Source of the DNA: Peribolospora baueri
Lineage: Eukaryota; Basidiomycota; Peribolosporomycetes; Peribolosporales; Peribolosporaceae
Assembly (NCBI GenBank): GCA_029717555.1
Contig: JAMDHS010000088.1
Span: 19,411 to 83,410, forward strand
DNA length: 64,000 bases
Reading direction: 5' to 3'
Made by a program: the position numbers and the translations under genes
In this document: in pieces, positions 1 to 64,000 of the stretch
How the letters are laid out: each line of letters starts with the position of its first letter
How positions within the stretch are numbered: the stretch's first letter is position 1
Notes under the pieces: model-generated
Told to the model about the DNA's origin: nothing
Seen by the model: only the letters and a program-made list of their open reading frames with translations
Database searches by the model: none

Positions 1-328
1 ACCGGCGACGACGTCGGGGAGGTGGCGGAGGATGTCGATGAGGATTGGAAGCGCGATCGGGAGGCGACCTCGGGTCGCCGACTCGCCGTGCCAACGCTTG
101 ATACCCTGGACGAGCCGTTCGACCGACGGTGCTGAGAGGGCGGAGGCGTCCAGGCCGAGGGTCGACGTGCCACGATCGGAGGGCGGCGAGGGACGATTTG
201 ATGGACCGGGCCGATTGCCTTGGGGGGAGGGAGACGACCCATTGCTGCACGTGAGCAAGCTGGGCGAGGAAGATCGCCTCGTCGCCTTCCGTCTCCGCGG
301 CCACCTGTGGAGGCATCACCACTTGGTC

Positions 329-579
329 GTGCACGTCGACAACGAGCAGGTCCGCCTCGGCCTCCTATCCGGCTGTTCCCGTCACCCCTCGCCCCAAGCG
401 GTCATCCGCGAGATCTTCCTCGCAGCCGCCCAGGGGAATTCACGTTCGAACCCGTCCGGGTCACGAGCCAGGCGAACGTCTTAGCCGATTCGCTTTCCCG
501 GTTCGAGTTCGCTAAGGTCGCCGCGCTCTTCCCTTCGGCTTTTTCGCAGCTCCGGCTCTACCACCTCCCCCTCCTCTAG
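329..579 (+). pseudogene. DIRS-like retroelement RNase H fragment
   Basis: Translation in two plus-strand frames gives an RNase H-like stretch: VVHVDNEQVRLGL followed by CSRHPSPQAVIREIFLAAAQ in frame 2. After a frameshift near 435 it continues in frame 1 with FEPVRVTSQANVLADSLSRF and ends at the TAG at 577-579. The DN.xV...NVLADxLSR pattern is characteristic of the RNase H region that follows reverse transcriptase in DIRS-type elements. The matching reverse transcriptase lies immediately beyond but on the opposite strand, so this piece is inverted relative to it or comes from a second copy. Frameshifted and truncated, hence a relic. Positions 1-328 show only weak continuation of the same open frame. 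Confidence 0.6.
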
Positions 580-2246
580 GGCTGGTTTTGGAACGCGGTA
601 CCGGCCGGGCCCTGAACGACGCAGAGCGCAACCGACCGCATCGTATAGTTGGCGACAGAAAGCGCGGCCGAGGGGATGACGCGGCAGGCCCAGTTGAGAA
701 GGCCAGCGACGGACTGCAGTTCGGCGGCAGTAGCGGTGCGTCGCACCTGGATATCGTAGAGCAGCGCCGAGGTGCGATCGCGTTTTTCGGGTGATAAACG
801 CATCACCATGGAGGGCACGTCGAACTCGATGCCGAGGACCTCGACTGTCTGCCCAAAGAAGGTTTTCTTCTCGGAGATAACGAGACCGAGAGCGAGAGCA
901 ACGCCTTGGAGGAAGGTAAGAGCCGTGCGGACCGCGTTGCCGTCGGTCGTCGCGCCGAAGTTGTCGTCGAGGTAGTGGGAGACGACGAGGCCGAACGAGT
1001 CGAGGATCCAGTGGAAAGCTTCAGCGACGAGGTTGAAGATGAACGGGCTCGATTTCCCTCCGAAGGAGAGGCAGTGATCGTTTTAGAGCTGACCGCCGAG
1101 CTCGAAACCGAAGAGAGGGGAGTTGGAGATATCGAGAGGGAGTTGTCGAAAAGCGTCCGTGAGGTCCGACTTCCAGATGAACGCGGCGGGACCGTAGGAG
1201 CGGAGATAGTCGCATAGAGCGTCGAGGGACTCGTACTGTAAGGAAGAAACCGCGTCGGAGGGGATGCCGTCGTTGATGGAAGGCCGGTTGGGGTGGCGAG
1301 GGTGGGAGAGGTGATGAATAACGCGCCATCCTGACCCGTAGGGCTTGGGAACGACGCCGATCGGGGAGCAGACGAGGCCCGGAGTGTCGTGAACGACCCG
1401 TGAGATCTGACCGGCAGCCAGGCGGGCGCTTGTCCGGGCGCGGACGACCTGGAGGACGTCCGTTGACATGGGGAGGTTGGGGGAGGGTCGGCGGCCCTTG
1501 TGACGAAGCGGCCCGCTGTAACCGACCTTGGCTCCATGTCGCATGAGTCCGAGTAGCTGTGTGACGAACAGCTGGTCGGGGTAGTCGGCGAGGAGCGCTT
1601 CCCAGACGGCGGTGCAGGGGGAGCTGCGCATCGCTGGCTGAGAGTCGGGGTCGAAAAGAGGGAAGTCGACTTTGGTGTTTGGGCGGGCCGGCGGGAGGCG
1701 ACGCGGGAGGGAGAGGAGGAGCGTTGTCCAAGCATCAACGTCGTCGGGTGGCGGGAAGCCAGTCAACGGAGAGCCGGAAGAGTTGTAGGAACCTCGCTGA
1801 AAGGCGAAATCGGGGAGACGTAGGAGTCGAAAGAGGTGTGGGGACCTGGGTGATGGGTGGTGTGGAAACCGGTCCAGGCGTCGGCGTCGTCGGGTGGCGG
1901 GAAGCCAGTCGCCGGGAGAGCCGGACGAGGCGTAGGAACCTCGCGGAAAGGCGGTGTTGGAACCGGGGAGGCGTAGGTAGAAACCGGTCAAAGCGTCGGC
2001 GTCGTCCGGTGGCGGGAAGCCGGTCACTGGGGGGGCCGGACGAGGTGTAGAAACCTCGCTGAAAGACGGTGAAGAGGAGGCGACGACTTGCAAGCGAGCG
2101 ACCGCGGAGGGGGAGCGACGGCTTGTAGGCGAGCGGTCTGAGGACACGATTTTGGAGAATTGAGGGACGCTGACCCGCGAGTCGTGTACCGTGAAACGCC
2201 CGTCCTCGATAGCGAGGCGCTTGTCGGAAAGGGCCGCTTTGCCCAT
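576..2246 (-). pseudogene. DIRS-like reverse transcriptase, interrupted by one stop
   Basis: One minus-strand frame runs from 2246 to 576 broken by a single in-frame TAA (1083-1085). Upstream of the stop are SPIGVVPKPYGSGWRVIHHL and SDLTDAFRQLPL, the fingers/palm motifs of reverse transcriptase. Directly after the stop the same frame gives HYLDDNFGA, the YxDD-type catalytic box, then LTFLQGVALALGLVISEKK and the connection region ending AALSVANYTMRSVALCVVQ. The order fits DIRS/tyrosine-recombinase retroelements rather than Ty3 or Ty1, because no integrase or aspartic protease motifs are linked to it. The proline/serine-rich N-terminal third is built from imperfect repeats. No intact start is obvious; the frame upstream of 2246 is open in shifted frames. 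Probably non-functional unless the stop is read through. Confidence 0.7.
1738..2065 (-). repeat. Three imperfect tandem repeats in the retroelement ORF
   Basis: The plus-strand motif gtcgtcgggtggcgggaagc recurs at about 1740, 1887 and 2006. Each copy is followed by a related block containing agagccgga and gtaggaacctcgc. On the coding (minus) strand each copy encodes a G-(F/W)-x-P-P-x-D-D-like segment plus RGSY/SGSP. The copies differ in length by some 25 nt, so the array diverged after duplication. Confidence 0.7.
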
Positions 2247-2535
2247 GATGTGCGAGTCGGGGCTGGCGATAGCGGGGCTTGCTGTGGGAAAAAGCGTAGA
2301 CGGGGCCTGTGCTTGCGCGGCCGGGATGAGCGTCGGCCGGGCTGGCGTGGGGTGATGGGGATCGCCGCAGGGAAGGGCAGGGGATGTGTCGGAGGTGGAG
2401 TAGCCGGGTCGGGTTGGGGGAGGGGCGGTAGCTGCTGAGCGGCTCGCTGTGAGCGCATCTCGGCGACGAGGTCCTGGAGCTGATCAAGCTTTGCTTCGAC
2501 GGCAGCGAGCTTGTCCGGGCTGTCGTCCTGGCGGC

Positions 2536-2724
2536 TTAGCTCTGCTGCTCCCTCTGGTCGTCTTCACCGGGGACGTCGGTGGGTTCGGGCTCGGGGCAGG
2601 TGTCGCGACACGTAGCGCAGTGCCAGTAGCCATTCTTCGGTGTCGAGACGCTCTTGCGGAAGTACCGCTTGGGGTAGGTGTTCTTGCACCGACGGCAGGT
2701 GCGCGTAGTCCGAACCGGGGCCAT
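2536..2724 (-). CDS. Short Cys-rich protein at the 5' side of the DIRS-like element
   Basis: A 62-residue minus-strand ORF starts MAPVRTTRTCRRCKNTYPKR and contains two CxxC pairs (CRRC near residue 10 and CATC near residue 36, followed by RDTC), a zinc-ribbon-like pattern. It lies on the same strand and upstream of the reverse transcriptase, so it is plausibly the gag-like ORF1, or its N-terminal exon, of that element. After the stop the sequence stays open in other frames towards the reverse transcriptase. I do not recognise a named family, and the element assignment rests on position only. Confidence 0.4.
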   Translation of the reverse strand: MAPVRTTRTCRRCKNTYPKRYFRKSVSTPKNGYWHCATCRDTCPEPEPTDVPGEDDQREQQS

Positions 2725-2762
2725 TCGGGGGGGAACAAGACGGGGGTGAGGGGAAAAAGCAA

Positions 2763-3456
2763 GGCAGTACTAGAGGGAGAGGCCAGAAGGGCTAAAGCAT
2801 AGATGAAGGAGAGGAAGAGGAGGAGGAGGGAGTGGAGACGACGCGCGCAGAGCAGAGGGCGCGACGAAACATCACGTGACCAAGATTAATTCATCATTCC
2901 ATCTTGTTCGTTCCTGCTGCGGTCGTCCTCCGCATTGCGAACCTCGGGCACAGCGTCGAGGCGGGGAAGGGAGACAGACCCGAGCAGGCACGCCCATCTG
3001 CGCTGCGCTACCGGAGACGACACGACGGACGGACAGGAACGCGTTCGTTGGGCTATCGACGCGATCACTAGACCTACCCTGACGACCGACCGACCGAGAC
3101 GCAGGCGTTCCTCGCCCATCCACTAGCATTGGCTGGCCTCAGCGCTCGCCTCGCCAGCCCATTGGCACTACCACCTTGGGTCCGCCCGCGCACGGGCCAC
3201 CCGAAGCCGAAGTCGAAGCCGACCAGGTACAAGAAAGGACGGAAGGGAGGACGAGGAGTGGACGATGGGGGGTAGGGAAGAAGGCTTAAAAGGACGGTTG
3301 TCCTCCGCCCTTTTTTTCCCTCTTTCCTTCCTCACGACAGCCCCAGCCCTTGTCACTGTACTCTAGCCCTCCCTCGCTCGTCCTTCGCCCTCCTCCACGG
3401 CTCTGTCGCTCTCCAAAATGAAGGCGCCGACTCTCCTCATTCGCCCCTTCGACGAC
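2763..3456. other. Intergenic, no supported gene
   Basis: Only short overlapping ORFs on both strands and no recognisable protein. A pyrimidine-rich stretch (about 3300-3420) with a TTTAAAAG-like sequence near 3286 could belong to the promoter/leader of the downstream LYS1-like gene. Confidence 0.5.
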
Positions 3457-3584
3457 GACGCTCACGCCCCTTCTCTTCTCTGTTCTGCTCTGCTCCACTT
3501 TCGTCCTTCTCCCCCCAGGTCGACGCTCACCCCCCTCTCTTCTCTGTTCTGCTCTGCTCCACTTTCTTCCTTCTCCTCCCAGGT
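3457..3584 (+). repeat. 64-bp direct tandem duplication with polypyrimidine tract and CAG
   Basis: Two near-identical copies (3457-3520 and 3521-3584) each run from cgacgctcac through ctgttctgctctgctccac to a C/T-rich stretch ending cccag. Each copy looks like a 3' splice site, so the unit may have duplicated an acceptor. It lies about 300 bp before the first recognisable LYS1-like exon. Confidence 0.75.
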
Positions 3585-3886
3585 CGCCGCCATCATCGCT
3601 CTCGTCGCGAACGCCGTCGGGCATCCCAAGCGCAGCGAGACCGATACCGGCACCTTTTCAAACGCCAGGGAGATCAGTCCGGTCAGTGCAAGAACGAAAT
3701 TTGCTATGGACATGGATATGTCTCGTAGCCGCTCGTCATGACCCGTCTCATCTCGGCAACGCCAATGATTTCTGAAGGGCCTGGCATCACAGATCCTCCT
3801 GTCTTACGACAATTCCAGCGCATATACCTACCGCGTCGGTCGTTCGCCAGGTCGAGATCCTGGTATTTTGTCCGATGTAGGCAGAA

Positions 3887-5250
<1,364 letters not shown>

Positions 5251-6618
5251 CAAGCTGCTACACGCCTAAGGCTGGGTTCCTGGAGACGAGAGCCTGTCCA
5301 ACGTGCTGCAAAGGTATAGATAACGGTCGACTGAGCGCCTACGACGAGAAGTGATTCCGGCTCGTAGGCCTCGTGCAGGTCCACCATCGTTTTCACATCC
5401 ACACTCCCCTTCCGGACCCCCCAACCCCTTCTGCCCGTCCTCCAAGATGCCCAGGTTGCCCATCAACGTCAACCCTTCGTCCATCCCTCTCAGCTCCCCT
5501 CTCCTTCACAGCCGTCTCTCGCACCCTTTGGACGACATTCGCACAAATGTTGTAGTTTATGCATGCATGTCCTATTCATCTAGGGTATGAACAGCCTGTC
5601 AGATGTTTTGTACGAATGTTGTGCACGGGGAAAGGGGGAGGAGTATGGAGACCAATTAGGTAGGCACTGAGCGTATCGATTTATGAGAAGGTGCCTCGAT
5701 GCCCTCACAGTTGCAACCTGACTATCTAGAGAGCATTGTGTGGCTTGTGTAAGAAAGAGACTCACCCTTTCTAGACAGAGGGAAAAAAAAGTATTTCTTA
5801 GATTGGTCGATGGGACAGTAAAAAAAGTTCGCGACGTGACCATCACTTTTCCAGTAACGGCCTGCATTGGAAAAATCCTCTTGGGCAATGAAAAAGATTT
5901 TGGGGCTACCAGAAGGTCGTAAATTTTATGCGCATGAACTTCTTTCTCAAAAGTCTGCTAGCAGGCAGTCGAACCCTGAACTCTTGTGGATGGGCCGATC
6001 ACCTCTCACTCAGTTCATTGTAATTATCTGCTATTGGTAGTTCAGGGAATATATTATTCACACAGTGCGCGTATGCCCGCCGGAGCTCAAAAATGGACCG
6101 ATTTATTTTGTGATCGACGACGTAGCCGTCAGTGAGACAGATCAAACTTGTACGTCTCCTTCCCGTGAGGTTGAAAAAAAAAACCATTTTGTTTCTCAGC
6201 GTGAGCATTACGTGACACGAAAAAACTGAGAGCAGATGGAATTTGCAACCATCGGATTTTTAATGACGTTGACTGGATGAGTGAATGGACTGTTCGTATT
6301 TTATGGCTCGGCGAGATGGTGGGAGACGGATTTCGTGTTTGTGCCAGTGTGGTAAAGCTACTACATATGGAAGTGTTGCGAAATGTCGGGCCAGTGGCCA
6401 GTAGAATTGTGGGCGCTGTCGGGTAGACTGATTCCCCGACTGCATACAGACGAGGACGTTTAGGAACGATATTATCCGAAAGGTGGAGAAGATACGGTTG
6501 CCCATGCACATAACGTTGATGTCAGTGTCATGCTCTCTTCTCTTCCTGAAAAAAAAAAGAAAAAAAAAAAAACAGTAATCAAGTTGTCCACATGTAGGGA
6601 CGAGGGCATATAGGTCTC
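5251..6618. other. Intergenic, lower-GC than average, no supported gene
   Basis: Contains short ORFs without family resemblance and several A-runs (5785, 6172, 6548-6572). A degenerate tRNA-like B-box (5967-5975, minus strand) was examined and not accepted. Confidence 0.5.
6522..6546 (+). repeat. Direct repeat flanking the Ty3-like remnant (left copy)
   Basis: About 25 nt containing cagtgtcatgctctcttctc occurs here and again at about 8854-8878, just beyond the last recognisable integrase codons of the Ty3-like element. The pair could be what remains of LTR ends or an insertion-associated duplication. Confidence 0.55.

Positions 6619-6692
<74 letters not shown>
6619..6692 (+). repeat. (ATT)n microsatellite, about 24 units
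   Basis: An uninterrupted TTA/ATT trinucleotide run of about 74 nt. It is bracketed by a second short direct repeat: gacgagggcat followed by (a/t)tagg just before (about 6599-6615) and just after (about 6698-6714) the array. Confidence 0.95.
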
Positions 6693-6843
6693 GTAATGGA
6701 CGAGGGCATTTAGGAATCAGCCGAAGGGTGGGGTTCTGAGGACTTCCTCAGCCAGCTCCGACATGTCCACCTGACGCAGCCCGCCAATTTCAGGGCTGGA
6801 CGGGTCAAGGTGGCCCACGCCATCTCCTTCCTCCGACGAGCTG

Positions 6844-8830
6844 ATGAGGACGAGCGAGCCGGGCAAGCTCGACGAACTCATCGGAGCCTGCCTCCGCATC
6901 GACAACCGCATCAACGCGCGGAGGCAGGAGCGCCAGCTTGCCGGAGATGGAGGAAGAGGAGCTGAGAAGACGGTCAGGGGGAAGGGAGGCCTTGGAGGGG
7001 CCCGCGCCGCTGCCACGCTCGTCAGCCGGGTCGGCAGACAGGACGATGCCGGGCAGCGGCCAGGTGGAATGGTAGAAGCGGTTGAGTAAGGAAGCGTTAT
7101 CAGGAGCAGGGGTTGTGCTTCGCATGCGGCAGGAAGGGGCACGTCTCGAAGGAGTACTCGACGAGGGGCAGCAAGGGGCACGATGAAGCCGGCAGCGGCG
7201 AAGGTGAATGCGGTGTACGAAGTCACCAAGGGCGAGGGATCGAACTCTGTCTCTCTCTCGTCGCCGCGAGCCCAGCCGGAGGGCAGCCCGCTGCTGTTCA
7301 CGACCGTCAAGATTCAGGGACACCGGGCGACCATCCCCACTAAGGCGCTGGTCGACTGCGCCGCGTCCATGAATTTCATCTCCGAAGACTTTGTTCGGGC
7401 GCGCTCGTTGCGCATACTTGCTCAACGAGCCAGTTCCCGTCACCCCGTTCGGAGGAGCCGTGAAAGAAGCCCCAACGCTCACTGAAGCGTGCCGAGCCCG
7501 AGTAAGGCTCGCAGGAAGTCCGCGGTCGAGAGAGGCGACCTTCTTGGTTGCCCCGACGCGCGGCTAGGATCTTATGCTGAGTCTGCCGTTCCTCATCGAC
7601 AACGGGATTCAGCTGGACTTCGCCGTACCGGGATACCGGATCGACGGCGCGATGGTCGCGTTCGACCAACCGACGAGGCCAACGAATATTGAGGCACACG
7701 GGACGATGCGCTAGCCAGAGCTCAAGCGCCCCCCGATGTGCGATTCGTCTCGGCTCTCGAGTTCCAGCAGCCGTTGCAGCTGGAAGGACATGCCTGCGCG
7801 ACGTGCCTGGTCGTAGCTCCCAGGCTACGGCCAACGTCGTAGCGAATGTCGACGAAGACCCGGAAGACGCCCTAGGGGACGAGGATGAAATTCGCCCCCT
7901 CATCCCGTCCAAGCATCACGAGTTCGTGAGCGTCTTCTCGAAGGCGGAAGCGAGTCAGCTACCGCCAGTCACGGCCAGTCACGAAGAGCACGACGACCAT
8001 GTTCGCCGGTTCTGCAAAGCCTCAAGGCTGTTGGCTTGTACGCCAGTCCGAAGAGGCCGATTCAACCAGTCGAGTGCAGTGTCTCCGGGAGTGGAGGCAG
8101 TACTACGAAGGGAACGTCAGTGCAGTGTCTCCTGGAGTGGAGGCAGTACTGCGAAGGGGACGTCACGTCCGTCGAAGTCCTCAGCGATCACAAAGCGCTG
8201 ATGTGATTCGTCACGAAACGTCTTCTCAACCGCCGCCAAGCCCGGTGGGCTACCAAGCTCGCCGACTTCGATTTCACAATCAACTACCGGCCGGGCCTGG
8301 AGGGCGGCAAACCCGATGCATTGACGCGCAGGAGCGACGTCTATGAGGGGGGGCGACGCCGACGCGACCCATCAACGGCAAGACCCGCACGAAGGAGCTG
8401 AACTTTATGGCGCTGTTGCGGCCGGATCAGCTCAAGGCGGAAGCGAACGCGTTGGAGGTAGCGACGTTGACGACGGTCCCGGACGACATAATCTTGCTCG
8501 TCGAGGAGGCGCAAGCCAAGGACGAGAAGATTGCAGGATGGGTAGCCGAACCCGTAGCTCAGAAGCGACGAAGCTCAAGGGCAAAGGCTAGTCAGTAACC
8601 GAGTCGGGGGTGCTCCTCAGGAACGGCAAAGTTTTGGTGCCGGACACAGGAGACCTACGACTCAAGATTCTCCAGTCGAGGCACGACGCGAAGCTCGCTG
8701 GCCACCCGGGCCAGCGACGCACGTATTCGCTAGTGTCCGAACCAGCAGGACGACTGGACGGACCACCTCCCGCTCGCCGAGTTCGCGTACGATAACAAGA
8801 GCACCGGGTTCACCCGCGTCTGGAGGTGCG
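6844..8830 (+). pseudogene. Degenerate Ty3/gypsy-type retrotransposon
   Basis: Fragments appear in normal gag-pol order across shifting frames. 6844-7086 is a gag C-terminus (GKLDELIGACLRIDNRINAR). 7113 onward is a nucleocapsid knuckle CFACGRKGHVSKEY whose last Cys is replaced by Tyr. About 7340-7395 is an aspartic-protease segment (ALVDCAASMNFIS, with DCA in place of DSG/DTG). About 7850-7990 is the linker before reverse transcriptase (SKHHEFVSVFSKAEASQLPP). RNase H follows at about 8060-8345 (EVLSDHKALM, an in-frame TGA, then [20 protein letters not shown]) and an integrase HHCC-side segment at about 8640-8740 (LQSRHDAKLAGHPGQRRTY). A late integrase piece (DDWTDHLPLAEFAYDNKST) comes directly after. 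The reverse transcriptase and integrase catalytic core are essentially deleted. Cannot be autonomous. Confidence 0.8.
8073..8164 (+). repeat. 46-bp tandem duplication inside the Ty3-like RNase H region
   Basis: The unit starting agtgcagtgtctcc and ending aagggRacgtc is present twice (8073-8118 and 8119-8164) with a few mism­atches. Because 46 is not a multiple of three the duplication shifts the frame. Confidence 0.8.
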
Positions 8831-8853
8831 CGCTAGCCTAGAGGCGGTTGCTG

Positions 8854-8878
8854 TCAGTGTCATGCTCTCTTCTCTTTC
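8854..8878 (+). repeat. Direct repeat flanking the Ty3-like remnant (right copy)
   Basis: Right-hand copy of the sequence described at 6522-6546. It sits about 50 bp after the last integrase-like codons. Confidence 0.55.
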
Positions 8879-8986
8879 TTTCCGAAAACCCTGTTGTCCA
8901 ATGTCCACTTTTGTCGAAGAGGATTAAAGAGGCTGAAGATATTGGCAGCTTTGTAAGGGACACAGAAACGTCGTCATAGAAGTACA

Positions 8987-10475
8987 TTACGAAGTGGGGA
9001 GACGACTGGCCTTTTTAAGGGATTCGACGCGATGGCGCATTTCCGCCGCATTCTCCCCGATCCAACGAAGACTGTGGAGATGTGCGTTAAGAATAGTGGC
9101 CATTTGACTGATTGGCTCCTGGGTGGATCCGGGGCCTGACACGTCTGCAGGCGATTCCTCCGTTCCAGCCCCCGCGTGAGGAGCTGAGCGGGCGGTTGTA
9201 GCGCCGCCTGCGAGAGAGTTGACTTCGTCGACGATGAACGTCAGGTTGCGAGAAATGTCCGCGAGCTGGCCGTGCAAGCTTTCTGCCAATGCGTACCTGA
9301 CGAATGGGATGAAATGCTAGTTTAGTACAGCTCCTTTGAACCCGGATCCCAGCGCAGCTTGACGCTAGAAACACTCACGCTTCCTCTCTCTCAGCATCGG
9401 CAGCACCCATCGCCAGATCAACGCTGTCGCCTCCACTTCCCTGAAGGAGCTGATCTGCTTGTTTCTCATACGCCTCCAAGATCTTATCAAGGTCAGCCTG
9501 TTGACTCTCGACGTAGTCAAGGGACTGATCTATTTGCGACTGCGTCGACTCTGTCTGCGTTAGCGCGCTGTATAGGCGGGAAATCTGTCGAAGGTGAGCG
9601 AAATGAACAGTAGTGAGCATGCAGGTTGCTATTATAGAGACTGAAAGTCAGCCGGAAGGGCCGTGGTTCACCTCTCGTCCGTTTTTGACCAAGACCGCGT
9701 CCCATTCCGCAACCTCCTCAGCCTGGCTGGCAAACTCGCGCGTGCTCTCATCCAAATCCCTGGCCCACTTGTTAACGACTTCGTCCATGGTTTTGTTGCG
9801 GAGAGCGTTGAGAACCGGGGCAGTCCCGCCACCGAGCGGCTTAGCTGCTGATGTGCTGGTAGTACTTGCAAGAGCAGACGAAGTTACTGGCGTGCTTGTG
9901 GTACTTGCAAGGGCGGACGAAGTGCTCGGCGCAGTGCTCGCTGTTGCGCCGAAAGCACCAAACGGAGAGCTGACTGGGACGGACGCGACCCCACTCCCAG
10001 CAGTCTTACCCGCCAACGGCGCACTACTTCCAAACACATTCGACGTGTTCAGCGTGGTGTTACCCGCCGACAGTGTACCACTTCCAAACGAATTTGACGT
10101 GTTCAGCGTGCTGTTTGTCGCGGCACCAAAAGTGCCGAATGGAGAGGCGCTGGCCCCAGGCGTAGCCAAAGAGGAAGCAGGCGCTGCAGCCGAAGCAGAT
10201 GGCAAGCCGGAGGAGGCACCTCCACCAGTACCTGAATTAAAAAAACATCACCAAGGACGAAAAGAGAAGCATATAAGCAGGGCTAGGACGAAAGGAGAAG
10301 CATATAAGCAGGGCTCGGCAAGAGAGCGACAAGAGCTTGCTGGACGATGGACGCACCGGTTTGACCGAAAGCGCTGCCCCCGTTAAAAAGTGCTGTTGTA
10401 AGAGATACCCAGACAAGGGAATATAATAAGCATCTGTCGATGAAGAAGCTACATATGAAGCAACCACTTACACAT
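8987..10475 (-). CDS. NSP1: Nucleoporin NSP1/NUP62
   Basis: Exons complement(join(8987..9296,9379..9584,9672..10231,10357..10392,10472..10475)) encode 371 aa. The start ATG plus one base form a 4-nt first coding exon. The N-terminal half is Ser/Thr/Ala-rich with scattered FG motifs (SAFGQ, PFGTFG, NSFGSG, NVFGSS, PFGAFG). From about residue 180 it becomes the helical NSP1_C domain: MDEVVNKWARDLDESTREFA, QIDQSLDYVESQQADLDKIL, ALAESLHGQLADISRNLTFI. This domain forms the coiled-coil channel trimer (with NUP57/NUP49) and the cytoplasmic NUP82 complex in yeast, anchoring the permeability barrier. At 371 aa it is far shorter than yeast NSP1 and close to a minimal FG domain. It diverges from the armadillo gene across 188 bp. 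Confidence 0.9.
10254..10316 (+). repeat. 31-bp tandem duplication in an NSP1 intron
   Basis: Two copies of ggacgaaaRgagaagcatat followed by aagcagggct lie back to back within intron 2 of NSP1 (10232-10356). It has no coding effect. Confidence 0.8.
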
Positions 10476-10663
10476 TGTGCTTGCGCTGTGTGTGTGTCGG
10501 CTGAAGATGGTGTTCTCGGAGTGGAAGCGCGAGCGTCGATCAGGTCGAGTCTGCGCGCTGTAACCCTAACTGATATCCGCAATTGATCAGGAATGCTCGC
10601 TAAGGTGGTGACCGAACGACAATCTGGCACCAGACACTTGACAACCAAGCCGAAAGACAAAGG
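10476..10663. promoter_or_regulatory. Shared divergent promoter of NSP1 and the armadillo gene
   Basis: Only 188 bp separate the two start codons, so regulatory elements of both genes must lie here or within the genes. There is a short GT/CA run on either strand near 10488-10500. No clear TATA box is visible. Confidence 0.5.
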
Positions 10664-13600
10664 ATGGCCAGCATGGATGACTGTGCGGATCCGGTAGCTC
10701 GCCTTCAAGAGCTTCGGGCGCTCAAGAACGTTCTCATTGGAAGCCGCCCGAAGAAGCACCTTTTCGCACAAGAAGGTCACGTACAAGGGTGAGTGAGCAG
10801 TTAGCGACCGGAGAGCTCCTTCCTCGCTGCCCAGGTAGTTCAAACTGTGATGAATGCTTCGATTGCAACCAGGATCGTGCCTTTGTTGGCAATTCCTGGG
10901 TCAGACGACGTCTCACAACAGACTCGAGCTCAAGTTGCAACCATCATTGGTGCTCTCGCCAATGGTTTGTGGATATCCCTCTTAACTGCGCTGGTTTATA
11001 GGCCGTCCATTGATAGACTGTACCATGCTTTGCTACATTTTCAGCGCCAGACCCATCCATATTAGAAGTTCTTCTGGCTTGTGGGGTAGTGACGGCTCTT
11101 TTGCACGCCATCTCCGACCTGCAATCAGGTGCACCTTCTGCGTCCGTTTCCCCTTTCACTGCAGCGTCTGAGGGCCGTCCTCCAAACACCTCTCTTTCTG
11201 GTAATGGCTTCAAGCTGCTCGAGAACTCGCTTCGAGCTCTTCGGTCTTTATCCCATGCCATAGCAGATGAAGTAGGACCGCGCGAATGGGGCATAGGCAC
11301 GAATAACGGACGTGGCAGGCCATCAAGAGCTTCGTTAGAGCGTCTTGCTCACCACCGTTCGCCCGAAGTGGAGAGAGACGTAATGAGGCGCGCGTTAGCT
11401 CGGGAAGCCCTTAAAGAGTTGCTAGAGGTAAGCACATTCTGTCATGTTTGCTGTTTATGGTATACCGGAAGTTCCTGCTCGCCTCACCTTTTTCTTACGG
11501 TTGCTGTTCCAGCCTGCAGCCCTGGCCCTCGTCCTGAGGTACCTCTATGTTCCCTTACACGACAATTCCACGTATGATAGTGTCCCTGGCTCGCACCATC
11601 CCGAAGGGTCGGATGTTGCTGCAGCGGAGTTTGGCGCTCGTATTTCCACTCGCCATTCCATCATCGCCGAGTTGGTAGCCTCCATCCTTTCGAAGATCGT
11701 CTTGGCCGCGAGCGCCTTCGACCAAGTTCACGACGGGCCTAGGAGCCATCATGAGGCCAGGCAGACCTTCCCTTCCAGTCTAGGTCATTCGAATCCTCTT
11801 CGATCCCCAACGGGCTTGTTGGCAAGTGACTGTAGTACAGGCGGGAAGGAAGGCCCCACGATATTCTCTCCTTCCCGCAATCTGCCGGTTCGCTTCGACG
11901 AGCATACGATACGGCTTCCCCTCACCTCCAACAAGACCTCATTTCCTCAATCGACGATGTTCGCCGAGGCGACTCGCGAACGACAAAGTCGCATTTTCGC
12001 CATGACTCCGTGCGAAGGCCTGGATAACGGGACACCTGGATCTCCGGAACGTCCGTTCATTCCTAGCACAAGGAAGAAACCGGATAGCTCGGCTGCTCTG
12101 AACGGGAGGTGCGATGTCAAGGGCAAGGGCCGTAGTACCAGCACTGACTCTGTGTCTAGACCTGCAGTGGTCGAGTACTCGATCGGGAAAGCACTGGTGT
12201 CACTGCTAAGTTGTGGGGTCTTCAAGGTGCATACGAATTGCCTTCATTGTCCACAAGTTGCTTTAGCAGGTGGATCTGATTGTCACGTTTTTGTTTACTT
12301 ACCCTGTCCCATTCCTTATTCTCAGACCCAAGAAGCGGCCTTATGGGCACTCTCAGCTCTTGTTCGTGATAACGCCCAACTGTGCCAATGCCTCGTGTCC
12401 CTCAAAGGTATGGAGCAATACTTCGGTTGAACTTGGCTTCAATTGTTCACAGTGGTCAACGCGTGGAGCTCTCAGGCTGAGTTTGCGCTATGGCTGTTCA
12501 TGTTTGGCAGTATCCGCCAGCGCCACTGCCTTGGATGTTATTTCGTCCTTGCTGTGTCAGAAAGCTCCGACGACTAGAGTTGCAGCAGCAGCCTGGTGTG
12601 TTTTCATTGACGTACCTGTTGTCACTGGGCGGAGGGGGGAGCACAATCCTGGGCTAAGTGATCATTGCATGCGCATTTGTGCCTCCAGTCTCGTCAACAT
12701 TGTCAAAATGCAGCGAGTACCGACACAGACAACCATGACATTGATTGCCGTGCTATCCCGGCTGCTCGACGTCAAAAACGGTGGGTCAAGGACGAAAGCA
12801 ACCTTCCTCTTAGGTATGTTTGTCTCAATCCTTATGGTTCTTCGAGCGGCTGCCGCCCATTACAGATGTTGACCCTTCGTGCTTTTCATAAACAGCTCGT
12901 TTGGTTTCAGACGCTCCGGATCTTCAAGTCGCCGTGGTCGAGGATTATGATTGTCTGCGAAAACTGGGCGACATCCTTGTCGAATCGTCTGCGTCTGCCC
13001 ATGCTGCCGACGTCGACATTCGTAGGGTAGTCAAGTCGTCTTCTCTGTCGATCCCCGGGTACATCGACGAATCAGCTAGGCTTCGAGAAGGCGCATTGTT
13101 GACCTTATGTGCGCTGGCCTTTTCGCTCGATGACCTTCGCCGCGCAATCGTGGATTTCTCGCCACCCTTGCTCCCTCAAATTTCGGCTTCTCTTACGTGG
13201 CCCACCGTTGGTGTTCGCCTGGCCGCATGTCAGCTCGTACGCGCACTTTCTCGCAGCGTGTCGATTCTGCGGACAAGTATAGTCGACGCCGAAATTGCCA
13301 AGACCTTACTGGAACTCGTTAAGCGCGGAGGATCTGACGGCTCCGGTTTGTCAGAAGAAGAGTCCTCAACAAAGATGGATGAGGGAGTGGCTGAGGGGGA
13401 GGACGACGCGGTTCTACGCGAGGCAGTCGCCGCGCTTTGTAATCTTGTTCTCGACTTTAGTCCGACCAAGTCATATCTCATCGACCACGGCGGCGTCTCG
13501 CTCCTCGCTCGCCTCAGCAGTCGCGAAGACAATCCGCCGTTGAGGTTGAACGCAGTCTGGGCTCTTAAGAACTTGTTGTGCAGGGCGGGCACTGACATGA

Positions 13601-14485
13601 AGGAGAAGGTGATGAAGGAGTTCGGTTGGGATCGCGCTGCCGCGTGAGTAGTATTGGAGGGGAGGATACCGTTCTTGCTTGCTGGAGCTACATTCAACGA
13701 CCTTACTTTCGTCCCTTTTGATTTCTCCCATCAGATTGGCTATTTCGTCCGACCCGGCGCTGCAAGAACAAGCTCTGAACCTTATTCGTAACCTCGCATC
13801 CGATGACGAGAGCGACATCGAAATGACTGTTCAGGAACTGGGGGATGAGCGTTTCTTCAACATGCTGAGTCGTATACTTGCCGATGACCAGGCTCAGGAA
13901 GCGGTCCGTGTGCAGGTGCGTGATTCGCTTGAGCTTGCCATCGCACGACAGACCGTAAAGCTAATGTCAATCTCTGCTTACTGACGTGGACAGATTGCCT
14001 GGCTCCTCGCGAACGTATCATCCGGCTCGGATGCACGTCGTCGATCCATTCTCGATCGGCCATCCTTCCTCGAGGCCATTATTCAGTTCATGGTACGGTG
14101 ACAGGTTGTCTTGCCAGGTTTTAGAAGTGTCCTTGCCAACTGAGTTTTTCACAACCGGTTTACCCACAACAGAAGCACAACCATGCCGACGTTCGTCTGG
14201 CAGCGGTCTGGTGTGTGATAAACCTAACGCAACGCGAAGAGCGTGAGAGGTGGAGATCGCCATGTGAGTGCCGCACGTTAGGTGATAAGGTCACTGTCAA
14301 GCACGACTTGTCATCTTTTCTCATCTTCGGTATTCCCGTTACGCCCCGTATGGACAGCGCCTGCGTACGATGCCACAAGACGCCTGCGCGACATGGGCTT
14401 CGAGAAGCATCTCCGGGAGTTAAAAGAGGACGTGGCGCTCGACGTGCGAGAGCGGGCTACCATAGCCCTCGAGCAGTTTCAATAG
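10664..14485 (+). CDS. VID28: Armadillo-repeat protein, GID/CTLH subunit VID28 (GID5)/ARMC8-like
   Basis: Twelve exons join(10664..10780,10835..10964,11045..11427,11513..12226,12326..12407,12511..12595,12689..12813,12911..13643,13735..13915,13994..14092,14173..14263,14358..14485) are phase-consistent and give 955 aa. Armadillo helices appear throughout: QELRALKNVLIGSRPKKHLF at the N-terminus, QEAALWALSALVRDNAQLCQ mid-protein, LFSTLV-type and NAVWALKNLLCRAG repeats later, and a C-terminus ending VRERATIALEQFQ. N-terminal LKN.LIG, the WALKN block and an AL-QF ending match ARMC8/VID28, the scaffold that bridges substrate receptors to the GID E3 ligase. A Ser/Pro-rich, probably disordered insert occupies about 11720-12180. 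Exon 1 uses a weak GTACAA donor; the stronger GTGAGT 8 nt downstream breaks frame. Another large ARM protein cannot be excluded. Confidence 0.65.
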
Positions 14486-14804
14486 GCCGGCCCGCGTCGA
14501 CGACGGCCTCCCACTCGTAGTCCTCTCATACCCATCCAAGCTTTGAGGGCTCGAGGGCGTAGTGCGGTCACTGTAAGTATCGAACCGATCCACGGCATGT
14601 AACGCAAGCATCTTTCTTGTGTCGTGCAGCGGGGCCAGAGGTAACGAGAGTAATACATGTGGGGGAAACGAAGGGAGGATCATGTGGAGAGCAAGGTCAA
14701 GCAAGCCCTTGTCCGCTAGATTAAGAGGTACTGCTGCAATCGACGACGAGGCGCTAGGAGTCGGACGAAGGGCGAGGGAGGAGAGATGAAATACGTGACA
14801 TGGT

Positions 14805-16474
<1,670 letters not shown>

Positions 16475-18481
16475 TGTGAAGGGAAGCGGAGTCGGGGTCG
16501 TCGGAGTGGGACAACGGTTGGGGCGAAGGGCAGCGCAGAGCGAGGGCAGGTGGGGAGATGGGGGGTATGAGAAGGGTGGGGAATTGCCGGGGCCTGCCTG
16601 GCGAGTGACGAAGATATGGGGCGAGGTCGAGGGTGTCAGAGGGCGGGGCCTGGCAGAGGTCCGAGGTGTTAGCGAAGACGGGGTGAGTGAATGGCGACGA
16701 GGGGAGCGGGGATGGAGGAAAGAGAAGGAAGAGGAAGAAAGAGAGGATCGTTGTTATATGCACTGCCAGTCAGTGTTCCCTTCCCACCAGCCAGGGCGGC
16801 GGCAGGAAGCGGACCGCCTTTGACCGCCTTGGGCGTAATAGACCGCAATGCGGCGCACGCGCTCCGACGCCCGAGCCGACGCGCCCGTGGCGTGGAGCCT
16901 TTCGGCGAGAAGGAGGGGCCGACGATTGGATTGGCCTCCATCGCCAGCGCCACGCACAACTCGACGAGGCTATTTACTATTTACAGTAAGCACACTACGG
17001 CTATCCGTGCACTAACGAGGGAACGCAAGCTACGGCGTGACAGAACCCCCCCACCTCCGATGGACTCATTGCACTCGGCAAGGCAAGGCAAGGCAAGCCA
17101 GACCCACCCACCCTCTCCGCCCGCTCGACAACTTTCCCCGCGGCTTCGCTCTCATCACAATCCTCGGAACCCTCGGCCCTGCTCTTCGGCTAGCCCCAAA
17201 TACATCTAGTCGTAGATAGAGACAGACAGACAGATAGACACGACTCGTTCGTTCTTCACATACATCACGATCCCCACCGCAGATCCCACCAGGAAAGAAA
17301 CTTGGGGCACGGCAAACGAGCGGTGCGCCGGACGGACGTAAGCGGATGTGGACAGGCGGCGCCGAGGGTGGTCGGGCGGCGTCAAGCCGTCAGCCGTCAG
17401 CCGTCAGCACGGTCGAACGGGGCGGCACAACAACGTCCAGCAAAGGAAGGGAGGCGGAGGGCAGGTACGTGGTGCGTTTGCACGCGTCCGAGAGACCGGG
17501 CAGCCCGGACGGTGACAGCGAGCTACACCACCAAGTCGAAGAAGTGAAGCCAAAGACTTGCCAGCGTCGTCTCGTCTCGCCCCTTTTCCTTCGGGGATGG
17601 AGGCGATTTGCTTCCGAGCCCCCGGATGCCAGCAAGGCAGCGTCGGCGTCAAGTTGCACGGAAGGAGGACGGCGTCCCGAAGAACGTTGCGTGTATTCAA
17701 GGAGAGATTTGAAGCTCCCATCCCACTGCCGGTGCCGGGCCTGGAGGTTTAAGAGAACGGTACCGACAGAGCACAGAAGGCGCGACTGCGACGACAGACC
17801 CAAGGTCGTTCGTTTCGTTGGAACGAAGAAGAAGACAGAACGTGTACACGACATCTCATATCCAAGGCTTGTTCAATCCTTTGGTCTACGTCGATCCGTC
17901 ACTCCGTCCAAGACGCCCAAAGGTTTCATCGCGTCCAGCCGTCGCCGCAGCCCGTCTCGTCGTTGTCGTCCGAACCTCCGCCCCGCGACGTTTCTGCCAG
18001 AACCGTTGACGTTTGGCATATTATGCACAAGATGACATTGAGAAGGGACAGAGTTGGTGTCCTCCATCCTTTCACAAAACTTGCTGTCCGCGAACTTCCT
18101 TTTTACCCGCCATCATGACGCCCTTTGGGCCTCCGCTCTCCGGACTCCTCACTGAAAGTGCTGTCCCACCAACGCAAGCGCAGCCGGCCTCGCAACGGCG
18201 GAGGGGCTGCCAGGGCAAACAGTTTCTCACGTTTCTTCGTTACCATCACCATCCAAGGTAAGGGGGTGCGTGGGGGTTTGAGTAATGAACCCAGGAGCAA
18301 AACCATCGCTCCGTCGTCAAGGGGAGCAGCCCGGCAGCCTTGGGCCCGACGATGTCCGCACATATCCGCCAAGCGACCTCCGATCAGCCGCCGTCGACGA
18401 CGAAGCGGTATGAACGCCTAAAACCCACGCGCACCTCTGGACGTCCACTCCGCCACGCCCTCGACCAAGGCTACTCTGCAA
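16475..18481. other. 2-kb divergent intergenic region between MAPK and TFC4
   Basis: Contains several open frames on both strands (for example 17346-18035 plus) but no family motif or phase-consistent exon chain. Short direct runs occur (agccgtc repeated at about 17388-17406; gaca repeats at 17220-17240). The 18110-18420 stretch has a possible two-exon small ORF, too weak to call. Probably promoters and leaders for both neighbours. Confidence 0.5.
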
Positions 18482-21400
18482 ATGGCAGCGGCAAACGCCC
18501 GGACGACGGGCGAAAATAAAAGTCGGCGCGAGGGCGGACAGTGGGACGATAATGTCGAGCCAGCCGACGCCGAACTTGTGGGTGCGAGCGGAAGTGACTC
18601 CTTCTCCGACGAGAGTTTGTCCGACTTGAGCGGCGCCGAGGATATCGACTGGCCGCTATACGGCGACGATGATAGCGCAGTTGACAGCGACGATCCAACC
18701 TACGAGCCCGAAGAAGAAGAAGGGACCTCGAACCGGAGAAAGAGAAAGGCCACAGGAGGACCGCCGGTTGCAGACGAAGATGACAACGAGACGGCCGAGT
18801 TTGAGGAGGACGAATTCGGGTGAGGGGAGCTAGCAGGCGGAGCGGGCCCGTTCCGTTGCTTTCGTCGTTCAGGCGTTCAAGTATTTTGTTTCTTCTCTCT
18901 TTCAGTCGTCTTATCGATGCACTCCAGGAGGCGTCTCCGAACGACCCCGACTCAACTGCCGCATTGAGCCGCGAGTGGGATCGCTCCCTTGGCGAGGAAA
19001 TGGACGACCTGTACGATGATCTGAGAGGAGCCAGCGGCATCGGAAAGAGGAAGAAGGGTAAAGGCAAGGTAAGGGATCCGTCGAAGCGTTCGTTCCCGAC
19101 GGACCACGCATTCATTGATCTTTCCCTCTACATCCCTCTTCCCCCCTCTGATGAATGCTCGAAAAGATGCGTCGAACGGTCCGAGAGGCGCAGCTTTCCA
19201 GCGAAGTTCGCGCACTGCTCGGCTCTGCGAACATGAAGTACATCAGCCAGGACTACCAAGCTGCAATTCAGGATGTCCGTGAGATTATCCGCATCGACCC
19301 TGCTGTCAAGCACGCCTGGTACACTCTCGCCTCCTGCTACGACGAATTAGGCGAAAAGGAACGCGCTCTGCAGACTAGGATCGTTGCAGCACACCTCACT
19401 CGACATGCCGCCGACGAATGGAAGTCACTCGCAATGCAGAGCCGGTACGTTCCTATTTAGGTTGAGGAAGTCTATTCACTTTCGTCCTTTGATTTTGAGG
19501 CGGTCTGACGTTGATCGTCGCATTTCGCTTTTAATTGTCAAAGCGATTTCGGTCTTCTTCAGCAGGCCGTGTACTGTTATCGGCAAGCCATCAAGACGAA
19601 CAAAGACGACGTGGACGCCATCTGGGATCACTCTTTTCTTTTGAAAGAGATGGGTCGTACCCGAGCCGTAAGTCTTGGTTCCGTTCGCCCTCCTTGTCGT
19701 ACAATCGTTCTGCAAGGTTGAATGAAAGCTTAGCTCAACTTTAAAACTCTATCTCTTCATTGCCTTTCTGGTACTGCGACAGGCTGCAGCAGGCTTTAAA
19801 CAGCTGCTCACGCTGGAGCCATCCAACATGAGCGTCCTCCGCGAACTCTGGCCTCTGCTCGTCCAACTCGGTGACAGTGCCCTCGCCGTGAAACTATTGA
19901 CAAATGCGTTCGAGCACTTTCAACGACGATATCCAGACCCAAACGTCTTATTCTCGACCATGCAAAACGAGGACGGTACCATCACCGAGACTGTCGATCG
20001 ATTTGGCGCAAGGGATCTTGGTCCCCTCGCCGATATGCTCATGCTGGGGCATCAGCCCATGAAGGCTATCAAAGTCCTCAAGGACGGTGCGAGGTGGTTG
20101 CAGGGCAGAAAACATGAAACGTGGTGGCAGGTCCTGGACGATGACCGAGAGTTTGACGAGCCTAGTCGCCAAGGAAGAGAGGGCGACGGTGGAGCCTCCG
20201 CTGCAGGAGTGGCCAAGAGGGTTGAGAGTGCCAAAATTTTTGGCTTGGACCTCGATCTGCGGGTTAGGCTGGGTAAGGCCAGGCTCCAGGCAGGCGACGT
20301 TGAGGAAGGCAAAGTGAGCATTTTCGACCTCATCGATCAGTTTTGAAGCGCGGACGTCGTGACTAATCCCGTTGTCTCTGTATTCCTGCTTCCCTTGCAG
20401 CATCATTTGAATATATGCGTGCAGAACGACGACGTCGTCGACAATCCTGAGCTCGTCGGAGATGTGGCGGACGCTTTCTTCGAGAACGGATTGCTGGAGG
20501 AGGCTAGGCAGGTTTTTACCGAGATGGTCGAGTACGAGCTGGTGCGTTCACCTCTGGCGGATTTGGGAGGTGATAGGTCCTAAGCTGATATTTGTTCCAC
20601 TTCTCAGCTTAACACACCCGGGGTCTGGCAGAAAATCGGCGACTGCTGTCGGGGACTTGATCTGCTGGACGATGCAGTGAATGCGTACACGACGGGTACG
20701 TTGCCTTGTTTTAGCACTTTGTTCTGCACTCCTGCTCTCACCTTTTCGAGACGATCATTCTGACTTTTCTGGTTTTGCAGCGTTAGAAGGGGATCCAGAC
20801 AATCTCGACTGTAAGATGGCCCTGGCGCACGTGTGCGAACTGCGCGGACAGAAAGAGAAGGCACTTGACCTGGTCCAACAAGGTAAGTCAACAAATCACT
20901 TTGACAGGATTGGAGTTGGCCTTATAAGTAAGTTTTCTTTTCTCCTTTCCTGGTAGTCCTTCGAGCGAGGGCCCAGCAACCGCAACAGGAGCCATCAGCA
21001 CCTCCTTTACCGGCCGAGGAACGCACGCAGCCGATTTCTCTGTTCGACGAGAGTCAACAAAATCGTGAAGGAGTGTTTGGACGGCCTTCGATGGCAGGGT
21101 TCATGTCACGAGAGCACCGACAGGCTCTCGAGCTTGAGCGAACTCGCCAAGTCCAGGAAAGCTGGAAAGCGCTCGATCTGCTGGAGGAGGGCGCCTTTTT
21201 CGATGGCTGGTGGAAGAAAGACGTCGCCCTCGGCCCCGATGGACGACAATGGCTGGAGACCGCCGGTCGTCTCATCGAAGGCTTCCGAGAGACCAAGCCG
21301 CTCTTTCCCAGCGATAAGGTAATTACGTTTGTCGTTATCGATTAGAGTGTCGCGCCGTGGTCACTGTACGCTCAACCCCCCTGGCCTCTCATCTGTTTGC

Positions 21401-23170
21401 CATTTCCTATTCGGCCGGGGTCTGCCTCAGTACAAAAAATTCGTTGGACTAAATGCGGGATACGGCAAGAGGAAGAACCGGGAGGCGGCTCAGCAAGACC
21501 CCCAAACACAGGCCATGGACATGATGTCGCGAATCCAAAACTCGATGGGTGAGATCGATCTCCTCGACATCGTCCTCTCGCATGTATCTGACTTTGCCTC
21601 GGGTCGGTTGGTCACGACAAAGTTAATGACGAGGACTTAAGGGCGAGGCTGGAGGGTAACGAAGCGGGCGAAGTGGACGTTTTCCGAGGTTTCAACTTTG
21701 ACGATTGGATCCTTTTGTTCATGAAGGTAGGCTCGGGTCTGCAGAGTTTCGGAGTCGCGGCCAGGTTTACGGATCTGACAGGCTTTCTCCTTGCTAGTAT
21801 GCGTTCGCCTTGACGAAGACGGGCGAACGGCAGCTTGCAGACGAGGTTTTGCGCCACCTGCTCACGTCCAATGTCGTGACACGCTTCGAGGAGAGGACGA
21901 CAGCGTTGAGACTATGCATCTCTGGTGGGTCCACGCGCTCGTCTGTCTCTTAGACAGCAAGCGCGCTAATCGTCTGACCTCGCTTGCTTTCGTAGCTTGC
22001 GCACTCAACGATGGCGACTATATCACCGCGATCGACGAGATACGCGCACTTTCGTTCCAGTATCAATTCCACAACGCGCCTTGGCATCTGATGACCGCAA
22101 TCGCGGCGAGCGGGGGTTTGACGGCGGCGGATGCATTCATCGCCAATAAGATCCAAAAGGCCATGCTACGCAGCGTCCGACTTACGGACTGGGCCGTCGA
22201 TGGGAAGCCGCTCAAGTGGTTAGAGCGTAGGAAACACTGGGCTCGTCCGCCGAAGAAACAGCAAGTCAAATCTCGCTTCCGGACGGACGCTGTGGATGCC
22301 GCTGGCAATGAGGACGCGGAAGACAGTGATGCGGACGCAGCGAGTTCCAGCGGTAGCGAGGGAGGCATGAGCGGGGTGGAGAGCTCGACCCACAATCCAA
22401 TTCCCCTTCCGAGCAAACCCAGCCCTGTCCTTCTCATGACGTACGGACATATATTGCATGTCGCAAAAAGTTATCAAGCTTCCCTCGGTAAGTTTCCGAC
22501 CGGAAGCCTTCAGGCGTCAGATACCTTCCTGAGATTCCCCCGTTGCGCCTATTTTCTTCCTTTTTTCCAGCATACTATCTTCGCGCATATGAACTTTGTC
22601 CAGAAGACCCTCTAGTGTGCCTGCAAACGGGGATTGCATACGTCCATCGGGCGATGCAAAGGCAGGTCGACAACCGGCACTTCATGTTGACTCAGGTAAT
22701 TAATTAGTGTTCCCAGCTCCAGTGTATTCCATTATCAACGCGGCTTTTTGCAGGGTCTCGCCTTCCTTCATCAGTATCGGAGGATCAAAGGACCATGCGC
22801 GGAGGTCGAATTCAACATAGCCAGAGCATTTCACCAGATTGGTGAGAGTCGTATGACGAGCCCGTCATTTCTCGGACAGTACTGACCATTTGGCATCCCC
22901 TCAGGCTTGTTGAGCTTGGCTGTATCCCACTATGAAAAAGTGCTCAGGGCATCAGAACAGGTGAGACCATAGCCTGAAAGATGAAGCCTGAGCACCTCGT
23001 TTACTTGGACACTGAACGAGTCTCGCTTGTATGCTTGTGCGCAGGACGAGGCGAGGCCTGGTTCGAGTGATCTCCGCCGAGAGACAGCATACAATCTGGC
23101 GACCATCTATACCACCACTGGAGCCAGTCATCTCGCTTACGACCTGTATCATAAATATCTCACGCTGTAA
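18482..23170 (+). CDS. TFC4: Transcription factor IIIC TPR subunit (TFC4/GTF3C3)
   Basis: Seventeen exons join(18482..18819,18906..19068,19167..19444,19544..19667,19783..20313,20401..20541,20608..20695,20781..20882,20957..21318,21431..21548,21623..21726,21798..21924,21996..22487,22571..22695,22754..22841,22905..22960,23045..23170) keep frame and encode 1120 aa. The N-terminal ~170 residues are very acidic. Tetratricopeptide repeats follow: MKYISQDYQAAIQDVREIIR, WYTLASCYDELGEKERALQT, AVYCYRQAIKTNKDDVDAIW, and at the C-terminus YYLRAYELCPEDPLVCLQTG, GLAFLHQYRRIKGPCAEVEF, NIARAFHQIGLLSLAVSHYE and HLAYDLYHKY. Length, acidic head, two TPR blocks split by a linker and the C-terminal TPR wording match TFC4 (tau131), which binds BDP1/BRF1 and recruits TFIIIB to tRNA and 5S genes. 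Confidence 0.9.
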
Positions 23171-23419
23171 AACAGAGCTCCGTACCAGGGCCGCCTGGCC
23201 GCTGCACATAACATACCTTTGGTGCTCTCATTGACAAGTGGATATGCTAACAAGCAGGCATCGGTTCTTCAGTTCTTGCTGCACGACAGAGCGACAGACG
23301 CTCTGCGAGACCCCCCAGCAAGATCGCCACCCAATCATTGTAACCATTGACGCCAAGACTGGCAAGCACATCTACACTTCTATAAAGGTACGTCTGTATC
23401 CATCTATCCATCGCATCCA

Positions 23420-24801
23420 TTAGTTCTCCAATAGCATCTTCTTTGTCCGTTCGAAGATCTGATCCACCTCTGCCGCGTGCTTCTTCGTGAGTTCTTCGAC
23501 CTGTGCGCGTGGAGATCAAATGAGCGTGTCAAAATGACGTTACTTCGAAAGAGGCCTCCTTGACAATGACGAACCTTCTTGATTTCTTTCGTCCCCTCGC
23601 TCTGTCCGATCGCCTTGCCATCCACGTCCGCCTTGATTTCCTTTTGGGCCTGGTGTCTCGCCGCGCGCACCGAGACGCGCGCGTATTCACATAGTTTCGT
23701 CGCTTCTTTCACCAGCATCTGCCGAGTGTCTGATGTCGGCCTGTCCAGGTTAAGATTGTGGAGAGGAGAGGAGGTGAGTCCGCTCTTCGTGTGAACAAAC
23801 TGGTGCTCTTATGACGAGGGCAAAAACACATGCTCACTTGGGTACCGGAACACGCAGCACGCCTTCTTCTGCGCTCGTGGGTGACTTCTGGGGCGTGACG
23901 CCAAGATTGGCCATGTGGATCGCTCGCTCTACGTGTTTGACCATCTAATTCGACCGCGGAAATCAAGCACCAGGCGGTCAAACACGTATCAGCATCAAGA
24001 GGTTCGCTCAACGGCCTGTGAAATCACCACTCGAGTTGGCTTGCGACTACTCACCTCAGGATCAAAGCACGTAACCAGCAATGCGCCATCGCGGACACCA
24101 ACCGTGGCGATCTCTTGCAGAGAATACGTCGCCTTGCTTCCCCCGCCACCGGTCTCATCCGGTAGCTCTACGCGAACCGGGTCGAGCATGCCTGAGGAAA
24201 GAGGCGGCCAGGGGAGGGGGACGGAGTTGCAGAGTATGTTGAATGAGCAAGCGCGCCAAACACGAGAAAACGGACAAAGCATGCCGTGACGGCAAGGAAG
24301 GCGACAGACACACTCACTAGGGCTGACTCTGCCCACCTTTCCCACCAACGCCGTGACGTGAGACTTGGCTCTCTCCACCGCCCTCTTCATATTGCCCTCA
24401 ATGACCTCCATATCAAATTTCTGCCCGGGCGAGTCCGCGTCCCCTGCTCGATGTCTCGCGTCCTCTTCCGCTCCTTCCTCCTCTCCCCGACCGTGCCCCT
24501 GGTTGCGGGAGCCTTTGGTCTGCTTCGAGCCCTTGGATTTATAGCGGCGCTGTTGATGGGACGGAGGTTGGCGATGTTGAGGCATTGGGGATTGGGTCTG
24601 GAAGAGGGCCCCCGTTGCCATGCTGGAGGAAGTCGGGCCTCGGTGCCGGAGGAGGGGAACGCTCGCTGTCGTATACAGCGAAGAGGATGAAGTTGTGACA
24701 GATGGTCGGAACAGAGGGAGCGGCGAAGGAAGGAAGGGCTTGGAGCAGACGCAAAGCGCGCCTCTAGCGGCAAGGAGCGACCTGCCTGCTGAGACAGTCA
24801 T
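23420..24801 (-). CDS. RRF1: Mitochondrial ribosome recycling factor
   Basis: Exons complement(join(23420..23500,23575..23740,23838..23944,24055..24191,24318..24801)) encode 324 aa. The first ~110 residues are Arg/Ser-rich, suiting a mitochondrial presequence. The RRF fold follows: RAVERAKSHVTALVGKVGRV spliced to SPSMLDPVRVELPD, ATYSLQEIATVGVRDGALLV, MVKHVERAIHMANLGVTPQ, LRVPVPKPTSDTRQMLVKEA, VSVRAARHQAQKEIK, ending VDQIFERTKKMLLEN. RRF with elongation factor G2 splits post-termination mitoribosomes. An earlier in-frame ATG (24960) exists; 24801 is preferred because what follows looks like a targeting peptide. Confidence 0.92.
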
Positions 24802-25005
24802 GGTTTGGAGGTGCGCTGTATGCGAGCCTGCGATGGGTATTGATGCTACGTATCGTCGTGCTCCTCCTCGCCTCGCAAGAAAGGAAAGAAGGCCGGCGGA
24901 GAGAGGCGAGAAGAAGTAGATCGCTCCCGGTGGTCGCCGCAGCAAGTCGGCACCCACCATATATGCCGCTGTCGTCCTTCCTTGTCTTCTTGCTCATTCT
25001 CTCCA
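24802..25005. promoter_or_regulatory. Short divergent promoter
   Basis: Only 204 bp lie between the RRF start and the start of the small plus-strand gene, so they probably share a bidirectional promoter. Confidence 0.4.
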
Positions 25006-25558
25006 ATGGCGAACCCATCAAGAGCCCAGCAGGAAACATACTTTCGAAGAGTGGCGGGAAACGAGCGGCCTACTAGGCTCCAGAGAGGCTCGCAGGCGGC
25101 CGCTTTCATTTTAGCCTCAGGTATGAACCCGGTTTTGTCCACGTCTTGAGCGCCCGGGCCGATCTGAGGCTGGCGCACTCAAAGGAGATCTGCGTCTCGT
25201 CTCGTCTCGCTTCACCGCATATCCCACAGCGTCCGCAGTCTACTTTGTGCTTTTCGCAGACTTTGGCCCAAAGGAGCATTGCTTCAGTCCGGTAAGCGCT
25301 TCTTCCTCCGTCTCCGGGTTTTGGTCCTTCGAGCTCTCTCATCTCGTTAACCTCGGTAGCTCATCGATCCGTCGGTTCCTTCCCTCGGACATATCGTTTC
25401 TCCCTTTTTTCCCCGGCCAGGTCCGCCGCTGGTTCGCAGAACAGCGGTCGGCCTTCTGGACGCTTGACGCTTCCGAGCGTAGCTTTGCACGGAGGAGACG
25501 CGAGGTGAACGGTGCTCATCAACATGCAGATGGGAAGGAGGAGCCGGTCTCCTCCTGA
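25006..25558 (+). CDS. Small unrecognised protein (94 aa), three exons
   Basis: join(25006..25120,25260..25291,25421..25558) has canonical splice sites and stays in frame from ATG to TGA, including a 32-nt middle exon. The product begins MANPSRAQQETYFRRVAGNE, continues through ILASDFGPKEHCFSPVRRWF and ends KEEPVSS. It is basic, with a Trp/Arg-rich middle (RRWFAEQRSAFW) and no membrane helix or signal peptide. Divergent from the mitochondrial RRF gene. I do not recognise the family. Confidence 0.45.
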
Positions 25559-26251
25559 TGACATTGTTAGTTCTCTCAGTCTTACACTCGGTGGCGTTCT
25601 CGTCTCTGTCACTGATCTCGTTCTCGCTCGTTGCCTATTCGATGGAGGCGGTACCTTCCCTTCCTTTCAGTTCGTTTTCCTCCCCGGCCCGCATATGATA
25701 TAGGGGGAATAGATGGACTACGGCCCATGTGCTTTCGACTTGAAAGCGCCTTTCCATTGCCTAGTTGACTACCTAATTGGTTCATTAAGCCAAACCCTCC
25801 ATCCTAGTCTTTGTCTTCCGCCTACACGCGGGCGCCCGGCGCCCGACCACAGTTGTCGAGGGCGGCGAGATGCACGCGCTTCTTCTATGTTCGCTGGACC
25901 GCATCTAGTTAGTGCGTCGGGGAATTGTGTCGACGGATTGAACGACGCCGTTTACTAGAGGGAGAGTATATAGCCCACAGGAAATAAGCGAGAGACGGGA
26001 AGAATAGCGAGTGAAACCAAAGGCGAGCGAAACCAAAGGCGCGCACCACCCATATTAAAGAGGCAGGTGAGATGGGAATGGAAACGATTGACTAGAGAGG
26101 CCTGTGCGGGTGTATGACGGACCGAGGGAATGCGAGAGAGAGTGGATTATGGGACGGACGTGACGGCGAGGAGCTCAGTGCTCGAGAATCTGCAAGTTGC
26201 CGGAGACCAGCTCTGTGTGCGGAGGGACGGAACATGGTCAGAGGGCAAGCC
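25559..26251. other. Intergenic, convergent with UGP1, no supported gene
   Basis: Holds the 3' regions of the two neighbours and no motif-bearing ORF. Confidence 0.5.
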
Positions 26252-28839
<2,588 letters not shown>

Positions 28840-30832
28840 GGCAGCGGCGAAGGTGTGCGAAGGGGGCGATAAAGGAGGACTGGGTGCGGGAGCGGAGGAG
28901 TGCGATGGGGAAGAGGTGAAGCGGGGCGAGAAGCGGGGAGACGATCAGCAAGGGTTCGGCGGTGGCGAAGAGGAGGGAGGTGTTGGGATGATGGAGAAGA
29001 GAAGGAAGGAGAGATGGACGGTGGACGGTGGACGGTAGAGAGTGGGATGCGATGCGAGTGGGCGGGCGCCGGAAGGTGTTCTGCTTCTAGCGCGCACCGC
29101 AAAGCCAGCCATTGACTGATTGGGTTGGATTGGATTAGAGCGCCGGCTCGGCTCATCTCCGGCGCGGGCAGATCAGATCAGGTGGCGGATGGAGGGAGGG
29201 AAGGAGGACGAGGTGGGCGTCCACTGCGGCGCTCCTCGCTCCCCTTCTTCTATCCGGCGGCCACCGTCGCGCTCACAGCAGTAACGGCGACTGCAGCAGC
29301 AACGAAACGGTAACGACAACGGCAATGACAACGAACACGACAGTGGCAACGACAACAGCGACGGCGGCGACGGCAGCAGCAGCAGCAGGAGCACCACCGC
29401 CAGTAACAGCCACGGACGTTCTTCCCCGCGCTCTCACCGCTTGCTCACCTCGAGTACCAAGGGGGAGCGAATTCGGAAAGGGGAGGCGGCGAGAAATGGA
29501 CGCGGGCTGCGTTGTCAGCCGGTTGGTGGATGGGGGATGGATGGTGGCGTGGCGGACGGAGTCGTTGGTTGGCGTAGACGGGCGTGCTTGACCTTGCCCC
29601 TGCGCCTATATAGCCCCAAGTTCGGCCCTCCAAGGCGGGCCGATGGTCGTGACCCGCAGTTCGATCCGTTCGGTTTGTCCGACCGTTCCTTTCACTAATG
29701 CCTATTTCCTCCTATCTACGCAATGGCCACGGCCCCAGCCCCAAACACGCTCTTGCTCCGTCCGACCAGAGCGAGCTTGTCGTCGGCTGAGACCGAGCCA
29801 AATAAGGACGAATTCAGCCTCGTCCTTGGACGGGCCCTTCATCTCAACGTTCTGTGCCGGAGAGGAGATCCACCGGCCGTCGCGGGACCCTTTCCCCCTC
29901 TCGCTTCATCTCACCCGTCCTCGTGGCGCACGAGTGCAAACAGAGCGACAGATACCCAACGACGAAGCAGGTCGGACGCTCAGTCGTCTCGCCTCGCTAA
30001 CGAACGAACAGCGATGCAAGCTTGCACACCCCTAACTAACCACGCCATTCTTGCCGATAACTAGCTGTTTATTGAACCATGTTAACTACCGACGGCATCC
30101 GCCACCTGCGGGCCTCCGAGCTTGCTGCTGTCCTTCCATCCAATCGATCTGGGGTCACGTTCTCAGCGGTAGAAGGGTTGGGCCCCCAGCATGGGTGTTT
30201 GTTGAGCACTCCACCTACCCGTAAGTAGACCAAACAGACAGGTCGAGCTAAGCAAGTCGTGGGTATGTAGCTCCTCAATACATAATCACTATACTCGGCT
30301 CGATCCTAGCCGGCCCCGGAGAAAAGGAAGCTGAGCGCCCGCCCTTCCCAAACCGAACTGTTCCGAGACTGGCGGCGTCGCTTCGATGGTCCTCCCATCG
30401 CCGCCCATCGCCGCCCATCGCCGCCATCCACGTGCGTTGGTCGCCGTGCTGCCGCAGTGATTGATCGCCCGCAGCATGCGCCAAAGGCGGGGAGGCGTCG
30501 AGGCGGCCCGGGCGGGAAGCGAGCGGTGACGACGACGAGCAGAGAGAGGGAGAGACGAGGAGATTGCACTCACACCACGCTCTCGAGTGCGAGCAGATAA
30601 GGGAAACCAGCTCTGGGCAAGGCCAAGGCAAGGAAAGGAAAAGGCAAGGCGTGCACTCAGATTCAGTTGTTGTCCACCCTGGCCTCGTTCGCTCGGCACT
30701 CCTCTCCGCCCGTCGGCGGCTGCTTGGACGACTGCGCAGGCTGCTAGCCTTCGTCCATCGTCGTCCAACTTCACACACCCTCCCGGCCCATCTTTGAATT
30801 TGATCTCCTTCCTTCATCTCAGCCCACTCGAG
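28840..30832. other. 2-kb divergent intergenic region, low-complexity tracts
   Basis: No gene supported. Purine-rich and ACGACARC-type tandem tracts lie at 29280-29400. A 10-nt unit cgccgcccat is repeated three times at about 30393-30424. The last kilobase is presumably the leader/promoter of the SUT-type transporter. Confidence 0.5.
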
Positions 30833-33800
30833 ATGGAGTCCACCCACGCCTCTTTCTTGGCCTCCTCGCCTCCCACCTCTCATTCCACCCAGTGGGTCGG
30901 TCGGCCCCACGTCGTGGGCCCTGCCATGCTCAAACTTCCCCTGCTCACCCTCGGCGTGCTCGGTCTCCAAGTTGTCTGGAGTGTGGAGATGGCCTTTGCC
31001 TCTCCCTATCTCATCAGCTTGGGATTGAGCAAAAGTGGCATGGCCATAGTCTTCGTCGCCGGGCCTTTGAGCGGACTCGTCGTGCAGCCCTTGATCGGTG
31101 AGCCGGAATTCCCGGACCATGGAGTCGCTCACCTCCACACAATCTCATATTCCGCTTCCTCCGCCTTTCGCTACGTCACACGTCGGTAGGCATCTACGCC
31201 GACCGTTCCCGCTCGAGGTACGGACGTCGAAGACCGTTCATGCTCGCCGGTTGCGCCATCTGCTCTGTCGCCATGCTCATGCTCGGCTTCACAGCCGAAA
31301 TTGCAGGCCTCTTCGTCTCTCGGGCAACTCAGGCTGTGAGCGCCAGCGACGCCTTCACATCGTCCTAGCCACCCCTGCCTTCCTCCTCTCTTGCTGATCC
31401 GGTCCCTGTCTCCTATCGTTCTGCAGCACACCAGTCTGACCATAGCCTTGGCGGTCGTAGCGATATATCTCATCGACTTCTCTGTCAATGCCGTCATGGC
31501 CGTCGATCGCGCCCTCCTCGTCGATACCCTACCCTCCGATCAGCAAGAGCTCGGAAACGCGTGGGCTTCCCGCATGGTCGGCATAGGCAGCGTGCTAGGC
31601 TTCTTCATGTGAGTACCGTGCTCAGCTCAGCTCTCGAAATTCCAGTCGTCATGTCCGAACCACCAACTCGAAACTCATTCCCATCCTTGCATCTGTCCAT
31701 CCAGAGGCAACATAGACCTTCCCTTCTGGCTCCCCTTCCTTGGCAACACGCAGCTCAAGGTCATCTCGCTCTTGACCGCCTTCACCCTGCTTTCGACCCA
31801 CGCCGTCACCGCTTGGTGCGTCAGCGAGCGGGTGCTGATCCGGGACAAGTGAGTGCAGTCTTTCTACCCCCTTTTTTTTTTTTTTGGCAGAACTCTGGAG
31901 GGACATGCTGAGTAGTGACAGTAGAGACAAAGCTGACCGCCACGGCGTTGTGGCTCCGTAAGTTCCCCGGCCACGAGTCCCTTTGCCGCGCTCGCCCTGC
32001 TTTGGCGCACCGCACGCGGGCTACCCCGGCCGATCGTGCAAATCTGCCGCATACAGTGTGCGTATACGTCTTGGAAGCGCCATGGGCCGAGTCCTTCGGC
32101 TTGTCAACGTCAACTCATGACCACCACGCCTTCGGAACAGTCTTTGCATGGATCGCTTGGTTCCCGATCTTATTCTATTCGTGAGTCGTCAGCTGCACAT
32201 ATTCCCAAACGGGTTTCTGTTCTATTCAAAGGCCTTACGCGACATGCGGTCACCACTTCTCACGCGCTGCAGAACTGTATGGATCGGCGAGATCTACACA
32301 AGAAGTCGGAAGGATCATCCACCACCAAATCAAAGAGCCAACGAGGACGCTACTCGAGTCGGCAGCCGAGCCATGTTCTTCCAGGCCGCAATCAGGTAAG
32401 AAATCTAGATCGCAGCTGCCATCTCCCTCCGTCCACGCTGACCTGGTTGCTTTTTGTGACCTCTGAAAGCCTGCTGACCTCCGTCGTCCTCCCGCCTATG
32501 TTGGCGCGAGCATCAACGGCGGCGTCGTCTAACCCGGCATCGCGCCGCCTGCTCTCCATCATCTGGCACCACATGGCTGTCTACCAGTCTCTCGACTTTC
32601 TCTGGGCCGCCTCGCATTTCCTCTTCGCCGCCGCCATGGGCACCGCTTTCTTGGCCGCCAAGGCGGATTCCGTGGGCGGCGCGACGGCTGTGATTGCTTT
32701 GCTCGGTGTTGCGAACGCTTTGGTGAGCTCTTCTCAGCTTGGGGAGCGTCCTTGAATTTCTGCACGAGGTTGATCCAGGATATGCTACGTTGTTGCCGAA
32801 TTTTCCAGGAGCACTGGGCACCGTTTTCTTTGGTTGGTGTCCCATGCCGTCCTCTTCTGTCTTTGAAGGTGATCGTGGCTAACAAATGCGTCTGCTTCGT
32901 GGGGACCTTTCAGCTCGGAGAAATGATCCTATCCTTCTCGTCTTCCTCATCCCGAAACCGACGTCGCTCGGGTTCTCGGTCTTTGAATTCTACCCGGGAT
33001 CCGGAGGAGGATGAGGCGGGCGCGCTCCTCATGCGCGAGACCCGGTTATCCACGACCCAGCGGCGAGACGCCGCTGTCGAATCTCAGGCGTACGCTCCGT
33101 CACGAGGCAGGAGCAGCTCGCACACCTCGGTCGTCGTCGCACCCGATCCTTCCGCCCCGCCAGAGAGCGATATTGACTTTGGGAGATCGAGAGCGTCGTC
33201 GTTTGCGCCAAAGAGGGCGACAAGTCCGATGCTTGTGGTGCGGCATAGCGGCGAGGAGGAGGTGGACACGTCTAACTTTGCCATCCCGTCGGAGGACGAG
33301 GCGGTGGAAGCTGCCGGACTAGCGTTCGGTCATGAAGGCGTTGGCGGGGAAGACATGGCTGCAGAGGCAGAGAGGGACGACGACGACGATGACGAGTGGG
33401 AGAGAGAGCTTGCGGGGGATGATGACACAGCGGACAAGGCAGGGGTCATTCTGGTAGGTATTTGAATCCCCTTTTTAGGCTTATACAGCGAACGAGCTGC
33501 TGACATTCTCGTCACAACCTGCGCCCGGCGCGGCCTCTTCTTTCCATCACGTCCAATAGGGGGTAAGTCGACCCGTCTCGAGCAATGCGCACACCCAAAA
33601 CTTAAATCTTTGGCTTTCAAGCGTCCTGTCCGGGAGGATCGGACTGGATTTGACTGATCAAAACGAATGATGGATCCTTCATCAATTCATGACTCCCCTA
33701 GATTCACAACATCGCCATCGTAATACCTCAATTCATCATTACTTTTATCGCTTCCCGTGCGTCCCATTTCTCTCCACGGCCCCTCCCCTCCCGATTGGGC

Positions 33801-34397
33801 TCTATCGTACGACCAGCTTCGATATCCACTGAGCTTTGATCCGTTTTTTCTTTCTTTCTTGCGCGTTTTTCTTTTTCTCACAAGTCATCTTCGCCATCTT
33901 CGAACCCAGTCGCGCCGCCATTCCCCACGCCAACGTCCCCCCTCCTCCGCCGGCCGCCGTAAGCGCCAGCTCTGGCTCCCCACGAGCATCGAGCGGGAGA
34001 AGCCAAGCCGATGCTCTTGCCGCCGCCGCCGTCGATTGGAAGAGAGCATCGATTCAACTGGCATGGCAAGTTGAAGTGGCGCGCGCGGCCACGGACGTGG
34101 GCGACGATGGGAAAGGAGGCGGCGGGAATGGCATCACGATCGTCTTACTGTGAGTCAAGCAGTCCCGTTCGCCCGTCCATCTGTATGTCCCTCCGAAAAT
34201 TGGCCTCGAAAGGCTCGTTTTGCCCTCCGCGCATCCCGCCGGATCGCACACGCGGAAGCTGACCGTCCTTCCTCAACCCCTCCCCCGCATTCCGCCCTTC
34301 GCTCTCTCCTTCCAGGGTCGGCGGGGCATCCGCTTTCGTCGCCGGGCTGTTAACGCTGACAATGTGGAGGGAGCAGAGGTGGCGGAGAATGAGGTAG
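30833..34397 (+). CDS. SUT/GPH-family sugar (alpha-glucoside/sucrose) transporter
   Basis: Fourteen exons join(30833..31097,31190..31335,31427..31608,31705..31848,31963..32057,32141..32180,32273..32395,32470..32722,32809..32832,32914..33453,33560..33562,33702..33756,33885..34149,34316..34397) remain in frame (738 aa). Membrane helices are clear: MLKLPLLTLGVLGLQVVWSV, SLGLSKSGMAIVFVAGPLSG, GRRRPFMLAGCAICSV, HTSLTIALAVVAIYLIDFSV, ICRIQFFAWIAWFPILFYS and IHNIAIVIPQFIITFIASLI. RSRYGRRRP after helix 2 and FFAWIAWFP-LFY are hallmarks of plant SUTs and fission-yeast Sut1, H+-coupled sucrose/maltose symporters. A 180-residue acidic, Ser/Arg-rich hydrophilic insert (exon 10) lies between late helices. 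The 3-nt exon 11 and the exon 5 acceptor are the least certain points. Confidence 0.85.
33560..33562 (+). other. Putative 3-nt microexon in the SUT-type transporter
   Basis: GGG sits between ccaatag and gtaagtc and would supply the Gly of VIL-G-IHN. Skipping it is also in frame and simply drops that Gly, so transcript data must decide. Confidence 0.4.
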
Positions 34398-35038
34398 GCA
34401 GGCTAGGTTGAGAAGGCCTTGCGCATTAAGGGCAGATACTTTTTGTACCAGTACTTCAAAAAAGCCGCCGGCTGGTGATCAGCCCTCCACCCGTGCTAGC
34501 GCAAAGGTGTCAGACGACCATCGAGTCTCTACCAGCTTCGACGAAGAAAAGAGCGTGCCTCATTCTTTTCTGCCGTAGTTAAAACGTTGGTGCGAAAGCT
34601 GGCTGATGGGCAACAACGGAGTATGGTGCGACTATGCGAAGGTGTATATTGGTCGTACTAACCGCTCATCGACGGAATGGTGAAAGGCGGGAGAAAAGGC
34701 GACGAAAAAAGGAGAGCGAGAGGCGTTGCGCCAAGAAAAGCGCTGTAGTGGACGTGACGTGAAAAGTGGCAATCGTTAGAGGAAGGAAACGGATGAGCGG
34801 GGCGGGGCGGGGAGGGGGAAGGGCGGCCGGAGATGCAGATGCGGCGTTGGAGGAGGGACGGAAGGACGGGCGGCGTGCGTCAATGGGATCGTTACTAGTT
34901 ACATGATTTGAGTGTGGTAGGTGGCAGCCGAGCAGACGGGAGTCGGGTTACACGGGTGGCCTTTGTGAGGAGCAAAATCGGTGAAGAGGAAAGGAAGGAG
35001 GGAGAAGGACAAGTGGAAGAACGGAGAGGAAGGGCCAT
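34398..35038. other. Convergent intergenic region, no gene
   Basis: 3' regions of the transporter and of GSP1. No motif-bearing ORF seen. Confidence 0.5.
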
Positions 35039-36485
35039 CTAGAGGTCGGCATCGTCCTCGTCGGGAAGGGGTGCCGCAGCGGCCTGGAAAGCAGGAAAGG
35101 AAGGGGCGTGAGACGAAAAGTGCAAAGCAAGTCGAAGAAAGACGATGAAGACACACATGCTCGAGCTCCTCCTGGTACTTCTTCATGAGCTCGGCGTCGA
35201 GCGGCACCTCAGGCGGCTGCAGCGCCGGGGCGGCAACAAACTCAAGCTGCGGCTTGCTGTAGAGTGTGAACGGGAAGGGTGAAACGGGAGTCAGTGATGA
35301 ACATGGACATTCTCCAACAAACCGAACCAAATCGAACATTTGCGTTTCCAACTGCCCTAATTCGGACGGGGGTAGAAAGACAGACTCACCCGCTAAGCTT
35401 CCTCGCGAGCCACAGGAACGGCTTCTCGAAGTTGTAGTTCGACTTGGCCGAGATCTCGAAGTACTGAAGGTTCTTCTTGCGGTGGAAGGTGACCGCACCC
35501 GTCTTGACCTTCCGCTCCTGTTGACAGGCAAAAGAAGCGAGGACAGGGGCATGGGGTGAGAAAGATCGGATGCAAGACAATTCCATATCTGCCGCAGTCG
35601 CACGCACCTTCACGTCGACCTTGTTGCCGCAGAGGACAATGGGGATGTTCTCGCAGACGCGCTCGAGGTCGCGGTGCCAGTTGGGGACGTTCTTGTAGGT
35701 GATGCGCGAGGTGACGTCAAACATGATGATACCGCACTGGCCCTGGATGTAGTAGCCATCGCGGAGGCCGCCGAACTTCTCCTGGCCAGCCGTGTCCCAG
35801 ACGTTGAAGACGATGGTACCGAAGTTGGTGTGGAACTGGAGGGGGTGCACCTCAACACCGAGAGTGGCTAGGAGGAAGGAGACGCGAGGTCATGTCGCGG
35901 AGAGGTAAGGAGACTGGGGGCGAAACCGAAGGGCCATCGCGACTCTGACTTACCGATGTACTTCTTCTCGAACTCGCCCGTCAAGTGGCGCTATGGTAAG
36001 GGGAATGAAGGACGAACCGCGTGCATCAGCCGAAAGACGTTCTTGCTTTCCCTTGATAGTAGCGAGACGCGTGGCGCTTCCGGAGTCCGGAGTCTCACCT
36101 TGACGAAAGTGGTCTGCAATGATGGAAGGGAAGAACAACAAGTGAGGAGGAGCACAAAGTGAGCGTGGGGTCCACTCGAAACACGTCAATCCCTGTACAA
36201 GAAGAGCTTATTCACCTTGCCAGTACCTCCGTCACCGACTACGAGGCGCGTGTCGCGGGGGAGTCGTGTCGCACGAAGAAGGGAGAAGGAAAGGTGAGTT
36301 TAGGATTCCCCGAAGAAGCTGTGCGACGCAACACGCCACTTGGGCGTCTCCAGGGACAAAGTCAGGAGGGCAGTACGCTCAGCGAGCGACGCGCACTCGT
36401 CCACACGTCCGTCCTAACCGACACAGAAACGATACGCACCGAGGACGAGCTTGAAAGTAGGGACGTTCTGAGCCTCAGCAGACAT
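35039..36485 (-). CDS. GSP1: Ran GTPase
   Basis: Eight exons complement(join(35039..35083,35157..35256,35390..35517,35608..35867,35954..35990,36099..36113,36216..36238,36440..36485)) give 217 aa, exactly Ran-sized. Motifs: P-loop GDGGTGKT, switch I with [71 protein letters not shown], and the acidic tail [10 protein letters not shown]. Ran-GTP drives karyopherin cargo exchange and spindle/nuclear-envelope assembly. The P-loop codons are divided between 23-nt and 15-nt exons. Confidence 0.98.
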
Positions 36486-36946
36486 GGCGGCTAGCTAGCT
36501 CTTTTTTTCCAAGGAAAAGCTGGATGAGAGTGGAAGTAAAAGGAGAAAAGACGAGCGCGGAGATATAGAGGGGGGTGATGGATGTGTCTAGAAGGGAAGA
36601 AGACAAAGGACAGGCGACGACAGCGGGCACAGGAGACGAGAGCTCGGGCGAGGACGACGGACGGACGGTGGCGGCGACAAGAGGAAGGAAGCGCCGACCG
36701 CAGCAAAGGCGCGAGTGAAAAAATCCTGACCGCACGCTGGCGCACGCGTGTCGGAGACGGGCGATCGAAGGCGGTCCACTCTGGCCAAACATCTAATCTG
36801 CCCACGAACTCACACGCCTCGTCTCGACGATATGGTCATGTCACAGACGTTCCCTACAACTATAGACATCGCTCGGCATGTAGAACAAAGAAGGGAGTAG
36901 AGAAAAGAGGAAGACAAAAAAACGCATGCGAACGAACGAGGCGAAA

Positions 36947-39153
36947 TCACTCCTCGCCCATGGGGACCTCTTCCGCGTCGCCTTCCATGCCCTCCTCCTC
37001 GCCCTCTTGCTCAGGCCAAGCGGCAGGGACCGAGTAGAGTCGCACGACAGGCTGAAGGCAAGAGCAAGCCAGTGTCAGCGACAGGGCGCACAGCAAGCGA
37101 GGGCCGAAAGATTTCTCACCCTGTTGGGATCCTTGACAAGCACGTACTTGCCCTCGGGCGCGCGCATGGCGAGGTCGCAAACGGTGCGCACGATGCCCCA
37201 TCCATTGGCCAAGTTGAGGTTCATCTGCGCCGCAAAGTCTCTTGGCTTGTACGACTGCGTGCCCAGGATGACGTGTCGCGCGGCATCCCTCGGCGAGGCA
37301 CGGGAGACGTAGCTGCAAAAAGCGACGGAGAATTAGCATTGGAATAAGATGGCTGCGAGATAGCGAGTACGAGCGCTGTTGATAGGCGCTGTCGATAGAA
37401 AAATGTAGCCATCCATTAGAAAATACTCTCACTCACCCCATCTTCATATTCTCCGCACCAGCCAGGATGCTCTGAACAGCCCAGCGAGCGAGCTTGCACG
37501 AGTTGTTCTTCATCTCGGTTGCCACAACCGCACCGCGCTGGCTGTCCAGCGCCTTTCTCCAGTCGGGAGCACCACCAGCGCCCTGGGCTCGCGAATCGAA
37601 CTCGTTGAGCGTCTTGATGGTGATGTACTGGTTCGCCTCGCCGTTCGCGCCCGGCACCACCGAGTCCACCTCGGTACGCACGACCAGCTGCACGTCCTCC
37701 TCCTCCGTCGTGCTCAGATCGAACCGGCGGTAACGATATCCGCATGACGCCAGGGGATCCTGTTCGTCCGGGCTGTAAAACGGGTTGGCATTCTGCAACT
37801 CGATGGGGCCAAGGTTCTCGTTGACGACCTGGAACGCGAAGTTCTGGTTCACGTAGGTGGCCTCGAGTGACAGCGCAGAAGGGCTATTGATGTGGTCCTT
37901 GATATCCTTGCCGTCCGTCGGCTCCATCGGCGGGTCCGCCGCATTTTCGTTTACCGTGACGAAATCGAACGGCCCGCCATCGCGTTTGTCGAGGAAGAGC
38001 TTGCCATCGGTCGTCTTCACCATGATGATATCCCAAGGGTAAATGGAGCGAGTGGCGCACATAAGAAGAGAGAGAATCGAGTCGGTGATGAAGATCGTGC
38101 CTTTGTTCCTTGCAGCGAGCTGGAGGGCGAAGATGGGAAAGCAGACGCGCGTAGTCAGCGCATCCGGCCTTCAATTTCTGTCTGCTTGGGTAGAAATGAA
38201 AGAAGAACGCACGTCTTGAATGATAGGATCATCAGACGTGGTTGGGTTGTAGCGAATCCGGTCGAGGATCTGCAAAGGCTTTTCGAACTTGGTGCTGTTG
38301 ATCCGGTCGTACGTCTTGTCGTACGGGTACAGCGTGCCATACGATGTGCTGTGCAGGGAGATCGTCAATGAAAACGGAACGAGGGAGGGACGTCAAAATG
38401 AGAGTAACGACCACGCGAGAGCTCTTAGCGGTGGCAACCCACATGTCTTCCGCATCGTCGACGTCCAGGCGGAGCTTCGCCAGCCGAGTAAAGTCTATCT
38501 CCTCGACCAACTCCCACTCAGGTCCTACAGTGACAGAAGGCTCGCGCGTGCGCTGTGGCTACGATATGCCGCCGTCAGCAATCAAACCGGTCAATGTCAG
38601 GGTCTGACTCATAATAAGCTTTAGAGAGAAACTGTCGAGACAAAGTGGCGCTCACCCGGTCCCAGTCCTTCCAGCCGAACCTGCGCCTGCCCTGGAACCC
38701 ACCACGCTGGCCACCTTGAGCACCGCCCCGGCCAAATCCGCCGCGACCGCCTCTTCCGCCACCGGGGCCACCGCCAGCACCACCCCTGCCTCTGCCCCTC
38801 TGGAAGCCAGAGAGGCCACCCCTCTTGCTGGTCGCTCTCGCGTTGTCGACAATACTGAAGCTGCCCTCGTCGTCTCCGTGGAAATATGCAAAGGCGTTGC
38901 TGGCACTGGCGCCATAGTTCGCCTGCTGGGCATACCGCTGGTTCTGCTTGCGCTGGCCTCCGCCGCCGCCCGTCGCAGAGCGGTCGTCACGGCCAGCGTC
39001 CGCGTTCCAGTCGGCAACCCGCCCGAGCTTGTCGGCCTTAGAAAAGGGCGTATACGGGATACCTACAAACTGCGGAGGGACAGAGCTGGCAGGAGGGCCC
39101 CAATTGCCGTCTGGGCCGGTCGGCAGGTCGGAGGGAAGCGAGAAGGAAGCCAT
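36947..39153 (-). CDS. Translation initiation factor eIF3 subunit d
   Basis: Six exons complement(join(36947..37051,37120..37312,37437..38119,38213..38348,38443..38552,38656..39153)) give 574 aa. The N-terminus has [20 protein letters not shown], conserved in eIF3d, then an RGG-rich stretch (residues ~105-160) before RRFGWKDWD. Later blocks include [43 protein letters not shown]-x cap-binding-domain-type sequence, [40 protein letters not shown], and an acidic C-terminus. eIF3d is the mRNA cap-binding, non-core eIF3 subunit (Moe1 in fission yeast; absent from S. cerevisiae). Confidence 0.95.
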
Positions 39154-39776
39154 GGCGAGCGACTTCGGTGGTTGGATGGAGGATAAAGATGACAGAACGT
39201 ACAGCGAAGAATACGGATATCGAGCTGGAAGAAGACATAACCCTAACTCGTCGACTAGAGCGCTTTTAGGTGAGTGACGCGTGGGTTGTTCATCCTCAAT
39301 AGCTTCCTTCGTCGAAAGCGATTCGAAGGGTTTCCAGACTCCAGCGGGTATCCTCTCGCTCGTCAGTGGTGTCATGGGTGCCGGAACCGAGAAACAGCAA
39401 TCTTATTCCTAGTCACGACAACGGTGGAATCGAAACGCAAGAACAGCTGGACCGCTCTATGTGAAAACCATTCCGTACAGGGTATGCCAATGGTATGAAG
39501 TCTTCGTCGCCCATCCCAGCCCGTTCGTACCCAAGAGAAAGGTAAAAGGCTCCGAGGCCGTAGTCGAAAAATGCCTACTCAGGGTCAACGCCTTCCGGCA
39601 AGAAGGCGATCATGTACTCTGCGAAGGGGGACACACCAAAAGCTTTCTCAGGACGGAAAGCAACCGAATCGGCGCCCAGGGCGAAAGGTCGTGGAGAGGA
39701 GCAGCTTACCGATCTCGTGCCTCAACAGCGCACAATACAAGTCTTTTGAATCCAGAGCATAAAAGATTGTTCACGG
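39154..39776. other. Tandem intergenic region, no gene
   Basis: Promoter of eIF3d plus the 3' region of the bestrophin-like gene. A long plus-strand ORF (39461-39985) here is antisense to the last bestrophin exons and has no protein family features. Confidence 0.5.
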
Positions 39777-42058
39777 TTAGACCTTGGCTACGAAAACCGG
39801 CACGCGGAGATTGTACTCGCCGAGAGGATGGTCGGATTGATCGTCTCCGAAAGGCATCTCAATTTCTGCAGCTGGAGAGAAGAGGCCGGGAAAATGATTT
39901 TGTTAGAAAATATCGGCAGTCCGGACTGGGTGCATTGTGCCTACCAATGCCCTCGATCCCCTGCAAGGACAGACGAGTCAGGTGAGCCTTAGCACATGAG
40001 CGAATGAGCGGTGGAGTGCACGCACCATCAATGTGACCGCCACCACGGTCGCCAGCGGAATCATCTTCCAGCCCATTTCTCCAACCAGGGTCAACGGCTG
40101 TGGGGAAGTAGGTGAAAAAAAGGTCAGAACTTGCTAATCGTATGCCACAGTGCATCAGATGAGAACTCACGAGGACGATGAGGTACAACATCAATGTCTG
40201 CTTGAGGTGGATGCCGTAAATGACCGGGATGGTGGTGGTTCTATCAGAGAATCCCATTCCCGTTCACACATATCAGTACCTTGTATTGGCCTAAAAGAGC
40301 CGCATGGAAAATGACTCACGCGATGCGTTCCATGCTTCCAAGTTGCTGCGTCATATCTCCGACGCTGGGGGCCGTCAAGAGCGAGTCGATGAGCAGCCGT
40401 CAATAGACTTAAATAATCGTCTGCACTTCTTCTACATCGGTGACTCACAGGGTGTTTAGGGTGTTGAAACCTGCAGGGCCTAACGACTCCATCAGACCTG
40501 AGCGGCGAGCGCCGCCTAGATAGCGGCCAACCTCGTGGAGAATCCTAAAGGACGAAGGCAGACAATACCGTCATGAGAAGACCGAAATTTCCTTAGCGGA
40601 GGGAGGAGCTAGCAAAACCCGTACCATGCCTGCACGTCCAGCTGGTCCTAACAGAACACGAACGCTCACAACAAGGGCAAAGAGATCGCGTTCGTTCCCA
40701 GGCCTTCGGCGGCGGCAATGCTGAGCATGCTTGCCGATCTGTCCAACAAGTAAGCCCTTTCCTCTTCCATTCTTGTTGCACTTGCCGTGTCTCCGCGGAG
40801 GGTGCCATAGCGACTCTGAGCAGGCGACGAGGAAGAAGATGAAATCCTGGAGCCAGAGGCCAATGCCGTGCTCGTAGTTGCAAACGTTGGGGTTTGGCGG
40901 CCGGAGGAGGCAACGCCTTTGCGCGTCGCGCCCGACTCGATATCTTCGTCCACGTCACCGGCTCCTTTTAAGTTGGCGGCACCTTTCTGTTCATCTGGAA
41001 TGGGCTTCGATATTGGCGGCGTGGAAAGACCGTTTCCCTGCCCTGCTCTCCACAGTTTCTTGACGTCCTCCGGCAGCAAACCATGCAAGTCGTCGTAGTC
41101 GGCGCCGTTTTCGCCGCGGACGTGATGCTTCGTGGCGACAAAGAAGGCAATGAGCAAGCGGAGGATGCGGACCTTGGACGCAAGACGGAAGGCCTTGGTA
41201 GCCTGATGATCATCCAAATCAGCGGATCCGGCCGAAGACTTCGCTGTGCCGGAGGATTCCGTCGCCGACTTGGACATGTCCTCCAAACCTTCGATAGATA
41301 TCGACGAGAAGAGCACGGGAGCGGTTTTGGCTCTCTTTTTGAGAAGAGCCACGTCTGGTTTTGCGGAGGTGTCTACGTTAAACCACACCAGACGGGCAAC
41401 GTTGCGGATATCGGTGATCTTCCAGAGAGGTGGACAGGAAACGTGAGCGCGATGGGACAAAAGCCAGAGATGACCCGGCGTACGAATCTCACCATGGCTT
41501 GTATGTCCTTCCTTCCCTCATACCAGCGATCGTAAGAAGTAGCGTTTCGGAAAACGAGCAATAGTCCAACAACGACTGAAATATGGGGCATACTGTACTC
41601 AGATGAGGGGGGAAGATGAATGCTGAGCGGCGTGGCTGACTCCTCATCAAGCTGCGCTCCCCCGACGAGTCCAAGTAGACGCGCCACCTGCTTACATCGA
41701 GTTGGAAAGGTGCCATCCCAAGCTCTTGTTAGCAACAGCTACGATCGAAGCCCATAAGGTAATGCAGAAAACCGGGAAGACGATGCTATGTAGTACCTGC
41801 GGAGACGGGGTGGGACACGGTTCGGTTTCACTTCCGGTTAATTGCAGAGCGACGGCTGTCGACGGTCCATCCATTACGCCATGGCATGTCCCACGCTCAT
41901 GTACTCACGCTGCCTCGCACTCGAAACGCATCCCTCATAAAGCTCGAAGGCGTGAGCTTGGGCTTGAGCATGTCTCTCGCCTGCTCCCGCAAGACGTGCT
42001 CGTAGGCCGAAGCGGCCGAGCGGCGGTTGAAGGAGACGAACGAGCCGAAGACGTTCAT
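39777..42058 (-). CDS. Bestrophin-like (UPF0187) chloride channel
   Basis: Ten exons complement(join(39777..39871,39945..39960,40026..40097,40171..40240,40320..40364,40449..40544,40670..41418,41493..41592,41696..41796,41909..42058)) give 497 aa. Signature blocks: MRDAFRVRGS joined to VLHSIVFPVFCITLWASIVA, HISVVVGLLLVFRNATSYDR followed by WYEGRKD, IRNVARLVWF, RILRLLIAFFVATKHHVRGE, LGSMERI followed by TTTIPVIYGIHLKQTLMLYL, PLTLVGEMGWKMIPLATVVA, and GIEGI-AAEIEMPFGDD, the conserved bestrophin EIE.PFG box. About 200 hydrophilic residues separate the transmembrane halves, a fungal feature. Probably a plasma-membrane or vacuolar anion channel; substrate unproven. Contains a 16-nt microexon (39945-39960) and a possible 23-nt cassette at 40625-40647 that was left out of the model. 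Confidence 0.88.
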
Positions 42059-42454
42059 CCTGTCTTCCTACTGGACGTACAATGCTGCGAAGTGAGAATG
42101 AGGATGCGAAGCGAGTCAGGCGAACGTTTATTCAAGATTCACTTCTTTCGGCAGACGTCGTCTCCGCCGAAGTGGGGCGCTGTCGGCGCTTGCCTTCATT
42201 AAGGGTCAGTCACATGACCATTGCCCAACCCCTACGGGTGCTGGTATCGTCTGGCGTCGTTTGTAACATGGGGGAACGACTAGGTAAGATCTGCCAGTAT
42301 GTGGTGCCGCGGCAAAGCAGCGTTCACGAAAACGATAAACAGCACCAAAGAACTACAAGTACACATTCAAACGTTCATGGTCTACAAAAACGGCGACGAA
42401 AGAAGAGAAGACGCGGCCGTCGAGAGCGTAAAGCAACCACCGCGAAACCCGCAC

Positions 42455-44381
42455 TCAAGCCCCAGACTGCAGCTCTTTCATCCTCTCCTGCAATCTCCTG
42501 GCCTCGCTGACGGTGACGGCCTCCTCGACCCACCCACCCCTCCACGTCTCTGCCCTCCTAATCTCCTCCCGCCCCAAACCGCCCCCGGGCGCCGTCGCAC
42601 CAGGTGCCTTGTCGTCGCCACCGAGGATCAGCTCGAGATCTCGCGCCTGGGAGCGGATCCAGTTTTGAAGGAAAGTTTGTGGGGAGGTCGCGAAAGAGGT
42701 GAGAAAGTCGCGCTTCAGCTTGGCGTTGCGGATGGAGAGCGCCGTTTGGGCGATCTGTAAATAAGAAAATAAGGGACGCCGAACGAGATGAAACGAGACG
42801 GGGAGGCATCATTTGATCGCGACATCAGCCGCCGTTCTCTATTCAAGCCCCCAAGGGTCGTCGGCACAAGGTGTGCAACGTGAACGTAACAGATCGCCAG
42901 GAACATTCACCTGCTCGTCAATTTCTGCGATCTCCCTGGTCGTCTTGCTCTGTGGGTCAAGCCCGGCAAGGACGGAGTGCATCTTGTTTTTGATCGGGTC
43001 ATCCATTTCAATCTCGATGTCGTACGCCACCGGATGGATGTGGTGTTCAGTGTCGACACTGGATGCAGAGAATGAAGAAAAATCGAGTTAACGGGGAGTT
43101 TGAGCCTTCGCTTGAAGATTGCACTGTCCTACCACACAGATCTAGAAACCTACCGAACGATGTACTCCAAAACAATAGGCTCTGGTGGACGAAGAAACTG
43201 GTTGACGATCTGAGGCAGGTGCTGGAACATGCATCCTTCCGCACGGAAGATCTGTGGAGAAGGGGAGGAAAAGCAAGACCAAGTCATGCGGAGTACAATA
43301 TGAGCGAGACTTCCTCTTCGCGCCGCTACGACGTCAATTGTCGTTCTTCCACGCCTCTGCTCTCCCTTCACTCTCACCTTCTTCAACGGTTCGTCAAACT
43401 TGATCGCCCTCCGGTCGCCCTCGTCCTGAAGCCTGTTGTTCTTGATATATCCCCACAAAGCGCTAATAACGCCAGCTCTGGTCTCCTCCTTGATATCCAA
43501 AAGCTCTCCCAATCCCGGGTCAATGCGGTACCTCTCCGGGACGTGGTCAAGGTAGATCATAATCTTAGCCTTGCAAGGCGAGTCGCCGAGCCTCTTGATC
43601 TCGAAGCCGTCCATCGCAGGCTGGCCGGGTACGCGTCGCCATTCAATGAAGTTGGAGTCAGGATACAGCGCCGGGTCGCGGTCGAGCTCGACGGAAAGGG
43701 ATCGGATCAGGTTGGAGAACCGGAACGCTCCTGATGCCGCGGCGGCCGCGTTCGCCTCGACTACGGCGGCGGCGCGCGATTTGGTCGCGGGCTGTCGACA
43801 GCCATGGAGAGAGTAAGCAAAACGGCGGGTCCTCGAACATGAGCGGCGGATGCACGCATCCATCCAACGAGTCGAGGCTCACTCACCTCCAACAGCCTGC
43901 CTTCGATTTTCAGAGTCCAACTGGGCGGACCGTCCTTTTCCCTCGTTGACGACGCAGCCCCATCCTCCTTTCCATCCTCGTCCATCCCCTCTCCTCCACC
44001 CTCCTTTTTCTCCTTCTCCTCCTCCCCAAACCCTTGATTCGCCGCCAAGTTGCTCAGAAACACGCGCAAGATCCGTTTCGTCCGCACAGGCCTCGCCATG
44101 CCGTCCTGGATCTCCGTGCGCTTGCGGGTAATCGTCCAATCCAGACGCTTCTCGAAGGATTGCAGGTCCGTGTAAAGTGCTGACTCTGGTACCACTGAGG
44201 ACAGGGACGAGGGTAAGGTACGATCCGTTGGTCGCTTCTGTACACGTCCAGCCGCCGTCGCTGCCGTTGCTCCTGCCGCGGCGACGGCAGCCGCGTGGGC
44301 CTGAGCCTGAGCCTGAGCCTGGCTGGCAGGGTTGTTAGGCGCGCCCACATGGGGCGTTGATTGGGGGTGATGTGGCAGCAT
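42455..44381 (-). CDS. SNF12: SWI/SNF-RSC SWIB-domain subunit (SNF12/SMARCD type)
   Basis: Exons complement(join(42455..42754,42911..43058,43154..43251,43378..43791,43887..44381)) give 484 aa. After an Ala/Gln-rich head the sequence reads LYTDLQSFEKRLDWTITRKR, then FSNLIRSLSVELDRDPALYP, FIEWRRVPGQPAMDGFEIKR, and the SWIB domain ERYRIDPGLGELLDIKEETR with ALWGYIKNNRLQDEGDRRAI, then YDIEIEMDDPIKNKM, and a C-terminal IAQTALSIRNAKLKRDFLTS helix. This is the architecture of SMARCD1/BAF60, Ssr3 and Snf12/Rsc6, a core chromatin-remodelling subunit. The start is the ATG at MLPHHPQ; 5' exons cannot be ruled out. Confidence 0.92.
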
Positions 44382-44812
44382 CGGGATGGATCGAGCCGGG
44401 AAACAGAACGAACGGGTGGATATGAGTGGGAAGGACCAAATCGCGTCGGAGCGAGCACGACGGCAATGGTAACCCTACTCTTCCACGGAAAAGAAATGCC
44501 ACCTGCGCGACTCGATCGAGCGTTCGCCGCCTCGCTCGCCCCACGGACGAGTGTCCCGCCTATGCTTCGCCCGCCGCACCGGCCGCCCACCTGCACCGCA
44601 ACTAACCGAGTCTGTTCTACACTTCCCACACGTGTGGCGCGCACATTCAGGTTGGTCGGAACGTCTGGGATAGCATTTCAAGAGGGAGGGGTGCAAAGGT
44701 ACGAGACGGAACAGGCAAATGGTATAGACTGATCGCGGGGGAGACGACATCGTCAGTTATCACACCTCAGCCCTGTCGATGGAGGAAAGAGACGCCAGAA
44801 AATTCGATAGAG

Positions 44813-47557
44813 TCAACGATGATGAGCGATCGATCGACTCGAAGCGAGCGGCCCGGATTTGAGGATGACGGGGAACGGTGCTTGAACCCACCATTGCATT
44901 CTGCGGGGCGGGCCGAGGCCCGGCGTTGCGACGTCTTCAGTCGGATCGGCAAACGGGTCGTCCATCTCTCCTTCGTCGAGCAAGTCGCGGCTGCCGGCCA
45001 CAGTCTCCTCGTCTCCGTTCTCGTGGAGATATTCTGCATAGTCTCTCTCCCTGCCAGTGGCGTATGAAGAGGACGATGCGGAAGGGTCTCGCTGGCCCAC
45101 GTGGCCGGGCGCCGGCTGTTGCTGTTGCTGGTGATCATCTTCGTCGGATGAATCATAGTCGCTGAAGTCGGACAGGCTGCCATTCCCGTAGGTAGAGCTG
45201 CTCTGCAGATCGGAGGGATTGGAAGTGGTGGCACCGGTTTGAGTCGGCTGAAGAGGGGCGGGCAGATCGCTGAGAAAGAGCGAGACGAGTAGCGAAGAAT
45301 CGCAAGGTGATCAGCATGCGTCTTTCCACTGGCGCCGCGGCCGGTGTGCCTCAGCGGCTCACCTAGAGTCAAAGTCGAGGCCGTCCAGCTCGTCCAAGAC
45401 GCCGCTTCTGGCGCCCCCGCTGCCCGTTTCAGCCCTGAACGAGTTGTGCCTATCGATCCTCATTCGCTGCTTGTCTTGTAGCTTCTCCAGCTCGCTGTCC
45501 GGGGCGTTCAACCGGGCCGCGGCGAGACGCTGACGTACTAGCTCAATTTCTTGATCCTCTTCCTCTTGACGCTTTTTCGCGCGAGCAGCTTCTTTCGATG
45601 AGGCATCCTCGGCGGTGGCCTTCTCCTCCTCCTCGTCCGTGTCGTTCTCCGGCGGGCGCGAGAGCTGGGTGTACGATAACATGGTTAGAATCATACCGAC
45701 AAACAATGCCAGCGGGGAAATCGTAAGGTGGTCGCGGAGTAGCCGTAGTCAGTGTTCAGCCCCTTACCTTATCGTAAAGCTGGATGGCGAGAATGATTTG
45801 CTCGTTCGTCGAGATGAGCGTTCCGAGGAACTCCTCGTCAGAGATCAGCTACCGATCAAGCGAAGAAGCGAAGCATCGATCGTTCAGCAATCAATCAATC
45901 ACCGTTCCTTTGCAGCTGAAGGCTTCCTCTCGCGCACCTGGATGTACCGCACGATCTTCTTCCTCACCGCCTTGGCCTTTGCAAGATAGTCTTGCACTTT
46001 GACATTGGTCGTTACGCTCTCCTTCTCGCGATTGACGTGCTGTAGCGCGTTGACGAGGTTCTGAGACATGGAAGCTGACGTAGCGATGGAAGCCAAGATG
46101 TTTGGCTTTTCCTGCAAGCGGACAAACGGAACGCCCGAGCAACGGACGAGTAAATTGTGATGAGCATTCTGTCTCGCCATCCTCAGCCATATCGCACGGA
46201 AACCTGCTTTCCCCTATCGACTGACTCGTTCAAAGTTGAAAGGCGGCCTCTGGACCCTCCCCTGTTGCTTCTTCTCGCTCTTCTCCTCCTTGGCTTTGCG
46301 CTTCGCCTCTTCCTTCTCTTCGCGCTCCTTCGCCTTACGCTCGCCGCGCAGCCTCATCTCCTCGGCGTAACGCTCCTGCTCCTTACGGTGCAGTTCGGCG
46401 GCTTCGGAACGGATCTGGGCGTCAGACTATGAAGAGAAAGGCAACCAAAAGGTAAGCGCATGCTACCGCCAACCGCGGAAGGAAACCCTTCTCCCACGAG
46501 GCCGACGGTGTATTCACGACGTTTGCAGAACGTAACACACCTTCTTTCCGCCACCACAAGCGGCCCAAAGCCCGGCGACAACGCGCATGCTCGGGTCGTC
46601 CTTGAACTGACGGTGCCAGGAGACGAGGACGGACATGAGCTTCTTCTTGACAGACGCGTCCGTCATGGGGTCTGCCGACATGAGCTTGATCCGGTCCACG
46701 AGACGCTCGTTGGCGAAAGTGCCTGGAGTGGGGGCGAACGAATGGCCAGCGTCAAGGGAGGATAAGAAGGGTCAAGGGAAATGTGTAGACATACCTTGGA
46801 AACGCGGCCCGCAGTTTTCCACCAAGGCTTTGAGGATCTGGAGCACAGGAACGGGCAAGAGCAAGTGTCAACGGGACTGAAAAGAGAGGCCCTTGTCGGC
46901 TCCAGAAGGGCGCCCGAAACTCACAGTCAATGCCCTCTTCTGCCGATGGACGTTGCCGTACTTGAGCTTCTTCCTGATCGCCCGCGAAGCCTCTTTGGGC
47001 CTGAGGATTTGCGAGGACAGGGACAACTGTGACCAGGTCGATCAAATGAGCACGAAGGCCGGCCGCAAAGCTCACTCACCCTGTATCCTGCAAATTGATC
47101 GCCTAAGGACGACCGCCATATGCAGCAAAAGAATCAGAATGGTAAGCTGTGCGTATCACCGTATATCCCTGGCGCTCGTCCTTTCCCTCTTATCACTCAC
47201 GTCGACCAGTTCCGGGATCCTGTACGGGCGATGATGGCATCAGCTACGTTGCGTCCTCCCTTTCGCCGCGCCGCCTCTCGCAGATTCTTTCGAAGCAATC
47301 ACTCACCCATCGTAATCGTCCTCCTTGAATTTCTCGCTTGCCAGCCTCTCTATCCAATCGGAGACGGCGGTGAAAGGCTTCTTGCCGCCCCCGAACGCCT
47401 TCTGAGCCGCTTGCTAAAATATGATGGAAGAGAAACTGGCGTGAGCGGCGCCGTGTTTCACCCACACTGCTGTTGGGCTCGGCTCGGTCGACGTCGTTGA
47501 CGTCCAGACTATACAAGCGTCGCGAGGACAAAGGAAGCGAGAACGCACTTGCATCAT
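44813..47557 (-). CDS. LSB5: VHS-GAT domain endocytic adaptor (LSB5-like)
   Basis: Twelve exons complement(join(44813..45269,45363..45664,45768..45848,45938..46111,46226..46426,46541..46722,46795..46837,46925..47000,47080..47102,47201..47219,47307..47413,47549..47557)) stay in frame (557 aa). VHS domain: KPFTAVSDWIERLASEKFKE, IPELVDAINLQDTGPKEASR, AIRKKLKYGNVHRQKRALTI and KALVENCGPRFQ. This is followed by a Lys/Glu-rich coiled coil and a GAT-like region (NVKVQDYLAKAKAVRKKIVR, LISDEEFLGTLISTNEQIIL, AIQLYDK). The C-terminus is acidic and Gln-rich with a DPFADP motif. VHS-GAT order without FYVE or gamma-ear fits yeast Lsb5, which links ubiquitinated cargo and Arp2/3-dependent endocytosis. Four exons are 9-43 nt long. 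Confidence 0.82.
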
Positions 47558-48229
47558 CTTGAGCGAGCTCGGGCGGTGGTGGGAGGTTGATGACAGACGA
47601 TCGTGCGGGGGTTCGCGCTCAGCCGTCCGTCTTTATCAACACCGGCTGATGCTGATCGGCACGGGCGTTGGCCCCACTCCGAGCCGGTCAAAGTCTCGGA
47701 CGGTGTCATCAAAGAACCACCACCAGTCACTGGCGGCCGGTCATTGCCGCCGGCTGCTCTAGTTCCACCTGCAAACCAACTGCACTCCCAAGTCCGGCAG
47801 CGGTGGCAACGAGCTAGACTGACGTCCTTCTATGCATATCCCCAAGTTCTATGTTGCAAACGCAGAGGCGCCGAGTCCATTTCGAACCCCCTCTATCACC
47901 ACAGCCATTGTCCAGCTCGTCGCCTTGAGGGACATCCTTTCGATCTCCCTCAAGGCATACCTTCCTCTATGCGCCTCAAAAGCAGGTCAGGCTCATCCTA
48001 CCCGAGAATGTGCGCCAGACCTCGACGGCGGCATTCCTTGAGACACACGCAACCAAAGGAGAGGAAGAGTACAATACAAATACAGCCTCGCAAGCAAAGT
48101 GATCCATAGGTGTAAGTAAGTCGTCGGTCATATCAAGACAGGTCCGCGTCAAGGCCGCCTTCGCCCTCGACGCTTCTTCGCCTGCGCAACGACCACCGAC
48201 ACGCCCGCCCCTGCTCCGCCCCACCCACC
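47558..48229. other. Intergenic between LSB5-like gene and BDP1, no supported gene
   Basis: A 69-codon plus-strand ORF (47832-48041) has an ordinary composition but no start context or family resemblance. The rest is the BDP1 3' region and LSB5 promoter. Confidence 0.45.
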
Positions 48230-50323
48230 TCAAGCACCGCGTTCCGATGCTCGGCCAGCGCTGGCGATCGCCTCGTCTACGGTTGGAAGCGAGCCGTCAG
48301 GCTCCTCCTGGTCCGGCTCCTGGCCCAGCTCGTGCTCAGGGGCAGACTCCACTGGCTCGCCGTTTTCGTCCATGTCCACAATTTCCTCCACCTCGCCTAT
48401 ACCGCCAGGAAGGTCTCCTCCACGTCCTCGTCCCCGTCCCCGTCCTCGCCCTCGCCCTCGTCCGCCACCACACCCACGTCCCTGCGAGAAAGACTCGCCA
48501 AGCTCGCTTCCAGCGTCCGAAGCGGAAGACTTCTTGACGGCCGTGTCGCCCCGGAGGTCGTCTTCGTCTTCCTCCTCGCCGGGTTCCCTCTTGCGGAATT
48601 CCTTCGGCAGCTTGATTTCTGGCGGCGGACCGGAAAAGTCGTTACCGGTCGCTTCACCGTAAGCGGTGAGATCTGCATGGCAACACCACCGCGTGGAGGA
48701 GAAGGAAGAGAATGAGCCACGGGCCCTTCCTTCGATCGAAATGGGCAAGTCGGCAAAGGCCGACAGAAAGCGAGGTTTGCCTCTCACCGATAGGCTTTTT
48801 GGTGGTGAGAGCGACCGTGATCCTAGCAGGGTTGATTCGCTCCTCTCTCACAAACTTGTTTTTGATCTCTCGGCGGGTGCGGTTGGGGAAGAGGCGGGAA
48901 ATGAGCTCGAAATCGGTGCCCCATTGGGAAAGCGCCTGTTATGAGGAGGATGAGATACGAGCGTATGGACGGAAGATGTCAGCGCATGATCAGAACGGGT
49001 AGGCGAGCGAAGTCGCCAGCAATGGAAGAAATGCTCATATGAACGATTCGCACAACTCGGACTCACCTGGTAGAACTGCTCCGTGGAAAGCGCATCCCAT
49101 CGCTCCGATTTGAGCCTCTTCGAATTGGTGGCAGAGTTGACGAACCGCCCGGCCTCCTCTTCCTCTACGACTTCCAACCCTTCCTCGACAATCTGTATTC
49201 CGCCGTAGTGGTCCACGTGCAGACTGCTCTCGTCAACGATCATTTCCCCGTTGGGGCCGAGGCGCATCTGCACAGCGTACGCGTTCTCGCCCGTCCCCGA
49301 TACCGCGCTCTCTGCCCCGTCCTCCGAAGGCGCCGGTGTAGCAGACTGCTTGCGAACGGGTGGAGGGACGGCGACAGAGCCCGAACGCTCCGTTCGTCCC
49401 GCGTCCGAGCCGTCGGAGCGTTCTTCTTCCGAGCCGTCCTCATCTCCTGTTGTCTTGGACTTTGCTTTGGACCCCGCCGTCGCTCCCTCTCCCTCTTCCT
49501 CTACCTCGCTGTCCTCGCCACCGCCCATGGACCGCTGTTGTCGAATCTTTCTCAACTTCATCTTGGCGCGCTTGAGTTTCATCTTCTCCTTCCAGCTCAG
49601 ATGCGCCTTGGTGACCTCGAGGAACTTGTCGCTCACCCGACCCCGATAGTGATTCGGTGCCGAGAGCTGGGACATGGTCAACGACGACGGGTCAAGAGGC
49701 TCAGTAGACGGGAGCTCGGGCTCCGACATGGGAAGGGGATTGCCATTTTCGTCCGTTTTCTTGCGTCTCATGTGCGCTCTCTTCGGCTTGTTGGCGTCCT
49801 GAGCGGTACTGTCCTCGGGGGCAGCGTCCCCGTTCTCGCTCGCCTTCTTGCGACGCTTAGGCGCTCTCTTTGCCGAATTTGGCTCCTCGATACCCTCGTC
49901 GCCGGAGACGGCACTGTCGCCATCGTCCGTGTTCTTGCGTCGCCTGGGGCTGCGTTTCTTGGCCGCATCAGAGTTTTCGGGAGCCTCTTCGGCGGAGGCC
50001 GGGCTTCGGTCGTTGCCCCCGTGCTTTCGCCCCGCTGCACGCTCTATGAGTGCGCCCGCGCTGTCCGGATATTTCTTCGCTGAGGCTGAAGACGCCTCGG
50101 GCTGCGTCTCGGTGGAGTCGTCATGGGCGTCCGGCTGATCCCTAAGGGCAGGTGTTGGCGATGGAGGAGGGACGGGCTTGGGCACGGAGAGAGGCTGTGC
50201 GATGGGCCTTGCAATTGGCCTTGCGACGGGTCTTGCGATGGGCCGTGCGATGGGCCGCGGAGCGGACGAAGCTTTCATCTCGTCGACGACGCTGTCGTTG
50301 TGATCTTGAGAGCCACACCACAT
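48230..50323 (-). CDS. BDP1: TFIIIB subunit B'' (BDP1), SANT/Myb domain
   Basis: Exons complement(join(48230..48672,48788..48935,49067..50323)) give 615 aa. The extended SANT domain spans the first splice site: SERWDALSTEQFYQ joined to ALSQWGTDFELISRLFPNRT, RREIKNKFVREERINPARIT. The pattern W..-LSQWGTDF-LI..LFP.RTR..IK.KF..EE is diagnostic for BDP1. The preceding VHVD/Y segment and TNSKRLKSERW agree. The long Ser/Lys/Glu-rich N-terminus opens with six RPIA-type tetrapeptide repeats; the C-terminus has a (GR)n tract and acidic end. BDP1 locks TBP-BRF1 on Pol III promoters and contacts TFC4, encoded 25 kb away. The true start may lie in an upstream exon or at the ATG 50278. Confidence 0.92.
50156..50268 (-). 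repeat. BDP1: Short tandem repeats coding RPIA units in BDP1
   Basis: A 12-nt unit (plus-strand form gatgggcCKtgc) recurs about six times near 50195-50262, encoding repeated (A)RP(I/V). It is likely prone to copy-number change. Confidence 0.7.
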
Positions 50324-51011
50324 AAATTCTGTCGGACGAGTTCCACCTCGCCGAACCGAGCACGGGCACGGGCCTCGGCGCCGGCCATCTCCGCCGATCT
50401 CCGCAGCCTCACTGCGAACATGCTAGGTGCGGCGGCAGCGGCGGTGGGTGGTACGACGGTTATTGTACATGGCGGCTTGCAAAGGCGGTCTCCTGCGCCA
50501 TTCGGGCGCTCTCTGCGGCCTGAGGAAGAGATCTGAGGGAATGGAAAGCCAGGCGAGAGGAGACATTGGACGTGGGCATTGGTGCGAATGCGGTGGAAGC
50601 TTTGTTTCCCAGCAGCGTACGTGCCAAAGTTCGGTGATCCCGCCAAACGTCCGCCCGTCGATCTTCTCTTCCATTCCAGCCTCGCTCCCATCGACGACCA
50701 TCTCCCATCTCCCCATCCACCCACTCGCTCTTCTGACCACCCATCGTTCCCCTCGCCCTTCGTCCTCTCGTCCTCACGCAGCAGGCCTGCCAAGCTCCAC
50801 CCTTCCTTGACCGCCTCTCGTTGCAGTTACCCCGCTTTCGCCGCCCAGCGCGGCGTTCGCTCGCAACCCAACTCACTCAGCCGGACAGCCAAACGACTAG
50901 CGCCGCTCCGCCGGCCACCGAAGGCGACGTCAAGCAATTTTTGCAGCCAGCAAGAACGAGGGATCCATCTTTTCTTCTTCTTCTTCTTCTCCTTCTTCTC
51001 CACGTCGCATT
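50324..51011. promoter_or_regulatory. Divergent intergenic region BDP1 / MOB2
   Basis: 688 bp between start codons with overlapping uninformative ORFs. A (TTC)n-like pyrimidine tract at 50968-50998 lies directly before the MOB2 start. Confidence 0.4.
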
Positions 51012-52286
51012 ATGAGCTTCTTCAACTCCATCGGGTGAGCCTCCCTCCTCGCTCGGGCTTCTTGTGTCTTCGCGCTGCGACGCGCCGCAACTCGAGAGCT
51101 CACGCTGCTTCTCCATGATTGTCGAACTGCCATCGGCGAACGCCTCACCCGTCGGGATAAACGAACGACCGAAAAGCCGGATGGGCCGCTCCGCTCGGCC
51201 GAAAAAGTCCCCCTCGACGCCTTCCACGCCCCAGTTCGACCACTTTGGCGGCGCTGGAGGCATGGCTTCGCCGACCGGCTACCCTGGCGCTCCGCAGTCG
51301 CCCATGTCCCCTGGCGGATACGGGATGGGAGGAGGGCAGGGCAAGCCGTTGTACTTGTGCAACCCATTCGTGAGGAGCACGCTCGTCAAGGGGAGCTTCA
51401 AGACGATCGTCGTGCTGCCCAAGTATGTTGAGAGGAACGAGTGGATCGCCGTGAACAGTAAGTGGGCCGCTCCTGGCGGGGGGAAAGAGGTCGAGATGGA
51501 CGCTCGGCCATCTCTTCTGACGCTACGCTCCTCCATTTCGTGCCTCCCTGTTTCTTCGCCGTCCCTCTTTCCCAGTCTTCGATTTCTTCAACAATCTCAA
51601 CCAGTTCTACGGCGTCGTCACCGAGTTCTGCACGCTGGGCAATTGCCAGACCATGTCTGCAGGTCACGGGTGAGCTCACTAGTCCCACTAAATACGTTTC
51701 TTTTTGTACTTATCGGGCGGTGCGCTGATCCCCGACTCTTGACTGTTGCGCCTCTCCTCTGCGCGCCCCCTCAGCGTCGACTACACCTGGCTCGATCAGA
51801 ACCGGAAGCAGGTCAAGCTGCCAGCGCCGCAATACATTGACTATGTCATGACCTGGGTCGGCGGCCTGCTCAATGACGAGACGGTGTTCCCGACCAAAGC
51901 CTGTGGGTTGGACGCTACGCGAACGATGGAGAGTGAGAGGTCGAGACGTGCTCGCGTTGATCCGTGCCGGTTCCCTCCCGTCCCCGTCGTACCCCCACCG
52001 AGCAGCACGCGACTTTCCTCCCACCTTCCCCACGACGGCCAAGCACATCTACAAGCAGCTTCTCCGCGTCTTTGCCCACATCTACCACGCCCACTTCCAC
52101 CAGCTCCTCCACCTTTGCTGTGAGGGACACTTCAACTCTCTCTTTGCCCACTTTATCGCCTTTGGAAAAGAGTTTGACCTCATCGACCAGAAGGACCTTA
52201 GAGCGAACGCCGGGTCGGGCTCGGCTCCTGGCATCACCGAGCTCGTCGACGCTTGGGTCGCCGCGGGCACGTTCGAGAAGGTGTAG
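51012..52286 (+). CDS. MOB2: MOB2-type kinase activator
   Basis: Exons join(51012..51034,51177..51457,51576..51669,51775..51902,52006..52286) give 268 aa. Mob family core: PLYLCNPFVRSTLVKGSFKT, VLPKYVERNEWIAVN, FDFFNNLNQFYGVVTEFCTL, CQTMSAG, DYTWLDQNRKQVKLPAPQYI, HIYKQLLRVFAHIYHAHFHQ with the zinc ligands (C-C, H-H), and GKEFDLIDQKDL. PFVR-LVKGSF and NNLNQFYGVV distinguish Mob2 from Mob1 (which has LP.GEDLNEW and N.LYG). It would partner an NDR kinase (Cbk1/Orb6) in the RAM/MOR morphogenesis network. A Gly/Pro/Ser-rich N-terminal segment precedes the core. Confidence 0.93.
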
Positions 52287-52451
52287 AAAAGGGACGTCCC
52301 TTCCCTCCTTCCCTCCCTTTCTTCTCATCTCGTCCGTCTCGCTTGGCTTAGCTTAGTTTGGCTCCATCCATCCATCCATCGGTCCCGCTTTCCTTTCTTT
52401 TCGGGTTTATGTCGGCGGTCGGTCGGCGTACAGCGTATCGTACCGCTCGTT

Positions 52452-52454
<3 letters not shown>

Positions 52455-52500
<46 letters not shown>
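52455..52500 (+). repeat. (GTCGCC)n hexanucleotide repeat
   Basis: About eight tandem cgtcgc units lie in the convergent 3' region between MOB2 and PPH3. A TG/GCG-type run (52528-52555) follows. Confidence 0.9.
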
Positions 52501-52501
<1 letters not shown>

Positions 52502-52863
52502 GCAGAGTGTGTCGTTTCTTAGAGCGAGCGTGCGTGCGTGCGTGTGTGTGTGTGTGACCGACTTGGACTGGAGCGGGGAAATGGAACGGACGAAAATGAT
52601 ATGATGAGCCCCCCCTTCCCTTACAGAGCAGATCGTTGACGTCGGCGGCGGCATCGAGTAGCCAAGCGCGACAGACGGTGGGAAGCGCAACGCAAGCGAA
52701 TGGTGATTTGGTGATTGCCGATGGGAGGGAGGAAGGAAAAAGACGAGGAGAAGGGAGGTGGGAGAGGTAGAGAGGGGTGTACAAAGCGTCGCTCGGAGAG
52801 GGGCATGCCAAGGCGAAGGAAGGAAGGACGAAGCGGGAAGGGAGGGCTGGGATGAGGGAAGGA

Positions 52864-54097
52864 TCACAGAAAGTAGTCCGGTGCTGGTCTCTTTGCCGGT
52901 ACCCCGCGAGCGTCCTGAGTGTGAGGAAGAAAAAACGAGAAACACGATACGATGCGAGTGAACGGAGAGGCCACCGACGACGGACGGGCGACGGACGACT
53001 CACGTGTGGTGCGGCGTCAAAGACAGTGTACTTTTGATTCAAGCCGCTGTCGAGCTGGAGGATGCTCGCCACGTTGCCGCACCGGTAGCAGTAGTTGGGC
53101 GCGGACCAGACGGTGACGATGGTATCGTCGAACATGAGCCTGTAACCCTCTAGGACGAGCTGGTGTGCGCGGGCGATGAGGTCGAGGTCATTCATGTGGG
53201 AGAACTGCTTCACCACGTTGGCGCCGAAGAGGAAACCGGCCCCTCGCGGCGACACGCCCCAGCCCTGGACATCGCCTGGCAAAAAGGCGCGACGGAATGA
53301 CAAGAAGGAAAGGGTGGGCGCGGGAAGCGGAGGCAACGGGTCGGCTCGGTGGCTCACCTTCAGGATCGGACCATAGCAAATCACACATGGTGCCGTCGTG
53401 CGGCACCTCTTGTTTTCGGTCTATTGATCGGATCTCGTCCAACGACGTAATGTTCGGACTCAAGCCTCCATGGACGCAAAACACCCTTCCGTCGACGACG
53501 GCGCCGAGAGCGAGGTAGTCGAACACCTCGCAGCAGTACCTCCAAACGTTCACGCTGCCGTACTTGCGCTGGCACTCGTCGAAGAAGCCGTAGACCTGGG
53601 TGATTTGTCGGCTCTCGTGGTTGCCTCGGATGAGGGTGATGCGGTCCGGGTAGCGAACTTTGAAGGCGAGGAGGAGGAGGAAGGTCTCTACGCTGTAGAA
53701 TCCTCGGTCGACAAAGTCGCCTGGGAGGAGAGTACGGCGAGGGAGTGAGCAGGGCATGAAATCGAGCAAAAACAACAAAGGCTGCGCCTGGCACTCACCC
53801 ATGAAGAGGTAATTCGTGTCGGGACACATGCCTCCGTGGCGAAAGAGCTCGAGGAGATCAAAGAACTGTCCGTGTATGTCACCGCAGATGGTGACGGGGG
53901 CGTCGACATGCTGGACGTTGCCCTCCTCGACGAGGATCTCGCGGGCCTTGAGGCAGAGCTCCTTGACCTCTTCCTCGGTGATGGGCTCGCAGCGCTTGAG
54001 TTGCTCGATTTGTCTGGAGAGGGAGGGAGGAAGACGTGAGCGGTGGGTCATCTTCTTTCGCGCAGGGGCCGACTCACCGATCGAGATCGCTCGGCAT
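52864..54097 (-). CDS. PPH3: Serine/threonine protein phosphatase 4 catalytic subunit
   Basis: Exons complement(join(52864..52914,53004..53275,53358..53720,53799..54013,54078..54097)) give 306 aa; PP4c is normally about 307. Metallophosphatase motifs: [30 protein letters not shown], and [12 protein letters not shown]. The start [33 protein letters not shown], and [20 protein letters not shown] favour PP4 over PP2A/PP6. It ends APDYFL, the carboxymethylation tail of the PP2A-like group. It acts in DNA-damage checkpoint recovery (gamma-H2A dephosphorylation). Convergent with MOB2. Confidence 0.95.
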
Positions 54098-55880
54098 GCT
54101 TCGGACCAATTTTTCGGTATGGCAGGCAGGTCGAGTGTGGTGAGGGTTGCGTGTCTAAGATGTGTACTTGTACTTATGCTCGCGCTTGTGCTTGTGCTTG
54201 TGCTTGCTTCTACTTGCACGAGCTGGCTGAGGAAAGGGAGTGAGCAGTGGAGGGGTATCGAGAGCGAGAGAGGTGGGTGGTGGTGAAGAAGGTGGACGAT
54301 GGGATGGATGGTGATGGTGATTGGACGGCTGGCGGCGGTGAAGGAATGACGATGGCGACTGCGACGTCGCGTGAAGCGAAGCGTGATCGACGGCGGGGTC
54401 GAAGCGGAAGCGCGTCGCGGGTGCTGGCCGGATGTGGCGGGGTTAGCTGTAAGGTGAGAGGGCGCCCATCTTCTTTTCTCTTCCACCCATCCCTCCATCA
54501 GACAGCAAGGAAGCAAGAACCAAGAACCAAGGGAGGTCGTGTGTCTCCCTCCTCTGCCAGTGTTCGCTCGTGGCCCTTTTTTCCCTGCTTCTCGCTTCCT
54601 TTCGCCCCGTTGGCCACCCCGAACCCATCCAGCAGGCCGCCGGTCGGGTCGGTCTGCGTGGATCACTCAGCGACGATAGACTCGGTCACGTTGTCCGTGC
54701 CAAGCTTGGCTCGTAGGTAGAGACTGGGCGCGGTGCCAAGGCATCGGGTTCGGGTCGTTGCGGACGGAGAGAGGGGCGTATACCCATATACCCATACACA
54801 CACACACACGCGCATACATGTATGCATGCGTTGCATACTCTCTACACCGCATCTTTGCTCCCCTCGCACACGGGCGCCGTGCGACATCGCTGGTGCGTCC
54901 AGCTAGCCAGCTAGTTAGCTAGTTGTCTAGCCAGTGTCGGCCCGCCGAGGAGACTTGTGGGTGCAGGCCAGCGACATGTAGACGTTGTGGACGTCGAGGG
55001 GCGCGGGTGAATGAACAAAGGCGGCGTGTCCTTCTTCGCTCGAGATGGGGAGCGTCGGAGGAGGAGCGGTCGCCCTTGCCTATGCGCTCTGCCCTCTCGA
55101 GTCGGCAGTCGTTCGTTCGTTCGTTCGTTCGTTCGTTCGTTCGTTCGTTCGTTTCGTTCGATCCATTCGTGGCCCTGATCGGCTGTCGAGCACATGGGGA
55201 AGTCGCTGCTGTCGCCTGCCCCTCCTCGCTTGCAACCTAGAACCATGACCCGGAAAAAGGCGGTGACGTAGGTGGGCCGGTGAACCCTTCCTTGGTCACG
55301 CTGATGATCAGCACCCGCTGCAGGCTCCGAAGGGAGGCCGGCTTCGGCTCTTAACTAAGAGACGATGTAGAGGCGTGTGCGTCGCGTCGGCTTGACCGAA
55401 CAGGGCGAGGTGAGGTGATGATGTAATGTGATGTGACGATGTCAAGCCATGTGCCTATTATCGCTTCTCGTTCCTGGCGATGCAATTCGTATCCACAACC
55501 ACGCGTTCTCGCTGGTGGCAGAGGAAGGGACACGCGGCGGTGGCCGTCGTTGTCGGTGTCCACGACCGGCGACCGACCGGATCGGATCGGATCGCATCGC
55601 ATCACCATTGCCATTGCCATTGCCATCACCCGTCACCCATCGCCGGCATCGCATCGTCTTACCTCCTCCCGGATCAGTCCCCCTCGGATCGCGCTGCTGG
55701 ACGGAAACGGACCATGTGAACGAAGGCACGAAGGCGGTCCCTTCCATCTCCACTCCCTGACTATCCTTCCCCTCCCCGCTCTCAAGAGGCCGCTCGCTCG
55801 TCCTCGTCTCTTCTCCGCCCCCTCCTCGTCCTCCCTCCCCCACTCCACCGCCATCCCTCCACCTCCCCCGCCTCGCTCCC
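54098..55880. other. Divergent 1.8-kb intergenic region with microsatellites
   Basis: No gene. Contains a CTTGTG/CTTATG run (54170-54210), (CA)n at about 54796-54810, GTTC units (about 55108-55150) and CCATTG repeats (55600-55627). CTAGC-type short repeats are at 54899-54935. Confidence 0.6.
55109..55152 (+). repeat. (GTTC)n tetranucleotide repeat
   Basis: About ten GTTC units in an intergenic position upstream of the zinc-finger gene. Confidence 0.9.
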
Positions 55881-57278
55881 ATGTCTCTCAAGGTCAGGAG
55901 CGCCTCCGGCCAGATCGTCTCCATCCTCAACGACGATCGAGATCGACGAGCCGCTGGAGTCCCAGGCCCTGTGCAAGGCCATCGTCGCTACCAGTGCGCC
56001 CCAAGGACAGCGGGACGCTCCTCCACCTCTTCTCCTTTCTCCACCTTGACCACAGATCCACCAGCGCAAGCCTGTCCCAAGAAGAGGTACGCTTGCACCC
56101 ACCCGGGATGCCCCAAGACCTTTTCCACCAGTGGCCACGCCGCCAGGCACAATCGCATCCACACCGGTCGAAAACCGTATAGATGCACCTTTCCAGGCTG
56201 CCACGCCCGCTTCTCCCGACAGGACAACAGCTTTCAGCACTACCGCACCCACCTCCTTGGGCCCAGGACGAGGAGGCGCGCCTCGTCCGCCGCCTCCGCC
56301 TCGTTCCACTCTGTCGATCCCCATCACAATCCCTCCCTGCTCGCTCGTGAGGCACTCGCCAGAGGCACCGCCATCATGGTCGTCCACAGCGACGATGACG
56401 ACGACGACGACGACGACGACGACGGCAGCGGGGCGGCCGCCTTCCGACGTCTCTCCGCTCCGAGGGTTCAACGTGCGACTTTGGAACCGTCGTCGTCGTC
56501 GACATTGGCGCGCCCGCCTTTGTGGATGAACGACGCCGGGGTCGACTCGCAACCTGACCATACAAGAGGTCGGAGGAGCCACTCTCTCCACCTCCCCTCC
56601 AACGGCGGCCATCTCAGACCGGACGTGCCCCCAGCGCGCTCGCTCTACGCCCACGACAGCGGCTTCATCCTCGGTCAGGAGGCCAGTCCGACTTATAGCC
56701 CCATCTCACGCCCACATTCCCTCGTCGAGTGCGGTGGCCGCCTGCCGTCCGCGACGACCTTGCCTTCTCTGTCTTCTCTTTCGCTCTACGGCCTTGCCAA
56801 CGCTTCGGCCGACGCCGCCGGCGGCATGTTCCCTCCCATCGGCACTTTTTCGCAGAGCCTACCGTCTCCTTTGCTTCGACTTGGCCAGCCCGCTCCGAGG
56901 TCGTCGCCCTCTCTGTCCTCCTCTTCGCTGTCCGCCAGCTCGACGCCGTGGACGTCGCCTTCGCAGCCTTCGTCGCCCGTCCCGCAATCCTTCTACTACA
57001 CTAGCGTTACCGCCATCCCATCGGACCGCCACCGCTCCTCGTCCAGCTCGGCGTCGCGTCCTCGCTCTGAGTGCTTCTCCGCCCCCTTGGCGCCACCGCC
57101 ACCGCCCTTCGCCATGCCCCCGCCGCGCGCCCGTTCGCTCCGCAAGCATCCCCAACGGCCGCCATTTCCGTCCTCTCCACCGCCGTTGTCCTTGGAGACG
57201 GATGGCCTCCTCACGTGGATCTGCGCAGGCGCGAGCCAGCTCTCGCCCGTGCCAGAGGCGCACCCGGACACCGTGTGA
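55881..57278 (+). CDS. C2H2 zinc-finger transcription factor, NRG1-like
   Basis: Apparently intronless, 465 aa. Two adjacent C2H2 fingers lie at about residues 71-127: YACTHPGCPKTFSTSGHAAR, HNRIHTGRKPYRCTFPGCHA and RFSRQDNSFQHYRTHL. TSGH.ARHNRIHTG and FSR.DN..QHYRTH are the recognition-helix wording of Nrg1/Nrg2-type repressors, which act with Tup1-Ssn6 on glucose- and filamentation-regulated genes in ascomycete yeasts. The remainder is Ser/Pro-rich with an Asp run (residues ~174-182) from a GAC repeat. The first ATG gives MSLKVRSASGQIVSI. Function by analogy only. Confidence 0.8.
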   Translation: MSLKVRSASGQIVSILNDDRDRRAAGVPGPVQGHRRYQCAPRTAGRSSTSSPFSTLTTDPPAQACPKKRYACTHPGCPKTFSTSGHAARHNRIHTGRKPYRCTFPGCHARFSRQDNSFQHYRTHLLGPRTRRRASSAASASFHSVDPHHNPSLLAREALARGTAIMVVHSDDDDDDDDDDDGSGAAAFRRLSAPRVQRATLEPSSSSTLARPPLWMNDAGVDSQPDHTRGRRSHSLHLPSNGGHLRPDVPPARSLYAHDSGFILGQEASPTYSPISRPHSLVECGGRLPSATTLPSLSSLSLYGLANASADAAGGMFPPIGTFSQSLPSPLLRLGQPAPRSSPSLSSSSLSASSTPWTSPSQPSSPVPQSFYYTSVTAIPSDRHRSSSSSASRPRSECFSAPLAPPPPPFAMPPPRARSLRKHPQRPPFPSSPPPLSLETDGLLTWICAGASQLSPVPEAHPDTV

Positions 57279-57779
57279 GGCATTAGGGCATGGCCGGACG
57301 AAGGACGGATAAGGCCTTTGTCGAGGACCGGACGAAAGGAAAGAATAAGGAAATTGAGCGGGGCGAGGCGCAGCGCGAAGAGTGGATTGCACTGCGCCTC
57401 GTCCCCGCTTTGCTCTCGTTTTTCTTTTTTTCCCTTCTTTCTTTCGTCCAGCCCTCGGCGTTTCGCTTGCTGCTCCCTGCCCTTGCGTCTCTTTTATGCG
57501 TCCCATCCCAGCCCAGCCCAGCCATTCTAAGACTTATTTAGTCCACTGTAAACCGCTCTCGTCCCCGCTCGCCGGTTGTACAAATCATGTATGTATGTAC
57601 AATCGTGTCGTGTCGTGTTCGTCGTCCGTCCGTTCCCGTTCCTGTTCCCGTTCGTCGTCTCCTCGTCGTGTACTTCGTAAGTCTCCCCTCCCCGTCTCGC
57701 CCGCGCCTGGCCTCCGTATCTCGTCTCGTCTCTGTCTGTTCTGTCGTCGCGCCTCGCTTTCCAACGAATCGATTGTGCA

Positions 57780-57785
57780 AATAAA
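57780..57785 (+). terminator. Candidate polyadenylation signal AATAAA
   Basis: AATAAA about 500 nt after the zinc-finger stop codon and immediately before the AT-rich island. Position fits, unproven. Confidence 0.35.
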
Positions 57786-57789
57786 ATAG

Positions 57790-58149
57790 CCTGCGAGAGG
57801 TCCAGTTCTGATCGCACAAGGCCTCTCAACACGCGGCTTTCTTGACGATAGAACTGGAGGTGGTTCTACTATAAATCCTCCAAATACACTTCATTCTTAT
57901 ATTAATTCTTGGACTACTTCAAGACATGGATTAACATTAGAGATGCGAACTATTGGGGGAGGTTTTGATAATTATTATTTTCTATCTGGTCCTAAAGTAC
58001 CTAATTATCTTAATATATTTATTGATCTTCATCCAAAGATAATATTAGATGCTAAATCTAGTTTTATTTTAAATTGTTTTACAGAGTTCCATGTTCGTAC
58101 TCTTGATCGATGGACGGACAAGAGACTGGACCGATCGGATCGCGTGTAA
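57790..58149 (+). other. AT-rich island carrying a stop-free frame of foreign composition
   Basis: From about 57841 to 58095 base composition changes abruptly to A/T-rich, with A/T third positions, inside GC-rich DNA. One frame is open from 57790 to the TAA at 58147-58149 and reads through the island: FLDDRTGGGSTINPPNTLHS, INSWTTSRHGLTLEMRTIGG, GFDNYYFLSGPKVPNYLNIF, IDLHPKIILDAKSSFILNCF. GC-rich flanks in the same frame look like chance extension. It resembles neither the neighbouring genes nor the retroelements. Possible sources are mitochondrial DNA, a linear mitochondrial plasmid, an endogenous viral fragment or bacterial DNA. I cannot assign a family. Confidence 0.5.
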
Positions 58150-59005
58150 GATGAACGTTAAACCATTCAACTAATCCCCTATGAATAGATGGACGGTTAA
58201 GCGCGACTCGGCGTCGGACATAGCCGGACGACGGCCGACGGCGGCGTGGGCCGTCCCCGCGCACGCGAACGAACAGTTCGTCTGGCGAGACACGACGGAA
58301 GCCGGGAACGACAAGACGGCTCGGTGGGTCAGCCGACGACGACGACGACGACCACCACCACCACCATCACCAACCTCGTCCAGACAGACCACACCACACC
58401 ACACCACGTCACTCCATCTGCTCTCGCTCCGACTCGGCAGCCACATAGACAAGACAAGACGGCGCAAGCCACGCTGACGCTGCGTCAGATCAGATCACAT
58501 CGCACGGACGGACGACTGCTCTTCCCTCTTTCTTTCCTCCCTTACCGCCCTCTCCGCTCTTCCTGCCTTGCCCGCCCTGCCTGCCTCGCCTGCCCTCCAG
58601 TTGCCTCGGACCGACGACAGACAGACGGACGAACGGACGGACGGACCAGCTCGCACGTCCAGGAGAGCTAGCTAGCTAGTTAGATAATTAACTGATCTAC
58701 AAAGGACACGTCGACAGGCCGACACAGATCGAACGAACGGCCCGTCGCTATCCCCCTATCCGTCTCATCGCCTTCGCCCGCCCACCTACCTACCTACCTG
58801 CATACCTGCATTGTCTGCCTTGCCCGCGCTTCTCTCCCAACCGACCACCGACCACCAGTCGACCTGGCGACCTCCCCAATCCCCCACTCTCTTTTCCTTC
58901 TCGCATATCCCATCCGAACTCGAACTCGAACTCGCACCGCTTGCTTGATTGATTGATTGGTCGATCGGTCGATCGATCAATTGACCGACAGACGGACCGC
59001 CTGCG
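58150..59005. other. Intergenic, promoter/leader of AP-2 alpha, simple repeats
   Basis: Short tandem tracts: CGA/CCA triplets (58335-58375), GGAC (58620-58645), CTAG (58668-58682), CTAC (58784-58800), GATT/GATCG (58945-58978). No gene. Confidence 0.6.
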
Positions 59006-62000
59006 ATGGCGAACACGAGCATGCGGGGCCTCACCCAGGTACGAGAAGCTCGGCTCGGCTCGGGAGACGGGAGACGGGTGCCGCCCTTCCTAGTGCTCAC
59101 GCTTGCCTCTCTTATTCTTTCTTTTCCCTTTTCCATCATTTTAAAAAGTACATCGCCGACCTCCGCGCGTGCAGGGTGAGGGAGCTGGAGGAGAAGCGAA
59201 TCAATCGGGAAATGGCACACATCCGCCAGAAGTTCAAGGGTGAGTTCATAGTTTGTATCTTAGTTGACCTCGGGCGGAGGGAGACGGTCGGACGAGCACG
59301 CATGCTTTCTTCGGTAGACTTTGTTCGCTTCCAAGCTCACGGCAATACGCACATATTCTCTCTCTTGACCGCCCAGAGGCGAACCTGGACGGATACCAGA
59401 AGAAAAAGTATCTCGCCAAGATCATCTTTACCTACATTCTCGGCTATCAGGTCGATATTGGACACATGGAGGCCGTCAACTTGATTTCCAGTCAGAAATA
59501 CTCAGAAAAACAGATCGTACGTTTCTCCCTCCTCTGTCCGCACGCTCCAGGCCGACCGATTGACCCTCCCGCTCCGTTCGCGCATCCGTTTTCCAGGGCT
59601 ATCTCGCCCTTACCCTCCTCATGCACGAGAACAGCGATATAGTCCGACTCGTGGTCAACTCGATACGAAAGGACCTGGACGACATGAACGAGGTCAACAA
59701 CTGCCTCGCCCTCCACGCCATCGCCAACATCGGCGGAAGGGAAATGGCAGAGTCGCTTGCTGACGACGTCCACCGATTGCTGATCAGCCCGTGAGTTGGT
59801 TCACCGTCAGCGGATCCCGGCCGACAGGCTAACGCCCATATCCTTCCTTTTTTATTGGCCGCGCAGGACGTCTCGAACGTTCGTCAAAAAGAAGGCCGCA
59901 CTCACCAGCCTTCGTCTGTACCGGAAGCACCCTGATGTCATTCCGGCCGAGGAGTGGGCTTTGCGTATCGTGTCGATCATGGACGATCAGGACTTGGTGA
60001 GTCAATGTCGGTTCCGCTCTCGTACCGTGCCGGTCGTTCCGAGCTCACGCCGCCCGCTCCTCCCCTCCGTCAACGACAGGGCGTGTGCTTGGCGGTCACG
60101 AGTCTGGTCATGACTCTGGCCCAAGACCACCTGGACGCTTACGCCGTTTGTTACCAAAAGGCGGTCAATCGGTTGAATAAGGTGAGTGCCATCCGTCCGC
60201 GGCGTGTCGTACGATTTCCTTCGGGCTTGCCATCGACGACGCCGAGGTTTTGGTCGTTCGATTTGCAGATCGTCATCGAAGAGGACTACACAGTGGATTA
60301 CCTCTACTACAAGATCCCGAACCCCTGGCTGCAGGTCAAGCTGCTCCGATTGCTCCAATACTACCCTCCGTCCGGTGAGCGCCGCGTGGGCTTCTGTTTC
60401 GTGCCCGTGCCGTTATGAGCGCGTCGCTGACCCTTTCTTTTGAGGGGGGTTTGACTCGTTCAGATGACCCGACGAATAAGATGATTTTGCACAACGTGTT
60501 GCAGACCATCCTTACCAACTCGCAGGACACGCCGAAGAACGTCCAACACAACAACGCCCAAAACGCGGTGTTGTTCGAAGCGATCAACTTGGCCATCCAC
60601 CTCGACGCCGGGAGCACCATCGTCGAGCACGCAGCGAGGTTGCTTGGCCGCTTCATCCTGTCCCGGGAGACGAACGTGCGATATCTCGGCTTGGACACGA
60701 TGGCTCACTTGGCGGCCTGCACCGACTCGCTCGAATCGATCAAGAAGCACCAGGACACCATCATCCTCTCCCTTCGCGACAAGGACATCTCGGTCCGACG
60801 ACGAGGACTCGATCTGCTGTACAGCATGTGCGACGTCACCAACGCCAAAGTCATCGTGGGCGAGCTGCTCAAGTACCTCCAGGTGGCCGATTACGCCCTG
60901 CGCGAGGAGATGGTCCTCAAGATTGCCATCCTTACCGAAAAGTTTGCGACCGAGTACGAATGGTACGTCGACACCATCTTGCAGCTCATTAGCACGGCGG
61001 GCGACCACGTCGGCGAGGAGGTTTGGTATCGCATCGTCCAGATCGTCACCAACACGGAGGAACTGCAAGAGTATGCCGCTGGCAAGGTTTTCGACTATCT
61101 CCGCCGTCAGACTTGTCACGAGATCATGATCAAACTCAGGTGAGCGTCGTCCTTTCTCGTTCCTCCTCTATCAGCTACTACTGGCTGGTTAACCGACTTG
61201 ACCGTCGCTTCTCGGTCTCGGTCTGTCTCGAGCAGCGCGTACATCCTCGGCGAGTTCGGCCATCTCATCGCCAATAACCCGGGTTCGAGCCCGATCGAGC
61301 AATTCCACGCTTTGCACTCCAAATCGCATCTCTGCTCGTCTGCGACGCGCGCCATCCTCCTCTCCACGTACATCAAGTGGGTCAACATCTTCCCGGAGAT
61401 CAAGGACCGGATCCTCTACGTCTTCGACCGGTATCGGCACGTCCTCGACGCCGAGCTCCAGCAGCGAGCTTGTGAATACGCGGCCGTGGCGAAGATGGCC
61501 GACGACGAGTTGCTGGCCACCATGTGCGAGGAAATGCCGGCTTTCCCAGAGCGGGAGAGCGCGATCCTGAGCCGACTTAACAGGAAGCACGGCGATACGG
61601 AGGACAAGCGTACGTGGATCATCGGCGGCAAGGACGTCAACAAGTCACAAGACGCGGTGAGGTTCAAGAGCATGCGCAAGACCACGCTCCCCGATATGGC
61701 GGCGCCGCGGTCTCCGGCCGAGGTGCCGCCGCCGCTGCCGTCGCCGCGACCACCGGGCGCAAATGGCGGTACGGCGAACGGCAATGGCAGCGCCACGGAC
61801 GATATCATGGCCGGATTGATGGGGCTCGACATGTCCGCGCCCGCTCTGTCTCCCACGGCGACGGCGACGGCAAGTGGCGGCGACGGAAAGCCGGCGGTGA
61901 TGGTATCGCCTGCGCCGTCGCCTTCCGTGAACGGAGCGTTCCCCGGCCCGCCGCCTATAACGCACGGCATGGAGAAGTACTACCAGCGACTGTGCTTCAA

Positions 62001-62830
62001 CTCGGAAGGCGTGTTGTTCGAAGATTCCCAGCTACAGATCGGCATGAAGTCGGAGTACCACGGGCACCACGGTCGGATCGCGCTGTACTTGGGCAACAAG
62101 ATCACTGCCACTTTCACCTCGTTCACCGCGACGATCGACGTGCCGAACTCGCATGCGCTCAGCATCACCTTCCCGAAGATCCCCACGACGACGATCAGTG
62201 GCATGACGCAGATACAGCAGATCGTGCAGGTGGAATGCAAGGACTTTTTCACCGCCGACCCTTCGCCGGTGCTGAGCGTCAGCTACCTCGCCGGCTCTCA
62301 CCAGACCATCAGCCTCCGCCTTCCCGTCGTCCTATCCAAGTTTATCGAGCCCGTCACCTTGACGCCCGCCGACTTTTTCGAGAGGTGGAAGCAGATCGGC
62401 GGCGCGCCGTTGGAGGCGCAGGCCATCTTCCCTATCCGCCTCAAGGGCGGAGAGGTGGACACGGTCCGGAATCGCAGGGTGATCGCCGGCTGTCGGCTCC
62501 AGGTGCTCGAAGGCATCGACCCGAACCCGATTAACCTCGTTGGCGCCGGCGTGCTCCACATGAGCACCGCCGGTAAGGTGGGATGCTTGGTGCGGTTCGA
62601 GCCCAACAAGGAGGCAAAGGTGCGTCTTTCTTTCTTTTCTTTCCGCCTCCACGGCTCAAGGCGCTTGGGAATAATCTCAACTCGCGTTCGCGTGCTGATC
62701 GTCGTCGTCGCCCGTCCGCTCCGCTCCGCAGCTCTGTCGAGTGACGGTCCGTACGACAAACGACGCCGTCTCCCAGGAGCTGCTCGACGCCATCCGCACG
62801 CCGCTCAGCCCAGAGACCATGGCCACTTGA
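59006..62830 (+). CDS. APL3: AP-2 adaptor complex alpha subunit
   Basis: Ten exons join(59006..59038,59149..59239,59377..59516,59597..59790,59867..59996,60080..60181,60269..60374,60464..61139,61236..62619,62732..62830) keep phase and give 984 aa, typical for alpha-adaptin. Trunk: MRGLTQYIADLRACRVRELE, INREMAHIRQKFKEANLDGY, QKKKYLAKIIFTYILGYQVD, NDIGH-type and VNNCLALHAIANIGGREMAE, TNKMILHNVLQTILTNSQDT. An Ala/Gly/Pro-rich hinge (residues ~640-730) follows, then the ear domain: YQRLCFNSEGVLFEDSQLQI, MKSEYHGHHGRIALYLGNKI, VLSKFIEPVTLTPADFFERW. The platform subdomain ends LDAIRTPLSPETMAT. Binds PtdIns(4,5)P2, dileucine cargo and accessory proteins in clathrin endocytosis. Confidence 0.97.
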
Positions 62831-63303
62831 CCGACTTCACCGCGTTTTCCAACTTTTTTTTTTTCTTTCTTTTTCCTTCTTCTCCTTTTCTTCCTTTTCG
62901 TAACCTCTCGCGCAATGCCGAACCTGCACTTTCCGCCTCGTCCGCCTTATCGTGGCTATTACTTGCCTTATTGTATACCATCACGGAGTACGGGACAGAC
63001 ACATCTATTCAATTCCGCCACGTTTCACATTGTGACCTTGACTCAGTTTTGCCCGTTCGTTCGTTCGCTCAAGGTGAAGGAAGCTTTCACGGCACCTTTG
63101 TGAATCTAGTGATCCGATCCGCTCACTCCTTTCTCGACAATCCACACAAACTCTTTGCTGGCGTGGTTCACCCCAGAGTCACGTGGAGTATGGACGAACG
63201 ACACATAAACTCTGGTTGGGTATGAGAGAAGGACAGAGAGAGTAGAAAGAGTGCGTTGGGGGGAAAGGCACTACCACTACCACTACCACTACTACTACTA
63301 CTA
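62831..63303. other. Convergent intergenic region
   Basis: 3' regions. A (CTACCA)/(CTA)n microsatellite at about 63271-63308 runs up to the stop codon of the right-edge gene. Confidence 0.6.
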
Positions 63304-63308
63304 CTACA
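63271..63308 (+). repeat. (CTACCA)n/(CTA)n microsatellite
   Basis: Three to four actacc units followed by about seven cta units. The last unit overlaps the stop codon region of the minus-strand gene. Confidence 0.9.
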
Positions 63309-64000
63309 GGTCGTCCTCGTCGCCGGCGTCGAATAGCGCTATCCTCTCCTCTCCTCCTCTTCCTCCCCTGCCCCCTCGGCCCGCGCGATCTCCACCACCG
63401 GCGCCCCAACCGGTACCGCCGCCGACGGTCTCGCGTTCCCACCTTCGCTCTTGCGCGGACGGATCGCCGCCGTCGGCTCTTCGCTCCTCGGCCAGACGCT
63501 CGTTGTCATCGTCGTTGTCGTTGTTGTCGTCGTCGAGGTCGATGTCGAGAGAGAGGCGCTGCGCGTTCGACAAGTCGATTCGCGTCGGTCGGGTGAGCAT
63601 GTTGTTGCCGCTCCTGTGTATGCCGGGCGGGGAAAGAAAAAAAGACAAAGGAGACGGGGCGGGAGAGACGAAAGGAGATACAGTCAGGCCGGGCCGGGGC
63701 CTGTTTCGCTTCGGACAGACTGACTAACCTTCGCATGACGAGCAACAGTCTGCCGCACTGCACGGCGTTTCTGCCGATCAGCAGCAAGCTGTCCAACAGC
63801 TCTTCTCCCTTTCCCGCCCTTCCAGAGGGGCAGTCGCTGGAGAAGAAGATGACGGCGAGCGTGATGGCGCAGAGGAGGGTGAGGAAGAGATCGACGGTGT
63901 TGAAGAGGGAGGACCAGAATTGCTGTGCGAGGCGGAGGAAATTTAAAAAGCCAGCTCACTCATCCCGCGCTCGCTGGACGACTGGACGAAACAAGTTTCA
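63304..64000 (-). CDS. Putative membrane protein, 3' part only (runs off the window)
   Basis: Two 3' exons are clear: complement(63304..63613) and complement(63729..63922), joined in phase. The upstream exon encodes a hydrophobic segment (NTVDLFLTLLCAITLAVIFF) and then LLDSLLLIGRNAVQCGRLLL-VMRR, an amphipathic helix with spaced Arg resembling the S4-like segment of voltage-sensor/ion-channel-type fungal membrane proteins. The last exon is cytoplasmic-looking: NNMLTRPTRIDLSNAQRLSL, an Asp/Asn run, an RGG stretch and IALFDAGDEDDL. The exon boundary beyond 63922 is not resolved and the 5' part lies outside the window. Family uncertain. Confidence 0.55.

Follow-up and report, generated by a model that had tools for sequence, protein, structure and literature searches.

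The locus described here raises a simple question, namely what a short AT-rich stretch with an uninterrupted reading frame is doing between two genes of a GC-rich chromosome. In the window, by which we mean the whole 64,000-nucleotide stretch analysed, the overall GC content is 57.7%, and positions 57841-58095 have a GC content of 29.4%, against an average of 0.577 over all windows of 255 bases (sd 0.053; z -5.3). One other stretch, near 6465, is comparably GC-poor (0.286), and after these two the next lowest 255-base window has a GC content of 0.416; this other AT-rich part of the window, read by eye, consists at 6540-6700 of a poly-A tract and then a long ATT microsatellite. The frame at 57790-58149 runs for 119 codons without a stop. 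These values bear out an earlier sequence-only reading, which had described an AT-rich, open-frame island in a GC-rich chromosome and had held that its composition differs from that of local nuclear genes: GC3 is 0.08 in the mitochondrion-like portion of the island (57859-58107) and reaches 0.74 in the zinc-finger-like frame on the left and 0.80 at 60430-61143 on the right. The same reading had proposed an insert of organellar, plasmid, viral or bacterial DNA, recent enough to keep its frame. Based on the evidence set out below, the island is very probably a composite NUMT of the same organism's lineage, captured between genes, most likely as filler during the repair of a break. The feature extends further to the right than first delimited, up to 58188, and its parts are listed in Table 1.

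Table 1. Features of the island and of its nuclear neighbourhood (positions in the window).
Feature	Position	Strand	Basis
Left neighbour, weak C2H2 zinc-finger similarity	55761..57278	+	zf-C2H2, E 6.7e-05, 23.6 bits
Left-hand portion of the frame, perhaps filler or nuclear sequence of the target site	57790..57858	.	Not recognisably mitochondrial
Piece 1, mitochondrial: 83 codons from the interior of a GIY-YIG homing-endonuclease gene	57859..58107	+	Protein relatives, GC3, relict
Inter-piece 32 nt, filler or nuclear	58108..58139	.	No significant mtDNA match
Piece 2, mitochondrial and inverted: initial 41 nt of the tRNA-Val(UAC) gene with 8 nt of leader	58140..58188	-	blastn
Neighbour on the right, adaptin large-subunit gene (exon)	60379..61143	+	Adaptin_N, E 2.7e-52

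The protein family of the island, which the sequence-only reading could not name, was recovered by a search of 5.8 billion proteins, in which the translation found four relatives with E values from 2.6e-27 to 1.8e-15. The best of them, P0001 (E 2.6e-27, with 64% identity across 70% of the query), and P0002 are the two that extend further upstream, and both contain Pfam GIY-YIG above the cut-off; in P0003 and P0004 the domain scan gave no such match. When P0002 was used as the query, 22 proteins including itself were obtained, among which P0006 carries Pfam GIY-YIG slightly under the cut-off and P0014, a protein without the N-terminus, had no match in the Pfam scan. Since the aligned part starts with the GSTINP segment, just past the GIY-YIG motif, and ends at about the LLE segment of the conserved HVKLLE, the main piece of the island is a segment from within a GIY-YIG homing-endonuclease gene. 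The assignment of its final four codons (58096-58107) is uncertain, and at either end the 119-codon frame (57790-57858 on the left, the part beyond 58107 on the right) fails to align with the protein relatives. Within piece 1 the 83 codons are open and contain no in-frame TGA. Among the columns represented by at least eight relatives, the island deviates at 8 of the 43 that are conserved in at least 90% of them, three of these deviations being at the edges (positions 1, 81 and 83), and at the end of the island the conserved glutamate of the relatives is either replaced by aspartate or already lies beyond the insert. Searches with the fragment itself against Pfam, PHROGs and PDB gave nothing convincing: Pfam GIY-YIG did not match the island even at E 10, and a whole-genome search with this family missed it and found two other mitochondrial genes. 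A likeness to the photosystem protein PsaL (Pfam E 0.16; PDB E 0.049) is attributed to chance, given that the GIY-YIG relatives reach E 2.6e-27. The viral part of the earlier proposal found no support, as the island has no match in PHROGs and none of the 80 pattern matches obtained in one scan of viral contigs encodes a relative; on these two results a viral or phage origin is rejected.

The organellar part of the proposal is supported by each of the two pieces independently. Two contigs of the assembly, C68 (33.3% GC) and C20 (28.6% GC), are mitochondrial; cox1 pieces are present on both, and C20 further contains both rRNA genes, 11 tRNA genes and nad5. At C20:34959-35403, flanked by frames for the N-terminal part of nad5 on one side and for the C-terminal part on the other, lies a degenerate relative of the island, and at the DNA level the two agree in 81 of 120 aligned columns (C20:34997-35113, E 1.7e-05). 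Just upstream of this relict, an N-terminal stretch of the endonuclease can be made out by eye in another frame; also by eye, the relict has no counterpart of about the first 30 codons of the island, those before the GGGF segment, and stops break the rest. The GC3 of the last nad5 exon on C20 is 0.08, and that of the frame in which the nad5 N-terminus is fused to a LAGLIDADG intron reading frame is 0.18. In the whole genome, a DNA search with the island matched its own place alone, and a search with its protein returned the island, the relict and a place on C118 (E 0.156, 31% identity), the last being judged a chance match, at a locus without any mtDNA match. The island shares approximately 56% protein identity with the relict, which is the sole relative found in the mtDNA, and the closeness of the two is judged on about 50 residues.

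Several comparisons bear on how closely the island and the relict are connected. When the island and 23 relatives, without P0024, were compared by tblastn with C20:34900-35200, the island scored highest of the 24 sequences, with 48.9 bits against 42.7 for the next, P0017, P0019, P0022 and P0023 being aligned trivially, over 4-7 residues only. Likewise, a T at island position 75 is common to the island and the relict and absent in all other relatives. In a MAFFT alignment, which places the insertion of the relict differently, island and relict are identical at 20 of 46 positions, a value equal to that of several relatives. The top tblastn score suggests that the island comes from the same lineage as the relict, prior to its decay; the MAFFT count, which does not set the island apart from the relatives, speaks against this closeness. 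An intact or near-identical source of piece 1 was not found in the assembled mtDNA, and its organellar origin therefore rests on the protein family, the codon composition and the decayed relative. As an intact endonuclease copy of the organism's own was not found, piece 1 might instead stem from a mitochondrial plasmid or from mtDNA of foreign origin; nevertheless, the island is the best of 24 sequences against the organism's own relict, the T at position 75 is exclusive to both and the neighbouring tRNA-Val piece is the organism's own, and we regard such a source as improbable. The mtDNA assembly, in which 13 tRNA genes are found and many, not clearly all, of the core genes are recognised by eye among the open frames, looks incomplete; cox3 was not recognised by eye among the frames of at least 110 codons, and an intact source copy may sit in unassembled mtDNA. 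On C68, two long open frames (5105-7666 and 7835-10360) start with identical residues, and a group II intron match lies within some 100 bases downstream of each; the two probably represent a group II intron reading frame that was duplicated.

Returning to an origin in the organism's own mtDNA, piece 2 provides a second match. It is identical to C20:8438-8486 at 47 of 49 positions (80.6 bits, E 1.9e-17 in blastn), and the whole-genome search returned the same tRNA-Val match with an E value of 1.7e-15; the tRNA-Val gene itself lies at L009:8446-8518 and matches Rfam tRNA. With 50 first-order randomised versions of the mtDNA, the best match in the window reached 40.1 bits, as compared with 80.6 for piece 2. 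The claim of the sequence-only reading that the insert was recent enough to keep its frame fared well as regards the frame, which is open over 83 codons, and its recency is plausible, with 2 of 49 tRNA positions and 8 of 43 conserved residues changed. Around the pieces, the segment at 57790-57858 had no significant mtDNA match, and the genome search returned only its own place; the 32 nt between the pieces had no second copy genome-wide. A 9-nt inverted repeat lies within the left segment (57801-57809 and 57850-57858), a 17-nt direct repeat (82%) is found at 58106-58122 and 58185-58201, and there is an inverted similarity (85%) between 58125-58137 and 57794-57806. These border repeats were considered as traces of templated repair and given no weight, as they are short, were found post hoc and lie in a repeat-rich stretch.

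A NUMT is expected to resemble the mtDNA of its own organism and to have nuclear sequence on both sides. Similarity to the organism's own mtDNA is found in the tRNA-Val piece (47 of 49 positions) and in the match to the relict (81 of 120 columns), and the flanks carry the zinc-finger-like and the adaptin genes, the former with a score below the Pfam cut-off of 25.2 bits and the latter with a likely start codon, read by eye, near 59006. A complex NUMT joins at least two non-contiguous mtDNA sources, and those found here are C20:34997-35113 and, inverted, C20:8438-8486. Each piece, in the orientation given in Table 1, has a relative in the organism's own mtDNA, and other composite NUMTs occur in the genome. 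Two unrelated mitochondrial places are thus represented next to each other between nuclear genes, and for this reason we interpret the island as a composite NUMT. Two or more short pieces of mtDNA, one of them inverted, would have been joined and captured between the zinc-finger-like gene and the adaptin gene, most likely as filler during the closure of a double-strand break by end joining; both pieces would have entered together. Piece 1 would probably derive from an earlier, intact state of the endonuclease copy in the nad5 region, and piece 2 comes from the mitochondrial tRNA-Val gene. Because 32 nt lie between the pieces, the window itself has no clean end-joining signature at its junctions.

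Mitochondrial reads misjoined into a nuclear contig could produce a similar picture, and the assembly does contain suspicious overlaps, with 127 bases common to the end of C68, the start of C20 and the start of C64, the overlap of C64 being a possible mis-join. Such a chimaera would be expected to carry the letters of the current mtDNA, and the differences that separate both pieces from the assembled mtDNA, 2 of 49 positions in the tRNA piece and a protein identity of about 56% in the endonuclease piece, therefore count against it; in addition, the pieces are internal to an 83-kb contig with nuclear sequence on either side, which makes this explanation very improbable. A domesticated or expressed nuclear gene, to which the unbroken 119-codon frame and an internal ATG opening 68 residues might point, is hardly credible, since the frame starts past the GIY-YIG motif and misses the catalytic N-terminus, the conserved terminal glutamate is aspartate or outside the insert, the codon use is mitochondrial and the frame enters sequence foreign to the family at both ends. 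The captured fragment presumably has no present function.

The window is not an isolated case. Using as queries five 10-kb stretches of C20, which cover 50,000 of the 73,599 mtDNA bases, at least 36 nuclear places with mtDNA matches were found, the window included, after matches outside C20 and C68 had been merged within 1 kb and C64:1-127 dropped. A piece of at least 85% identity is present in 30 of them, and some of the other six may be due to chance or to shared repeats. Chains of separate mtDNA pieces were recognised in 6 of the 22 places inspected (the window and 21 others), namely the window, C15, C110, C90:166k, C101 and C120; C22, in which two pieces come from one mtDNA neighbourhood, was left out of this count. 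Considering only junctions that overlap or are at most 2 nt apart, by which the larger spacings of C101, C120, C90 and the window are set aside, nine were available in other loci, and they comprise overlaps of 0-3 nt in six, gaps of 1-2 nt in two and an overlap of 15 nt in one. A neat chained NUMT is found at C110:484-632 (L063), where four stretches of mtDNA, each 30-45 nt long and taken from a different mitochondrial place, follow one another, overlapping by 2-3 nt or separated by 2 nt. The longest NUMT, C94:214371-215124 (L044), spans 754 bases, is 97% identical to a portion of the gene for the mitochondrial small-subunit rRNA and could mislead marker-based identification. The 127 bases common to the end of C68 and the starts of C20 and C64 are identical in all three; beyond them C64 has a GC content of about 57%, and its overlap represents a NUMT that interrupted the assembly or, alternatively, a join made in assembling.

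The feature is thus real and of an ordinary kind, and its explanation accounts for an anomaly that could pass for horizontal transfer or for a new gene. The genome is strewn with short, sometimes chained scraps of mtDNA, which probably mark sites where chromosomes broke and were patched. What is provisionally unusual is that this scrap retains sequence that is missing or broken by stops in the mtDNA copy found. The chances seem to us evenly balanced that the nucleus keeps here the last readable core of a selfish mitochondrial gene now dead in the mitochondrion itself; as the mtDNA assembly seems incomplete, the contrast between a sequence kept in the nucleus and lost in the mtDNA is provisional. 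Some of the scraps may preserve states of mobile introns that the mtDNA has lost, and if the island is indeed such a fossil, the NUMTs of this genome would form a record for dating past mitochondrial intron invasions. A passage in a paper on primates refers to NUMTs as "molecular fossils" (PMC2820518), and fungal NUMTs are mentioned in portions of three reports (PMC3284337, PMC7202290, PMC12125605). Judging from titles and the beginnings of abstracts in the literature on NUMTs with homing endonucleases or mitochondrial introns, no paper was plainly devoted to nuclear fossils of lost intron endonucleases.

Compared with known systems, piece 1 belongs to the family of mitochondrial GIY-YIG intron homing endonucleases. 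A working member of this family requires the motif and the catalytic domain, whereas the island starts after the GIY-YIG motif and has no C-terminal half, and it is consequently not a working endonuclease. The insertion of mtDNA during double-strand break repair was demonstrated in Saccharomyces cerevisiae by Ricchetti et al. 1999, as cited in a passage of PMC5499181; going by that passage, scraps of mtDNA were likewise captured there, and in the present case the mechanism is read from the anatomy of the locus, with no induced break. According to PMC6215612, complex insertions, in which several mtDNA fragments are joined, arise by end joining, bear its signatures and have been identified in yeast and humans. 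In composite NUMTs of yeasts, plants and people, several short mtDNA fragments from different places and in different orientations occupy one nuclear site, as they do here. Unlike in those cases, the pieces in the window are short (49 and approximately 249 nt), and for one of them the assembled mtDNA contains no intact source. In the other loci of this genome, six of the nine close junctions overlap by 0-3 nt.
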